DNA of 49,616 nt from a virus: positions 1 through 49,616 of IMG/VR virus record IMGVR_UViG_3300030106_004816. One strand, 5' to 3'. The notes under the pieces were generated by a model. It made no database searches. It had not been told where the DNA came from and saw only the letters and a list, made by a program, of their open reading frames with translations. Below are positions 1 to 49,616 of the stretch, piece by piece. The translations under genes and the position numbers were made by a program. Position 1 is the first letter of the stretch. Each line of letters opens with the position of its first letter.

Positions 1-1
1 T

Positions 2-388
2 GGCCAATCAGGATCTGCAACTACTGAAGCGGGCGGTGGAGACGGAGCAGCATCAAATGTTTCTGGATCTTCTGTTCAATACGGCGGAGGTGGGGGCGGA
101 GGAAATGCTCACCACGGAGCTGGATCAACAACTGCTGGAGCTGGAGGCGGAGGCCGAGGTGGCGGAACATCTCAAAATCCAACTACTGGAACTGACGGCC
201 AAGGCGGTGGCGGTGGCGGTGGCGGAATCGGTACGACAAACCGAGGAGGCGCATCCGGTGGTAATGGAGTTGTTATTATAAGAAGAGAAACAGCTGCATC
301 AGATACGGCAAGTGGAGGAAACTCTACAACAACATCTGGTACGGACACAATCCATACTTTTAACTCATCGGGGACTTACACTGGATAA
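2..388 (+). CDS. C-terminal part of a glycine-rich tail/fibre protein (5' truncated)
   Basis: The open frame runs in from the left edge without a start and ends in TAA that overlaps the next ATG (TAATG). The 128 visible residues are dominated by Gly with Ser, Thr and Ala, including runs of seven Gly. Near the end comes GGNGVVIIRRE, then a Thr/Ser stretch ending HTFNSSGTYTG. This Gly-rich block plus a GxGVVIIR strand and a closing TYT strand is typical of the C-termini of phage tail and fibre proteins with glycine-rich tips. The receptor-binding role is inferred from that family and from the oxygenase cluster and virion genes that follow. The rest of the protein lies outside the window. Confidence 0.7.
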   Translation, partial: GQSGSATTEAGGGDGAASNVSGSSVQYGGGGGGGNAHHGAGSTTAGAGGGGRGGGTSQNPTTGTDGQGGGGGGGGIGTTNRGGASGGNGVVIIRRETAASDTASGGNSTTTSGTDTIHTFNSSGTYTG

Positions 389-849
389 TGGAAACAAGAT
401 ATTTTGCACAATACGATTCTTCAGATAATAAAGTTGAAAGAGTCATGGTTATCGAAACAGCAGATGGAGCATCTGAAGCTGATGGTATAGCTATCTGTAA
501 AGATATTTACGGCAACACTCAAAATTTTGCAGAATGTTTTAAAACAGCTGATGGCACTTCATCTACTAGATACAATTTTCCATCTAAAGGATTTATTTGG
601 GACTCATCTAATAATTGTTTTAGAGCAGAAACAGGTCCATATGCTTCTTGGACTTTAAATACCTCAAATTATCAATGGGAGGCACCTACTCCTGAACCAG
701 CATACCCAGACCCAGATGTTGAAAAATGTATGGATTATAAATGGGATGAACCAAATTTAAGATGGTTAAAAGATCCTAGCTTAGTTGATGGAGACCAAAA
801 CTATACACAATATTGGGATCCAGCTACATCTACTTGGAAAAACATATAA
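388..849 (+). CDS. Small tail-associated protein with aromatic YxW repeats
   Basis: 153 residues, starting METRYFAQYD. The N-terminus has the look of a family common in marine phages (MxRYFAxxD..N.V.RV.V). The second half carries repeated aromatic motifs: FASWTLN-like, YQWEAPTPEP, YKWDEPNLRW and YWDPATSTW. Similar genes often sit directly behind tail-fibre genes, which fits this position. The start overlaps the stop of the glycine-rich gene by one base, so translation is probably coupled. Biochemical function is unknown; a structural or fibre-assembly role is inference. Confidence 0.6.
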   Translation: METRYFAQYDSSDNKVERVMVIETADGASEADGIAICKDIYGNTQNFAECFKTADGTSSTRYNFPSKGFIWDSSNNCFRAETGPYASWTLNTSNYQWEAPTPEPAYPDPDVEKCMDYKWDEPNLRWLKDPSLVDGDQNYTQYWDPATSTWKNI

Positions 850-862
850 AATCAGTTATAAG
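834..862 (+). promoter_or_regulatory. Sigma70-like promoter for the oxygenase/halogenase operon, apparently leaderless
   Basis: The -35 is TTGGAA (834-839) and the -10 is TATAAG (857-862), with a 17-base spacer. Only five bases separate the -10 from the ATG at 868, so transcription should start at or next to the start codon. The promoter lies across the end of the preceding gene. Similar geometry is seen upstream of 5329 and of the reverse-strand gene at 19561. Confidence 0.5.
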
Positions 863-867
863 TTAGG

Positions 868-1497
868 ATGCTATATCCTTACTTATATCTAACAATTCCA
901 AAAGCTTTTTCTAAACTTACCTGTCAGAAAATTATTGAACAAACTAAATTCCATAGTGATAAAGAACAGCAAGCTCAAATAGATTATCATTTAGGAAATA
1001 CAAAACAAACTACTAAAAAAATAAGAGATGCAAAACGCATAAGTTTTACTTGTGACTGGATATATAGAGAGGTAGGAGCGATTGTTGAAAATGTTAATAA
1101 AAAACATTGGAACTTTGATTTACATTGGGTTGAAAATTTAGAATACCTTAAGTATGGTAAAAATGGCCATTTTGATTGGCATGTAGACCAAGCTTTAAAT
1201 CCATATACAATAGAACAAAATCCTAATCCTAATTTTACAAATAGAATTAGAAAATTATCTGTATCTGTACAATTATCAGAGAGCGAAGATTATGAAGGTG
1301 GAAACCTTGAATTAGAAAACCCTTTCTCTGAATCATTAGCCATTGACAAGAAAATTAACACTTTAAACACAGCTCAGGATAGATCAATAGGAACTCTTAT
1401 TATATTTCCTAGTTTTGTTAGACATCGGGTTACTCCCATAAAAAAAGGACTTCGACAATCTTTAGTTTTATGGTATTTAGGAGATAGATACAGATGA
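868..1497 (+). CDS. 2OG-Fe(II) oxygenase, prolyl-4-hydroxylase type (oxygenase 1 of the cassette)
   Basis: 209 residues in the P4H/PKHD-like fold. The Fe(II) facial triad is visible as H105-x-D107 (FDWHVDQ) and H186, with R196 as the expected 2-oxoglutarate carboxylate ligand (RHRVTPIKKGLRQSL). The GGNLEL strand and LIIFPSFVRH strand match the double-stranded beta-helix core. Such enzymes couple 2OG decarboxylation to hydroxylation of a protein, peptide or small-molecule substrate; the substrate here is unknown. It is the first gene of an operon whose genes overlap by 4-11 bases. Its ATG lies only five bases behind a good -10 hexamer, with just a short AGG as possible Shine-Dalgarno. Confidence 0.85.
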   Translation: MLYPYLYLTIPKAFSKLTCQKIIEQTKFHSDKEQQAQIDYHLGNTKQTTKKIRDAKRISFTCDWIYREVGAIVENVNKKHWNFDLHWVENLEYLKYGKNGHFDWHVDQALNPYTIEQNPNPNFTNRIRKLSVSVQLSESEDYEGGNLELENPFSESLAIDKKINTLNTAQDRSIGTLIIFPSFVRHRVTPIKKGLRQSLVLWYLGDRYR

Positions 1498-2102
1498 GAA
1501 CAGTCAAATACGCAAATTGGGGGCCATGGTTAGTTCATATGCAAGTGGAGGACGAATTCATAAATTATTTGGAAACAGAGGCTAAAAAATTAAAACAAAG
1601 TCACGTTAAAAATTTAGCTGGTGAAATTGAAAAAGAACTGCTGTTTACTGATCATACCAAAATAGAAAAGTATTTAAAACCACATATTGATTTTTATTTG
1701 AAAGGTTATAACGAAGTAAGACAACCTAGATACACCCATAGACCTTTACATCAATTAGTAAGTGCTTGGGTAAATTATCAAAAAAAGGGGGAGTACAATC
1801 CAATTCATTTACATGAAAATTGTGATATATCATGGGTGATCTATGTTGATGTTCCAGAAGAAATTTACTCTGAGCCAAAAGTTGGTAATAGATATTCGCC
1901 TGGTGTTGTTTCATTTTATTATGGCGATAGAAATTTTTTAAACGCTAATCAATATCAAGTAAAGCCAAAGGCTGGAGATATGGTAATATTCCCATCTTGG
2001 CTACAACACAGCGTGCAAAAATTTGACTCTGATGTTATTAGAACATCAGTAGCTGGTAATACAAAACTAACTGATACATTTTTAAGGAGATATGTACAAT
2101 GA
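1494..2102 (+). CDS. Putative 2OG-Fe(II) oxygenase (PF13759-like, oxygenase 2)
   Basis: 202 residues. The centre has NPIHLHENCDISWVIYVD (H105, H107) and, after a variable loop, GDMVIFPSWLQHSVQ (H172) with R183 in a RTSVAGN strand. This layout (NPxHxH, then GxMVIFPSxLxH, then RxSxxxN) is that of the 2OG-FeII_Oxy_5 family, abundant in marine phages and cyanobacteria and mostly uncharacterised. It differs from the HxD type encoded by its neighbours. The ATGA start overlaps the previous stop by four bases. Substrate unknown. Confidence 0.75.
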   Translation: MRTVKYANWGPWLVHMQVEDEFINYLETEAKKLKQSHVKNLAGEIEKELLFTDHTKIEKYLKPHIDFYLKGYNEVRQPRYTHRPLHQLVSAWVNYQKKGEYNPIHLHENCDISWVIYVDVPEEIYSEPKVGNRYSPGVVSFYYGDRNFLNANQYQVKPKAGDMVIFPSWLQHSVQKFDSDVIRTSVAGNTKLTDTFLRRYVQ

Positions 2103-2707
2103 TTAAAAAGAGTGATTATTTTTTAAAAGATCATATAGCTGTTATAACTAATGCCTTTCCAATAGATATGATAGATAGATATAAAAAAATGTTGGATACA
2201 GCAATTGACATGGGTTTGTTTTGGGATAGATCTAATGAAGATACTGACCCTCTACAAAAAAAGGACAAAGCTATTGGAGTTGTTAGTGGTATTACGCAAG
2301 GAGTCTTTGAGGAATTAAAATGTCATCCTACAGAAAAAAGATTTTTTGATATATTTTTTAATAAGCATTGGAAATGGTATGCTCAACAATATGAGGTTCT
2401 GCAAACTATTTCTAGACACAGAATCTATGATATGAAGATACAAAAGACTGAACCTTGTGAAGGTTATCATGTTTGGCATCCAGAAGCTGGACATAAAGAA
2501 TGGAGAGATAGAATAGCTGTGTTTTCACTATTTTTAAATACTTTAGAAGAGGGGGGTGAAACAGAATTTTTATATCAAAGCACAAGAGTAAAACCTGTAG
2601 AAAATACTTTAGTTATATTTCCAGCCGGATACACTCATGCTCATAGAGGTAATCCACCCTTGAAGGGCACGAAATACTTACTGACAGGATGGATTGAATG
2701 GGAATAG
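2099..2707 (+). CDS. 2OG-Fe(II) oxygenase, HxE variant (oxygenase 3)
   Basis: 202 residues. The metal-binding region reads GYHVWHPEAG, so the likely first pair is H127-x-E129 rather than HxD. The distal histidine is in FPAGYTHAHRGNPP (H180 or H182), followed by KYLLTGW, where Lys replaces the usual Arg. A GGETEF strand precedes it. This GYHVWHxE...THxHRGNPP form is a recognisable phage/cyanobacterial P4H-like subgroup. It overlaps both neighbours by 4-10 bases, directly upstream of the halogenase. Activity and substrate are not predictable from sequence. Confidence 0.78.
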   Translation: MIKKSDYFLKDHIAVITNAFPIDMIDRYKKMLDTAIDMGLFWDRSNEDTDPLQKKDKAIGVVSGITQGVFEELKCHPTEKRFFDIFFNKHWKWYAQQYEVLQTISRHRIYDMKIQKTEPCEGYHVWHPEAGHKEWRDRIAVFSLFLNTLEEGGETEFLYQSTRVKPVENTLVIFPAGYTHAHRGNPPLKGTKYLLTGWIEWE

Positions 2708-4248
2708 GTTTTGGTAAAATTAAAAATATTACAATAGTAGGAGGAGGCTCAGCTGGATGGATGAGTGCAGCTACTCTATCAAAAGTTTTTCCAGAAAAAA
2801 AAATAACATTAATTGAGTCACCAAATATAAGTACAGTTGGTGTTGGAGAAAGCACGATTGGACAACTTAGACAATGGTGCGCTTTGATTGGTTTAAAGGA
2901 TAGAGAGTTTATACCTTATACAGATGCATCAATAAAATTATCAATAAAATTTACTGACTTTAGTGAGAAAGGCGAAGCATTTCATTATCCGTTTGGTCAA
3001 GGTGATTTAACTGGTAATCATGCGCTGTGGAATGATTGGTGGTTTAAAAAAGCAGCTAATCCTAAATTATCTACTAGTGATTTTGCAGATTGTATGTCAC
3101 CACAAATGGCTCTAGTGAATGCTAATAAATGCACTGACCTTTCTATCGATGGTTTACCTTTTTCTTTTAGTAGAGATACAGCTTTTCATTTTGATGCTAC
3201 TAAATTTGGTTTATGGTTAAGAGACCATATATGTATACCCAATGGTGTAAAGCACATTAAAGAAGAGATTAAGGATATAGAGAGAAATGAAAACGGAATA
3301 GTATCTCTCAACGGTAAACACAAAGCTGATTTGTTTATTGACTGTACTGGTTTCAGATCAAGATTATTAGGAGATACGATGAAGGAACCTTTTGAAAGTT
3401 ATAATGATTTATTACCTAATGATTCCGCATGGGCTACAAGATTAAAGTATAAAAATAAAAAGAAAGAATTAGTAAGCTACACAAATTGTACGGCTTACAA
3501 TAATGGTTGGATATGGAATATTCCTTTATGGTCTAGATTAGGTACAGGATATGTTTTTTCAAGTAAATTTGTAGATGATGAAACAGCATTAAAAGAATTT
3601 AAAAAATATTTAGGACCAAGATCAAATGAAGCAGAGTTTAGAAAAATAAATATGCGTGTGGGCATACATAGAAGACTTTGGGTTAAAAATGTTTGTGCTA
3701 TAGGTTTAGCTGCTGGATTTATTGAGCCATTAGAAAGTAATGGATTATATTCTGTGCATGAATTTTTATATCATTTGTGCAGAGCTCTTAAGAAAGAAAC
3801 ATTAACACAATTTGATAAAGACTGCTTTACTGCAGCTAGTAAAAACAGATTTAAAAACTTTGCTAATTTTGTTGCATTACATTATGCACTTTCAAAGAGA
3901 CACGACACGCCTTATTGGAGAGCAAATGCATCTAAAGAATGGAGCAGTAAATTAGTAGACTTAATACCAGCAATACCTGGAGGGCTTGAAAAAATAGCCT
4001 ACGATAAATATTTCGATTTTGCTTGGGAAGAGATTTCAGGATTACATTATATATGTGCCGGTATGAATTTCGCTCCTACAGATATTGTATCAATACAATA
4101 TGAAAATTTACAATCTGAGACAGATATGTTATTAATGGGTTATAAAGCAATTGGAGATAGATTATCTATGAAAAAAGATATTTGGGCAAAGAATGTAAAA
4201 AAAGTCCCATCACTATATAAATTTTTACAAAGCATACATGATAAGTAA
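2698..4248 (+). CDS. Flavin-dependent halogenase, tryptophan-halogenase family
   Basis: 516 residues, the normal length for this family (PF04820). An FAD-binding GGGSAG is at 15-20 and TVGVGEST at 46-53. The catalytic Lys of RebH/PrnA (K79) aligns with K80 in ASIKLSIKF. The halogenase signature WxWxIP is W271-I-W273-N-I275-P276, followed by SRLGTGYVFSS. The catalytic Glu is E346 in FIEPLESNGLY. The residue after LES is N348 where PrnA/RebH have a chloride-contacting Thr, so halide preference may differ. Such enzymes need FADH2 from a separate reductase, and none is visible here. A cyanophage halogenase of this family (VirX1) has been shown to iodinate many substrates. It lies in the middle of the oxygenase operon. 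Confidence 0.9.
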   Translation: MGIGFGKIKNITIVGGGSAGWMSAATLSKVFPEKKITLIESPNISTVGVGESTIGQLRQWCALIGLKDREFIPYTDASIKLSIKFTDFSEKGEAFHYPFGQGDLTGNHALWNDWWFKKAANPKLSTSDFADCMSPQMALVNANKCTDLSIDGLPFSFSRDTAFHFDATKFGLWLRDHICIPNGVKHIKEEIKDIERNENGIVSLNGKHKADLFIDCTGFRSRLLGDTMKEPFESYNDLLPNDSAWATRLKYKNKKKELVSYTNCTAYNNGWIWNIPLWSRLGTGYVFSSKFVDDETALKEFKKYLGPRSNEAEFRKINMRVGIHRRLWVKNVCAIGLAAGFIEPLESNGLYSVHEFLYHLCRALKKETLTQFDKDCFTAASKNRFKNFANFVALHYALSKRHDTPYWRANASKEWSSKLVDLIPAIPGGLEKIAYDKYFDFAWEEISGLHYICAGMNFAPTDIVSIQYENLQSETDMLLMGYKAIGDRLSMKKDIWAKNVKKVPSLYKFLQSIHDK

Positions 4249-4759
4249 TATTTTTGAAATTAACTGTATTAATATAAATATTATTGACTGGGATAATAAA
4301 AAAAAGAATCTTTTAAAATTATTAGATAATTATCCAGAGGAGTCAAAAGAGTTTTTTCACACTAACAAACATTTACCTAGATCTGGACTTTTACCTGAAT
4401 TTTGTGAAATGTTTGATCCTGAAGTAATTCAAATGCAAAAAGAAACAAAAATGAGAGTACATATTAAAGACGTATGGACTGTAACTTATAAGGAGAATGA
4501 ATTTCATAATCCACATAATCATGGACATCTTGGTTTTAATGGCGTTTTATATTTAGATTATATACGAGAGGAACATAGCCCCACATACTTTGTTTGTCCT
4601 TTTCCTAATGCCATGGATGATAAAAGCATGATGTGTTCCTCTGATGTTTATGAGGGCCAAATACTAGCTGTTCCAGCTTTCCTTACTCATTATACCTCCC
4701 CTAACAAAAGTAAAAAACCTAAAAGAATTTTAGCTTTTGATTTTAATTTAGTTCCATGA
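4238..4759 (+). CDS. Putative 2OG-Fe(II) oxygenase (PF13759-like, oxygenase 4)
   Basis: 173 residues. It has the HxHxH cluster NPHNHGH (H93, H95, H97) followed by GFNGVLYLDY, and then EGQILAVPAFLTHYTSP (H151) with R163 in the last strand. This is the same general plan as oxygenase 2. It overlaps the halogenase stop by 11 bases and the next gene by four, so it is part of the coupled operon. The N-terminal third (about residues 1-70) is not recognisable. Substrate unknown. Confidence 0.7.
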   Translation: MISNIFEINCININIIDWDNKKKNLLKLLDNYPEESKEFFHTNKHLPRSGLLPEFCEMFDPEVIQMQKETKMRVHIKDVWTVTYKENEFHNPHNHGHLGFNGVLYLDYIREEHSPTYFVCPFPNAMDDKSMMCSSDVYEGQILAVPAFLTHYTSPNKSKKPKRILAFDFNLVP

Positions 4760-5316
4760 AAGATGTTTATTATTGGTGGAAAGTTTTTGAAACAACAGAA
4801 ATAAAAGACTTTAACAAAGAGTGTAAAAAATATTTTCAAAAAGGTATTGATAGAAAAGCAGTTGGTGTAACAAAAACAGCTAATGTATTTTATATTAATA
4901 AAAATAAATTTTTACAATCTAAATATAAAGATAAGTTGTACAGAATTTTTCAGATGGTAGATGAAGCTAATAGGAAGGTGTTTGGTTTTAATATCTATGG
5001 TAATCCACATATGTACGATGGAGTATTTAATTACAATGTTTATAACGCAGAACGTGAAGGTACTTATGATTGGCACATTGATGGAAACCTTGTAGAGCAA
5101 AGCGACTTAAAACTTACAGCTTTAATTAATTTAAGTGAACAATCTTATAAGGGAGGTGAATTAAAAATAGTGGGTAGAACTCATTATGAAGTTCCAGAAA
5201 TGAAGCCAGGATACATGATTGTATTTCCAAGTTTTCTAGCACATAAGGTTGAACCTGTAACAGAGGGTGAAAGAATATCCCTTGCTATGTGGTTTTGGGG
5301 TCCACCTTTCGTGTGA
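4756..5316 (+). CDS. 2OG-Fe(II) oxygenase, prolyl-4-hydroxylase type (oxygenase 5)
   Basis: 186 residues with a clear P4H core: YDWHID (H107, D109), KGGELKIVG, GYMIVFPSFLAHKVEPV (H163) and R173 in GERISLAMWFWG. It is a close structural parallel of oxygenase 1 at the start of the operon (DWHxD, VFPSFxxH, GxRxSLxxWxxG), which suggests gene duplication inside the cassette. Its stop is directly followed by an extended -10 element serving the next virion gene, so the operon probably ends here. Confidence 0.85.
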   Translation: MKDVYYWWKVFETTEIKDFNKECKKYFQKGIDRKAVGVTKTANVFYINKNKFLQSKYKDKLYRIFQMVDEANRKVFGFNIYGNPHMYDGVFNYNVYNAEREGTYDWHIDGNLVEQSDLKLTALINLSEQSYKGGELKIVGRTHYEVPEMKPGYMIVFPSFLAHKVEPVTEGERISLAMWFWGPPFV

Positions 5317-5322
5317 TATAAT
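5314..5322 (+). promoter_or_regulatory. Extended -10 promoter for the 5329 gene, leaderless geometry
   Basis: TGATATAAT is a perfect extended -10 (TGnTATAAT) starting in the last codons of oxygenase 5. No good -35 is visible, as is usual for extended -10 promoters. Six bases (GGCGAC) separate TATAAT from the ATG at 5329, so the predicted start of transcription is the A of the start codon. There is no Shine-Dalgarno sequence before that ATG. Confidence 0.5.
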
Positions 5323-5328
5323 GGCGAC

Positions 5329-7503
5329 ATGACATTAAGAAAAATACCATTTGCACCAGGATTTAATAAACAAGCCACTGCCACTCAAGCAGAGGGTCAA
5401 TGGCAAGATGGAGATAATGTTCGTTTTAGATACGGAAGTCCAGAAAAGATTGGCGGATGGTCACAAAGAACTACTAGTGAATTAGCAGGAGTGGGTAGAC
5501 AAATCCACTCTTTCAGTGATCTTAATGGTGTAAAGTATGTAGCCATTGGAACAAGTAAAATTTTAGGACTAGAAACTGGTGGTAAATTTTATGATATTAC
5601 TCCTTTAGACACTTCTATAACTAGTGCAACTTTTTCGTCGTCCAATGGATCTGCTACTGTTACTATTAACAAAGCTTCACATAATTTAGAGGATGGAAGA
5701 TTAGTTATTTTTTCTAGTGTTACATTACCTGGTGGAGGAGCCACTGGTTACACAGCTTCAGATTTTACTACTAACACTTTTGAAATTTCAAACTCACAAT
5801 CTGATTCTTTTCAAATTACAATGCTTTCCAATGAAAGTGGCACAGGCATGTCATCAGCTGGTAGTGTGACCATTCAACCTTATATATTTATTGGTCCAAG
5901 TTTTCAAACACCCGCATACGGTTGGGGTACTGGAACGTATGGAGGACGAATTAATACTGCTGTAACAAACACTCTTAACGGTCTGTTACAAGATGATACT
6001 GCTGGAACAGGAGGGTCTGGAACCTCTGTTACTCTTACAGACGCCACAGCTTTTCCTAGCGCTGGAACAATACAAGTTGGTGATGAATTAATATCTTACA
6101 CTGCTAAAGCTGGAAATGATTTACAAAATATAACTAGAGGCGCTGAAGGGTCTACTAGGTCTGCACACAGCACTAGCACCTTAGTCAGAGACACAACTAA
6201 TTTTATGGCATGGAATGAACCTAGCTCAGCTTCGGAAGTGAATTTAAGTCCAGGCCAATGGTCTTTAGATAATTTTGGACAAATACTAATTGGCACGATA
6301 AAAGATGGTAAATCATTTAATTGGGATCCGTCAGTTACACTTGCATTATCCACAAGAGCCACAATAATCACAAATGCCCCAACATCCACAGTAAAGACAT
6401 TGGTTTCAGATAGAGATAGGCATCTAATATTTTTAGGCACAGAAACTACAATTGGCAGTGTTAGCACACAAGATAAAATGTTTATAAGATTTTCTAGCCA
6501 AGAGGATAGAAATACTTATGCACCAACATCTACTAACACAGCTGGAACTTTTCAATTAGATCAAGGAACGCAAATAATTGGAGGTGTCCAAGCTAAAGAT
6601 TATACATTAATTTTAACAGATAGAGCAGCATACATAATGCAGTTCGTAGGTCCTCCTTTTACTTTTTCTATAAAACAGGTTGGCTCTGATTGTGGACTTA
6701 TGAGCATGAATGCGATTGTGTATTCAAACGGAGCTGTATTCTGGATGGCTAACAGTGGAGGTTTTTATGTATTTGATGGTACTGTTAAATCATTACCTTG
6801 TTCTGTAGAAGATTTTGTTTTCGACACCCAATCTGGAGATCTGGGTATTAACATAGAATCTGGTGGTGATTTAATTTACGCTGGACATAATAGTTTATTT
6901 CAAGAAGTTTCATGGTTTTATCCTAAATCCGGATCTTCTCAAGTAGATAGAGTTGTAACTTATAATTACGCAGAAAATGTTTGGACCACTGGATCTTTAG
7001 CAAGAACTTCATGGATATCAGCAGGAGTAACAACTTTACCATTAGCAACAGAATTTTTAGAAAGCAGAACTCCAAATTTTCCTACAATAAATGGAGTGAC
7101 TGCTGGATCCACTGTATTGTATGAACATGAAACAGGAACGAATCAAGTTAGATCTTTTACTACTGGCACTGTAACTTCTGCCATATCATCATCTATAAGT
7201 TCTGGAGATTTTGATTTAGATGTTGATGGTGATGGAGAATATTTTATTAGTATGTCTAGATTTATTCCAGACTTTAAATATTTAAATAGCACTTGTAATG
7301 TAACAATAAATTTAAGACGATTCCCTAATGATACTAATGCTTCATCGCCATTAGGGCCTTTTACAATCAGCAATAGCACTGATCAAGTTAATACAAGAGC
7401 AAGAAGTAGGTTGGCAAGCATAGAAATTTCTGCTACACAGGTATCTAACAACTGGCGTTATGGCTTATTTAGGTTTGACTCAAAACAAGATGGTAGAAGA
7501 TAA
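5329..7503 (+). CDS. Tail/neck stabilisation-like virion protein
   Basis: 724 residues. The N-terminus (PFAPGFNKQATATQAEGQWQDGDNVRFR, then SPEKIGGW) is the hallmark of a widespread podovirus structural family. In it a PGxNxxxTxxxxEGxWxDxDxVRFRxGxPEKIGGW segment starts a large beta-rich tail or head-completion protein, comparable in position to P22 gp10-like stabilisation proteins. The remainder is rich in Ser, Thr, Gly and Asn, as expected for a beta-propeller or beta-helix virion protein. It appears to have its own promoter just after the oxygenase operon. Exact position in the virion is inference. Confidence 0.7.
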   Translation: MTLRKIPFAPGFNKQATATQAEGQWQDGDNVRFRYGSPEKIGGWSQRTTSELAGVGRQIHSFSDLNGVKYVAIGTSKILGLETGGKFYDITPLDTSITSATFSSSNGSATVTINKASHNLEDGRLVIFSSVTLPGGGATGYTASDFTTNTFEISNSQSDSFQITMLSNESGTGMSSAGSVTIQPYIFIGPSFQTPAYGWGTGTYGGRINTAVTNTLNGLLQDDTAGTGGSGTSVTLTDATAFPSAGTIQVGDELISYTAKAGNDLQNITRGAEGSTRSAHSTSTLVRDTTNFMAWNEPSSASEVNLSPGQWSLDNFGQILIGTIKDGKSFNWDPSVTLALSTRATIITNAPTSTVKTLVSDRDRHLIFLGTETTIGSVSTQDKMFIRFSSQEDRNTYAPTSTNTAGTFQLDQGTQIIGGVQAKDYTLILTDRAAYIMQFVGPPFTFSIKQVGSDCGLMSMNAIVYSNGAVFWMANSGGFYVFDGTVKSLPCSVEDFVFDTQSGDLGINIESGGDLIYAGHNSLFQEVSWFYPKSGSSQVDRVVTYNYAENVWTTGSLARTSWISAGVTTLPLATEFLESRTPNFPTINGVTAGSTVLYEHETGTNQVRSFTTGTVTSAISSSISSGDFDLDVDGDGEYFISMSRFIPDFKYLNSTCNVTINLRRFPNDTNASSPLGPFTISNSTDQVNTRARSRLASIEISATQVSNNWRYGLFRFDSKQDGRR

Positions 7504-7966
7504 AGTACGTCTTTACAAAGGCTACATTAAATCAGATGATTTTGATTTTAATTTGTTAGCTGAAGTCATAGATACTGTTAACGATAATTCTGTTATTTCA
7601 AGCAATCATATGTATGAAAAAATATTGGAGTCTTGTTTCCAACTTAAAGGAGCGCATGTACATCCTTTCTTTCATAACATATGGAATAATTTAGAAAGAG
7701 TGCATAACGCAAATGGGCAAAAAAATTCATCAATAGATATTTTCTTTAGTTTTTGTAGTGGCGGAAGAAGTATAGCTCATGCTGATTTTGAAGATGTTTG
7801 TATATTTGGTTTATATGGAAAAACAGTTTACTTAATTAATAATAAGGAATATAATATGGTTAAAGGGGATTTATTGTTTATACCAAAAAACACAATACAC
7901 AGAGGTATAGGCATAACTCCTAGAATTGTAGGATCTTACGGAACATGGCCATTAAACAAAAAATAA
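7490..7966 (+). CDS. Cupin-like Fe(II) protein, possible JmjC-type oxygenase
   Basis: About 158 residues from the ATG at 7490, which overlaps the preceding stop by 14 bases; an in-frame start at 7460 would overlap more. The C-terminal half has a cupin core: SIAHADFEDVCIFGLYG (HxDxED), VKGDLLFIPKNTIHRG and a final PRIVGSYG strand. Metal binding by the HAD and IHR histidines is likely. Cupins of this form may be 2OG hydroxylases or non-catalytic sugar/lipid-binding proteins. It is one more oxygenase-like gene inserted between virion genes. Confidence 0.6.
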   Translation: MVEDKVRLYKGYIKSDDFDFNLLAEVIDTVNDNSVISSNHMYEKILESCFQLKGAHVHPFFHNIWNNLERVHNANGQKNSSIDIFFSFCSGGRSIAHADFEDVCIFGLYGKTVYLINNKEYNMVKGDLLFIPKNTIHRGIGITPRIVGSYGTWPLNKK

Positions 7967-8121
7967 AACTTGGAAAATTAGAAGAGGCTAAACTAAAAGC
8001 TGAACATGATTATCAAGGAGGAGGAGCGTATAAAGCTTTTTTAAAACTCTTTTATAAAAACAAAATAGAACAAGATAAGAAAAAAGATGAGAACGATACC
8101 GGACACGATCGATCAGTTTAG
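7945..8121 (+). CDS. Small charged protein with YQGGGAYKAF motif
   Basis: 58 residues, MAIKQKIKLGKLEEAKLKAEHDYQGGGAYK at the start, very rich in Lys and Glu. It overlaps the end of the cupin gene by 22 bases in another frame. A Lys-rich helix followed by QGGGAYKAFLKLFYKNK is seen in small genes of marine phage tail regions, so it is probably real. No function can be given. Confidence 0.5.
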   Translation: MAIKQKIKLGKLEEAKLKAEHDYQGGGAYKAFLKLFYKNKIEQDKKKDENDTGHDRSV

Positions 8122-8254
8122 AATGATTCTAAAGAAGATAAAGGATATTTACTTTAGATTTTTTGAACATTATGGTAGTAAAATGAATGTTTACGGCTGG
8201 AATGGCAGATGGAAAAATAGAGAGGAAGGAACGGGATATGGCAAAAATAATTAG
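8087..8254 (+). CDS. Small basic hypothetical protein
   Basis: 55 residues starting MRTIPDTIDQF. It has a helical basic N-terminal half and a C-terminal NVYGWNGRWKNREEGTGYGKNN rich in Gly, Trp and Tyr. It overlaps both neighbours, which is normal in this region. The overlaps and sensible composition are the only support. Confidence 0.4.
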   Translation: MRTIPDTIDQFRMILKKIKDIYFRFFEHYGSKMNVYGWNGRWKNREEGTGYGKNN

Positions 8255-8402
8255 TTACATACCAGAACCTAAAGATACTTATGATGTATCAAATCAAAGA
8301 CAAATAATTGAAGCTATTAGTACCACACAACAGCAATTAAATTTTTCATATCAACAAGATTTAAAAAATGAACAGGACGCTTTTAACTATTTTTTATCAT
8401 GA
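8238..8402 (+). CDS. Small hypothetical protein (MAKIISYIPEP)
   Basis: 54 residues from the ATG at 8238, chosen over an upstream in-frame start at 8187 because GGAACGGG lies just before it. The sequence begins MAKIISYIPEPKDTYDVSNQRQ and is otherwise helical and Gln-rich. The stop overlaps the next gene by four bases. It is probably a minor virion or assembly protein by position only. Confidence 0.5.
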   Translation: MAKIISYIPEPKDTYDVSNQRQIIEAISTTQQQLNFSYQQDLKNEQDAFNYFLS

Positions 8403-8749
8403 GTATACAATATAAAAATCAAGGATATAAACAATCAAGCACAGGTAAAACTACAGTTCTCACATGCCCTACTAATGCTACTATAATTATTAAAAGTATT
8501 TATGTTGCAAACAACGATGCTTCGTCAGCTATTTTGGTCAACATGAATTTAGTTGATTCTTCTGATTCAAGTGCTGAGTACGAATTTTTTAGAGATGACG
8601 TCCCAGCAAAATCACAGGTAAATGCATCTGCACAGGGATTAAACTTAGAGGCGGGTGACTCAGTTACAGTGACAGCTGCTACAGGCAGTAACACAATACA
8701 AGGTGCAATAAGTTACGCTTTAATTGATAGATCACAAGAAAACGGTTAA
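8399..8749 (+). CDS. Virion structural protein (small beta-sandwich type)
   Basis: 116 residues, MSIQYKNQGYKQSSTGKTTVLTCPTNATIIIKSIYVAN at the start, then alternating strands and LNLEAGDSVTVTAATG. This is a recognisable small marine phage tail/virion family in which TTxLxTxPxxxxxIIKSIYVAN and LNLEAGDxxxxxA mark the fold. Both ends overlap neighbours by one to four bases. The next gene is an oxygenase, and the product could be one of its substrates; that is speculation. Confidence 0.6.
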   Translation: MSIQYKNQGYKQSSTGKTTVLTCPTNATIIIKSIYVANNDASSAILVNMNLVDSSDSSAEYEFFRDDVPAKSQVNASAQGLNLEAGDSVTVTAATGSNTIQGAISYALIDRSQENG

Positions 8750-9261
8750 TGCTACACGTTTACGATAATAAAATTCATCCTAACAATGAAAAAAGAATAG
8801 AGAGTCTTATACTTAAAAAAAAGTTTATTAGTGGTGAAAGAGACCATCCTGCTTTACCACCTACAGGTCAAACCTGTGAATTAAGTTTAGATGTAGATGA
8901 AGATGGAATACCAAAAGAAGAAATACTACAATTAATACAACAAGATCTTAAAGGCCAAGAGTTTGAAAAACTAAAATCATTAAAACTTAAAAGGGCCTAC
9001 ATTAATAAGTTTGTTCCAGAAGATAAACCATATTTTCATCAAGACTCAGACGCAATATACACAGTTTTATATTATTCATCATTAGCTTATAAAGATTTAA
9101 ATGAATTAGGTTTTACTGAATTTTTTTATGGAGCTAGTATAAATGGTATATTACCCATGCCAGGAAGAATAGTAATTTTCAAAGGAGATATTTATCATAG
9201 AGCTACTTCGTGTAGGACTTTAACAAGACACACGGTTGCGTTAAAGTATAACTATGGCTAA
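8749..9261 (+). CDS. 2OG-Fe(II) oxygenase, P4H type (outside the main cassette)
   Basis: 170 residues. The active site is YFHQDSD (H97, D99), MPGRIVIFKGDIYHRATS (H150) and R160 in TRHTVALKY. The central strand GFTEFFYG replaces the usual GGxT/E strand. This P4Hc-like form is common in marine phages. It sits between two small virion genes with a one-base start/stop overlap, so it is co-expressed with structural proteins. Substrate unknown. Confidence 0.82.
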   Translation: MLHVYDNKIHPNNEKRIESLILKKKFISGERDHPALPPTGQTCELSLDVDEDGIPKEEILQLIQQDLKGQEFEKLKSLKLKRAYINKFVPEDKPYFHQDSDAIYTVLYYSSLAYKDLNELGFTEFFYGASINGILPMPGRIVIFKGDIYHRATSCRTLTRHTVALKYNYG

Positions 9262-9388
9262 AAAGAAACCCTTGTTTGGGGTTAACACATATGTTAAGAA
9301 AACAAAAAGAAAGCGTCCTGGTAGACATGCAAAGAGTTATAGCAAACGTATTCCTAGACGCAAACGTTCACGAGGCCAAGGGAGATAA
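9254..9388 (+). CDS. Very basic 44-residue protein
   Basis: MAKKKPLFGVNTYVKK, followed by an Arg/Lys-rich stretch ending SRGQGR; more than 40 percent Lys plus Arg. Small proteins of this appearance occur in several marine podoviruses near tail genes. The charge suggests nucleic-acid or anionic-surface binding, but no function is established. It overlaps the oxygenase stop by eight bases and is followed two bases later by the next gene. Confidence 0.6.
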   Translation: MAKKKPLFGVNTYVKKTKRKRPGRHAKSYSKRIPRRKRSRGQGR

Positions 9389-9390
9389 TT

Positions 9391-9588
9391 ATGAGTGATA
9401 TACCAGTTTTACCAGCTAAAGCAGTAGAGATTATTAAACACAAAAGATCGGGAAAAAAATATAACACAAAAGCTGAGTTTGATGCAGATGTTGCTGATCC
9501 AAATACTGATACAACTAATGATGACTTTTCACAACATGTTGAGATAACAGTAGCTTCTCTTACTACAGAGAGTAAAACAAAGGACTAA
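9391..9588 (+). CDS. Small acidic hypothetical protein
   Basis: 65 residues, MSDIPVLPAKAVEIIKHKRSGKKYNTKAEFDADVADP at the start, acidic C-terminal half. GGGAG lies just upstream of the ATG. The (RSGKKYxTxAEFDADVADPxTxTTxxDF) pattern is typical of small conserved phage virion-region genes. Its TAA shares a base with the next ATG. No function assigned. Confidence 0.55.
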   Translation: MSDIPVLPAKAVEIIKHKRSGKKYNTKAEFDADVADPNTDTTNDDFSQHVEITVASLTTESKTKD

Positions 9589-10550
9589 TGCAACCAGCTG
9601 GAGGCACAGAAATCCAACTTGAATATTTAAAAAAGTTTGGAGCTCATGTGCTTTTAGATAATGTTCAGATAACAACATCAGTTCCAGAAAAAGATCCATT
9701 ACATCCATTAAGGTCTAATATAATTTGGTTAAAAAATAATTACAATCAACCTAACTTATTTGATTGGTTTAGAGAACCTAAAAACCATGACAGATATGAT
9801 TGGTATGTATTTAATTCAAATTGGAGTTACGAAAAATATAGAATGTATTTTAACATTCCTACTCATAAAAGCTTAGTAATAAAAAATGGTATTGATTACT
9901 CTGAGTTAAAAATTAAAAAAAAATTTAAATATAAAAAACCTTTAAAGTTGGTTTACATGTCTACTCCTTGGAGAGGTTTAGACGTAGCTTTAGAAGCTAT
10001 GAAAAGATTGGAGGAAACAAAAGACGTCATACTCGATGTTTACTCTAGTACAATCATTTATGGTGATGACTTTCAAAGAGAGAATGATAAAAATTATATA
10101 GCACTTTATGATAAGGCAAAAAAATTAAAGAATGTTAATTATAGAGGATACGTTCCCCATAAACAGCTAATGGCCTTATTACATAATTATGACGTTAATA
10201 TTCATCCCTCAACTTGGGAAGAAACATTCTGTATTTCAGCTGTTGAATCTTTAGCTGCAGGTTTAATGTTAATAACAACTAATTATGGCGCATTATTTGA
10301 AACATGTGCAGAGTTTCCTGTTTATATAAATTATACAGATGATAAAGAAAAACTGGTTGAGCTTTTAGTTCAATCTATTTTACAAACAAAAGAAATATTT
10401 GAAAATGTGGATTTAAGTTCTAGTTTGATATTTCAACAACAATATTATAAAAGATTCTATGACTGGAATCATATAAGACATTCATGGAACAGATTCTTGA
10501 AAGGTGCAATTTATGAAAAGAAAAAAGACAAAAAACTTAAAAGAAGATAG
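9588..10550 (+). CDS. Glycosyltransferase, GT4-like (GT-B fold)
   Basis: 320 residues. The N-terminus is short but contains the GGTEIQ donor-loop motif at 5-10. The C-terminal Rossmann domain has LVYMSTPWRGLDVALEAM (121-138), a NVNYRGYVPHKQL segment and the EX7E nucleotide-sugar motif E212-E220 in HPSTWEETFCISAVESLAAG. GT4 enzymes transfer sugars from nucleotide donors with retention of configuration. Placed after hydroxylases and virion genes, it might glycosylate hydroxylated virion residues or host surface glycans; the acceptor is unknown. The start shares a base with the previous stop. Confidence 0.78.
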   Translation: MQPAGGTEIQLEYLKKFGAHVLLDNVQITTSVPEKDPLHPLRSNIIWLKNNYNQPNLFDWFREPKNHDRYDWYVFNSNWSYEKYRMYFNIPTHKSLVIKNGIDYSELKIKKKFKYKKPLKLVYMSTPWRGLDVALEAMKRLEETKDVILDVYSSTIIYGDDFQRENDKNYIALYDKAKKLKNVNYRGYVPHKQLMALLHNYDVNIHPSTWEETFCISAVESLAAGLMLITTNYGALFETCAEFPVYINYTDDKEKLVELLVQSILQTKEIFENVDLSSSLIFQQQYYKRFYDWNHIRHSWNRFLKGAIYEKKKDKKLKRR

Positions 10551-11319
10551 AAAACAACAAAAATTAAAAGAGCTTAAAAAATCAGAGGGTTTATTTATAG
10601 GCACGCCCATACATTCGGATGTCAGCCTACACTATATGAAATCATGTTTAGATTTACAAAAAGAGTGTTTGCTTAATGGTATTAATATTACCTTTCAACT
10701 CATGAAGAGTAGTCTAGTGACACAAGGAAGAAATTTAATTGTTTCTGCTTTTTTAGAAAGCGATGCAAATCAATTATGTTTTATAGATTCAGATATAGCT
10801 TTTGGAGTGAGAGGTATATACAGATTATTTGAATGTGATCATGAGGTAGCTTGCATTGCATATCCTATGAAAACACAAGATCCTAACAAATTCAGAAAAG
10901 ATGATAATAAAAGACCAGATGATGATCCTAATACAAAAGGATTAGTGTTTCCTGTTGAATTGCACGATGCTAATAATATTAATGTAGATAAAGGATTTGT
11001 TACTGTTAACAAGGCACCAACTGGATGCATGATGATTAAGAGAAGTGCCTTTGAAAAAATGATAAAAGCATACCCAGATCTTTATATAAAACAACAAACT
11101 TTTATAAATGGGCAAGTTATTGATAGGCCAAATTACTTTAATTTTTTTGACACATATTACTGCCCTAAAACGAAAACTTATTCTGGTGAGGATTTTGGGT
11201 TCTGTAGATTGTGGAATGAGATGGGTGAAAAGGTTCACGTCATTGTAGATGAGGAGCTGATGCATATTGGAGAATATGCTTACACTGGCAGATTAATGCA
11301 AGAATTCACTAAAAAGTAA
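10513..11319 (+). CDS. Glycosyltransferase-like protein, GT-A fold with DxD
   Basis: About 268 residues from the ATG at 10513, preceded by AAAGG; an in-frame GTG lies nine bases upstream. After a Lys-rich N-terminus come GLFIGTPIHSDVSLHYMKS, GRNLIVSAFLESDANQLCFIDSDIAF (the DSD metal motif of GT-A enzymes), a PTGCMMIKRSAF acceptor-loop region and SGEDFGFCRLWNEMG. This organisation is that of GT2-like enzymes of marine phages. It overlaps the GT4-like gene and probably works with it. Donor and acceptor unknown. Confidence 0.72.
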   Translation: MKRKKTKNLKEDRKQQKLKELKKSEGLFIGTPIHSDVSLHYMKSCLDLQKECLLNGINITFQLMKSSLVTQGRNLIVSAFLESDANQLCFIDSDIAFGVRGIYRLFECDHEVACIAYPMKTQDPNKFRKDDNKRPDDDPNTKGLVFPVELHDANNINVDKGFVTVNKAPTGCMMIKRSAFEKMIKAYPDLYIKQQTFINGQVIDRPNYFNFFDTYYCPKTKTYSGEDFGFCRLWNEMGEKVHVIVDEELMHIGEYAYTGRLMQEFTKK

Positions 11320-11332
11320 AATTGTTGTAATC

Positions 11333-11361
11333 TTGATTGATGGCTATAACTCTTGTAAAAT
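11333..11361 (+). promoter_or_regulatory. Sigma70-like promoter for the ejection-protein module
   Basis: TTGATT (11333-11338), 17-base spacer, TAAAAT (11356-11361). It lies in the 67-bp gap between the glycosyltransferase and the 11387 gene, the only real gap in this part of the window. Transcription would start near 11368 and give a short leader with GAGAG before the ATG. A related TTGTAAAAT string occurs at 46096, upstream of the decoration-protein gene, without a convincing -35. Confidence 0.45.
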
Positions 11362-11386
11362 GTAGGTTAAACGAGAGAAATAAATT

Positions 11387-12265
11387 ATGGATCCATTTAC
11401 ACTAGCATTAGCCACATTTGGCGTACAAAAATTACGAGGTAAATCAACTAAAAGAGCCTTAAGAGATGCAGCTATAATAGGCGGTGCGTCTTATGGTTTA
11501 GGTAAGTTTGGTAATGTAGGGGCTTTTACAGGTCCGGGAGGATCAATGTCACCTTTTAGTTCATTAGGTTTTGGTCAAGGTCAATCAGCAGCTGATAAAA
11601 ATATTTTACAAAAAATTATAGGTGAAAAAAGTCTTACAGCTAAAGAGGCTGAGTTAGCAGGCTTAAAAGGTGCTGAAGCTAAAGCTGCTATGAAGGGTTC
11701 TGGTATTTTAGGTTTAAGTCCAGGTCAACAAATATTTTTAGGTGGTACAGCATTAGGTTTAATGGACTCTGGAGAGGAACCAGTTAAACCACCTTTTACT
11801 GAAGAAGATTATACTAGAGAATATAAAAAACAAACTGCAAAACTTAAATCTGGTTTTGAGCCAGTGACAGGTCAGGTATCCATTGATGAGGTTGTTGGTG
11901 ATGAAACTTTATATGCAGCACAGGGTGGTCTAGCAGAAATTAAAAAATTTAATGAAGGAGGAATAAATTATTTACCTTCAAAAACAGATCATAATGAAAA
12001 AGATCATAATAATTATGTAAGAGCAAAGGGCTATGTTGAGGATGGCTCTGGAAACGGTGATAAAGATGAAGATACTATGTTAGCACAATTAGCTGATGGA
12101 GAGTTTGTATCAAGAGCGGATGCAGTTTTAGGGGCAGGTATTATAGCTGGTGCAAGTCCAGGTAGCGAAAAAAGCATGAGATCAAAGGGAGCTGAATTCT
12201 TTTATGATCAACAAAAAAGATTTAAAAGAGTTTATGATTTGTTAAATGGTAGCAAGACCAATTAA
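11387..12265 (+). CDS. Internal virion/assembly protein with GG-rich peptide and ADGEFV domain
   Basis: 292 residues. The N-terminal 130 are Ala/Gly-rich and helical. At 180-192 is GGLAEIKKFNEGG, nearly repeated in the protein encoded at 13561. The C-terminal part contains LADGEFVSRADAVLGAG, a motif typical of marine phage internal or tail-associated proteins, and ends in a basic helix. It begins the block that also encodes the likely DNA-ejection proteins. The exact role is unknown. Confidence 0.55.
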   Translation: MDPFTLALATFGVQKLRGKSTKRALRDAAIIGGASYGLGKFGNVGAFTGPGGSMSPFSSLGFGQGQSAADKNILQKIIGEKSLTAKEAELAGLKGAEAKAAMKGSGILGLSPGQQIFLGGTALGLMDSGEEPVKPPFTEEDYTREYKKQTAKLKSGFEPVTGQVSIDEVVGDETLYAAQGGLAEIKKFNEGGINYLPSKTDHNEKDHNNYVRAKGYVEDGSGNGDKDEDTMLAQLADGEFVSRADAVLGAGIIAGASPGSEKSMRSKGAEFFYDQQKRFKRVYDLLNGSKTN

Positions 12266-12707
12266 AATAGCAAAAGAGGTAAACGTATTACACGTTGAAC
12301 CTAAAGCTGTACAAAAATATTGGTCACTAGTTGAGTTTATGCTTAAAGAGGGTTTAAAGTATGATGGGTATCCAATGTCAATTGGACATCTTAAAGATAC
12401 AATCCTCAAAGGTGAGAATCAATTGTTTATGATGTTTGGTTCTGACGATGGTGAAAGCTATAAAGTTTTTGGTGTATTTGTAACAAGAGTTACTCAATTA
12501 CCAAATTATAAACAAGCAGAAGTAATTTTGCTTAGAGGTGTAAAAAGAGATTTGTGGCAGAAAGAAGCTGCAGAGATGATTGAAAATTTTGCAATACAAA
12601 ATGATTGCAAAAAGATTGCTGTTCACGCTAGACCAGGATGGCAACCTTTTTTGAAAACTATGGGCTGGCAAGTAAAAAGATATTTATATACAAAGGAGTT
12701 TAAATGA
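12246..12707 (+). CDS. GNAT-like acetyltransferase fold protein
   Basis: 153 residues. The pattern resembles GNAT proteins: an N-terminal helix pair, then KVFGVFVTRVT and AEVILLRGVKRDLWQKEAAEMIENFA, then CKKIAVHARPGWQPFLKTMGWQVKRYLYTKE. The last part looks like the terminal GNAT strands (x-A-RPGW-x-x-x-L-x-x-x-GW). The usual acetyl-CoA loop (Q/RxxGxG/A) is not obvious, so it may be non-catalytic. Related proteins are found in the internal-protein clusters of podoviruses. It overlaps both neighbours. Confidence 0.5.
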   Translation: MVARPIKIAKEVNVLHVEPKAVQKYWSLVEFMLKEGLKYDGYPMSIGHLKDTILKGENQLFMMFGSDDGESYKVFGVFVTRVTQLPNYKQAEVILLRGVKRDLWQKEAAEMIENFAIQNDCKKIAVHARPGWQPFLKTMGWQVKRYLYTKEFK

Positions 12708-13558
12708 GTTTTATTTTTGGAGGTTCTGGAGGAGGAGGAGGCGGTGCGCCAGCATCAACTTCGGGCACACAGGTTAATATAGCTAGAGAAGCTCCAGCGG
12801 TAGAGTCAAGAAAACTTGCATTGTATGATCAAGCGGCTGCTTTAGCAGCTCAACCTGTAGCATTACCAGCATTACAAGTTGCACCTGCAACACCTCTAGA
12901 ACAAGCTGCTTTTACTCAAGCGGGACAAACAGGAGTAGGTCAAGCAACAACTACAGCAGGAATAGGATCTGTATTACAAGCTCAACAAGCTCCAAACATA
13001 TCTTCTTTTTTTAATCCGTTTGAAAGTTATGTAACAGATGAGATTACTAGACAAGCGCAAATGGCAACAAATCAATTGTCAGCACAAGCTGTAAGATCTG
13101 GGGCTTTTGGTGGTGGCAGACAAGGCATAGCTCAAGCGGAGATAGAAAGAAACAGACAAAATTTAATTGGTCAACAAAGAGCGCAAGGTTTTCAAACTGC
13201 ATTAGCTGCTGCACAAGGTGAAAGACAAAGACAATTACAAGCAGGTCAATTATTAGGAGCAATGGGTGCTCAACAACAGCAAATGGGTTTAGCTGATATA
13301 CAAAGCCAATTACAAGCAGGTGCAGTACAGAGAGGTCTTGGTCAACAAACTCTTGAAGCACAAAGACAAACACAATTACAAAGACAGTTTGAGCCTTTCC
13401 AAAGACTTGAGTTTTTAAAAGGTATCATGACAAATTTACCTACAACACAAAGTTCAATTACAGCAACCACGGCTCCCGGATCTAATCCGTTATCTACAGC
13501 ATTAGGTACAGGTCTTGGTGCTTACTCAGCTTATCAATTTACAAGACCAAGGAGTTAA
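12704..13558 (+). CDS. Putative DNA-ejection / internal virion protein (Gln/Ala-rich)
   Basis: 284 residues. MSFIFGGSGGGGGGAP at the N-terminus, then long Ala/Gln-rich helical segments with NPFESYVTDEITRQAQMATNQLSAQAVRSGAFGGGRQGIAQAE at about residues 104-146. This helical GAFGGGRQ segment recurs in podovirus internal or tail-assembly proteins. Low-complexity Gln helices and a Gly-rich start suit a membrane-interacting ejection protein like those of P22. That assignment rests on position and composition. Confidence 0.55.
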   Translation: MSFIFGGSGGGGGGAPASTSGTQVNIAREAPAVESRKLALYDQAAALAAQPVALPALQVAPATPLEQAAFTQAGQTGVGQATTTAGIGSVLQAQQAPNISSFFNPFESYVTDEITRQAQMATNQLSAQAVRSGAFGGGRQGIAQAEIERNRQNLIGQQRAQGFQTALAAAQGERQRQLQAGQLLGAMGAQQQQMGLADIQSQLQAGAVQRGLGQQTLEAQRQTQLQRQFEPFQRLEFLKGIMTNLPTTQSSITATTAPGSNPLSTALGTGLGAYSAYQFTRPRS

Positions 13559-13560
13559 AG

Positions 13561-14496
13561 ATGGAGAAAACTTTACTTCGACCATTGTTTAGAAAAAAAT
13601 ATCTGGACTCAATGAAACCTAAAAAATTAAAAATAGGTGGTTTAGCTAATATTAAAAAATTTCAAGAAGGTGGCGAAGTTCAAGAAGATAGCATTAATGA
13701 TAATATGATTTTCAGTCCAGAGCAAGAAAGAGCAATCATGGGTATGCAATTAGCATCATCTTTATTAGGTGGTGTGAGAAAACCAGGACAAAGTTTATTT
13801 GCAGGTGCAGTGGGGGATATTGCAAAAGGTGTAACAAGTTTACCTGCAACTGCAGTGCAGTTAGCTAAAATTAGACCTAAGAAGAAAAAAAGTTTTAGAA
13901 CTATGACCAAAGAAGAGGTAAAAGCAAGAGGTTTACCACCAGGCACAGTTGCACAAATAGAAGAAAGCACAGGTGAGTTTCAGATTAAAAGTAAACCTAC
14001 TGAAGGTCAAATGAAAGCTTTAAGAGAAAATAAATCTACGTTATCTGTTTTGAATAGCGCTGATAGAATTTACAAAGACTTAGGAAAACCTGTTGGATTA
14101 GGTTCAATACCATCAAGAACATACTATACAGTTGGGCAAGTTTTTGGCTCTAAGGGAGCAAAAGATTATGCTAAAATGGCAGCACAATTAGAACAAACTA
14201 AATCCTTCTTCTTAAAGGCTATTTCTGGAGCAGCAGTTTCCGACCAAGAATTTAAAAGAGTTGAAAGTTTTATGCCCACAACAGGAGATACAGTAGTTGC
14301 ATTTGATGCAAAGATGGAAGCACTTAAAGAATATGCTAACACAGCGATTGCATTAGCGACAGATGCTGGTATGGATATGGAATCAGCTTATCTAACTATG
14401 CAAGCAAAAGGCATTACGCAAAATATTGAAAACAAATATAAGCAATCGGTGACTTATAAAAAGGAGGGAGATGCAATAGACATCTCTATGAATTAA
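13561..14496 (+). CDS. Putative internal virion protein 2
   Basis: 311 residues. After a basic start comes GGLANIKKFQEGG at 26-38, the near-copy of the peptide in the 11387 product. An Ala/Gly-rich segment (about 55-100: MQLASSLLGGV...GAVGDIAKGVTSLPATAVQLAK) precedes a basic KKKKS stretch. The C-terminal half is helical with conserved-looking FFLKAISGAAVSDQEFKRVESFMP. Such a layout matches large phage ejection/internal proteins that follow a smaller partner. Function inferred from context. Confidence 0.5.
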   Translation: MEKTLLRPLFRKKYLDSMKPKKLKIGGLANIKKFQEGGEVQEDSINDNMIFSPEQERAIMGMQLASSLLGGVRKPGQSLFAGAVGDIAKGVTSLPATAVQLAKIRPKKKKSFRTMTKEEVKARGLPPGTVAQIEESTGEFQIKSKPTEGQMKALRENKSTLSVLNSADRIYKDLGKPVGLGSIPSRTYYTVGQVFGSKGAKDYAKMAAQLEQTKSFFLKAISGAAVSDQEFKRVESFMPTTGDTVVAFDAKMEALKEYANTAIALATDAGMDMESAYLTMQAKGITQNIENKYKQSVTYKKEGDAIDISMN

Positions 14497-14497
14497 T

Positions 14498-17230
14498 ATG
14501 GGTGAAATAATTGTAAAGGATCAAAAATTTAAAATTAAAGGGGATGAGCCAGATAACAGAGAACAACTGGCCATTGATTTATTTTTTAAAAGAAGAGATC
14601 AAGGACAAACAAAAACTGGTAATCCCGTTTTAGATGGAGAAGCTCAATTTGATATCTCTCCGATGGATGTCATGTCTGAAGCAGATTTTGGTAAGTATAA
14701 CAAAAATACAGAGTCTTATTTAAACTCACCTAGTTTTGGAAGATTGGTGACAGAGGTCGGATTATCTATTGCTGGTGGTATTGCGGGTGCTGCTTTTCCT
14801 GTTGCAGGTATTCCAATATTATTATCAAGAGTAGCTAGGTTTTCTAGACCTTTATTAAATATCTCACAGAAGACTGTTGATGGTATTGCTAAATCAAGAA
14901 CTGTTGCAAGAGTAGGAACGGGGACTGCTGGTGCGGCTGCAGGGGGTGCTTCAGGTGCAGCTTTATCTCAAGTATTTGATCCAAGAGAAGATATAGTTAG
15001 AGAAGTTACTAGAGGAGCATTACAAGGTGGACTTGGTGAATTAGCCGGATTCGGATTAGCAGGTGGATTAGCTAAAATATATAATAAAGTAAAAAATGTT
15101 AAATTAAATGGAATAACTAACAGTAAACAGGCATTTGCTACTTTTCAAAAAGAAAAAAGATTTTTACAAGCTATAAGAGATGTTAACACAAAAGGTTTAA
15201 ATGCTGATGAGATTGCTAAATTAAGTAAACCAACGGATGCAGCTTTTGACGATTCGTTAACTGAATTCCAATTAAAAATATTAACAGATAAATCTAAGCA
15301 AGGACAAGCACAACTTAAAAAAATATATGAAAGAGTAAAAACTAGAAGTCCAGAGCTGTTAGCAAAATTAGATGATCCAACAGGATTTTTTCCTAGAACG
15401 GGTCCTGGTATTACAGCAGGACAAATGTTTGAAAATAGCACAATTGATTTTTTACAAAATATATCTGCATCATCTTTAACAGGAGGCGCTATAAGAGAGG
15501 GTCAATTATTAGGAAGAACCATGCTACAAGAAAATTTTGAGACAATGGTAGAGGGAAATTTAGCTGCCTTAAAGGCTGCGAATATTCCGCCAACAGTTGG
15601 CATAGGTGCCATATTAAATAAATATCTAACAGATAGTAAAGGTTTATTCGATGGCATAAGAGCCAAAGCAAATAATCAACTAGCAAAAGCTGTTGAAGAA
15701 TTAGGACCAGCAGAAATCTATAATGTCACTGGTAAAGGTGCACCTTACGACGCAGCTGGTAAACTTAAAACCTTTAATTCTAATCTAGTACGAGCAGATG
15801 GAGGTAAAGGAGTTGTAAAAGCAGAAACTGGTTTAAGACAATTCATAGATGAAGAAAGAATCGCACTAGCACAAAAATTTCCAAGAGATCCGAAAAAAGC
15901 AACCACTGGAGTGCCACCAGAAATATCTGGAGTATTAGATCAAGTAGGTGCTTATTTAAATAGTGCAACTGGTAATATATCAGCTAAAAGATTATTAGAC
16001 TTACGACAATATTTGAATACAGTTGTAAGAAATAATCCTAATCCATATTTAAAAACTTTTTATGCAGAGGCATATAAAAGAGTTGAAGCTTTGTTAAATC
16101 AAACTCCTATACCTGCTGGTGTTGGTGGAGCATTAGGTGCAACATTTAATACTATAAGACAAACAGCTGATTCTCTAAATACGGTAAATAGAGAACTGTT
16201 TACAAAAAATTTAATTGCAAAGTTTCTTGATTCACCTTCTGGTCATGAGGCACTTTATAAAAAAATAGTACAAGCTAATGATGCGTCTGTGACTAATGCT
16301 TTTTTTGATATGTTAGATACTAAAGTTAAAATTGGTGGAAAATTAGTTCCTGCTGTTCCAAGAGCTGAAATTATAAAGGATTCAGTGCGAGCACAATTTT
16401 TTAAAGAATTTTCAGAAGCTGGTTTAAAAGATGTTGATAATTATACAATTTTAGATTCTAAAGGTATGTTTAGATTTTTAGAAAAAAATAAAAATTTATT
16501 AGACAATTCAAATTTATTAACTAAAACACAAATTAAAAATTTAAGAGAATATTCTAACGCTGCTAGATTTGTTGAAGGTGCAGTTAAGCCACCAGGTATA
16601 ACTGGAAAAGGTGCTGGAACTGTTTTTATACAATTAAAACAAGCTGGAGCTATAACTCAACTTGGAGCTTTAACAATTGGTGCAGCTTCGGGTGAAAGTG
16701 TTCTTCCCGTGGCAACTATTGTTTTAGGTTTACCATATGCATTTTCTAGGATTATATCTGATCCAAGAGCGACTAAATTATTATTAAGTGGTGTTAGAGG
16801 TGAAATTAAAAGTTATCCAAAATTTAGATCAACTATCTCACAATTAACATCTGGTTTAGTTGGCCAAGGCGCATTAGGTCCTATAGATCAGCAACAAATT
16901 ATGAGTCAACTTGAACAACAAAAACCTGCGTTGGAAGCTGCCTTTGCAGGTAATAGAGAGGAGCTGCTAAAAAATATTAATATCAAACCTAAAAACACTA
17001 GACCAGCTGACGAAAAAGAATTAAGCTTTACTGAAATAGATATGGAGGCTCCTGTGGTTAATGAAAGAGCTAAGCCTGTAGTATCTGGTGTGCAAATGCC
17101 AAACGTTCAACCATCTAATGTAGGAGCATTGTTTCCTAATGATAGCTTATCTCAACAGATAGCAGCGAATCAATCCGCACAACCTGTGAGACTTAGCACA
17201 GGAGGGATATTAGATGCCAAGAAAATCTAA
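14498..17230 (+). CDS. Large internal virion / DNA-ejection protein
   Basis: 910 residues, the longest gene in the window. The first 60 residues are soluble. Then two Gly/Ala-rich hydrophobic blocks (about residues 75-115 and 135-190: GLSIAGGIAGAAFPVAGIPILL and GTAGAAAGGASGAAL) could insert into membranes, followed by about 500 residues of helical sequence. No lytic transglycosylase or peptidase motif could be seen. It ends RLSTGGILDAKKI, another GG-plus-basic tail. Position and size fit the large ejection protein of podoviruses (T7 gp16 or P22 gp16/gp20 role). Confidence 0.55.
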   Translation: MGEIIVKDQKFKIKGDEPDNREQLAIDLFFKRRDQGQTKTGNPVLDGEAQFDISPMDVMSEADFGKYNKNTESYLNSPSFGRLVTEVGLSIAGGIAGAAFPVAGIPILLSRVARFSRPLLNISQKTVDGIAKSRTVARVGTGTAGAAAGGASGAALSQVFDPREDIVREVTRGALQGGLGELAGFGLAGGLAKIYNKVKNVKLNGITNSKQAFATFQKEKRFLQAIRDVNTKGLNADEIAKLSKPTDAAFDDSLTEFQLKILTDKSKQGQAQLKKIYERVKTRSPELLAKLDDPTGFFPRTGPGITAGQMFENSTIDFLQNISASSLTGGAIREGQLLGRTMLQENFETMVEGNLAALKAANIPPTVGIGAILNKYLTDSKGLFDGIRAKANNQLAKAVEELGPAEIYNVTGKGAPYDAAGKLKTFNSNLVRADGGKGVVKAETGLRQFIDEERIALAQKFPRDPKKATTGVPPEISGVLDQVGAYLNSATGNISAKRLLDLRQYLNTVVRNNPNPYLKTFYAEAYKRVEALLNQTPIPAGVGGALGATFNTIRQTADSLNTVNRELFTKNLIAKFLDSPSGHEALYKKIVQANDASVTNAFFDMLDTKVKIGGKLVPAVPRAEIIKDSVRAQFFKEFSEAGLKDVDNYTILDSKGMFRFLEKNKNLLDNSNLLTKTQIKNLREYSNAARFVEGAVKPPGITGKGAGTVFIQLKQAGAITQLGALTIGAASGESVLPVATIVLGLPYAFSRIISDPRATKLLLSGVRGEIKSYPKFRSTISQLTSGLVGQGALGPIDQQQIMSQLEQQKPALEAAFAGNREELLKNINIKPKNTRPADEKELSFTEIDMEAPVVNERAKPVVSGVQMPNVQPSNVGALFPNDSLSQQIAANQSAQPVRLSTGGILDAKKI

Positions 17231-17429
17231 TAAAGTAGATCCGATGGCTCATCAAAGAATCACGGACCACGAGAAACTTTGTCGTATCATGCAGGAGGAA
17301 ACTAATAAAAAAATTAATAACCTGCATACAGATGTGCATAGAATAGAAAAAATTTTAATAGCTGCGTCTGGTTTTTTAATAACATCCATGTTGGGATTAA
17401 TCATTGCATTATTCTTTAGACTATTCTAA
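17214..17429 (+). CDS. XhlA-like membrane protein, possible holin component
   Basis: 71 residues. The first 45 are polar and helical (HEKLCRIMQEETNKKINNLHTDVHRIEK). The last 25 form one hydrophobic segment, ILIAASGFLITSMLGLIIALFFRLF. A coiled coil followed by a single C-terminal membrane span is the architecture of XhlA/hemolysin-type phage proteins and of many holin accessory proteins. It overlaps the end of the large ejection protein gene. No endolysin is adjacent, so the lysis role is tentative. Confidence 0.5.
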   Translation: MPRKSNKVDPMAHQRITDHEKLCRIMQEETNKKINNLHTDVHRIEKILIAASGFLITSMLGLIIALFFRLF

Positions 17430-17437
17430 AAGGTGTT

Positions 17438-18148
17438 GTGCAACTTCATAAAGATAAAACAAAATTTTTTATAACTGATCTCAAGAGAGAAAAGAAGTAT
17501 GACTATAAAGCTTACACACGTAACGATGGTCAAGGCCCACGAACCTATAATGTGGGTGAAAAGAAAATACCTTCAGTAACCACTATACTTTCAGCTACAC
17601 AATCAGAAGAGAAAAGAAAAAAGCTAGATGAATGGAGAGCAAGAGAAGGTTATAAACAAGCACAAGCCATAACCAATCAAGCAGCAAGAAGAGGCACAGA
17701 GATGCATTATGTTTTAGAACAATACATAAATGGTGTTGGTTATTTAAATTTATCCGAAGAAGGTGCTCATGCTAGAATGATGGCTCATGAGATAATAGTA
17801 AATTTAGAACCGCTTAAGGTGGTTTGGGGTAATGAAGTTAGCTTAGCATATAAGGATCAATGGGCAGGATCCACGGATGTAGTTGGGGTGCATTCAGATA
17901 AACCTACGATAATAGATTTTAAACAAAGTAATAAACCTAAACGAGCTGAATGGATTGAAGATTATTATTATCAAATAGCTGCTTACTCTTTAGCACATAA
18001 GGAACAATACGGACCAATAGAGCAAGGATTAATTTGTATCTGTACAAAAGATAAACTCTACCAAGAATTTAAAATGGATAAGGTCATGTTAGAGGAGTAT
18101 GAAAAGAAATGGTTTGAAAGAGTAAAAAAATATTATTCAAAAATATGA
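17438..18148 (+). CDS. PD-(D/E)XK nuclease, Cas4/exonuclease-like
   Basis: 236 residues with a GTG start. The catalytic core is visible: RRGTEMHYVLEQYI (motif I region), AGSTDVVGV (D of the PD motif), TIIDFKQSN (ExK-like, here DxK) and YYYQIAAYSLAH (Q/Y of motif IV). This is the PDDEXK_1/Cas4-like family that acts in phage recombination or end processing. It is the first gene of the replication block and converges on the SNF2 gene with a 12-bp overlap of the coding ends. Confidence 0.75.
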   Translation: MQLHKDKTKFFITDLKREKKYDYKAYTRNDGQGPRTYNVGEKKIPSVTTILSATQSEEKRKKLDEWRAREGYKQAQAITNQAARRGTEMHYVLEQYINGVGYLNLSEEGAHARMMAHEIIVNLEPLKVVWGNEVSLAYKDQWAGSTDVVGVHSDKPTIIDFKQSNKPKRAEWIEDYYYQIAAYSLAHKEQYGPIEQGLICICTKDKLYQEFKMDKVMLEEYEKKWFERVKKYYSKI

Positions 18149-19561
18149 TTTTATTTGATCGCCCATAATTTGGTGCTGTAAAGATTTTTTTGTCTTCAAT
18201 GATTTTAGTATTAATACATCAAGTGTGCTAGGCACAATTAAATCAACGTACGTAATTGGGAGAGTAGATGTTTGACCGATCCTATGAGCACGGTCTTCAC
18301 TTTGTTGCCTGTGCTCAAGATTGTAACTATTAGAGAAATATATAACATTCCTAGCAGCAGTAAGGGTAAGACCATAGCCGCCAACAGCAGGATTACCAAC
18401 AATGAAACGACATCTATCATCGTTCTGAAAACGCTCAACAGCATTTTTACGATCATCGATACTGTCTTTTCCGTATAATGAAACCACGCTTTCCTTTCCA
18501 TATTTTTCTCCTAGCATTAGTTTTATATCTTCGATGTTACTTACATAAGTAGCCCATATTATACTCTTCTCGCCTGTCTCTTCCAATACTGAGGCTAGTT
18601 CTTTTAGTTTTGGGTTCTTATCAAATTTATGTACTTCACCATTATTAGTTTTTACAAATCCACAAGTCACTTGATGTAATTTAATTATCTCAGTCAATTT
18701 ATTTGCAAACGATACTTCATCACTATGTATAATTGCTCTTGCCTCTTTCTTTAATTTTTCATACATATTTTTTTGTTCTGTTGTTATCTCAACATTTCTT
18801 TGAACAAACATTTTGTAAGGTAAATGTAAACATTCATCCTTAGTACACCTAAAAGAAAAATTCTTTAGTTTAATTTCTAACTCCTCTAAATTAATAAATT
18901 TTTTTGGGACCTTAGCCACATGTGTGCCTAAGTGTATCTCTTGCATTTCTGCATATCTGTTACGAAAAGCATAAAAAGATTTAAAACCTAATAGAGACTT
19001 GTTTAAAAATTGACATTGTGTATATAGATCTAATGGAGATTTTGTTACTGGTGATCCTGTCAGTATTCTTTTGTATGTGGCTAGTGGAGCCATTTTACAG
19101 AGTGCTTTTGTTCTGTTCGCTTCTTTATTTTTTATTGTGGTACTTTCATCTACTATAAGTAAAGTATTTTTTCCTCTTTTGTTTAATTGTTGTTCTAAAA
19201 ACGTTCTACCTTTTGGTCTAGATATAGACTCAATATTCATGAGTAACCAAAAGAAATTATTATACTTGTATTTCATTAATAATTTTTGTTTACTTTTCTT
19301 CCATACAAATATATCTGGTTTAATTTTAGAATGATCTGATATTTCCTGTATCCAGTTCATATACACTGAGTTAGGTGCCAGCACTATTACATCATTAATT
19401 TTTTTTGTAAGATATAAGTAGTTTGCATTATCTATAGCAACCTTTGTTTTACCAGTTCCCATCTCCATGAAGTATGCGAAGTTGATTCGGTCTTTACCTT
19501 CTTCTAATGCTTTTTTTTGATGATCAAATGGAACAGACTTATACACCTTGTTAATATCCAT
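18137..19561 (-). CDS. SNF2-family DNA helicase/ATPase
   Basis: 474 residues on the reverse strand. Helicase motifs in order: Q-like FDHQKKAL (12-19), Walker A MGTGKT (34-39), motif Ia LAPNSVYMNW, motif II DEST (138-141), motif III ILTGSPVTKSP. The second RecA domain has IWATYVSNIEDI, VGNPAVGGYGLTLTAARNVIYFSNSYN and motif VI QQSEDRAHRIGQT. Compact SNF2 proteins like this occur with PolA in marine podoviruses, where they probably serve replication. It is the only large gene on this strand, with an overlapping convergent stop and a promoter abutting its ATG (leaderless). Confidence 0.9.
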   Translation of the reverse strand: MDINKVYKSVPFDHQKKALEEGKDRINFAYFMEMGTGKTKVAIDNANYLYLTKKINDVIVLAPNSVYMNWIQEISDHSKIKPDIFVWKKSKQKLLMKYKYNNFFWLLMNIESISRPKGRTFLEQQLNKRGKNTLLIVDESTTIKNKEANRTKALCKMAPLATYKRILTGSPVTKSPLDLYTQCQFLNKSLLGFKSFYAFRNRYAEMQEIHLGTHVAKVPKKFINLEELEIKLKNFSFRCTKDECLHLPYKMFVQRNVEITTEQKNMYEKLKKEARAIIHSDEVSFANKLTEIIKLHQVTCGFVKTNNGEVHKFDKNPKLKELASVLEETGEKSIIWATYVSNIEDIKLMLGEKYGKESVVSLYGKDSIDDRKNAVERFQNDDRCRFIVGNPAVGGYGLTLTAARNVIYFSNSYNLEHRQQSEDRAHRIGQTSTLPITYVDLIVPSTLDVLILKSLKTKKSLQHQIMGDQIKSYF

Positions 19562-19567
19562 GTGGCA

Positions 19568-19596
19568 CTTATACTTTTTTTTCTTTACATTAGCAA
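19568..19596 (-). promoter_or_regulatory. Reverse-strand promoter of the SNF2 gene, leaderless geometry
   Basis: Read on the reverse strand: TTGCTA (19596-19591), 17-base spacer, TATAAG (19573-19568), then six bases and the ATG at 19561. The predicted transcription start therefore falls on the start codon, and no Shine-Dalgarno sequence is possible. The same 70-bp gap separates this gene from the forward replication operon at 19632, so the region is a divergent control point. Confidence 0.5.
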
Positions 19597-19631
19597 ATAT
19601 ATAATTTAGAAGCTTATATAGGAGGTTCTAT

Positions 19632-20174
19632 ATGGATTTAGAACAAGAGTCGACCATTGCGGTTGATACGGGGATGACAAAAGACATCTCCACTTCTTGC
19701 AACAAATTAATAGATACTCAGAAGGAAATAAGGACGATTGAAGAAAAGTTAAAGACGATTAAAGATATCGAGAAAACCCTTTCTGAGCAAACTATTCCTA
19801 ATTTGATGCGGAAGGCAGGCGTAACGATGCTGAAGCTGGCAAACGGCCAGGTAGTTGAGGTGTCGCCAAAATATTACGCTAAAATACCTGCTACTAAAAC
19901 TACTGAGGCATTCTCTTGGTTAAGAGAACACGGGCATGAGGACATTATTAAAAATGATGTTTCCTTAAGCTTTGGTATGAAACAAGATAATGAAGCAAAG
20001 GCTTTAGTACAGGATCTTAAAAACAAAGGTTTTAATGTAAATCAGAAAACACACGTACATCATGGGACCTTATCTGGATTTGTGAAAGAACAAATTTTAG
20101 AAGGTAAAACAATACCTCATGATTTATTTGGTGTTTATGTAGCAGACAAAACCAAAATAACAACGAAGGACTAA
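19632..20174 (+). CDS. Conserved replication-module protein, unknown function
   Basis: 180 residues. N-terminal coiled-coil region (about 20-65: LIDTQKEIRTIEEKLKTIKDIEKTL). Then a compact alpha/beta part with ANGQVVEVSPKYYAKIPA, HEDIIKNDVSLSF and HHGTLSGFVKEQILEGKTIPHDLFGVYVADKTKI. A perfect GGAGG lies upstream of the ATG. The gene leads the SSB-like, primase and UvrD genes and is probably translated with them. I recognise it as a recurrent partner of phage PolA modules but know no activity. Confidence 0.6.
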   Translation: MDLEQESTIAVDTGMTKDISTSCNKLIDTQKEIRTIEEKLKTIKDIEKTLSEQTIPNLMRKAGVTMLKLANGQVVEVSPKYYAKIPATKTTEAFSWLREHGHEDIIKNDVSLSFGMKQDNEAKALVQDLKNKGFNVNQKTHVHHGTLSGFVKEQILEGKTIPHDLFGVYVADKTKITTKD

Positions 20175-20176
20175 AC

Positions 20177-21013
20177 ATGTCAAAAGCGCAACAAGCAAAA
20201 CCTCAAGCTCAAGAGGTCATAAAAAAAGCTGAAGCCCAAGTTCCTACTAAAATAAATTTAGAGGAAATGGCGGGACAAGGTATGGAGTTTGTCACTGCAC
20301 GTGATCAAAAATTACCTATCCTTAAAATCTTATATGCAAACTCTCCAGTGTTAGATGAGAGTGATGGCAAATATATAGAGAGAGCAAAACAAGGTGATAT
20401 ATATTCAGAAACATCCGGTAACCTTTGGAAGGGTAAAGATGGTGTTTACGTGGTTCCTTGTTTATTCATTAATACTTTTAATGAATGGAAAGATAAAGGT
20501 GATAGTCCAGGAAGACCTGTAAAAATTCACTCTGATCCAAGCATCTTAAATTCAACACATAGAGGTGATGATAATAAAGATAGATTAGAGAGTGGTAATT
20601 ACATTGAAGATACTGGTAATCACTTTGTTTATATTTTAGATAAAGACTTTCAACCTGTTGAACAAGCGTTAATAGCTATGAAATCAACACAGAAGAAAAA
20701 ATCTAAAACTTGGAACTCAATGATGCAGTTAAGAAGAAAACCAAAGAAGAATGGTTCGGGGTCATTTAATCCACCATGTTGGAGCCATGTGTATAAACTT
20801 TCTACTACGAAAGAATCAAACTCACAAAACTCTTGGTATGGTTGGGTTATAGATTTTGTAAAATTTTTAGATGAAGGTAAAGATCTATCTCTTTTACAAA
20901 CAACGTCTAACTTTTATAAGAGTGCAAGAGAGAGTGACATTTTTGGAAAGGTAGACTTCTCACAAGAAATGAAGAAAGTTTCGGGGAAGGATAACACAGA
21001 AACACCGTTCTAA
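20177..21013 (+). CDS. Putative single-stranded DNA-binding protein
   Basis: 278 residues. After a Gln/Ala-rich start the protein has beta-rich segments with many aromatics (GVYVVPCLFINTFNEWKDKG, TWNSMMQLRRKPKKN, SWYGWVIDFVKFLDEG). The tail DNTETPF has the acidic-then-Phe form of SSB C-terminal tips. Marine phages with this gene order often carry an SSB-like protein here. No OB-fold signature is certain, so the call rests on tail, composition and the primase gene that overlaps its stop. Confidence 0.5.
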   Translation: MSKAQQAKPQAQEVIKKAEAQVPTKINLEEMAGQGMEFVTARDQKLPILKILYANSPVLDESDGKYIERAKQGDIYSETSGNLWKGKDGVYVVPCLFINTFNEWKDKGDSPGRPVKIHSDPSILNSTHRGDDNKDRLESGNYIEDTGNHFVYILDKDFQPVEQALIAMKSTQKKKSKTWNSMMQLRRKPKKNGSGSFNPPCWSHVYKLSTTKESNSQNSWYGWVIDFVKFLDEGKDLSLLQTTSNFYKSARESDIFGKVDFSQEMKKVSGKDNTETPF

Positions 21014-22581
21014 TGTATAAGGATTTCTTCAAATTATTTGAAGGTGATCCTGCTAAATATATTACCTCCACTCTAATTGGGGTGGAGGATAATAGGGGGA
21101 AAAAAGAAGCTACTTACACCACGGTTCACGAGGCTGTTACTCCTGCTATTTGGAAAGATCATCTCGATGGTAAAATTAAAATCGGTATCAGACCCGAGAA
21201 CAAGGGACTCTGTAAATGGGGCTGTATAGATGTAGATCCAGAAAACTACAAAGACTACAGCGAAAAGAAATACGTTGATATATTAAGAGAATACAAATTA
21301 CCTTTAGTGCCAGTTAAATCAAAATCTGGAGGCCTGCATTTATTTTTATTTTTAAAAGATTGGTCACCTATTAATGAGGTGCAGAAAATTTTAAACAAAT
21401 GGAATGATCAATTTTTTATGTCAAAAGAAGTTTTTCCTGGTTTGAATAAAGCAGTGACTATGCCTTATTATAATGCCATGAGAACTATGGAACATGCTTA
21501 TGACCATAAGAACACACCTCTGATGGCTCAAGCTTTTTTAGATTTTGCTAAAAGAAATATATCTTCATTAGATCAATTAAAAAAATTAGAAATAGAAGAT
21601 TACTTACCCGAGGACTCTTGGAATCAATATCCCCCATGTGTGCAAAACATGATTCAAAATAAATGGCATTCTGATGGACGTAATGAAGCTTTGTTTCAAG
21701 TCGGTGTTCTTGAACAAAAGAAAGCAGACGGTAAGTTAGGTAAGAAAGAATTAGAACAAATTATTTTAAAAAGAAATTTAGAAATTTTTCCCACTCCTTT
21801 ACAAGAGAATGAAGTTATTGCAACTGTGTGTAAGTCTTTACAGAGGAAGGACTATCAATATAAGTGCCCACCAAAGAATGGGAGATTTGCAGGCATATGT
21901 GATAAGGAGAAATGTAAAAGAAGAAAGCTTGGTGTAGGAGTTGCTGTTCCAGATGTAATAGATGTCTTTAAGGAAATACATTGGACTAGAGATACAAAGA
22001 CCACACATTTTAGTTTTAAGTATGAAGATAAATTTATTACTGTAAAGCCAGAGGACATGAAAGATGAAAAGTCTTGGTTTGTAAAATTATTACATTATGG
22101 TGTGCTGTGGGATTACCTTCCAAAATCAAGAGCCAACCCAAATCCATTTCAAAGTTTTTTAAGGGAGTTTGTAACTAGAGCAACAGAGAATAAGAACTCA
22201 CAATTTGCAGACAAAATGGAAGAGGAGCAATACAATATATTAAAAGGTTTTTTTGAAAGCACTATAGAAGTTGATGAGTTCAACAAACTTAAAGATGGTT
22301 ATGTGGTCTTAGATTCTAAAACTAATATTTGTTATTTTAAACAAACAACATTAGAAAATTTTTTAAACAAAAGCGGTAACAAAAATAAATTTAATTCTAC
22401 ATTAGAGGCAATAAGATTATTGAATTGTGATAAACATGAGAACTTTAAAAAAGAACGTAACGTGTGGTATGTTGCAATGCCAGAATTTGAGAGTTATACG
22501 TCCATCAAGAAGACAGCACCTGTTGAGAAAAAAGTAAGTGAACTTGACGATGAGTATCATACTGGTAAATTTAAAACGTAA
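21013..22581 (+). CDS. Archaeo-eukaryotic-type primase (TOTE-like)
   Basis: 522 residues. The AEP catalytic motifs are clear: D73-x-D75 in WGCIDVDPENY and KSKSGGLHLFLFL (102-114) supplying the SxH-type motif (H109). A region with four cysteines follows (C209 in PPCVQNM, C285, C296, C301 in YKCPPKNGRFAGICDKEKCKRRK) and probably binds zinc or an Fe-S cluster, as in the primases of TOTE conflict systems and related phage primases. The last 200 residues are not recognised and may be a helicase-interaction or PriCT-like domain. It primes phage DNA synthesis with PolA and the helicases around it. Confidence 0.78.
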   Translation: MYKDFFKLFEGDPAKYITSTLIGVEDNRGKKEATYTTVHEAVTPAIWKDHLDGKIKIGIRPENKGLCKWGCIDVDPENYKDYSEKKYVDILREYKLPLVPVKSKSGGLHLFLFLKDWSPINEVQKILNKWNDQFFMSKEVFPGLNKAVTMPYYNAMRTMEHAYDHKNTPLMAQAFLDFAKRNISSLDQLKKLEIEDYLPEDSWNQYPPCVQNMIQNKWHSDGRNEALFQVGVLEQKKADGKLGKKELEQIILKRNLEIFPTPLQENEVIATVCKSLQRKDYQYKCPPKNGRFAGICDKEKCKRRKLGVGVAVPDVIDVFKEIHWTRDTKTTHFSFKYEDKFITVKPEDMKDEKSWFVKLLHYGVLWDYLPKSRANPNPFQSFLREFVTRATENKNSQFADKMEEEQYNILKGFFESTIEVDEFNKLKDGYVVLDSKTNICYFKQTTLENFLNKSGNKNKFNSTLEAIRLLNCDKHENFKKERNVWYVAMPEFESYTSIKKTAPVEKKVSELDDEYHTGKFKT

Positions 22582-24203
22582 TGAATAATGAAATACAAAA
22601 GCTAAAAAAAATTCATCGTAAGACTTTAAAAATATTTGGACCACCAGGCACAGGTAAGACACATACATTAGTAGAGAGGATATTAAAAAAACATTTACGT
22701 CTCGGAGTGCAGCCTCAAGATATTGCCTTTTTATCTTTTACTAACAAAGCTGTTAATACAGCTGTGAAACGAGCTTTAGAAACATTTCCTAAATATACCA
22801 GTGAAGACTTTTATAGATTTAAAACATTACACACATATTGTCGTAGATACTTTCAAGAAGAAGTATTTGATCCAAAAGATTGTATGATTGATTTTTCTTT
22901 ACAAACAAAAATTTTAAAAAGATCTGACACAAGATTATCAGACGATAATTTCACATACAAAGATTGGTCGCTAGGTATTTATAGTAAAGCTAGAAACTTA
23001 TTAATGCAGCCTATTGAGTGTTACAAAAAAGAAAATTATAAAAGAGATTCTTTAGATGTTTATCTAAGGAAGATAAATACTTACGAACATTATAAGAGAG
23101 GTGGAGGAGAGAAATCTTTTATTGACTTTGATGACATGATAGAGAGAGCTATTAGGGAGGTGCAGTTTCCTGCCTTAAAAATATTAATACTAGATGAAGC
23201 TCAAGATTGTACGCCTTTACAATGGTCAGTCATATTTAAAATGGTAGATAAGGTAGATAAGATATATTTAGCTGGTGATGACGATCAAGGTATTTATAAA
23301 TGGAATGGTGCAGATCCTAAATATTTTACCAGTTACTTTCCTGGTAGAAGTTATAAACTTAGAAAGACCAGACGTTTTGGTGCAGCTATACATAAGTTTT
23401 CTCAGATAATTAGAAGAGGTATTTTGGATAGCGTTGAGAAAGATTATGAACCTGGTAATCAAAAGAGTTACGTTAAGTCATATCTCTCCTTTAGAGAAAT
23501 ACCTTTTGAGAAGGAGGAGGGAACCTGGTTCATTTTAGGCAGAATAAATTCTGCCGTCAATGAACTGCGTATGTTAGCTAAGGACGCTGGTTTATATTAC
23601 AAAGATAATAAAGATACAAAATGTTTTGACGTTAAGCAGTGGGAGGCCATAAAGGCTTGGACTAAGATTAGTAACGGTAAAGAAATTAATAAAGTAGAAA
23701 CTCAGAACTTGTTTAAATATATTAGAGAACTTTCTAACTCCGATTATCGAACTGATAAGTTTTGGTTAAAGCAGCCAGATTATAAGATGTATGATTTCAA
23801 AGGTTTGAAAGAGTGGTGTGGGTTAGAGTTATCAGATGATTCAAAAAAGAAACATTGGTGGTGGATATTAAAAAGAAACTTTAAGCCACAACAGACACGG
23901 AACTTTTTAAGATTACTCAGACGGTATGGGCAACATCAATTAGATGCAGAGCCTAAGATAATTATAGACACCATACACTCTGTAAAAGGAGATGAAGCTG
24001 ATAATGTTATTTTATACAGCAAAGGTAATTACCCAGCCAACTTCCATACGAAAGACAAAGACGGAAAAATAAATGAAAGAAAAGTTTGGTATACTGGAGC
24101 CACTAGAGCAAAAAAGTCTTTACATTTATTGAGAACAAATTATAAGTATAACTACCCATTAGGTGCAGACTATTTAATTTATGTCCAAGAAAACAATGAC
24201 TGA
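22581..24203 (+). CDS. UvrD/PcrA-like superfamily 1 DNA helicase
   Basis: 540 residues. Walker A GPPGTGKT at 20-27, motif Ia FLSFTNKAV, motif II ILDEAQDCTPLQW, motif III GDDDQGIYKWNGADP, motif V IDTIHSVKGDEADNVIL and motif VI YTGATRAKKSLHLL. This set defines SF1A UvrD helicases, which unwind DNA 3'-5' in replication and repair. Its start shares a base with the primase stop. Having both an SNF2 protein and a UvrD helicase beside PolA, and no DnaB, suggests this helicase drives fork unwinding. Confidence 0.9.
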   Translation: MNNEIQKLKKIHRKTLKIFGPPGTGKTHTLVERILKKHLRLGVQPQDIAFLSFTNKAVNTAVKRALETFPKYTSEDFYRFKTLHTYCRRYFQEEVFDPKDCMIDFSLQTKILKRSDTRLSDDNFTYKDWSLGIYSKARNLLMQPIECYKKENYKRDSLDVYLRKINTYEHYKRGGGEKSFIDFDDMIERAIREVQFPALKILILDEAQDCTPLQWSVIFKMVDKVDKIYLAGDDDQGIYKWNGADPKYFTSYFPGRSYKLRKTRRFGAAIHKFSQIIRRGILDSVEKDYEPGNQKSYVKSYLSFREIPFEKEEGTWFILGRINSAVNELRMLAKDAGLYYKDNKDTKCFDVKQWEAIKAWTKISNGKEINKVETQNLFKYIRELSNSDYRTDKFWLKQPDYKMYDFKGLKEWCGLELSDDSKKKHWWWILKRNFKPQQTRNFLRLLRRYGQHQLDAEPKIIIDTIHSVKGDEADNVILYSKGNYPANFHTKDKDGKINERKVWYTGATRAKKSLHLLRTNYKYNYPLGADYLIYVQENND

Positions 24204-24429
24204 TACAGATTTATTTAAAAATGTTTTTCCACAAGATAAAGGGCCTAAACACTATAAGGTTTATAAAATACAGCCCTATGAATTTATTTCTAAAAACAAT
24301 CTTTCATTCTTCCAAGGCTGTGTTGTGAAATACGCTTGTAGGTATTTGATGAAGGATAAAGTTAAAGACTTAAAAAAAATTATACACTATTGTGAGTTGG
24401 AAATAAAAAAACTGGAGGATACTAAATGA
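24181..24429 (+). CDS. DUF3310 family protein
   Basis: 82 residues. The pattern HYKVYKIQPYEFISKNNLSFFQGCVVKYACRYLMKDKVKDLKKIIHYCEL fits DUF3310 (SaV-like) proteins, which carry HYK.I.P.EFI..N.L.F..G..VKY..RY..K....DLKKA.HY. They are common in phage nucleotide and replication modules; no proven function. The ATG lies inside the end of the helicase gene. Confidence 0.78.
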   Translation: MSKKTMTDTDLFKNVFPQDKGPKHYKVYKIQPYEFISKNNLSFFQGCVVKYACRYLMKDKVKDLKKIIHYCELEIKKLEDTK

Positions 24430-25052
24430 GCTCAGAAATATTACAGGTGTTCCCTCAACCAGTGATGATCTTCAATGACATGATCAAATTAACAAAAGCA
24501 GAAAAAGATTATTTAAATAAGGATCAAGAAATGCAAGATAGGATTGGAGTATCCGGAGTACAATGCACTGCAGATTATTATCTTCTTAATAAAAAAGAAT
24601 TATTGAATGTAAAAAATCAAATTCAAAATTGCGTAGATATTTATGCTGAAAAAGTTATGAAGTTAAATAGAGCTTTTCAAAATATATTTATAACAACCTC
24701 ATGGATGAATGTTAACAAGCCAGGTAAAAATCATCATCCACATACACATCCTAATAGTATTTTAAGCGGTGTAGTTTACGTTAGCGAAAACCCACAACAT
24801 CATACAACAGTTTTTTTAAATACTGCAAAGCCCATGGAGTTTTCTTATACAGAATACAACTGGTTTAATTCTTCAGCTATTACTTTAAAAGCAAAGTATT
24901 TAGGATGCATTATATTTCCATCCACTCTTAATCATTTAGCTGAAACCAATACTACGAAAGATATAAGAAAGAGTTTAACATTTAACACATTCATTAATGG
25001 TACATTTGGTGGCGATAATCTTTGTTCATTAAAAATAGGACATGTAACATGA
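24426..25052 (+). CDS. Putative 2OG-Fe(II) oxygenase (PF13759-like) in the replication module
   Basis: 208 residues. The core is NKPGKNHHPHTHPNSILSGVVYVS (H104, H106, H108), then LGCIIFPSTLNHLAETN (H170) and R181 in RKSLTFNTF. This is the standard 2OG-FeII_Oxy_5 pattern, cleaner than in the two members of the 868-5316 operon. It overlaps DUF3310 by four bases and is followed by a tiny membrane peptide and a second oxygenase, immediately before polA. Confidence 0.8.
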   Translation: MSSEILQVFPQPVMIFNDMIKLTKAEKDYLNKDQEMQDRIGVSGVQCTADYYLLNKKELLNVKNQIQNCVDIYAEKVMKLNRAFQNIFITTSWMNVNKPGKNHHPHTHPNSILSGVVYVSENPQHHTTVFLNTAKPMEFSYTEYNWFNSSAITLKAKYLGCIIFPSTLNHLAETNTTKDIRKSLTFNTFINGTFGGDNLCSLKIGHVT

Positions 25053-25126
25053 ACGACAATGACTGGTACATTATAGGAGCTTTCGGTGTTTGTGTTTGTA
25101 TGATGCTGATTGGATATTATTTGTGA
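25049..25126 (+). CDS. Predicted single-span membrane peptide (25 aa)
   Basis: MNDNDWYIIGAFGVCVCMMLIGYYL. The start ATGA overlaps the upstream oxygenase stop, and its own TGA overlaps the next start (GTGA). That double four-base overlap is the main reason to believe it is translated. One hydrophobic segment of about 18 residues covers most of the peptide. No function can be assigned. Confidence 0.5.
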   Translation: MNDNDWYIIGAFGVCVCMMLIGYYL

Positions 25127-25599
25127 AAATAATAAATAATTTTTTGCCATTGGATTTATTTAAAGCTATACAAACTACATTACAAGGTTCTGACATTGCT
25201 TGGTTTTTCAAACCACACCAAACTGCTGCAAAAAAAGATCACGGATTTTTTTGTCATACATTTTTTTACAATAATAAAACGCTGTCAATTTTTTACGAAT
25301 CGATTATATTACCAATACTTGACAAACTAAAAGCTAAAGCTGTCTTTGAAGCAAGAGCTAATATGATCATAAATATGAACAAACCTAATATGTCTGATTA
25401 CCATGTTGATAAAGATTATGAATGTAAAACAGCAATACTTTATATGAACAACACTAATGCTGGTACAGAAATTAAAAGCAAAACAATTGTGCATGACATG
25501 GAGAATAAATTATTAATAATGGATTCAAACACGTTACATAGATCAGTATGGCAAACAAACAAAGATAGAAGAATAATAATAAATATAAATTACTTATGA
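25123..25599 (+). CDS. 2OG-Fe(II) oxygenase, P4H type
   Basis: 158 residues from a GTG at 25123. This start was chosen because it makes a four-base GTGA overlap with the 25-aa gene and gives the usual KIINNFLPLDLF N-terminus; an in-frame ATG 33 bases upstream would lie inside that gene. Active-site residues: H94 and D96 (DYHVDKDYE), H139 (LHRSVW), and R149 or R150. It resembles the oxygenase at 31931 (KIIDN/KIINN start, short length), so these two form a subgroup. Four-base overlap with polA. Confidence 0.8.
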   Translation: MKIINNFLPLDLFKAIQTTLQGSDIAWFFKPHQTAAKKDHGFFCHTFFYNNKTLSIFYESIILPILDKLKAKAVFEARANMIINMNKPNMSDYHVDKDYECKTAILYMNNTNAGTEIKSKTIVHDMENKLLIMDSNTLHRSVWQTNKDRRIIININYL

Positions 25600-27464
25600 G
25601 CTTACAATTAGCAATGAATTTTAAAAAACATATTTGGTCATCACCTTCTGAGTTTAAAGATTTATCTTACGCTAACGAAATAGCAATTGATTTAGAAACT
25701 AAGGACGATGGTATCTCAGAGGGATTAGGAGCTGGCTGGGCTTTAAATAAAGGCAAGATCATTGGCTTCGCCGTAGCTGTTGAAGGATGGCAAGGGTATT
25801 ATCCTTTTGGACATTTTGGTGGAGGTAACATGATACCCGAACAAGTATTGTCGTACATGAAAGAAATTTGTGCTCTGCCATGTACTAAAATTTTTCATAA
25901 TGCTCAGTACGATGTAGGCTGGTTAGAAGCTACCGGAATCAAGGTCCACGGCCCTATTGTAGATACGATGATAGCTGCAGCTTTGATTGACGAGAATAGA
26001 TACCAATATAATTTAAATAGTTTATCTAAAGATTATTTGGGTGAGTTAAAAGCTGAAACAGATCTTAAGTTAGCAGCAGAAGAACACGGCATCGATGCTA
26101 AGTCAGAGATGTGGAAATTACCTGCAGAACATGTTGGTTTTTACGCTGAACAAGATGCACGGCTCACGCTCCTATTATGGCAAAGATTTAAACAAGAAAT
26201 ACAGCAACAAAGTTTAACTACAGTATGGGATCTAGAATCTGATTTATTACCTTACCTTATAAAAATGAGACAACGAGGTGTAAGAGTGCAGGTAGAATTA
26301 GCTGAAAAATTAAAGCAAGAAATGATACACCAAGAAAAAGAAGTATTGTCGGCAATAAAAAAACAATCAGGAAAAGACATTGACATTTGGGCAGCACGCC
26401 AGATCGCCAGTGCCTTTGATAAATTAAAGATAGAATACCCACGTACTCCGAAAAGCGGCGAGCCTTCATTTACACATAATTGGTTGGTGAATAGTAAACA
26501 TAAATTTTCAAAACTTATACTACAAGCAAGAGAACTTAACAAGTTTCATAATACTTTTTTATCATCAATCATGAAGTATCAAGTCAACGGTAGAATTCAT
26601 GGAGAGATACAACAATTAAGATCTGATGGTGGTGGTACTGTATCTGGTAGGTTGTCTATGTCTAACCCCAACCTACAGCAAGTGCCTGCACGTAATAAAG
26701 AGTTTGGTCCAAAAATTAGATCTTTATTTATACCAGAAGAGGGATGTAAGTGGGGAAGCTTTGATTATTCCCAACAGGAACCTAGAATGACGGTACACTA
26801 TGCAGCGTCCATTGGAGAGGGATATGAAGGGTCTCAAGAATTAGTTGATGCATATAAAAATGCATCTGCTGACTTTCATCAGACAGTGGCGGACTTAGTT
26901 GGTATTGAAAGGACTCAAGCCAAGACAATAGGTTTAGGTTTAATGTATGGAATGGGTAAGAATAAGTTAGCAAATAGTTTAGGTTTAACACGTGATGAAG
27001 CCGATCTAATTATTAACAAATATAACAGAAAGGTGCCGTTTGTAAAGTTATTGTCTGATAGATGCATGCAAACAGCTCAAGACAAAGGAGTGGTTAGAAC
27101 AAAGCGTGGAAGAAAATGTAGATTTGATCAATGGGAAACTAGAGACTTTGGATTGCACTTACCAGAGTCATTTGAAAATGCTGTTGCTAAATATGGTAGA
27201 GATAATATCAAAAGAGCTAAAACTTACAAAGCGTTAAATAGATTAATACAAGGATCTTCAGCAGATCAAACAAAACAAGCCATGCTTAATTTAGCAAGAG
27301 AGGGTTACTTACCTATATTACAAATACATGATGAATTATGTTTTAATATTACAAATCATGAACAAGTAACTAACATAAAAAAAATTATGGAAAATTGTAT
27401 AGAGTTTAAAGTACCGTTTGTAGTAGATCATAAATTAGGAGACTCTTGGGGTGCAGCTAAATAA
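25596..27464 (+). CDS. polA: Family A DNA polymerase with 3'-5' exonuclease domain
   Basis: 622 residues. Exonuclease: IDLETK (31-36), FHNAQYDVGWL (100-110), GFYAEQDARLTL (181-192). Polymerase: GRLSMSNPNLQQVP, motif A FDYSQQEPR (389-397), motif B R439, K443, L447, Y451 (RTQAKTIGLGLMYG), motif C QIHDELCF (576-583). L447 occupies the position of E. coli Pol I Phe762. In viral surveys a Leu at this site has been linked with slower or lysogenic-leaning lifestyles and with particular helicase partners. There is no 5'-3' exonuclease domain. It has four-base overlaps with the upstream oxygenase, and its end overlaps a LAGLIDADG gene. Confidence 0.95.
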   Translation: MSLQLAMNFKKHIWSSPSEFKDLSYANEIAIDLETKDDGISEGLGAGWALNKGKIIGFAVAVEGWQGYYPFGHFGGGNMIPEQVLSYMKEICALPCTKIFHNAQYDVGWLEATGIKVHGPIVDTMIAAALIDENRYQYNLNSLSKDYLGELKAETDLKLAAEEHGIDAKSEMWKLPAEHVGFYAEQDARLTLLLWQRFKQEIQQQSLTTVWDLESDLLPYLIKMRQRGVRVQVELAEKLKQEMIHQEKEVLSAIKKQSGKDIDIWAARQIASAFDKLKIEYPRTPKSGEPSFTHNWLVNSKHKFSKLILQARELNKFHNTFLSSIMKYQVNGRIHGEIQQLRSDGGGTVSGRLSMSNPNLQQVPARNKEFGPKIRSLFIPEEGCKWGSFDYSQQEPRMTVHYAASIGEGYEGSQELVDAYKNASADFHQTVADLVGIERTQAKTIGLGLMYGMGKNKLANSLGLTRDEADLIINKYNRKVPFVKLLSDRCMQTAQDKGVVRTKRGRKCRFDQWETRDFGLHLPESFENAVAKYGRDNIKRAKTYKALNRLIQGSSADQTKQAMLNLAREGYLPILQIHDELCFNITNHEQVTNIKKIMENCIEFKVPFVVDHKLGDSWGAAK

Positions 27465-27801
27465 AGAACAGTTAGCTTATTGTGCAGGCCTTTTTGATGG
27501 AGAGGGCTGCGTAATGTATAAGCAATATCTATGTAATGATGGTTACAGACGTTGGAGAGTTACTATGGAAATTAATATGACTGAAAAAAATGTTTTGCAT
27601 TATTTTATGAGTACAGTTAATGCAGGAACTTTGGCTAGTAAAATTAACAGAGGGTTTGGTCGAAAGTTACAATGGAGATGGCGATGTAGTAACCGAAAAG
27701 CTTTGAGGGTCGCCGAGCTACTTATACCTTACTCGAAAGTAAAGCATCCTAAACTTAGACAAATTTTAGAACACTACGGTAATAAAAAATTTAACCAGTA
27801 G
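27451..27801 (+). CDS. LAGLIDADG-type homing endonuclease-like protein
   Basis: 116 residues with a GTG start inside the end of polA (14-bp overlap). The N-terminus AYCAGLFDGEGCVMY (9-23) is a single LAGLIDADG motif with the acidic Glu at the metal position. The remainder (WRVTMEINMTEKNVLHYF, LQWRWRCSNRKALRVAELLIPY) fits the beta-sheet DNA-binding saddle. A single motif implies a homodimer. Free-standing endonucleases next to polA are a known phage pattern. It converges on the reverse-strand gene at 27791 with an 11-bp overlap. Confidence 0.8.
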   Translation: MQLNKEQLAYCAGLFDGEGCVMYKQYLCNDGYRRWRVTMEINMTEKNVLHYFMSTVNAGTLASKINRGFGRKLQWRWRCSNRKALRVAELLIPYSKVKHPKLRQILEHYGNKKFNQ

Positions 27802-27973
27802 CGACTAAGTTTTCTTGTACGTCTTGATATTTAATCGCATTTCTTTTTGATTTAATATCTTTTTCTACTGCAAGCATATCAACTGAACAACCACCTTGAG
27901 ACATTAATTTAGCTGCCCACTTGTGCTCCAGACCTTGTAGCTCTTTCAACAGACGTATCTTCTCTGGACTCAT
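27791..27973 (-). CDS. Small reverse-strand hypothetical protein
   Basis: 60 residues, MSPEKIRLLKELQGLEHKWAAK at the start, helical and charged. It is the last of four reverse-strand genes and overlaps the previous one by 65 bases in another frame, so it is the least certain of the group. No function known. Confidence 0.4.
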   Translation of the reverse strand: MSPEKIRLLKELQGLEHKWAAKLMSQGGCSVDMLAVEKDIKSKRNAIKYQDVQENLVATG

Positions 27974-28154
27974 TTAGCTCCTCATATGTTACGTAGGTAT
28001 GAGCTTTATTGTAAAAGTCTTCGTCATTTGGTTTTACCAAGCCCTTATCTACTTTTTCTATAAAGGCATTCAACGCATCCTTATCGCTTTCGGCTGTAAG
28101 TATGCTGTTATAATACTTACCTCCCACTCTAGCTTGGATACGATAAGCCTTCAT
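27909..28154 (-). CDS. Small reverse-strand hypothetical protein
   Basis: 81 residues, MKAYRIQARVGGKYYNSILTAESDKDALNAF at the start; alternating strand/helix pattern with YRIQARxGGKYY resembling small marine phage proteins that process or bind nucleotides, without proof. Its ATG overlaps the stop of the upstream gene in a four-base ATGA junction, so it is co-translated in the reverse operon. Confidence 0.55.
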   Translation of the reverse strand: MKAYRIQARVGGKYYNSILTAESDKDALNAFIEKVDKGLVKPNDEDFYNKAHTYVTYEELNESREDTSVERATRSGAQVGS

Positions 28155-28405
28155 TTGATAGAATAGGACAATTTAACGAAGCTGTCAACACTATCAACCT
28201 CATAGCAATATGCCTCTGCAGCGGTCAGAGATGCCCCTTTTTTTACGATTTTGTCCTCCTCCCTCGATACCCTACTCTGGAACTTTACCGAGCAGTCTGC
28301 GAAGCTTATAGCGTCTTTGATTAAGATTTGTTTACAACTATCAATTGTATTTGGCACAGTCCAACAGAAGTGCCCTAATAAAATAAATGTACCTAAGGTG
28401 CTCAT
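28151..28405 (-). CDS. Small protein with N-terminal hydrophobic segment and four Cys
   Basis: 84 residues. MSTLGTFILLGHFCWTVPNT could be a short signal or membrane anchor. Cysteines at 14, 24, 38 and 67 could form disulfides if the protein is exported. Four-base ATGA overlaps on both sides place it firmly in the reverse operon. Composition and Cys pattern resemble the next upstream gene, which suggests related secreted proteins. Function unknown. Confidence 0.5.
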   Translation of the reverse strand: MSTLGTFILLGHFCWTVPNTIDSCKQILIKDAISFADCSVKFQSRVSREEDKIVKKGASLTAAEAYCYEVDSVDSFVKLSYSIK

Positions 28406-28635
28406 GTTGCTGTAATTAATTTACACTCGAATTTTGGCCCTAACATATTCTCATTTATTACATCATAATTCATAGATTTCAAGATCTTTGATACTTCATC
28501 TACCCCTACATATACACAATCAGCCCAATTATCAAACAAGATAGGGTAGTCTATGGCTGGTGAACATACACCGGTTACGCTTGCACAAATATGTATTAAT
28601 AATAAATATTTCATAAAATTTTTATTGACTTTCAT
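28402..28635 (-). CDS. Small putative secreted protein with signal peptide
   Basis: 77 residues from the ATG at 28635, which follows GGGAG at good spacing; an ATG at 28614 is possible and a TTG at 28659 less likely. MKVNKNFMKYLLLIHICASVTGVCSPA has a Lys-rich n-region and a hydrophobic core typical of Sec signals. The mature part has NWADCVYVG and GPKFECKLI (Cys 40 and 71). It is the first gene of the four-gene reverse operon, whose promoter overlaps the opposite one. No family recognised with confidence. Confidence 0.55.
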   Translation of the reverse strand: MKVNKNFMKYLLLIHICASVTGVCSPAIDYPILFDNWADCVYVGVDEVSKILKSMNYDVINENMLGPKFECKLITAT

Positions 28636-28654
28636 AAATCTCCCATCGTATAGT
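28625..28654 (+). promoter_or_regulatory. Strong sigma70-like promoter (forward) overlapping a divergent one
   Basis: TTGACT (28625-28630), 18-base spacer, TATAGT (28649-28654): the best -35/-10 pair in the window. The predicted transcription start is near 28661, four bases before the ATG at 28665, so the mRNA would be almost leaderless. The spacer contains the start region and ribosome site of the reverse-strand gene. Confidence 0.6.
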
Positions 28655-28659
28655 ATCAA

Positions 28660-28688
28660 ATAATATGAGCTTGAAGATAAAAAGTAAA
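28660..28688 (-). promoter_or_regulatory. Reverse promoter of the four-gene operon
   Basis: On the reverse strand: TTTACT (28688-28683), 17-base spacer, TATTAT (28665-28660). Transcription would start near 28653, inside the -10 of the forward promoter, leaving about 18 leader bases with GGGAG before the ATG at 28635. It and the forward promoter occupy the same DNA, so binding of polymerase should be mutually exclusive. Confidence 0.4.
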
Positions 28689-28925
28689 AGTCCTTTATTC
28701 AATAGTATCATAAAGAATGTTGATGAGATACTATCCGGCATACCAGAACAAGATGTTGAAGGGTGCGATATAGAAGACTCATTATCTTTTGATTCATATG
28801 TATCAGCTTTGGAGAACGCTAATGCCAAAGATGAAACGGGTAGATACTTCTATCCTATTGATAAAACTTTAGCGATAACACTCATCCAAGATGAGATGAA
28901 ACAACGTAGGGAAAACGATGACTAA
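28665..28925 (+). CDS. Small acidic hypothetical protein, leaderless
   Basis: 86 residues, MSLKIKSKSPLFNSIIKNVDEILSGIPEQDVEGCD at the start, acidic overall, with helical C-terminus ITLIQDEMKQRRENDD. No Shine-Dalgarno sequence precedes the ATG, and the strong promoter puts the RNA start about four bases upstream. First gene of a forward run of small genes; probably early. No homologue recognised. Confidence 0.6.
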   Translation: MSLKIKSKSPLFNSIIKNVDEILSGIPEQDVEGCDIEDSLSFDSYVSALENANAKDETGRYFYPIDKTLAITLIQDEMKQRRENDD

Positions 28926-29343
28926 AAAATACATGATAAAAGATATCGATGGTAATGAAATCGATGTTAGAGACACGCCTCTTCCAACTAAAATGTTAGA
29001 AGAGAAAGACGAAGAAACTTTTGCTGCAGAAGTAGCACAAAAGGAAGACTCTGGTGATTATGGCGAACCTAAAAAGATCACTGGTTTTAAATCAAATCAA
29101 TTTGAATTGTTGAATGATCACTTTCAAAGGATTGATAAAAAAATTAATAACGATTTACTTGACGCCATTGAAAAGCAATTTGAAAACACAACAGCTGCTT
29201 TCAATGCTATCAAACCAGCGATGGCAAGTATGAGGGAGTTCTTAAAAAAAGTAGAAGAGCACCTAATACGTATTGATGGACACGTTAATAAATTAGAGGA
29301 CAGGATTAATGAGTTGGAAAACAAAACGAATAAACGCCATTAA
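28918..29343 (+). CDS. Coiled-coil hypothetical protein
   Basis: 141 residues. The first 55 are polar and acidic. From about 65 to the end the heptad pattern is long and regular (HFQRIDKKINNDLLDAIEKQF ... VEEHLIRIDGHVNKLEDRINELENKTN), predicting a parallel coiled coil. Overlaps the previous gene by eight bases. No function assigned. Confidence 0.6.
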   Translation: MTKKYMIKDIDGNEIDVRDTPLPTKMLEEKDEETFAAEVAQKEDSGDYGEPKKITGFKSNQFELLNDHFQRIDKKINNDLLDAIEKQFENTTAAFNAIKPAMASMREFLKKVEEHLIRIDGHVNKLEDRINELENKTNKRH

Positions 29344-29482
29344 TCGTAGGATACAACGGTATCAAAACGGATCTCATTACATCGAAGAGTATGATGATGT
29401 ACTGAGATCTACCGCTAAAAACAAAAAAGAATATAAAAAGGAAAAGGAGGATAAGTGGATATTAACAAATGGAAAAGTTTAG
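29309..29482 (+). CDS. Small basic hypothetical protein
   Basis: 57 residues, MSWKTKRINAINRRIQRYQNGSHYIEEYDDVLRSTAKNKK. It overlaps the coiled-coil gene by 35 bases and the next gene by 28. The Arg/Lys-rich N-terminus followed by an acidic patch suggests a real small protein, but overlap on both sides lowers certainty. Confidence 0.4.
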   Translation: MSWKTKRINAINRRIQRYQNGSHYIEEYDDVLRSTAKNKKEYKKEKEDKWILTNGKV

Positions 29483-29655
29483 CAGTACGTAAAGAGGACC
29501 ATACAAAGTTGTGTGCAATTGCTAAATCAAAAAAGCGAGGGCCAGGAGCTCAGTTCTCTAAGATCCTTGATGAGTATATCAAGGTCATGGCTAAAAGAAA
29601 AAATCAAACTGTAGAGGCCTATGTAAAGTCTTTACTTAACGGAAGTGCAAAATGA
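29455..29655 (+). CDS. Putative ribbon-helix-helix-like small regulator
   Basis: 66 residues from a GTG at 29455, with a perfect AAGGAGG four bases upstream that decides the start. KWKSLAVRKEDHTKLCAIAKSKKRGPGAQFSKILDEYIKVMAKRK resembles the strand-helix-helix pattern of MetJ/Arc-type repressors (xxLxVxxExxxxLxxIAxxxxxxxxxxxxxxLxEYI). DNA binding is inferred, not shown. It could regulate the overlapping promoters just upstream. Confidence 0.45.
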   Translation: MDINKWKSLAVRKEDHTKLCAIAKSKKRGPGAQFSKILDEYIKVMAKRKNQTVEAYVKSLLNGSAK

Positions 29656-29873
29656 CTGTGGTTACGGCAGATATAGAAAGAATAAGCTTTCAACATCGTT
29701 CTAAAGAAAACTTCGTTGTTGAAATGAATCAGAGTGAAAAATCTGTAAAGTTAATAGTCAATGGGGTTAAAAGAAATGAAGTGTATTTAGACGACCCCGT
29801 TGTGCTTTTTGAAAAACTCTTGGAGCTATGTAAGTTAGAGTTTATTCAAAACAATACACCAAAGAAACAATGA
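29652..29873 (+). CDS. Small hypothetical protein
   Basis: 73 residues, MTVVTADIERISFQHRSKENFVVEMNQSEKSVKLIVNG at the start: beta-rich N-terminal half, helical C-terminal half. Four-base overlap with the regulator-like gene and three-base overlap with the lipoprotein gene. Unknown function. Confidence 0.5.
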   Translation: MTVVTADIERISFQHRSKENFVVEMNQSEKSVKLIVNGVKRNEVYLDDPVVLFEKLLELCKLEFIQNNTPKKQ

Positions 29874-29983
29874 AAATATTTATAATTGTATCTTTATTTT
29901 TTTTAGCATCTTGTGGTCAAAAAGAAAGAATACCTGCTCCCTGGACTACAATAGTCAAAACTATAACAGGAACAATACAATGA
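29870..29983 (+). CDS. Tiny putative lipoprotein
   Basis: 37 residues, MKIFIIVSLFFLASCGQKERIPAP at the start. The hydrophobic segment ends in the lipobox LASC, so a lipidated Cys15 and a 23-residue mature peptide are predicted. ATGA overlaps on both sides support translation. It could be an outer spanin or an envelope-altering early protein; it lacks the proline-rich body typical of Rz1, so the spanin idea is weak. Confidence 0.55.
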   Translation: MKIFIIVSLFFLASCGQKERIPAPWTTIVKTITGTIQ

Positions 29984-30081
29984 AAAAATATATTGATAAA
30001 TTTCATCTATGGCATCTTTATTACAGAACAGAAATCATCTGTTTTGTTATAGGGTTTGTTATAGGTGCGATAATTTTTTAA
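29980..30081 (+). CDS. Small single-span membrane protein
   Basis: 33 residues: polar start MKKYIDKFHLWHLYYRTE, then one hydrophobic span IICFVIGFVIGAIIF. ATGA overlap with the lipoprotein gene makes a pair of envelope peptides. Function unknown. Confidence 0.5.
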   Translation: MKKYIDKFHLWHLYYRTEIICFVIGFVIGAIIF

Positions 30082-30099
30082 CACTAACATAGGGGTAAT

Positions 30100-30276
30100 A
30101 TGAAGAAGAAAGAGAAACATGTGGTATCTGTGGAGATTGTGGGATATAAAAATCACGCAGAAACTATCGCTCATGAACTGGCCATACTTTTAAATGATGA
30201 GCTAATGCCTTGGAAGAGACAGGTAAAAAGCTTAAAAATTAAGAGAAATGGCCGTGATTTTAAGCGTGTAGCGTGA
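30100..30276 (+). CDS. Small basic hypothetical protein
   Basis: 58 residues, MKKKEKHVVSVEIVGYKNHAETIAHELAILLND at the start. Its leader ACTAACATAGGGG just before the ATG is repeated before the gene at 34980 and contains a ribosome-binding AGGGG. A strand-helix-strand pattern is likely. No family recognised. Confidence 0.5.
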   Translation: MKKKEKHVVSVEIVGYKNHAETIAHELAILLNDELMPWKRQVKSLKIKRNGRDFKRVA

Positions 30277-30282
30277 TTCGAT

Positions 30283-30477
30283 ATGGTAGCTAAAAGCATT
30301 AAAAATAAAGATAAACGGATACATGTTAAGGGTTATATCAGACATTGGGTCGAAGATTTACCTAATGGACACCGGTTTAAAATACTAACAGATAAAGGGT
30401 TATTAACCATTGATTGTAGTTGGCCAGATAGAGTAAGATCTAATTCGGGTAGAGTAATAAATAAATACTTGAAATAG
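30283..30477 (+). CDS. Small hypothetical protein
   Basis: 64 residues, beta-rich: IHVKGYIRHWVEDLPNGHRFKILTDKGLLTIDCSW looks like a small five-stranded domain of OB or SH3 type, but no motif fixes the family. No clear Shine-Dalgarno sequence. Follows the previous gene by six bases. Confidence 0.45.
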   Translation: MVAKSIKNKDKRIHVKGYIRHWVEDLPNGHRFKILTDKGLLTIDCSWPDRVRSNSGRVINKYLK

Positions 30478-30492
30478 AACTGAAAGTACATT

Positions 30493-30696
30493 ATGGCTAA
30501 GTCATTCATTATTTGTAATGAATGTCGAGGAAATGGTTTCATCAGAGGAACTCTGGGCAACACAGGAACTTGCATTCATTGTCACGGAGAAGGTCACAAC
30601 AACCACGGCCCACGGCTCACTAAAGAAAACTATTTAGAACTTTTTAGATTAACTGAGGAATTTATTTATGGCCGTATTAAAGGAGAAGAGAACTGA
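30493..30696 (+). CDS. DnaJ-type zinc-finger protein
   Basis: 67 residues. Two CxxCxGxG motifs: CNECRGNG (C8, C11) and CIHCHGEG (C27, C30), 15 residues apart, as in the central zinc domain of DnaJ. Only one zinc site is possible. In HMO-2011 a partial DnaJ zinc domain is described inside the polymerase; here it is a separate small gene. It could bind unfolded protein or nucleic acid. Confidence 0.65.
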   Translation: MAKSFIICNECRGNGFIRGTLGNTGTCIHCHGEGHNNHGPRLTKENYLELFRLTEEFIYGRIKGEEN

Positions 30697-30922
30697 GCTT
30701 ACCAAATGTTTGCAAAAACTTGCACGCAAACTTCCTTATAAACTTTATTTAGAAACAGTATTAGTAATCGAGAATACCATGTTAGGTATTTGTTTTGGTT
30801 ATGAAGATGATTATTTAGGTTGGAGGTTTAGAGACGATGCTATAAAAATTTTTAAAGAAAGTAAAAAAGAGCCCGCTAAAATAATTAAATTGCAGGTGAT
30901 CAAGGGTGGAAGACATGATTGA
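30668..30922 (+). CDS. Small hypothetical protein
   Basis: 84 residues, MAVLKEKRTELTKCLQKLARKLPYKLYLETVLVIENTMLGICFGYEDDYLGW at the start, helical N-terminus, then basic C-terminus ending IIKLQVIKGGRHD. Overlaps both neighbours by 17-29 bases. No function recognised. Confidence 0.45.
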   Translation: MAVLKEKRTELTKCLQKLARKLPYKLYLETVLVIENTMLGICFGYEDDYLGWRFRDDAIKIFKESKKEPAKIIKLQVIKGGRHD

Positions 30923-31139
30923 TATGGGTTACCATATAAGCATGAATGACCAAAATACAATAACGTTTGATTGTCTGGAAAAACTAATTCAATTAGAAAA
31001 AATTGAGGGCGCCCAGCTTACATTCTTAATAGAGGATGTGCAAAGACATCACGATGTCGCCAGTCGTTTGAAAGACAATTCTAACAAAAAGGTATTTCGT
31101 GATTTACTCTCCCAGCTTATTAAAACTTATGGGCACTAA
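30906..31139 (+). CDS. Small hypothetical protein
   Basis: 77 residues from a GTG; an ATG nine bases later (30915) is equally possible. Helical and charged: NTITFDCLEKLIQLEKIEGAQLTFLIEDVQRHHDVASRL. Overlaps both neighbours. Unknown. Confidence 0.45.
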   Translation: MEDMIDMGYHISMNDQNTITFDCLEKLIQLEKIEGAQLTFLIEDVQRHHDVASRLKDNSNKKVFRDLLSQLIKTYGH

Positions 31140-31569
31140 GATAGCCTCAGATCTCATCTCAGAATCTCATTATAATCCAGAGCAAAAGTTATGGCGTCAC
31201 GTAATATTAAATGCAATTGAAGACGCTCAATTATTAAATGTAGATAGAAAAAATTCAATGAATAAAATGAATGCACATAATTGGATTATGTATGATGAAG
31301 ATTTTAATAAAATTTGTTGGTGGGCAGGTTGGGATCCAGATGATGTAAGATTTCAATATAAAAAAGCTATTAGTCAGAGATCTGTAAAATTTTACAAAAA
31401 ACATATACTTTGGATGCAGTACACAAAATATTATAATAATTTAAAAATAGAAAAAGATTTAGAAAGAAGAAGAGCTCTTAGAAAAACTGTGTTAGCTGCT
31501 AGGAAAGCGGTATTCAATGCAACATCTATAATGGTAACTTCACTTATTTGTTTGAGGCAGGTTCAATAA
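31129..31569 (+). CDS. Conserved phage protein with WWAGWDPDDVR motif
   Basis: 146 residues from the ATG at 31129; an in-frame GTG at 31099 with AAGG upstream is an alternative. QKLWRHVILNAIEDAQ and WIMYDEDFNKICWWAGWDPDDVRFQYKKAI match a pattern frequent in marine phages (WRxVIxxAIxDA ... DFxxVCxxAGxDPxxVR). The family has no established function; a DNA-binding helix-turn-helix role has been guessed. The C-terminal part is basic and helical. Last gene before a non-coding spacer. Confidence 0.6.
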   Translation: MGTKIASDLISESHYNPEQKLWRHVILNAIEDAQLLNVDRKNSMNKMNAHNWIMYDEDFNKICWWAGWDPDDVRFQYKKAISQRSVKFYKKHILWMQYTKYYNNLKIEKDLERRRALRKTVLAARKAVFNATSIMVTSLICLRQVQ

Positions 31570-31930
31570 AAAATTTCATAATTAGTCAAGGTGGTCTCTT
31601 ACGAACTGGCGGAGGAAAAGAAACAATCAACCCCCGCCTGTTCTCAACATAGGGTCTGTCAATCAAAGATGACATAACCAATTTTATCATGTTAACGAGG
31701 TTTTCACAATAAAAACTAGTTTTACCATATACCTTATCCATAGAAAAATAAAAAAATATTTTTTTTCAAAAGGTAAAATATTTCTAGTTTTCTAGTTTTA
31801 GCCTTATATACCAACACTTTTAGAACATTTCATTCTAGTTTAGAACTAGTATCAAACTAGTTTTCGGATCTTATTTCATGTTAAAATAAAAAATATTTTA
31901 ATTTTTTGTAGTAAAAGGGTATAGGTAGTT
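31570..31930 (+). other. AT-rich intergenic spacer with clustered CTAGTTT repeats
   Basis: 361 bases with no credible gene on either strand. Up to about 31680 the sequence is mixed; beyond that it is extremely AT-rich. It holds six CTAGT sites, most as CTAGTTT. Near the right end GGGTATAGGTAGTTATG puts a weak -10 (TATAGG) five bases from the next ATG. The spacer is a candidate origin or control region. Confidence 0.6.
31716..31864 (+). repeat. Iteron-like CTAGT(TT) repeats
   Basis: CTAGT occurs at 31716, 31784, 31792, 31835, 31846 and 31857, six times in 149 bases. Five of the six are CTAGTTT. The last three are spaced exactly 11 bases, about one helical turn, and the pair at 31784/31792 is spaced eight. 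The core CTAG is palindromic, so a dimeric protein could bind. CTAG is normally rare in bacteria and many phages, so this cluster is not expected by chance. Confidence 0.55.
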
Positions 31931-32428
31931 ATGAAGATAATTGATAATTGTATAGATATTTTTAGACAGAACCAGTTATTGGATTATCTTACATCTGAGA
32001 GATGCAATTGGTATTACACTCCACATGTCGCCTATTCCAAACAAAAACCCACCGATAGACCTGCCTATTACCATGAATGGGTCGCACATAACATGATAAG
32101 AGACCCAAAACATATCAGCTATATTTACCCATTTTTAGATTTAACCAATAAAAATAGGATTATTAGAGCAGTTAGTTTTTTGCAATTACCTAGAGTCGAT
32201 AATACACCAAATGGTAAACACATAGATTTGGATGGCAAAAACACCATATGTTTGTATTATGTGAATGACTCTGATGGGGGTACAGTCTTTTATAAAGGTG
32301 ATAAGATAGTCAAGAAAGTAGAAGCAAAAAAAGGCAGATGTGTAATTTTTAATGGAGATATTTATCATTCCGGTGTATCACCAACTAATTGCAAGATTGT
32401 TATAAATATGAATTTACAAGACGCATGA
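31931..32428 (+). CDS. 2OG-Fe(II) oxygenase, P4H type
   Basis: 165 residues. KHIDLDGKNTICLYYVNDSDGGTVFY (H97, D99), then GRCVIFNGDIYHSGVSPT (H146) and K155 where Arg is usual. Begins MKIIDNCIDIF, close to the start of the oxygenase at 25123. It stands apart from other oxygenase genes, directly behind the iteron-like spacer and upstream of the small terminase. Substrate unknown. Confidence 0.8.
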   Translation: MKIIDNCIDIFRQNQLLDYLTSERCNWYYTPHVAYSKQKPTDRPAYYHEWVAHNMIRDPKHISYIYPFLDLTNKNRIIRAVSFLQLPRVDNTPNGKHIDLDGKNTICLYYVNDSDGGTVFYKGDKIVKKVEAKKGRCVIFNGDIYHSGVSPTNCKIVINMNLQDA

Positions 32429-32511
32429 CACAAAACCAAATTTTTTTATTCATTAGTGCTGTGTTGTTATTTATGACTTTTTTATCAATCTATAAAATTT
32501 TAACATTATGA
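32425..32511 (+). CDS. Predicted single-span membrane peptide (28 aa)
   Basis: MTQNQIFLFISAVLLFMTFLSIYKILTL. Both ends overlap their neighbours by four bases (ATGA), exactly as the 25-aa peptide after the oxygenase at 24426. Repetition of an oxygenase followed by a tiny membrane peptide with the same junctions raises the odds that both are real. Confidence 0.5.
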   Translation: MTQNQIFLFISAVLLFMTFLSIYKILTL

Positions 32512-33017
32512 AAAAGAAAAACCAAATTAAAACTATAACTGATTTAACGTCAAAACAAATTAAGTTTGTTGATGTGTTAGTAGATAATTGGGGAAAAATT
32601 TCAAAAGCAGAAGCAGCAAAGCAAGCCGGATACGAATCAAAAACAACTGACGGATATTATGTAATAGGTTCCAGGTTGACTAATCAAGACAAGAATCCTC
32701 ATGTGGTCCGTTACTTAGAAAAAAAACTAGGTAAGGAACTTCAGATTTATGAAAAAGACAAATTACGAAAATACAAAAGATTTGAACATCTATCAAAAGC
32801 AGCAGAAACAAAAGGCCAACTAGGTGTTGCTGTATCAGCTGAGTTTAGATCTGGCCAGATGGCAGATATGTTTGTAAATAAATCAGAAGTAAAACATGTA
32901 GGATTGGAGGGAATGTCTCGTGAACAGTTGGAGAGAAGACTTAACGAAATCGAAACTAAAATCGGAGAGTCAAAAAATATCATTAACGTCACGCCAGAAA
33001 AAGAAGCTGCAGAGTAA
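32508..33017 (+). CDS. terS: Terminase small subunit
   Basis: 169 residues. LTSKQIKFVDVLVDNWGKISKAEAAKQAGYES (14-45) is the N-terminal helix-turn-helix of Terminase_2-type small subunits (LTxKQxxFVxxYxxxxxxxxxAAxxAGY), followed by NPHVVRYLEKKL and a C-terminal helical part with GMSREQLERRLNEIE. It would recognise phage DNA and start packaging with the large subunit at 38378. Unusually, about 5.3 kb separates the two subunits. Confidence 0.78.
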   Translation: MKKKNQIKTITDLTSKQIKFVDVLVDNWGKISKAEAAKQAGYESKTTDGYYVIGSRLTNQDKNPHVVRYLEKKLGKELQIYEKDKLRKYKRFEHLSKAAETKGQLGVAVSAEFRSGQMADMFVNKSEVKHVGLEGMSREQLERRLNEIETKIGESKNIINVTPEKEAAE

Positions 33018-33033
33018 AGACTGGGGCCAATTT

Positions 33034-33108
33034 ATGGAAGTGTTTAATGAAGTTCACAATAAACACATTACCACACATGTAGGAAGTGTAACGATTAAAA
33101 TAAAATGA
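33034..33108 (+). CDS. Short open frame behind terS (doubtful)
   Basis: 24 residues, MEVFNEVHNKHITTHVGSVTIKIK; the frame extends upstream to a GTG at 32920 inside terS. There is no clear ribosome site. It could be a remnant of a gene cut by whatever brought in the repeat array that begins at once afterwards. Confidence 0.2.
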   Translation: MEVFNEVHNKHITTHVGSVTIKIK

Positions 33109-33109
33109 T

Positions 33110-33200
33110 TCGTTTTGTTTTACATATGGCGAAAAAATCAATCCTTTTGATTTTACCTATGGAAAAAAAATCAATCCTTTTGAATTTGCTTATGGAAAAT
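33110..33200 (+). repeat. 33-bp tandem repeat array, about 2.6 copies
   Basis: AAAAAATCAATCCTTTTGA occurs at 33132-33150 and again at 33165-33183, exactly 33 bases apart. Each unit runs TTTTGnTTTTACnTATGG, A-tract, ATCAATCC; ATATGG/CTATGG/TTATGG occurs at 33124, 33157 and 33190. The last unit merges into the start of the gene at 33202. The same core (TCAATC, then C or G, then TTTT) returns in a 60-bp array at 36495-36674. Confidence 0.8.
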
Positions 33201-33201
33201 T

Positions 33202-33498
33202 ATGAGAAAAAAAGTTAAAGACAAAAATTTACATTTAAAAAATTATCCACTTGTAGAAGTAACGTGGAAAGATATAACAAGCGAGAGTGGTTGGCAAAGT
33301 ATTGAAGATGTTAAAAAAGGTAAAATTGCTATTTGTATAACTAAAGGTCATTTAATTACTAAAAGCAAAGGTATTACAAGAATTTTTGGGGATTATGCCT
33401 TGTCAGAAGATAAAAAAGAAATTGCAGAGGTAGGCAATACAACACTTATTCCAAATGGGTGTATCATTGATTTAAAATATATTTCTACAAAAAAATAA
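33202..33498 (+). CDS. Hypothetical protein, first gene of the terS-terL island
   Basis: 98 residues, MRKKVKDKNLHLKNYPLVEVTWKDITSESGWQSIEDVKKGKIAICITKG at the start. The beta-rich body (LVEVTWKDI, KIAICITKGHLI, ITRIFGDYALSED) suggests a small compact domain. Its ATG follows directly on the 33-bp repeats. No family recognised. Confidence 0.55.
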   Translation: MRKKVKDKNLHLKNYPLVEVTWKDITSESGWQSIEDVKKGKIAICITKGHLITKSKGITRIFGDYALSEDKKEIAEVGNTTLIPNGCIIDLKYISTKK

Positions 33499-33617
33499 GA
33501 AGGTATGTTATAGAAGGTAGTGGTAAATTTTTTCGCTTTCTTTGTCTTTTTATGTAATGCCTTCCCAAAATCGGTATTTTTTACAATTATTTTTTTAATA
33601 ATTTTATTACTTTATTC

Positions 33618-33652
33618 TTGCACTTTTGAATAAATATCTTATAGTATCCCAT
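33618..33652 (+). promoter_or_regulatory. Promoter in the 33499-33775 gap with CTTATAGTATCCCAT box
   Basis: TTGCAC (33618-33623), 16-base spacer, TATAGT (33640-33645), in a 277-bp gap. The -10 lies in CTTATAGTATCCCAT (33638-33652). Similar boxes are at 34916-34930 (CTTATAAAATCCCAT) and 36808-36822 (GTTATTGTATCCCAT), each in a gap before a gene of the island. The roughly 120-base leader to 33776 holds a CGTTT/AAACG hairpin and a purine-rich ribosome site. Confidence 0.45.
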
Positions 33653-33775
33653 GAGGCGATAGTTGAAAATAATATACAATGTCGTTTCGCAAACGTAAGG
33701 AGAGTGCTTTGGGGGTGGTTGGCACATAGATTAGTAACACAAAACCCCTTATGAGAAAAAAGGAAAGGAAACAAC

Positions 33776-34228
33776 ATGGGACTAGACCAATATGCACATT
33801 GTCGTAATAGAAAAGTAAATTGGGAAAAATTCTATTCTGATGATGAAAAAGAAAGTCAAGCCGAACAGAAAGATGTTTTTGTTTGGCGAAAACACGCAAG
33901 ACTTCAAGTATTTATGAATTCTGCGTGGACTAAACAAAACGTCAAAAGACTTCAGCAAAAAGATAAAGATAAAGAACTTTTTGATATGAGTCATCTCGGC
34001 TTTAATGCAGGTGAAGAAGTCTATATGACGGAAGACGTTGTAAAGGAGTTAGAGAAAGCAATCCATGAGGACTACTATAACTACTTTGCACATGACGGAT
34101 TTTTTTGGGGTCAACAATGGCAAGAACAAGCCGTCAAAGAATATAAAAAACAAGACCGAGAATTTTTAAAGTATTGTAAAGACGCATTAAAACAAAAGAA
34201 ATGCGTAATTTATACTTGTTCTTGGTAA
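33776..34228 (+). CDS. Conserved phage protein of the MGLDQYA family
   Basis: 150 residues. MGLDQYAHCRNRKVNW, then VFVWRKHARLQVFMNSAW, FNAGEEVYMTEDVVKELEKAI and DGFFWGQQWQEQAVKEYKKQD. Proteins starting MGLDxYA with the WRKHxxLQ helix are widespread in cyanophages and other marine phages and are sometimes labelled phosphoglycerate kinase without evidence. No function is established. The leader AAAAAAGGAAAGGAAA is repeated before the next gene. Confidence 0.65.
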   Translation: MGLDQYAHCRNRKVNWEKFYSDDEKESQAEQKDVFVWRKHARLQVFMNSAWTKQNVKRLQQKDKDKELFDMSHLGFNAGEEVYMTEDVVKELEKAIHEDYYNYFAHDGFFWGQQWQEQAVKEYKKQDREFLKYCKDALKQKKCVIYTCSW

Positions 34229-34247
34229 AAAAAGGAAAGGAAAAAAG

Positions 34248-34799
34248 ATGAGTAATAAGCAAATGCAAGTCTATCAACGAGACCATTTTAAAGATAAGAT
34301 AAAAAGAAAGATAGACCCATTAATAGAAAAAGAGGAACTACTTCTTAAATCAACTATTTCCGAATTAACTGAAAAAATAGAAAGTAATTTGGCTAAAAAA
34401 ATTGGTGCTGATAAAGTTATTAATCAACTTCATCATGCAGAGTTAGAAGTAGAGAGAGCAAGACGTAAGGCAGTACAATTTTTTGAATTTACAGCAAGAA
34501 AGAAAAAAATCTATTCTGTAAATAGAAATTGGTATGATGATGATGATAAAAAGAATATCAACGTGGCTTTTTGTTTAAAACAAATAAGCAAATGGGCAAC
34601 TGCTATTGCTGAAGAAGAAGCTGAAAAAACTGATATGGGTAAGAAACTTACATTTCTAAAAGAAACAAAAGAAAAAATGAATGATGATGTTATGGAGTGT
34701 AATGTTTCAGATGATTTGAAAAAATTATTGTCAGCAAGTTTAACTTCTGTTGGTGTTAAATGGAACGCTTCGCCAAAAGCATTAATAAATAAAAAATAG
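34248..34799 (+). CDS. Helical hypothetical protein
   Basis: 183 residues, Lys/Glu-rich and almost wholly helical, with likely coiled coils at about 20-80 and 115-150. NRNWYDDDDKKNINVAF interrupts the helices. It shares the AAAGGAAAGGAAA leader with the previous gene, so the two are probably regulated as a unit. Unknown function. Confidence 0.55.
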   Translation: MSNKQMQVYQRDHFKDKIKRKIDPLIEKEELLLKSTISELTEKIESNLAKKIGADKVINQLHHAELEVERARRKAVQFFEFTARKKKIYSVNRNWYDDDDKKNINVAFCLKQISKWATAIAEEEAEKTDMGKKLTFLKETKEKMNDDVMECNVSDDLKKLLSASLTSVGVKWNASPKALINKK

Positions 34800-34815
34800 G
34801 CACTAGATGTGGTAG

Positions 34816-34837
34816 CTGGGGATATAGATATCCCCAG
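34816..34837 (+). terminator. Perfect hairpin after the 34248 gene, possible terminator
   Basis: CTGGGGATAT, AG, ATATCCCCAG: a ten-base perfect stem 17 bases behind the stop. Only a weak T-rich stretch follows (TACATAGTTTG), so termination is uncertain. The perfect symmetry also suits a protein operator. The next gene has its own promoter-like box at 34916. Confidence 0.35.
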
Positions 34838-34915
34838 TACATAGTTTGTTTCATTAACGTATATATTTTGTTCTTCACAAAACCCAAAATGAACACATTT
34901 TATTATTGACTTTCT

Positions 34916-34930
34916 CTTATAAAATCCCAT
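34916..34930 (+). promoter_or_regulatory. CTTATAAAATCCCAT box before the 34980 gene
   Basis: Second copy of the island box, about 50 bases before the start codon. TTGACT lies only six bases upstream of TATAAA, too close for a normal -35, so if this is a promoter it relies on something other than standard spacing. The leader that follows carries ACTAACATAGGGG (34962-34974), shared with the gene at 30100. Confidence 0.35.
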
Positions 34931-34979
34931 TATCCCTTATATGTTTATTTATTTCAAAAAAACTAACATAGGGGGTTAA

Positions 34980-35291
34980 ATGAAAAACAATAAACTTAAA
35001 AAAGTAAAACCAAGTGTAATTCTAGCACAAAGAATTTTCGCTTATAAATCTCTAAAAGATGAGATTAATATAATGACGAAAAAGGCAGACGCACTTAAAA
35101 AAGTAATATGGGAAGCCCCACTCGGTAAAGGCGTTTTCATATTAAATAATAAAACTGCTATTGTTAAAAAACATGAGCAGACACAAAAAAGATTAGACTT
35201 TGAAAAATTAAAGACTAATCACTTTGAGGTCTATGAAGATTGTCAAAAAGACACAAAGATTAAAAAGATAGAAATAACTATCAATGAGTAA
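34980..35291 (+). CDS. Small helical hypothetical protein
   Basis: 103 residues. MKNNKLKKVKPSVILAQRIFAYKSLKDEINIMTKKADALKKVIW (helical), then KGVFILNNKTAIVKKHEQTQKRLDFEKLKTNHFEVYEDCQK and a closing KIKKIEITINE strand. The RLDFEKLKTxHxEVYEDxxK pattern is seen in small phage proteins of unknown role. Overlaps the next gene by eight bases. Confidence 0.5.
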   Translation: MKNNKLKKVKPSVILAQRIFAYKSLKDEINIMTKKADALKKVIWEAPLGKGVFILNNKTAIVKKHEQTQKRLDFEKLKTNHFEVYEDCQKDTKIKKIEITINE

Positions 35292-35589
35292 TAATAAAAA
35301 TAAAGGTCTGTACCCCTTAAAACGAGGGGTACATACTATTTCAAGTGTAAAACCATTGTCTATATTGTCTGTTAAAGATTTACCGAAAAGATTAATGGGC
35401 TACGACATAACTTATACTTGTCTTAATCTTAATGATTTAAAGGTTGAAGCCAGTACACACGAAGATTTTATACAGGAAATTTATAAAAATAAGTTACTAT
35501 CTTTTGTGTACATAAACTTATGCAAAAAAATTAGAAAAAGAATAAAACAAAAGGAACAATCAAATAGTTGTTGGCAAGATGAAAGATAA
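35284..35589 (+). CDS. Hypothetical protein
   Basis: 101 residues: MSNNKNKGLYPLKRGVHTISSVKPLSILSVKDLPKRLMGYDITYTCLN at the start, basic C-terminus KKIRKRIKQKEQ. No motif. Overlaps both neighbours by eight to eleven bases. Confidence 0.45.
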   Translation: MSNNKNKGLYPLKRGVHTISSVKPLSILSVKDLPKRLMGYDITYTCLNLNDLKVEASTHEDFIQEIYKNKLLSFVYINLCKKIRKRIKQKEQSNSCWQDER

Positions 35590-35920
35590 AATAGATAAAT
35601 TAATGAACGACTTCTTTAAGATGATTGAAGAAGATAATAATGTTGTTTATTCTCATAAGGGTGAGTGTGGAATAAAAACATATAAAGAAATAAAGAAGTT
35701 AGAAAAAAAAGCAAAAACTCATACTTACGTTTGGTTTAAATGTGGCGAGCTTGTTGAAAAAATGTGGGTCAAAGTCAAAGGTGGAAATCAAAAATTTGGG
35801 TGGGGTTTTTTAGATAATGTTCCAACTACTATTGAAACTTTAAAGTTGGGAGATAAAATTGAATACCATACTGATAAAGAGGGAATAACTTATGGCGAAA
35901 AGCACCAAACTAGGCACTAA
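35579..35920 (+). CDS. Hypothetical protein, weakly DUF2314-like
   Basis: 113 residues. CGELVEKMWVKVKGGNQKFGWGFLDNVPTTIETLKLGDKIEYHTDKEGITYG resembles the core of DUF2314 proteins (E..WV.V ... G.LDN.P ... LK.GD.V ... I.DW), where the protein context is also unknown. The match is by eye only. N-terminal 45 residues are helical. Confidence 0.4.
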   Translation: MKDKIDKLMNDFFKMIEEDNNVVYSHKGECGIKTYKEIKKLEKKAKTHTYVWFKCGELVEKMWVKVKGGNQKFGWGFLDNVPTTIETLKLGDKIEYHTDKEGITYGEKHQTRH

Positions 35921-36011
35921 AATTTTGCAGATAATATTTCAATTTGTTTGTTATTCTGCGTTTAGTGTTGCGTTTATATTGTATTTTTTATTATTACTTG
36001 AAATCATTTAA
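35892..36011 (+). CDS. Small single-span membrane protein (39 aa)
   Basis: MAKSTKLGTKILQIIFQFVCYSAFSVAFILYFLLLLEII. Basic start and one hydrophobic segment of about 25 residues. Overlaps the previous gene by 29 bases. A third example of tiny membrane peptides in this window. Confidence 0.4.
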   Translation: MAKSTKLGTKILQIIFQFVCYSAFSVAFILYFLLLLEII

Positions 36012-36062
36012 CCTTAACATTTAAGGGTTGATTTTTTGTAAATCTTAACATACTGCTCTTTT

Positions 36063-36434
36063 ATGAAGAAAAGAGAGAGCAAACTTTGGTTAAAAATTAA
36101 AAAATTAAAGTTAAAAGGTCAAATTTTTCGTGTAGAAAGTAATACAATCAATGGCATACCTGACGTTTATTATTTACATAAAGGCAAGTCAATTTGGATA
36201 GAATTAAAGTCAAATAATGTTAAGAATTGTGGGCTTTCTAAATATCAAATCAACTGGCATATCCAACATAAAAAAAATGGTGGCTTGTCTTTTATCTTGC
36301 AAGAAGACGTCTTGCAAAGGGTCTTCAAACTCTACGAGGTTCGTGAAACGAGGGCTTTGAACCTTTTGGCACAGGGCGAAACCCACCCTGACACTTTAAT
36401 TTTGCATTTTGATAGAATGTTTTGGGAAAATTAA
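36063..36434 (+). CDS. VRR-NUC family nuclease
   Basis: 123 residues. PD-(D/E)XK core: NGIPDVYYLHKGKSIWIELKS (P33, D34, E47, K49) and LSKYQINWHIQHKKNGG (Q62, W65), the standard VRR-NUC pattern. Such small nucleases act on flaps or Holliday junctions and are common in phage accessory regions. It is the last gene before the 60-bp repeat array. Substrate not determined. Confidence 0.8.
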   Translation: MKKRESKLWLKIKKLKLKGQIFRVESNTINGIPDVYYLHKGKSIWIELKSNNVKNCGLSKYQINWHIQHKKNGGLSFILQEDVLQRVFKLYEVRETRALNLLAQGETHPDTLILHFDRMFWEN

Positions 36435-36449
36435 TCAAGAATTTTTTAT

Positions 36450-36484
36450 CAAGAACCACGTTGGCTTCGCCAACGTGGTTCTTG
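36450..36484 (+). repeat. 16-bp perfect inverted repeat with 3-base loop
   Basis: CAAGAACCACGTTGGC, TTC, GCCAACGTGGTTCTTG. All 16 pairs match. No T-run follows on either strand, so it is not a standard intrinsic terminator. It sits 15 bases behind the VRR-NUC stop and directly before the repeat array. Confidence 0.75.
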
Positions 36485-36494
36485 GTTCGTGGTT

Positions 36495-36674
36495 AAAAAA
36501 TCAATCGTTTTCAATCGTGTATGAAGCGACACGCTTCACGTTATATTAACATTAAAATAATCAATCGTTTTTAAATGCTTATGAGCGTTTTTTATTTAAT
36601 GTTTATTAACATTAAAAAAATCAATCGTTTTCAATTCCCTTATGGGAATTGAAAACTATCTTTCCATTTACATT
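36495..36674 (+). repeat. 60-bp tandem repeat, three units each with its own hairpin
   Basis: The core TCAATCGTTTT occurs at 36501, 36561 and 36621, exactly 60 bases apart. TATTAACATTAAAA occurs at 36544 and 36604. Between cores each unit carries a different stem-loop: TGAAGCG/CGCTTCA (36522-36538), AAATGCT/AGCGTTT with one G-T pair (36573-36590) and TTTTCAATTCCC/GGGAATTGAAAA (36628-36655). Stem sequences differ while position and folding are kept, a pattern expected under selection for structure. Confidence 0.8.
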
Positions 36675-36750
36675 ATTTTTTAGAAAAAAAAATTCTCGCG
36701 GGTATATAGATAATAAGGAGGTAAGGCATATGCATAAATAATTAGAAAAA

Positions 36751-36775
36751 GCTGCCAGGACCCGGGCCTGGCAGC
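36751..36775 (-). terminator. GC-rich hairpin; terminator-like on the reverse strand
   Basis: GCTGCCAGG, seven-base loop, CCTGGCAGC. On the reverse strand it is followed by TTTTTC, as in an intrinsic terminator; forward it is followed by CCTAAAAAC. No reverse-strand gene lies to its right within the window, so either it blocks antisense transcripts or it serves another purpose. A second GC-rich hairpin is at 38187. Confidence 0.4.
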
Positions 36776-36807
36776 CCTAAAAACTAACTGTTCAAAATGG
36801 GTTTTTT

Positions 36808-36822
36808 GTTATTGTATCCCAT
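36808..36822 (+). promoter_or_regulatory. GTTATTGTATCCCAT box before the 36870 gene
   Basis: Third copy of the island box, 48 bases before the next start codon, followed at once by a second ATCCCAT. The poor -35 region leaves its promoter role open. The ATCCCAT duplication hints at a protein-binding site. Confidence 0.35.
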
Positions 36823-36869
36823 CTCATCCCATGTTAGAAAAACAAATCAAATAAAATAAGGAGAAAAAA

Positions 36870-37082
36870 ATGTTTGATAAGTCAGAAAAAAAATTGCTTT
36901 TAGAATGTGTTGAGCATTTTATGAGCTGGCAAAATAGTATGGGTAGATCTACAAAAACTATAAAAGAAACACATAGTTTTTTAGGAGATAAAGATATTAT
37001 CTCAAAAGAAATACCAACTGCTCAAACTATCATGTTAGAAAAAATGTCTAATAAACTAAAGGAAGGGATAAAAAATGTTTGA
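36870..37082 (+). CDS. Small hypothetical protein
   Basis: 70 residues, MFDKSEKKLLLECVEHFMSWQNSMGRSTKTIKETHSFLGDKDII at the start, helical. Preceded by AAGGAG. Starts with the same four residues (MFDK) as the next protein. Overlaps that gene by eight bases. Unknown. Confidence 0.5.
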   Translation: MFDKSEKKLLLECVEHFMSWQNSMGRSTKTIKETHSFLGDKDIISKEIPTAQTIMLEKMSNKLKEGIKNV

Positions 37083-37362
37083 TAAAATAATATATCAAGA
37101 TCTAAGAAAATTAAGACCTGGAATAAAATATTCAGATCTTAAGAAGGGTGACAAGATCCTAACAAAGCAGCTGGGCCAGCCGGTATCTGGTAAATTGTTA
37201 GAGTCACCAAAGCAGGGCAAGGGCTTAAAAAAAATTGTTTTAATTTTTTCTAATGCTAAGGAGATAGGCCTATTCAGTGAGTCTGGCAGCATATACGCTA
37301 AAGACATCTTGAAGGTAAAAAGAGACGATAACTGGCATGTGGTGACAGATGCCCCTGCTTAA
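37075..37362 (+). CDS. Small hypothetical protein (SH3-like barrel possible)
   Basis: 95 residues. The middle is strand-rich: LKKGDKILTKQLGQPVSGKLLESPKQGKGLKKIVLIF, then IYAKDILKVKRDDNWHVV. KGDKI plus repeated short strands suggests a small barrel. Base composition is already shifted toward G+C as in the following gene, which it overlaps by 14 bases. Confidence 0.5.
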   Translation: MFDKIIYQDLRKLRPGIKYSDLKKGDKILTKQLGQPVSGKLLESPKQGKGLKKIVLIFSNAKEIGLFSESGSIYAKDILKVKRDDNWHVVTDAPA

Positions 37363-38038
37363 TTATTACAGTCAAACTAAAATGGCTAAGGGTGAAAAAT
37401 ACGGTTATAAAACGGCCATCCTTCACCTGGCGCCGTATACGCTTAGCGGTAAGAATGTATGCCCTAAAGCTTCTAAAGAATGCGCTGCTGCATGTTTAAA
37501 CACATCTGGGCGGGGCCAGATGGGTTCAGTTCAGAGGGCGCGACTCAATAAGACAAATTTATTCTGGGATGATCGAAAAAAATTTCTGGATGATTTGAGT
37601 CATGAAATAGGAGTTTTAAAAAAGCGGGCGGCGTCTCAGGGCTTTAAATTTGCTGTAAGATTAAACGGTACATCCGATCTGGCCTGGTATAGAATCAAGA
37701 TGGCTAATGGGTCGACTGTCATTGATAGTCATCCAGATGTACAGTTTTATGATTATACAAAAGTACCGGCATATCTGGGTCATAACTGTAAAAATTATCA
37801 CGTAACGTTTAGCGACTCAGGCCGTAACGATAAAGACATAAATGCGGCCATAGCTGCAGGGGTCAACGTTGCCGTGGTATTTGCTAATAAACTACCTAAG
37901 ATCTGGAAGGGTCGAAGAGTGATCAACGGTGATAAACATGATTTGAGGTTTAAAGATCCTCGGGGCGTGGTTGTTGGTTTAGTAGCTAAGGGCGCCGGCC
38001 GTAAACTTGATAATTCGTTTATAAAGGATCTGGGCTAG
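37349..38038 (+). CDS. GP88-family protein
   Basis: 229 residues. The N-terminal cysteine region NVCPKASKECAAACLNTSGRG (C38, C45, C49) is followed by QRARLNKTNLFWDDRKKFLDDLSHEI and AVRLNGTSDLAWYRI. This is the pattern of the Gene 88 protein family of mycobacteriophages and many other phages, whose function is unknown; a CX6CX3C cluster may bind a metal. Several 60-base rows are 42-53 percent G+C against about 33 percent around it, suggesting recent transfer. Confidence 0.7.
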   Translation: MPLLNYYSQTKMAKGEKYGYKTAILHLAPYTLSGKNVCPKASKECAAACLNTSGRGQMGSVQRARLNKTNLFWDDRKKFLDDLSHEIGVLKKRAASQGFKFAVRLNGTSDLAWYRIKMANGSTVIDSHPDVQFYDYTKVPAYLGHNCKNYHVTFSDSGRNDKDINAAIAAGVNVAVVFANKLPKIWKGRRVINGDKHDLRFKDPRGVVVGLVAKGAGRKLDNSFIKDLG

Positions 38039-38136
38039 TGATAAATATATTCGGATGGATGGTATTACTACACACAGCAGCCCCGGTTGCGATGCGCTTT
38101 TTTTGGATCGGGCTTATAGTTTTAATACTGTGGTAA
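38038..38136 (+). CDS. Small membrane peptide (32 aa)
   Basis: GTG start overlapping the GP88 stop (TAGTG). MINIFGWMVLLHTAAPVAMRFFWIGLIVLILW: two short hydrophobic stretches around a single Arg. The overlap is the main support. Confidence 0.4.
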   Translation: MINIFGWMVLLHTAAPVAMRFFWIGLIVLILW

Positions 38137-38147
38137 AAAAATTCTCT

Positions 38148-38209
38148 GTAGGTGATACGTCGTTATACGTAGACCTGCCAGGATGCGAGGGCCAGTAGAC
38201 CTGGCCCTC
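38148..38209 (+). other. Two stem-loops in the gap before terL
   Basis: First: GTAGGT..TACGT/ACGTA..ACCTGC (38148-38178), interrupted by a small internal loop. Second: GAGGGCCAG, TAGAC, CTGGCCCTC (38187-38209), nine perfect GC-rich pairs. No T-run follows either. They lie in a 241-bp gap that also holds AT tracts and the terL promoter region. The second stem resembles the GC-rich hairpin at 36751; together they bracket the GC-shifted genes. Confidence 0.5.
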
Positions 38210-38292
38210 TGTAGCTCATTCTTCAAGGCTCATTTGGTTTTTGAATTTAGAAAAAAATTTTTTTAATTTTTTTTACGTTTAAAAACTAACAG

Positions 38293-38322
38293 TTACACAT
38301 ATTTACATATACATTGTATAAC
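38293..38322 (+). promoter_or_regulatory. Possible promoter for the packaging/head module
   Basis: TTACAC (38293-38298), 18-base spacer, TATAAC (38317-38322). The start would be near 38329, with a leader containing AAGGAG before the terL ATG. The -35 is poor. Its place, just before a 9-kb unbroken run of packaging and head genes, is the best argument. Confidence 0.35.
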
Positions 38323-38377
38323 AAATAGAAGTAGTATAAGGTAAAACACATGGGGACCCAGAAGGAGATCCAAAGCT

Positions 38378-39862
38378 ATGAGTAACACTGATTTTTTGAG
38401 CACCGATGATCTACGATTGAAGGTAGAGAAGGTGTGGTTAGAACATATTAAACTATGCCAAGATAATTTTTTGTACTTCGTTAAACAAGTCTGGCCAGAT
38501 TTTATTTGTAGGATTGATAAAGATCCTAATAAATGGGGACATCATCAACATATTGCAACAGAGTTTACAAGGATTGCAAAAAATAAAAAAGGAAGGCTCA
38601 TCGTAAATATGCCTCCTAGACACACTAAGTCTGAATTTGCATCGGTCTATTATCCAGCATGGATGATAGGGAAGTTTCCTAAAATGAAATTAATGCAGGT
38701 ATCTCACAATGCAGAACTATCAGCAAGGTTCGGAGCTAAGGTTAGAAATTTAATTGATAGTCCAGAGTATAAAGAGATCTTTGGAGATGTTAGACTTAGG
38801 GAAGATTCAAAAGCAAAAGGACGTTGGGAGACAAATCATGGGGGCGAATACTTTGCAGCGGGGGTAGGCGGTTCTATCACAGGACGAGGGGCGGATCTTT
38901 TGATTATTGATGACCCACACACGGAACAAGATTCTCTATCTGATTCTGCGATGGAGAGAACTTATGAATGGTATACATCGGGACCAAGACAGCGTTTACA
39001 ACCTGGAGGCTCGATCGTTTTAGTAATGACGAGATGGGCACAAGATGATTTAACAGGAAAATTAATTAAGGCTCAAACTGAACCTAAAGCCGACAAGTGG
39101 GAACATATTTCTTTCCCTGCGATTATTGAAGATGAAGCTAATTCGAGACCCGTGTGGCCAGAGTATTGGTCATTAGATGAATTAGAAAAAGTTAAGGCAT
39201 CACTATCTATAAGAAACTGGTCTGCACAATACATGCAAAATCCTACTTCAGAAGAAGGAGCGATTTTAAAACGAGACTGGTGGATGCCGTGGGAAAGTAA
39301 AATGCCAGCTTTAAAACATGTCATACAATCTTATGATACGGCCTTTTCTAAAAAAGAAACAGCTGATTATTCTGCAATCACGACTTGGGGTGTATTTACC
39401 CCGGCTGACGGGGCTGCTGATGCTTTAATGCTAATTGATGCTATAAGAGGTAAGTTTGATTTTCCAGAGTTAAAAGCAGTTGCATTAGAACAATATAAAT
39501 ACTGGGAACCAGAAACTATTATCGTTGAAGCAAAAGCCTCGGGCCAACCTTTGATACAAGAATTAAGAAGAATGGGTATACCAGTGGTTGATTTCGTTCC
39601 TACTAAAGGCAAGGATAAGTTTGCACGGGTCAACGCCTGTGCTCCAGTATTTGAGTCTCAACAAGTCTATTTTCCTAAAGATGAAAAATTTGCTGAGGAG
39701 GTTATTGAGGAATGTGCAGCCTTTCCGCATGGCGAACACGATGATTATGTTGATAGCACCACACAGGCTGTGTTAAGATACCGACAAGGCTATTATGTAT
39801 CGATATACTCAGACGAAGAAGAAATAGATAGATATAAGCAAAAAAAATATATATATTATTAG
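38378..39862 (+). CDS. terL: Terminase large subunit
   Basis: 494 residues. ATPase: NMPPRHTKSE (77-86) as the Walker A-like motif, LLIIDDPHTE (174-183) as Walker B, VMTRWAQDDLTGKL as coupling region. Nuclease: SYDTAF (D320), IIVEAKASGQPL (E384) and GEHDDYVDST (D455, D456), the three acidic positions of the RNase H-like domain. It packages DNA with the portal (40221) and small subunit (32508). Strong ribosome site upstream. Full length. Confidence 0.92.
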   Translation: MSNTDFLSTDDLRLKVEKVWLEHIKLCQDNFLYFVKQVWPDFICRIDKDPNKWGHHQHIATEFTRIAKNKKGRLIVNMPPRHTKSEFASVYYPAWMIGKFPKMKLMQVSHNAELSARFGAKVRNLIDSPEYKEIFGDVRLREDSKAKGRWETNHGGEYFAAGVGGSITGRGADLLIIDDPHTEQDSLSDSAMERTYEWYTSGPRQRLQPGGSIVLVMTRWAQDDLTGKLIKAQTEPKADKWEHISFPAIIEDEANSRPVWPEYWSLDELEKVKASLSIRNWSAQYMQNPTSEEGAILKRDWWMPWESKMPALKHVIQSYDTAFSKKETADYSAITTWGVFTPADGAADALMLIDAIRGKFDFPELKAVALEQYKYWEPETIIVEAKASGQPLIQELRRMGIPVVDFVPTKGKDKFARVNACAPVFESQQVYFPKDEKFAEEVIEECAAFPHGEHDDYVDSTTQAVLRYRQGYYVSIYSDEEEIDRYKQKKYIYY

Positions 39863-39873
39863 GAGGCCTATAT

Positions 39874-40221
39874 ATGAAAAGGAAAAACCGAAAAAAATTA
39901 TTCGACGCTGTAAAGTTAGGTCTAATAGGACTAGCTGGAAAAGCAGCTATGGATAAAATGTCTATGCCGGATGTATCAGATGCTAAAAGTATGAAAGCAA
40001 CTGATATGAACAAAAGGCGTATTCCTGCGTTCATTAAAAAAAGAGGTGTACCTGGCGGTAACCCACTAAGACCAAAAATTCCAAAAGGAATGACAGAAGT
40101 ACCAGAGAGTGAATATTTTGGTATAGATGCATTCGGAGCTGGAATGGGTGCAAAAAAAGGTAAGATGATAAAAGCACGTGGTGGTAAGCTAGCAAGAGTA
40201 AAACCTACTAAATTAATGTAA
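39874..40221 (+). CDS. Small basic protein between terL and portal
   Basis: 115 residues with AGGAGG just upstream of the ATG. Many Lys and Met; the C-terminus KKGKMIKARGGKLARVKPTKLM has the GG-plus-basic tail seen in several virion-region proteins of this phage and of other marine phages. The last base is shared with the portal start. Probably a minor head or portal-associated protein. Confidence 0.55.
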   Translation: MKRKNRKKLFDAVKLGLIGLAGKAAMDKMSMPDVSDAKSMKATDMNKRRIPAFIKKRGVPGGNPLRPKIPKGMTEVPESEYFGIDAFGAGMGAKKGKMIKARGGKLARVKPTKLM

Positions 40222-42554
40222 TGGCAGAAATTGAAAAAGTAAAAGACTCTATTGAAGAAAATAAGAACGATACTGAACAGGAAGTAACTGTTGAGTTAGG
40301 AGAACCTGCGTCTCCAGAACAAGTCGCTGAGTCTACACAAAATTTCTACGCCAATTTAGCAGATGACATGGATGAGAGAACTTTACAAAGACTCTCCAAA
40401 CAACTTGTCGACGATTATAAGAAAGATAAAATTTCTAGAAAAGATTGGGAGCAAGGATATACAAAAGGTTTAGATCTATTAGGATTTAAATATACTGAGA
40501 TGACTAGACCTTTTAAAGGTTCAGCTTCAGTCACACACCCATTATTAGCTGAAGCAGTGACCCAGTTTCAAGCACAAGCTTACAAAGAATTAATTCCATC
40601 AGATGGACCAGTAAGAGCTAAGGTTATTGGAGCGCTGTCCAAGGATAAAGTAGATCAAGCAGATAGAGTAAAAGAATATATGAACTATATGCTTATGAAC
40701 GAAATGGAAGAATACACACCTGAGATGGATCAGTTATTATTTTATTTACCATTAGCAGGTTCAGCATTTAAAAAATGTTATTACGATGAAGTGATGCAAA
40801 GAGCTGTATCTAAATTTATTCCAGCAGAGGATTTAGTTGTGCCTTATTACGCAACAGATCTTATGGATTGTGAAAGAATCACTCATGTTATCAAGATGAG
40901 TGAGAACGAAATATTAAAAAAACAAAAAGCAGGTTTCTATAGAGATGTTGAATTAAAACCTGTTGCACCAGAAAAAAGTGATTTACAAAAAAAATATCAA
41001 GAATTAGAGGGAGTAACACCAAGCGGTGATAAACAATATACATATCAAATTTTAGAAATGCACATTGATTGTAATTTAGATGATTTTGAATACGATCAAC
41101 CTAGCAGAGAAGTTAAAGTTCCTTACATAATAACAATTGATGAAGGCTCTGGTGAAGTTTTATCTATTTATAGAAACTTTGACATGGATGATAAATTAAA
41201 AAGAAGAAAAGAATACTTTGTACATTTTAAATTTTTACCTGGATTAGGTTTTTACGGCTTTGGTTTGATACATATGATAGGTGGATTAAGCAGAACTGCT
41301 ACCCAAGCGCTTAGACAATTGCTAGATGCAGGTACTTTGAGTAATTTACCAGCAGGATTCAAGAGCCGTGGTATCAGAATAAGGGATGATGACCAACCAT
41401 TTCAACCAGGTGAGTTCAGAGACGTTGATGCACCAGGCGGAAACATTAAAGATCAGTTTCAAATTTTACCATTTAAGGAACCAAGCGGGACTTTATACCA
41501 ACTTTTAGGGTTCGTGGTGCAAGCTGGTCAAAGATTTGCTGCAATAACCGACATGAATGTGGGTGCAGACATGCAAAATAGAGCAGTTGGCTCGACTATG
41601 GCGATGTTGGAGCGCGGTACACGGATTATGTCAGCCATTCACAAGCGTTGTTACTACGCAATGAGACGTGAATTTAGACTTTTAGCTAAAATTTTTGCAA
41701 TTTATCTACCACCAGTCTACCCATACTCAGTTTATGGCGCTGAAAGAGTGATAAAAGTGCAAGATTTTGACGATCGAATAGATGTTATACCAATTGCAGA
41801 CCCAAATATCTTTTCTATGGCACAAAGAGTAACGATTGCTAACGAAAATTTAAAAATTGCACTATCAAATCCACAAATGCACAACATTCGAGAAGCATAT
41901 CGTAGAGTTTACGAAGCATTGGGTACAAAAGACATCGATGCTTTACTAAAACCAGAAGATATTCTTATACCAAAGGATCCAGCTATCGAAAATGCTGAAG
42001 CGTTACAGATGAAAATACCAAAAGCCTTTCCACAACAAGATCACAAGGCTCATATTAATTCTCATAGAGCATTTATGGCTACAAGAATGGTTCAGATAAA
42101 CCCAATGGTCTATGCTTTGTTACAAGGACATATATCTGAGCACGTAAGTCTTTTAGCTCAAGGTGAAGTAGGTGCAATGATAAGTGAAGATCCTAATATG
42201 CAGGAAATGTTACAGAATGATCCGCAAGCAGCACAAGTTCAAATCGATGCCATGGTAGCTGCAAGAATATCTACGCTTACAACTGAGTTAGCACAACAAG
42301 AAGGTGCTATGAATCAAGATCCGTTAGTAAGATTAAAGCAAGCTGAAATAGATTTAAGAGCTATGGACCTACAAAGAAAAGCAAATGAGTCTATGATGAA
42401 CTTTGATTTAAAAGAAAATCAAATAGAAGAGAATTTAGAAATACAAAAAATTAAATTAGAAAATCAAGAAGAGCAATCTGAAGAAAGAATTAAGGTTGCA
42501 CGTGAAAAGTTACAAGTACAAAAGGATAAAAATGCCGCTAAACAAAAAAGGTAA
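40221..42554 (+). CDS. Portal protein
   Basis: 777 residues. GASVTHPLLAEAVTQFQAQAYKELIPSDGPVRAKVIG lies at about 97-133 (KGSASVTHPLLAEAV), then AGSAFKKCYYDE, PAEDLVVPYYATDL, GFYGFGLIHMIGGLSRTATQALRQLLDAG and RAVGSTMAMLERGTRIMSAIHKRCYYAMRREFRLLAKIF. This matches large P22-like portals of marine podoviruses. The C-terminal 120 residues are a Gln/Glu-rich coiled coil. It forms the dodecameric DNA channel of the head. Confidence 0.82.
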   Translation: MAEIEKVKDSIEENKNDTEQEVTVELGEPASPEQVAESTQNFYANLADDMDERTLQRLSKQLVDDYKKDKISRKDWEQGYTKGLDLLGFKYTEMTRPFKGSASVTHPLLAEAVTQFQAQAYKELIPSDGPVRAKVIGALSKDKVDQADRVKEYMNYMLMNEMEEYTPEMDQLLFYLPLAGSAFKKCYYDEVMQRAVSKFIPAEDLVVPYYATDLMDCERITHVIKMSENEILKKQKAGFYRDVELKPVAPEKSDLQKKYQELEGVTPSGDKQYTYQILEMHIDCNLDDFEYDQPSREVKVPYIITIDEGSGEVLSIYRNFDMDDKLKRRKEYFVHFKFLPGLGFYGFGLIHMIGGLSRTATQALRQLLDAGTLSNLPAGFKSRGIRIRDDDQPFQPGEFRDVDAPGGNIKDQFQILPFKEPSGTLYQLLGFVVQAGQRFAAITDMNVGADMQNRAVGSTMAMLERGTRIMSAIHKRCYYAMRREFRLLAKIFAIYLPPVYPYSVYGAERVIKVQDFDDRIDVIPIADPNIFSMAQRVTIANENLKIALSNPQMHNIREAYRRVYEALGTKDIDALLKPEDILIPKDPAIENAEALQMKIPKAFPQQDHKAHINSHRAFMATRMVQINPMVYALLQGHISEHVSLLAQGEVGAMISEDPNMQEMLQNDPQAAQVQIDAMVAARISTLTTELAQQEGAMNQDPLVRLKQAEIDLRAMDLQRKANESMMNFDLKENQIEENLEIQKIKLENQEEQSEERIKVAREKLQVQKDKNAAKQKR

Positions 42555-43344
42555 AGAAATTTTAAAATCAATGAAGAAACAATACGGTAAAGAAAAAGGT
42601 ATTGAAGTTTTCTATGCATCTAAAAACAAAGGTGTAATTGATAAAGTAGAAAAAGTAAAAAAAGGTGGTGGTATAAAATTAAAAAGAGGTGGTAGCTTTG
42701 ACTATGAAGGAGAAGCATACGGCACAACTCCATCAGCTAGTTATCAACAAACCGATACAGGCGATTTAGGCTCTGAATCAGCAAATGTTGCAGCTAATAT
42801 AAAAGCTACAGGCGGTGCTGGATCTGGTTCTGAAACTAAAACTACAGGACCTTCTAGAGGCACCGTTACTAAAGCCATTGGTGCAGGAGTTAGCAAAATT
42901 TTAGATTTTCCTGTGACTGCTGTTACTACAACTTTAGGAGCTTTACAAAAATCAACTAAACAACAAAAGGCAACTAAAGAAGCAAGAAAAATAGATCCAC
43001 TAGGTGGAGAAATGTTAACTACAAAAAATATGTATAGACCCTACAAACCACCACAAACAGACACTGGTGGTGGCGATAGTGACCAGCCAATAAAAAAACC
43101 CTTGATTCCAAAAGCAAAACCTATACAACCACAAAAACAGACTTTTAATGCCCAATCATTTTTTCCTTTCCGGGCTTATAAGTCGGGGGGAGTACCTAGC
43201 GGGCCTCCTCCCGAAAAAGGACCCAACAGTCAAATGCCAGTTAAAATGAAAGGGGGCGGAAATATGACTTGCCCTCACAGACCAGATGGTATAAAGGGTA
43301 TTGGAAAGGCCGTACGAGGCTTTGGATTTAAAGGTACAAAATGA
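42532..43344 (+). CDS. Virion-module protein with MPLNKKGKEIL start
   Basis: 270 residues from the ATG at 42532, which gives the common N-terminus MPLNKKGKEILKSMKKQYGKEKGxxVFYASKNKG; an upstream in-frame start at 42496 is not needed. The middle is disordered (Gly, Thr, Pro). Ends GGGNMTCPHRPDGIKGIGKAVRGFGFKGTK, a short Cys/His patch also known from other marine phages. Overlaps the portal gene by 23 bases. Perhaps a head-maturation or internal protein. Confidence 0.55.
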   Translation: MPLNKKGKEILKSMKKQYGKEKGIEVFYASKNKGVIDKVEKVKKGGGIKLKRGGSFDYEGEAYGTTPSASYQQTDTGDLGSESANVAANIKATGGAGSGSETKTTGPSRGTVTKAIGAGVSKILDFPVTAVTTTLGALQKSTKQQKATKEARKIDPLGGEMLTTKNMYRPYKPPQTDTGGGDSDQPIKKPLIPKAKPIQPQKQTFNAQSFFPFRAYKSGGVPSGPPPEKGPNSQMPVKMKGGGNMTCPHRPDGIKGIGKAVRGFGFKGTK

Positions 43345-43565
43345 AATTAAAAGATGTCATCATCGAAGCTTTATCAAAAAAGTACGAGGCTGACATTGCG
43401 CAAGCAGAAGCAACTTTAAAAATTTATCTAGAAAGATCTGTGGGTATAGGAGAACATCCACAAAATTTAGAAGAAGCAGATAAACTTTTGCAAAAAATTG
43501 TTGATGCTAATGAAAAAAATAAAGAATTAAATAATTTTAGGGAGAATAAAAATGGCATGGTTTAG
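43341..43565 (+). CDS. Small helical hypothetical protein
   Basis: 74 residues, MKLKDVIIEALSKKYEADIAQAEATLKIYLERSVGIGEHPQNLEEADKLL. Two or three amphipathic helices. Four-base overlap upstream and 14-base overlap downstream. Its family is seen in head modules of marine phages, without known function. Confidence 0.55.
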   Translation: MKLKDVIIEALSKKYEADIAQAEATLKIYLERSVGIGEHPQNLEEADKLLQKIVDANEKNKELNNFRENKNGMV

Positions 43566-43938
43566 TTTAGCTAAAATAGCGTTACAAGCTGGAAGTAAGA
43601 TATACGCAAATAGACAAAAAACAAAAATGGCAATGTCGGATGCACAACTCATGCATGCCGAAAAAATGGCCCGAGGTGAGGAGGCTTACCAGGGTAAATT
43701 GCTTGAGGCTCGTCAAAACGACTACAAGGACGAATTTGTTCTTGTCATTATTTCGGCGCCCATCGTGGTGCTCATGTGGGCAGTCATGTCCGACGATCCC
43801 GAGGCAATGGAAAAAGTAAAATTATTTTTTGAATATTTTCAATCTTTACCTAGTTGGTTTACAAATTTATGGATTCTTGTTGTTGCTAGTATATTTGGTA
43901 TTAAAGGTACACAGATATTTAGAAACGGCAAAAAATAA
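43552..43938 (+). CDS. Holin-like protein (3TM-type)
   Basis: 128 residues. After a polar helix, YKDEFVLVIISAPIVVLMWAV (about 73-93) and LPSWFTNLWILVVASIFGIKG (104-124) are membrane spans around an amphipathic segment with FEYFQSLPSW. This resembles the GTA/3TM holin family (D..W......P.........W ... LP.W......I.A..G.R), though the first span is not clear. Lysis genes between portal and capsid are not unusual in this phage type. No endolysin accompanies it. Confidence 0.5.
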   Translation: MAWFSLAKIALQAGSKIYANRQKTKMAMSDAQLMHAEKMARGEEAYQGKLLEARQNDYKDEFVLVIISAPIVVLMWAVMSDDPEAMEKVKLFFEYFQSLPSWFTNLWILVVASIFGIKGTQIFRNGKK

Positions 43939-44153
43939 TGTTAGATCCCTATTCTGCACTAGCGTTGAAAAAACATTTGAATAAAAAAATTTCAGATGTA
44001 AAGGACCATATTTGTTATGGTGTAGACAACATAGAAAAATTGCAGTATGCTAGGGGTCAACTCAGTGCTTATGAAGCACTGCTTCAGGACGTAAATGACG
44101 ACCTGCAAAAGGAGGACAATGATGGTACAATTGATCAAACCAAAGGAACCTAA
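43938..44153 (+). CDS. Small helical hypothetical protein
   Basis: 71 residues, MLDPYSALALKKHLNKKISDVKDHICYGVDNIEKLQYARGQLSAYEALLQDVND: helical hairpin, acidic tail. The LxYARGQLxAYEALLQD pattern is common in small marine phage head-module genes. Overlaps the holin-like stop by one base. Confidence 0.55.
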   Translation: MLDPYSALALKKHLNKKISDVKDHICYGVDNIEKLQYARGQLSAYEALLQDVNDDLQKEDNDGTIDQTKGT

Positions 44154-44562
44154 GATTATAACTAATCAAACAGGTGACACTGGACAAGACAAAATTCCCA
44201 CAGATCCCGAAGGTATAAAAAAATACCTTGCAGTTATACCGGAGCCAGTTGGCTATCGGTTGCTCGTTCGTCCATATCAACCATCTGCTAAAACTAAGGG
44301 CGGACTACATTTAGCTGACACAACTAGAGAAACAATTCAAATGACAACAGTTGTAGGCTTAGTGGTTAAAATGGGAGATCTTTGTTTTCAAGACAAAGAA
44401 AAATTTCCTAGTGGACCTTGGTGTAAGAAAGGTCAGTTTGTTGTTTATGGAAGATATTCTGGTTCAAGATTTCAAACGAAATTTGGTGAGCATAGAATAT
44501 TGAACGACGATGAGATTATAGGAACAATCAATAAACCAGAAGATATCCTCCATTTATTTTAG
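44122..44562 (+). CDS. GroES-like co-chaperonin
   Basis: 146 residues; of two adjacent ATGs the second (44122) is six bases from GGAGG. PEPVGYRLLVRPYQPSAKTKGGLHLADTTRE matches the N-terminal GroES strand and mobile loop region (P-x-DRVLV-x-x-x-x...GG). VVGLVVKMGD, KKGQFVVYGRYSGSRF and ILNDDEIIGTI complete a Cpn10 fold. Like T4 gp31 it would cap host GroEL so that the capsid protein can fold; the gene lies just upstream of scaffold and capsid genes. The roughly 30-residue N-terminal extension is unusual. Confidence 0.72.
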   Translation: MVQLIKPKEPKIITNQTGDTGQDKIPTDPEGIKKYLAVIPEPVGYRLLVRPYQPSAKTKGGLHLADTTRETIQMTTVVGLVVKMGDLCFQDKEKFPSGPWCKKGQFVVYGRYSGSRFQTKFGEHRILNDDEIIGTINKPEDILHLF

Positions 44563-44570
44563 GAGGATAA

Positions 44571-45593
44571 ATGGCAGAACAAAAAATAAACGTTGAGGAA
44601 CTAGAACCCAAAAAAGAAAAAGAGGTTGAACTAGATCTATCAGACGCTAAAGAAAAAGACGTAGAGGTAAAACAAGAAGAAACAAAAGAGGAGCCAAAAC
44701 TAAATGTTGGAGAAGTTGATTTAGGTTATACAGACCATGAATCAAAACAAGAAGAAAAATCCAAAGTTGTAGTGGAGGAAGTTAAGACAGAAGAACAGGC
44801 ACCCAAAGAAGAAAAAAAACCTGTTAATCTAAAAAAGAAAAAAGACGATTATCAGTCTAGAATAAATCAATTGACTGGTAAGATGAGAGAATCTCAACGA
44901 AGAGAAAAAGCTGCGCTTGATTACGCTAAAGGATTACAGAAAAAATTTGATGTATCCAAAAAACAGTTTGATCAAACTACAGAAGCCTATCTCAAGGAAA
45001 TCGATGCCAAAGTAGATGCACAAAGAACGCAAGTTAAGGCTGCGTTAAAAACTGCAATGGAGAAACAGGATATCGATTCTATGACTGAAGCTAATGATAA
45101 ATTAACTCAGTTAGCAGTTGAGAAAGAAAAAGCTAGACTGGAACTTGCGAACAGAGAAAAGCTTAAAGAAGAAGAAAAATCGCAGGATAAACAAGAAGAT
45201 GCTATTCAATCTGCAGCGCCAAACACTGCACCACAATTAAGTCCTAAAGCAAAAAAGTGGGCAGAGGAAAATCCATGGTTTGGTGATGATAAAGTTATGA
45301 CTGATGCAGCTACTACTATTCATCATAATGTTGTTACTGAGGGTATTGAACCAGACAGTGACCAGTATTATAATGAGGTAAACACTAGGTTAAAAAGTTA
45401 CTTTCCTAGTAAGTTTGAATCAGAAGATGAGCCGGTAAAAGAGCAAAGGAAACCCGTCCAAACCGTTGCTTCGGCTGGTCGCAAACAAGAGGGACGCAGA
45501 ACTGTGAGACTCACGGCCTCACAGGTGGCTATTGCTAAAAAATTAAACGTGCCACTAGATGAATACGCTAAATACGTGAAGGAGGATAAATAA
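44571..45593 (+). CDS. Capsid scaffolding-like protein
   Basis: 340 residues, very rich in Glu and Lys. The first 80 residues are acidic and disordered. A long coiled coil runs from about 95 to 215 (RINQLTGKMRESQRREKAALDYAKGL...). NPWFGDDKVMTDAATTIHH follows, then the basic C-terminus RRTVRLTASQVAIAKKLNVPLDEYAKYVKE, a usual capsid-binding helix-turn-helix of scaffolds. Position right before capsid genes supports the call. Ribosome site AGGAGG. Confidence 0.7.
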   Translation: MAEQKINVEELEPKKEKEVELDLSDAKEKDVEVKQEETKEEPKLNVGEVDLGYTDHESKQEEKSKVVVEEVKTEEQAPKEEKKPVNLKKKKDDYQSRINQLTGKMRESQRREKAALDYAKGLQKKFDVSKKQFDQTTEAYLKEIDAKVDAQRTQVKAALKTAMEKQDIDSMTEANDKLTQLAVEKEKARLELANREKLKEEEKSQDKQEDAIQSAAPNTAPQLSPKAKKWAEENPWFGDDKVMTDAATTIHHNVVTEGIEPDSDQYYNEVNTRLKSYFPSKFESEDEPVKEQRKPVQTVASAGRKQEGRRTVRLTASQVAIAKKLNVPLDEYAKYVKEDK

Positions 45594-45594
45594 T

Positions 45595-46068
45595 ATGAGC
45601 GAAAAAGATAAAAGGACTTCACGCGGCGACGAGTCAAGAGTTTCAAAAGAAGCTCCTAAGACTTGGATGCCACCATCGAGTTTGGATGCACCCAAACCAC
45701 CTAAAGGCTATGTCCAGAGATGGATCAGAGTCGAAAGCATGGGTTTTCAAGATACATCAAATGTATCGAAGAAAATGAGAGAAGGATGGGAATTTGTTAG
45801 AGCCGAAACTCTTATGAAAGAGATAGGTAAAAATTCTTTCCCTGTAATTGCTAAAGGTGAGTACAGTGGGTTAGTCGGAACTCAAGGCCTTGTGTTGGCA
45901 AGGATACCGGAAGAGGTTGCGAAACAACGCGCTGAATACTTTAAAAAAGTATCTCAAAGCCAAATGTCCGCAGTTGATAATGACCTCATGAAGGAACAAC
46001 AGCCTGGAATGCCTATTAACATCGATAGACAAACTAGGGTAACATTTGGTGGTGGACGAAAACAATAA
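45595..46068 (+). CDS. Head-module protein, unknown
   Basis: 157 residues. KTWMPPSSLDAPKPPKGYVQRWIRVESMGFQDTSNVSKKMREGWEFVRAE is a widely seen marine phage pattern (PPxGxxxRWVR ... DxxNxxxKxxEGWExV). Then GLVLARIPEEVAKQRAEYF. Always found near the major capsid gene; possibly a minor head protein. Two bases after the scaffold stop. Confidence 0.6.
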   Translation: MSEKDKRTSRGDESRVSKEAPKTWMPPSSLDAPKPPKGYVQRWIRVESMGFQDTSNVSKKMREGWEFVRAETLMKEIGKNSFPVIAKGEYSGLVGTQGLVLARIPEEVAKQRAEYFKKVSQSQMSAVDNDLMKEQQPGMPINIDRQTRVTFGGGRKQ

Positions 46069-46125
46069 TTTATTTGTAATAGTCTCCATCTATATTTGTA
46101 AAATAAATAATGAGGAGTAAATAAC

Positions 46126-46701
46126 ATGGCAAACACATCTGAAAAATACGGACTAAGACCAGTTCGTAAAATTGATGGCTCTCCATTTATTAATGCTCAA
46201 AACAGATATAGAATTGCAAGCAACCATGGTACAGCAATGTTCCAAGGTGATTTAGTAGTACCTCAAGCTGACGGTACAATTACTAGACATACTGCTAACA
46301 CTTCTGATGCTGTTGTAGGAGTATTTAATGGAGTGTTTTACACAGATCCTACTACTCAGAAGCCGACATTCAAAAACTACTACCCTGGATCAATTGTTGC
46401 TAGTGACATAGTCGCTAACGTAATTGACGATCCACAGGTAGTTTACAAAATTGATTGTGACGGTGCTTTTGCAGTAGCAGATATCTTTAAAAACTTCTCA
46501 GTGACTAACGTGACTGGGAATACAACAACTGGTATCTCAAAAGTACAACTAGACTTTTCAGTATCTGGAACAGGCGGAACTTTCATGCTTAAAGCAATTG
46601 ATATTTCCCAAGATCCAGACAACGACGAAGCTGGAAGTGCTAACGTAGATGTATTGGTGAAAATCAATAATCATTTCTACGTTGAGACTGCTGGGCTATA
46701 A
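46126..46701 (+). CDS. Putative capsid decoration protein
   Basis: 191 residues, beta-rich: MANTSEKYGLRPVRKIDGSPFINAQNRYRIASN, then MFQGDLVVPQADGTITRH, VVGVFNGVFY and NHFYVETAGL at the end. In other marine phages a protein with MxNxDxxxGLxPVRxxxGSPY...YxI at the start precedes the capsid protein and is a virion component. Ribosome site GAGGAG; a TTGTAAAAT string lies 22 bases before the ATG. Confidence 0.62.
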   Translation: MANTSEKYGLRPVRKIDGSPFINAQNRYRIASNHGTAMFQGDLVVPQADGTITRHTANTSDAVVGVFNGVFYTDPTTQKPTFKNYYPGSIVASDIVANVIDDPQVVYKIDCDGAFAVADIFKNFSVTNVTGNTTTGISKVQLDFSVSGTGGTFMLKAIDISQDPDNDEAGSANVDVLVKINNHFYVETAGL

Positions 46702-46716
46702 TAGGAGGATAGAACT

Positions 46717-47625
46717 ATGGCGATATCACGATCACAACTAGTTAAAGAACTAGAACCAGGTTTGAATGCTCTATTTGGCCTGGAGTACAATAGATACGAC
46801 AACGAGCATGCAGAAATCTTTAATACAGAGACATCTGACAGAGCTTTCGAAGAAGAAGTAATGCTTTCTGGTTTTGGTGGAGCATCCACTAAAGCTGAAG
46901 GTGCTATGGTGACTTTTGACCAAGCAACGGAAGCGTTCACTGCTAGATACTCACACGAGACAGTAGCTCTCGCGTTTGCTATCACAGAGGAAGCAATCGA
47001 AGATAACTTGTATGACAGATTAGCTGGCAGATACACAAGAGCTTTAGCAAGATCTATGGCACACACAAAACAGATCAAAGCTGCTACTGTTCTTAATGAC
47101 GGTTTCACTGTGGCAAATGGTGGAGACGGAGTATCTTTATTATCTGATGTGCACCCATTATCAAATGGTGGTACTTTCAGAAATGAATTGTCAGTTGCTG
47201 CAGACTTAAACGAAACATCACTTGAGCAATCATTAATCGACATTGCAGCTTTCGTAGACGAAAGAGGCCTTAAAATTGCACTTCAAGGTAGAAAAATGAT
47301 AATTCCAAAAGAATTACAATTTACTGCTGAGAGAATTCTAAGATCACCTCAAAGAGTCGGAACAGCTGACAACGACATTAACGCAGTGATGAACATGGGC
47401 ATGGTGCCAGAAGGTTACAGAGTAAATCATTTCTTAAATGATACTGACGCTTTCTTCATCATGACTGATGCACCTAATGGCATGAAGCACTTCGTAAGAA
47501 GTCCTATCAAAACAGCTATTGAAGGTGATTTCGATACTGGTAACGTAAGATTCAAAGCTAGAGAAAGATACAGCTTCGGCTTTTCTGACCCTAGAGGAAT
47601 CTTCGGATCTCCAGGTGCTGCGTAA
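46717..47625 (+). CDS. Major capsid protein (Mu gpT-like/HK97 fold)
   Basis: 302 residues. Signature segments: VKELEPGLNALFGLEYNRYDNEHAEIF near the N-terminus, FDQATEAFTARYSHETVALAFAITEEAIEDNLYDRLAGRYTRALARSMAHTK, LLSDVHPLSNGGTFRN, GRKMIIPKELQFTAERILRS, FFIMTDAPNGMKHFVR and FKARERYSFGFSDPRGIFGSPGA. This is the gpT-like capsid family, HK97 fold. AGGAGG upstream, codon use rich in Ala/Gly as for highly expressed genes, and a strong terminator behind it. Confidence 0.85.
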   Translation: MAISRSQLVKELEPGLNALFGLEYNRYDNEHAEIFNTETSDRAFEEEVMLSGFGGASTKAEGAMVTFDQATEAFTARYSHETVALAFAITEEAIEDNLYDRLAGRYTRALARSMAHTKQIKAATVLNDGFTVANGGDGVSLLSDVHPLSNGGTFRNELSVAADLNETSLEQSLIDIAAFVDERGLKIALQGRKMIIPKELQFTAERILRSPQRVGTADNDINAVMNMGMVPEGYRVNHFLNDTDAFFIMTDAPNGMKHFVRSPIKTAIEGDFDTGNVRFKARERYSFGFSDPRGIFGSPGAA

Positions 47626-47650
47626 TCGTAGTTAATAAAAGTTAATATTT

Positions 47651-47680
47651 AAGGGCGGTCTTTATGGCCGCCCTTTTTTT
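47651..47680 (+). terminator. Intrinsic terminator after the capsid gene
   Basis: GGGCGGTC, TTTAT, GGCCGCCC: eight-pair stem (one G-T) directly followed by seven T. The clearest terminator in the window. It would fix the high capsid dosage relative to downstream genes. TATAAT at 47684-47689 just behind may restart transcription, but no proper -35 could be found. Confidence 0.85.
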
Positions 47681-47777
47681 ATGTATAATCTAAATACTAT
47701 ACAATTAAAAAAAAGGATGCTGACGCGTATAGTCGACGGCCTAGAGACAGTATCCGCAAAACTAGGAGGATATAATT

Positions 47778-48320
47778 ATGGCAAATACTACATTTAACGG
47801 TCCGGTGAGATCCGAAAACGGTTTCATTGGAGCAACAAAAAATCAAACAACTGGAGCTTTCACAAATGTGTTCGCAATTAACTCATCAGGTGAGTACACT
47901 GGAACTAAACTTGTAGCTCAAGGAACTGCTGACGTAATCGTAGCGGCAACTGCTGGAACAACTGAAGTTGAGTTTACTCAACCAGCTTCTTCCATCATCA
48001 CTTCTATCGATATTGTTTGCACATCTGCACCAACTTTAACAGGTGCTGGTGATATTGGTTTCAAAGTTGGAACTGCAACTGGCGGAGCACAATTAGTGGC
48101 TGCTGGAGCAAATTCAATTCTTGATGGAGGAACAACTGTTCCTGAGGGAGCTGGTTACAATTTGACGTTGATCAATACAACAGGTACATCAACTAAAACT
48201 GTTTCTCCAGCTGTAAACACAGCAACGACTTCAAGAAGCATTTTCTTGCAAATTACTAATACAGTAAATGCATCAGCAAGTGGTAACATGAGATTTATTA
48301 TAAACATACAACAGTTTTAA
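47778..48320 (+). CDS. Virion structural protein
   Basis: 180 residues, almost all beta and Thr/Ala/Gly-rich: MANTTFNGPVRSENGFIGATKNQTTGAF, then VEFTQPASSIITSIDIVCTSAPTLTGAGDIGFKVGTATGG and FLQITNTVNASASGNMRFIINIQQF. The MANxTFNGPVRSExGF opening is a known marine phage virion family, most likely a head decoration or fibre protein. AGGAGG ribosome site. Confidence 0.65.
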   Translation: MANTTFNGPVRSENGFIGATKNQTTGAFTNVFAINSSGEYTGTKLVAQGTADVIVAATAGTTEVEFTQPASSIITSIDIVCTSAPTLTGAGDIGFKVGTATGGAQLVAAGANSILDGGTTVPEGAGYNLTLINTTGTSTKTVSPAVNTATTSRSIFLQITNTVNASASGNMRFIINIQQF

Positions 48321-48332
48321 TAAATAAAAATT

Positions 48333-48354
48333 AGGAGCTCCTTCGGGAGCTTCT
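48333..48354 (+). terminator. UUCG tetraloop hairpin, weak terminator or RNA stabiliser
   Basis: AGGAGCTCC, TTCG, GGAGCTTCT: nine pairs (one G-T) closed by a C(UUCG)G tetraloop, 12 bases behind the stop of the 47778 gene. TAAGAATAGG follows rather than a T-run, so it may protect the upstream mRNA end or attenuate. UUCG hairpins are unusually stable RNA folds. Confidence 0.55.
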
Positions 48355-48377
48355 TAAGAATAGGAGATAAAAAAAAT

Positions 48378-48980
48378 ATGTATATAGGTGATGTAAAGTC
48401 CAAAACATTTATCGATGCTAATGCAGCTACCGCTACATTTGTTGCTGCCGCCGCTCAGCCGACGACGACATTTACGCTTGCTAAAACTTCTTTCGGTACA
48501 AACACTGCAAGAAAAATTACAGCGACAACGTCTGGATCATCTGACGGAAGTAAGACAGTTACAATTGTTGGAACAGATCAAAGTGGGGCTGCCGCAACTG
48601 AGGTAATAAATTTACCTGGTTCAGCAACTACTACTTCTGGAACAACTATAGCTTTTTTAACAATAACTTCAGCAACAGTTAGTGCACAACCTGCAGCTAA
48701 CGTTTCATTAGGTATGACAGCTGATGTTTTCGGTTCAGTCTTTGATGGCAGAACTAGAGTTAGACAAGCGAACGTAGCGTCTGGCGGAGCAATAGGTAGT
48801 GTAGAGGTAAGAGACGGAAGTATCTCGGGCTCATCCTTATTAACTTTGAGAACACAAGCAACTGAAGGAGATATAAGCACAGTAAACATTCCACAAGACG
48901 GAATATTGTACAAAGATGGTGCTTTTGTTGAATTTTCAGAAGTAAATTGTAATTCTGTTACTATTTATTTTGATGGTTAG
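48378..48980 (+). CDS. Virion structural protein
   Basis: 200 residues, Ala/Thr/Ser/Gly-rich and beta-stranded: MYIGDVKSKTFIDANAATATFVAA, then KTVTIVGTDQSGAAATEVINLPG, SVFDGRTRVRQANVASGGAIGSVEVRDGSISGSSLLTLRT. No cysteine-based or enzymatic motif. It follows the previous virion gene closely and likely is another capsid- or tail-surface protein. Confidence 0.6.
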   Translation: MYIGDVKSKTFIDANAATATFVAAAAQPTTTFTLAKTSFGTNTARKITATTSGSSDGSKTVTIVGTDQSGAAATEVINLPGSATTTSGTTIAFLTITSATVSAQPAANVSLGMTADVFGSVFDGRTRVRQANVASGGAIGSVEVRDGSISGSSLLTLRTQATEGDISTVNIPQDGILYKDGAFVEFSEVNCNSVTIYFDG

Positions 48981-48987
48981 GAGTTAA

Positions 48988-49302
48988 ATGGATCTGTATA
49001 CCGCAGAACTTTTAAAATTAAAACGTGGAGGTGATGTTCAACCTCCTCGTACAAAAAAATATTATCGGTCTACAAAAAGTGGTGCCGGTATGACAGCAGC
49101 TGGAGTAGCTAGATACAGAAAAGAAAACCCTGGATCAAAACTAAAAACTGCTGTTACAGGTAAGGTTAAGCCTGGATCTAAAGCTGCTAAAAGGCGTAAA
49201 TCATTCTGTGCAAGAAGTGCAGGTCAAATGAAAAAATTCCCTAAAGCTGCTAAGGATCCTAATTCAAGATTAAGACAAGCAAGAAGGAGATGGAAATGTT
49301 AA
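48988..49302 (+). CDS. DUF6321-like basic protein
   Basis: 104 residues, strongly basic. GAGMTAAGVARYRKENPGSKLKTAVTGKVKPGSKAAKRRKSFCARSAGQMKKFPKAAKDPNSRLRQARRRWKC fits a strikingly conserved family (KTAVTGKVKPGSKAAKRRKSFCARS) found in many marine phages and large DNA viruses. The charge implies DNA or RNA contact, perhaps in packaged DNA. It begins with the GG-containing LKLKRGGDVQ. Confidence 0.7.
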   Translation: MDLYTAELLKLKRGGDVQPPRTKKYYRSTKSGAGMTAAGVARYRKENPGSKLKTAVTGKVKPGSKAAKRRKSFCARSAGQMKKFPKAAKDPNSRLRQARRRWKC

Positions 49303-49364
49303 AAAAAATAAAAGACAAACTAAAAAAAATTTGGGACAGTATCATTTCTAAATTTTGGGTATAA
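49296..49364 (+). CDS. Possible 22-residue amphipathic peptide
   Basis: MLKKIKDKLKKIWDSIISKFWV; ATG overlaps the end of the previous gene by seven bases, with AGGAGA upstream. The sequence would form a cationic amphipathic helix like membrane-active peptides. Very short, so only tentative. Confidence 0.35.
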   Translation: MLKKIKDKLKKIWDSIISKFWV

Positions 49365-49367
49365 TTT

Positions 49368-49616
49368 ATGGCATTAAAAATTTCTGAGTCCGCAGCTGTA
49401 CAGATGCCTATGAAGACGGTTGCCAGTTTGATCGCGATGGTTGCCATCGGGACATGGGCATATTTTGGCCTGCACGAAACGCTCAATAGTCACTCAACTC
49501 AAATAGAGTTAATGCAAAAAGATTTAGAACAAAACACAGAGTTCAGAATTAAATATCCAAGAGGTGAGTTAGGTCAATCAGCTGGAGAAGCAGAACTATT
49601 TATGATTGTAGAACAT
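49368..49616 (+). CDS. Membrane-anchored protein, incomplete at the window edge
   Basis: 83 residues visible. MALKISESAAVQMPMKTVASLIAMVAIGTWAYFGLHETLN: a polar start, one membrane span (about 18-34), then a coiled-coil-like stretch STQIELMQKDLEQNTEFRIKYPRGELG and GEAELFMIVEH. This is a very common marine podovirus family (SLKISE...VxLPxKNVxSxI...WAYFG). It may interact with holins or anchor to the membrane; no proof. The stop lies beyond base 49616. Confidence 0.65.
   Translation, partial: MALKISESAAVQMPMKTVASLIAMVAIGTWAYFGLHETLNSHSTQIELMQKDLEQNTEFRIKYPRGELGQSAGEAELFMIVEH

Follow-up and report, generated by a model that had tools for sequence, protein, structure and literature searches.

Behind a glycine-rich tail-tip gene in a marine phage lies a block of five 2OG-Fe(II) oxygenase genes and one flavin-dependent halogenase gene with intact motifs, which is linked to the tip in related and unrelated phages, turns over in modular fashion, and has been transferred between phages as a block. 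We propose, with moderate confidence, that this is an island of optional modules whose enzymes add hydroxyl groups and halogens to the adhesin or to its fibre. A virion part is favored as the target because the island is locked to a glycine-rich tip in two unrelated phage groups; moreover, since the slot is kept while relatives carry differing oxygenase sets, the enzymes most likely decorate the virus's own recognition tip. Among the targets named in a sequence-only reading of this DNA (virion part, host protein, peptide or metabolite), the first is thus preferred and the others are ranked lower, as rivals.

Table. Features of the tail-tip slot and related genes in the window (the whole stretch analyzed, 49,616 nucleotides)
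Feature	Position	Strand	Evidence and remarks
GLY, glycine-rich tail-tip protein, C-terminal part	2..388	+	5′ end precedes window; presumed receptor-binding tip, proposed substrate
g388, Trp-rich small GLY partner	388..849	+	phrog_7759 3.5e-14
Oxygenase A	868..1497	+	P4H-type 2OG-Fe(II) oxygenase: PF13640 6.2e-11, phrog_61 1.1e-30
Oxygenase B	1494..2102	+	PF13759-type putative 2OG-Fe(II) oxygenase: PF13759 5.5e-20; HxH...H site
Oxygenase C	2099..2707	+	HxE-type 2OG-Fe(II) oxygenase: PF13640 2.3e-10, phrog_61 1.7e-35
Flavin-dependent halogenase, VirX1-like	2698..4248	+	PF04820 8.9e-110; phrog_2928 3e-147; PDB 6qgm 8e-104
Oxygenase D	4238..4759	+	PF13759-type putative 2OG-Fe(II) oxygenase: PF13759 2.3e-6, phrog_81 1.2e-24; HxH...H site
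Oxygenase E	4756..5316	+	P4H-type 2OG-Fe(II) oxygenase: PF13640 2.2e-14
Virion structural protein (VSP), P22 gp10-like "stabilization/needle"	5329..7503	+	phrog_3287 1.2e-87; right-hand border of slot
Cupin/JmjC-like, possible extra oxygenase beyond slot	7460..7966	+	phrog_4992 1.3e-9; sub-cut-off Cupin_2 4e-4, JmjC_2 3e-3
phrog_274 protein, probable extra oxygenase	8749..9261	+	phrog_274 1.3e-15, phrog_81 0.004; HQD...H...R in sequence
phrog_81 oxygenase-like gene outside interval	24426-25052		

All six open reading frames of the block are present as first read, overlapping by 4 (A/B), 4 (B/C), 10 (C/halogenase), 11 (halogenase/D), and 4 (D/E) bases. The overlaps leave no space inside the block for the precursor peptide of a RiPP-type pathway, and inspection of the open reading frames within 868-5316 found no such gene, although a distant one might exist. 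A private promoter, also suggested from the sequence, was rejected: the gap ahead of A is 18 bases, and promoter-like consensus matches number what chance would give (43 versus 42.7 +/- 6.9 expected). The catalytic residues had been called intact throughout, and for A, C, E, and the halogenase this holds. A, C, and E are P4H-like PF13640 members by profile match and by H-x-D/E...H...R/K, with the metal/cofactor motif at H105/D107/H186/R196 in A and H107/D109/H163/R173 in E (both HxD...H...R) and at H127/E129/H182/K192 in C; the PDB relatives of E are PKHD-type hydroxylases. It does not hold for B and D in the sense of an acid-containing iron site. Both score above the PF13759 cut-off of 27 bits (72.1 and 28.4 bits, respectively), but in place of a 2-His-1-carboxylate site (HxD/E...H) they have HxH...H, without the classical acid ligand, at H105/H107/H172 (with R183) in B and H93/H95/H151 in D. 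Because this arrangement is 99% conserved across 163 relatives, it must be considered a family trait and not decay; cofactor use by the PF13759 family is putative, and the PDB relatives of B are weak (2rg4 and 3bvc, both uncharacterized). Metal-site residues of the oxygenases are 98-100% conserved among relatives. The fourth gene has the PF04820 profile, GxGxxG, WxWxIP, and the catalytic Lys and Glu of the tryptophan type, and its signatures (GxGxxG, catalytic Lys, WIWNIP, PLES) align with those of VirX1 (6qgm), the best PDB match; it is a putative flavin-dependent halogenase of that type. Profile scans of the slot genes yielded no AlkB-type match and no scaffold-building enzyme, and no solved relative was found for the family named "ferrochelatase."

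The block is flanked upstream by GLY and g388 and downstream by the P22 gp10-like protein, whose annotated relatives are from Pelagibacter phages, Roseobacter phages, and cyanophages. GLY has the domain sequence and fold of a glycine-rich tail-tip adhesin. Its full-length relative (L001:6771-7691) matches PF21722 (3.7e-8), and its AF2 model (pLDDT 86), compared by VIA-align, resembles the Bxb1 tail tip (Z 12.3) and the tail fibre gp24 of cyanophage Pam3 (7YPX; Z 11.7); S16 gp38 gave no direct match among the structural matches listed. In the available part of PMC9608196, the glycine-rich domain of the Pam3 fibre is described as bearing a hypervariable distal tip with a proposed role in receptor recognition, and neither an oxygenase nor a halogenase is named there as a partner of Pam3 gp24/gp25 or of gp38 of Salmonella phage S16. 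GLY is presumed to be the host-receptor-binding tip, and it has few tryptic sites. A tblastn search of annotated phages with GLY found nothing, probably an effect of the low-complexity filter. The companion gene g388, present beside GLY in nearly all slots, possibly encodes a Tfa-like tail-fibre chaperone: for its N-terminal 81 residues the top VIA-align match, a weak one, is the Pam3 chaperone gp25 (7ypx_a, Z 4.7), with 5yvq_B at Z 2.9. Foldseek against the PDB gave no match for g388 below E 0.3, sequence searches gave none either, and a viral structure library returned uncharacterized phage proteins only.

SAR11, the commonest bacteria of the ocean, are the hosts of HTVC023P-type podoviruses, and the window phage belongs to this group (TerL 83% to HTVC023P and 61% to HTVC027P; VSP 54% and 53% identical, respectively). 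In these podoviruses the slot runs tail fibre, GLY tip, g388, a variable enzyme set, and the P22 gp10-like protein. In HTVC027P an oxygenase cluster, gp72-gp74, lies on the minus strand. When the tail fibre was used as bait, without selection for the halogenase, 75 loci were retrieved, and in 72 of them the GLY tip directly follows the fibre. Complete slots (n=36) hold 1-9 oxygenases each, with a median of 6, and 10 hold a halogenase; 88% of the slot genes other than the tip genes encode an oxygenase, halogenase, or cupin. GLY-type slots have a median of 4 oxygenases (n=52) versus 1 in slots with other fibre types (n=24; Mann-Whitney p=1e-7), and none of the latter 24 has a halogenase. Gene order and number turn over rapidly, and the slots are hypervariable and mosaic. 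A search for the same six-gene order elsewhere had been recommended in the sequence-only reading; the slot is indeed conserved, but the exact order recurs in a single relative, L001, among 36 non-redundant halogenase loci. On this count a fixed six-gene pathway is not supported.

The contig L001, which shares the block, served as the reference for dN/dS, dS, and DNA identity. Values of dN/dS are 0-0.15 across all six genes, with no non-synonymous changes in oxygenase C (6 synonymous) or the halogenase (12 synonymous), and the genes are under purifying selection. DNA identity is ~99% through the tip (99% over 2..388), g388, and A-E and falls to 71-89% at VSP; dS is 0.04-0.13 in the six genes and 0.8-1.15 in VSP and downstream genes. 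This pattern indicates that the tip and six genes were swapped between the two phages as a single block, and, with the overlaps and the purifying selection, it supports co-inheritance of the compact unit originally described. Enzyme-set similarity follows g388 similarity when both flanking genes are corrected for (partial Mantel r=0.25, p=0.002), but because it correlates with VSP as well (p=0.024), physical linkage may account for this. No correlation was seen with similarity of the GLY tip (p=0.65), for which glycine-rich bit scores are noisy, and tip composition had no clear relation to the presence of a halogenase or the number of oxygenases (30 tests, with a few unconvincing nominal p-values).

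The same linkage is found in phages unrelated to this group. A VirX1-like halogenase, adjoined by several 2OG genes, lies at a distance of 471-1305 bp from a tip gene of the PF21722 family in 9 of the 10 cyanomyoviruses sampled, Syn10 among them; chance would give such halogenase-tip proximity in 1.5-7% per genome, although the 9 cases are not independent, because those phages are related to one another. The exception is S-B64, in which the VirX1-like halogenase is distant from any tip gene, and the more distant phage halogenases (P-SSM2, S-MbCM6) show no tip linkage. VirX1 itself, from cyanophage Syn10, is the closest solved relative of the window halogenase, and all the catalytic motifs align. 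Its gene likewise adjoins glycine-rich tip genes and 2OG oxygenases. Identity over the Syn10 genes is about 41%, and the two phages differ in group and host. Small molecules have served as test substrates for VirX1, and a review (PMC8407142) names no native one.

A combination of oxygenases with a halogenase had been thought undescribed, but it was already predicted in jumbo cyanophages (S-SSM6a, P-SSM2; PMC7824862), where the halogenase is clustered with several 2OG enzymes, as here. That halogenase is 27-29% identical to the window's, its proposed role is metabolite or capsule decoration, and the cluster has sugar enzymes that are missing from our block; its carbamoyltransferase and HemK-like methylase are also absent from the block and neighbors scanned. 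In S-CREM1, a T4-like cyanomyovirus with another gene order, tail genes and a collagen-like tip protein are followed by a halogenase and eight annotated 2OG oxygenases. The roles put forward in the available part of PMC9964418 are antibiotic protection, DNA repair, protein modification, or lipid metabolism, and none is tied to the tail tip. For HTVC023P-type pelagiphages, the same group as the window phage, 2OG oxygenase and "ferrochelatase" auxiliary genes have been reported (PMC9599517), the oxygenases being co-located, non-orthologous, and treated as metabolic genes; the words halogenase and tail fibres have no occurrence in that text. Cyanophage halogenase-plus-oxygenase clusters have thus been annotated, but without the tail link.

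P4H-type enzymes have glycine-rich repeat proteins as their classical targets, and one is known from chlorovirus PBCV-1, a eukaryotic algal virus with a single such enzyme and, to our knowledge, no halogenase. That prolyl 4-hydroxylase, a viral P4H-type enzyme like A and E, is active, and proteins of the virus appear to contain hydroxyproline (Eriksson 1999, cited in the available part of PMC9301287). Our search of the available literature found no report of hydroxylated tail fibres. Under the tip model, the enzymes would be produced late in infection along with GLY and g388. The P4H-like and PF13759-like oxygenases would hydroxylate side chains of the tip or supporting fibre, and the FADH2-dependent halogenase, using host-supplied reduced flavin, would halogenate those of aromatic residues or histidine. 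Both steps would precede chaperone-assisted folding or accompany it. Swapping of enzymes among phages would let tip chemistry change faster than the tip backbone; the phage would probably gain a changed receptor specificity, a way around variation in the receptor, or a more robust adhesin. Tryptophan in the tip was considered as the target and rejected: the L001 tip lacks Trp altogether and would offer no substrate to a halogenase restricted to that residue, and Trp content does not differ significantly between tips with and without a halogenase. A Trp-rich repeat protein (L001:4026-5531) is a possible but unsupported halogenase target, being equally Trp-rich where the halogenase is absent. 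Oxygenases similar to those of the block occur elsewhere in the genomes, one being the phrog_81 gene of the table, and have been counted against the tip model.

It is also conceivable, if unlikely, that a host protein or surface molecule (a ribosomal protein, transporter, or receptor) is modified for takeover or superinfection block, and that tail adjacency merely marks a recombination hot spot that is transcribed late. Hydroxylation of host proteins by 2OG oxygenases is known in bacteria, the slots are hypervariable and mosaic, and related oxygenases lie beyond the slot; nevertheless, a neutral hot spot would gather mixed cargo and not the 88% observed, and the enrichment varies with the type of tip and is seen again in phages of an unrelated group. 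More doubtful is a cassette that builds or decorates a halogenated or hydroxylated small molecule or peptide in or from the infected cell. The jumbo-cyanophage cluster, with its predicted halogenated amino-acid/sugar metabolite (PMC7824862), the antibiotic role suggested for the S-CREM1 halogenase (in the available part of PMC9964418), and the many small aromatics taken by VirX1 in vitro (PMC8407142) all speak for it. However, the six-gene block lacks the carbamoyltransferase, methylase, and sugar genes, which belong to phages with a much more distant halogenase (identity as above), and has no room for a precursor peptide.

Roles in DNA repair or in 2OG/NtcA control have been proposed for phage 2OG oxygenases (PMC3037559, PMC9146016), and the enzymes here might act on nucleic acid or tune 2-oxoglutarate signalling, with the halogenase as a passenger. 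We regard this as quite improbable: the genes are linked to the tail tip, each slot holds 1-9 divergent copies, AlkB-type matches are absent from the profile scans, and a single enzyme would suffice for 2OG drawdown. The least credible notion, and one we would give very little weight, is that the slot traps oxygenase genes of little function. The fast turnover of gene order and number would fit such selfish or decaying accumulation, but the low dN/dS, the halogenase and C without non-synonymous change, and the conserved metal sites do not.

The guessed roles of marine-phage 2OG oxygenases have so far been DNA repair, 2OG signalling, and general metabolism. Tailoring of the recognition tip merges two loose questions, the role of these oxygenases and the native substrate of VirX1, into one testable prediction, accessible in HTVC023P, Syn10, and S-CREM1, which are already cultured. 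More broadly, and tentatively, abundant marine phages might use interchangeable hydroxylase/halogenase sets to reshape the tips with which they bind receptors, a combinatorial and swappable post-translational route to host range that would also be the native role of viral halogenases like VirX1. If true, viral halogenases and many phage oxygenases gain a testable job, and phage variation of host recognition gains an extra layer. Some slots also carry a sulfotransferase (e.g., L021:6830-7564, PF13469), which is another decorating enzyme.

Of what the sequence-only reading claimed for the six-gene block, the positions (868-5316) and the same-direction reading frames with overlaps of 4-11 bases are borne out, and the promoter of its own is not: promoter-like sites occur at chance level, and 18 bases precede oxygenase A. 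Pfam assigns PF13640 to oxygenases A, C and E, PF13759 to B and D, and PF04820 to the central gene, and the PHROGs assignments are consistent with these. The halogenase, whose nearest solved structure is VirX1 of cyanophage Syn10 (PDB 6qgm; 8e-104), retains the nucleotide motif, the catalytic lysine, WxWxIP and the PLES glutamate. Intact catalytic residues in all five 2OG-Fe(II) oxygenases, as also claimed, are found in A, C and E (H-x-D/E, distal H and R/K), but since B and D carry H-x-H...H, as do 99% of 163 relatives, the label is safe for three of the five and putative for two.

The window phage is an HTVC023P-type podovirus of SAR11, because its large terminase is 83% identical to that of Pelagibacter phage HTVC023P and 61% to that of HTVC027P, and the gene 3′ of the cassette is common to all three. 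The window starts within the glycine-rich tip gene; the upstream part absent from it is seen in the related contig L001, where tail-protein genes are followed by one for a Trp-rich repeat protein, then by the tail-fibre gene, the gene of the glycine-rich protein (PF21722) and that of its small partner g388. Loci from IMG/VR keep one arrangement, in which the tail fibre comes first, followed by the glycine-rich protein, g388, the enzymes and the P22 gp10-like virion structural protein (VSP); the number and order of the enzymes vary. The exact six-gene order, proposed as a check in virome contigs, recurs in only 1 of 36 non-redundant halogenase loci (L001), and an oxygenase lies within 3 genes of the halogenase in 35 of the 36. 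Loci fetched by tail fibre, and not chosen for a halogenase, gave 36 complete slots, a sample biased to glycine-rich tips because the bait came from a phage of that type. All 36 hold oxygenases (1-9 each, median 6), 10 hold a halogenase, and oxygenase, halogenase or cupin genes make up 88% of non-tip genes. Other tip types, sampled through VSP-anchored loci, have a median of 1 oxygenase per slot versus 4 for glycine-rich tips (p=1e-7), and none of their slots holds a halogenase. Oxygenase number is equal with and without a halogenase (4.3 and 4.3), which makes the halogenase an optional part of an island of oxygenases.

Identity between window and L001 is about 99% over tip and enzymes and 92-93% over part of g388, but only 71-89% in VSP and beyond; dS is 0.04-0.13 for the six genes and 0.19 for g388, against 0.8-1.15 in VSP, the gene at 8749-9261 and the glycosyltransferase. 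Tip and enzymes have therefore moved as one between phages that are otherwise diverged. Scattered synonymous differences within the block show that the two copies are not a single sequence assembled in duplicate, and the block is under purifying selection (dN/dS 0-0.15). Over a longer timescale, enzyme-set similarity follows g388 with both flanks corrected for (r=0.25, p=0.002); by bit score, no tracking of tip similarity was found.

The T4-like cyanomyoviruses, a group separate from the SAR11 podoviruses, have a comparable arrangement where they carry a VirX1-like halogenase: glycine-rich tip genes, then the halogenase, then 2OG oxygenases. In nine of them (Syn10, Sf-CH11, S-RIM44, Sf-FP1, S-CREM1, P-RSM6, P-TIM40, S-WAM1 and S-SZBM1) the halogenase lies 471-1305 bp from a tip gene, a closeness that random placement would give in 1.5-7% of draws for each genome. 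Owing to common ancestry, the nine do not count as independent events. The exception is S-B64, whose VirX1-like halogenase is not beside a tip gene, and no tip linkage was found for the more distant halogenases of P-SSM2 and S-MbCM6.

Co-located 2OG genes of HTVC023P-type phages have been recorded as auxiliary metabolic genes (PMC9599517), but without a halogenase or tail-fibre context. Cyanophages are known to carry halogenases and many 2OG genes, with proposed roles in antibiotic production, DNA repair, 2OG signalling or metabolism (PMC3037559, PMC9964418, PMC9146016), and a halogenated metabolite has been predicted for jumbo cyanophages (PMC7824862). What is new is a halogenase island in a pelagiphage, the tight linkage of that island to the receptor-binding tip in two groups of phages (judged against partial coverage of the literature), its block transfer with the tip, and the hypothesis on the substrate that follows.

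Most likely, the enzymes decorate the tail tip or fibre, which the hydroxylases and halogenase would modify chemically. The hydroxylases, the halogenase and the sulfotransferase of some relatives are decorating enzymes, and no scaffold-building enzyme was found among the slot genes scanned. The weak points of this reading are that tip sequences yielded no residue signature of modification, that the L001 tip has no Trp, and that oxygenases similar to those of the slot also occur elsewhere in these genomes. For the tip to be its substrate, the halogenase must use Tyr or His; otherwise its target would be g388, the fibre or the Trp-rich repeat protein. In structural alignment, the tip model (pLDDT 86) matches the Bxb1 tail tip over 170 residues at 3.6 A (Z 12.3) and the Pam3 fibre over 171 residues at 3.0 A (Z 11.7); with Foldseek alone the match was weak (E 0.05). 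PMC9608196 describes a glycine-rich domain in the Pam3 fibre, with a hypervariable distal tip of that domain proposed for receptor recognition, and a chaperone, gp25, that folds the fibre protein. The top structural row for the g388 N-terminus is gp25 of the Pam3 complex, a weak match (Z 4.7 over 57 residues) that makes a resemblance to this chaperone suggestive only.

Positions of features in the window and in related IMG/VR loci
Feature	Positions	Remark
PF13759-type oxygenases	window 1494-2102, 4238-4759	whole set, with 163 relatives, has H-x-H...H in place of H-x-D/E...H; unusual metal site for a family named 2OG-Fe(II) oxygenase
Lone PF13759/phrog_81-type oxygenase	window 24426-25052	between helicase and DNA polymerase genes, outside the tail slot
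Glycosyltransferase (PF00534)	window 9588-10550	downstream of VSP, conserved there in many relatives; possibly another virion- or host-surface-modifying enzyme
Trp-rich repeat virion protein	L001:4026-5531	repeats like GWGRxxWxxxxWG; just upstream of tail fibre; in nearly all these phages
Sulfotransferase (PF13469)	L021:6830-7564	within slot, here and in six relatives (seven loci); possible further protein-decorating enzyme
phrog_2954, named 'ferrochelatase'	L010:11130-11831, L247:8295-8915, L249:10057-10713	
phrog_274, labelled 'DNA endonuclease V'	window 8749-9261, L035:6903-7457	includes proteins with oxygenase-like H-x-D...H

The phage 'ferrochelatase' family has a near-invariant H-x-D-R...H...R (H108, D110 and H161, 98-99% in 119 relatives) and looks like another oxygenase; the published pairing of a 2OG gene with a 'ferrochelatase' may be two adjacent oxygenases. 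Judged by motif, the endonuclease V label likewise looks wrong for the phrog_274 proteins that carry H-x-D...H.
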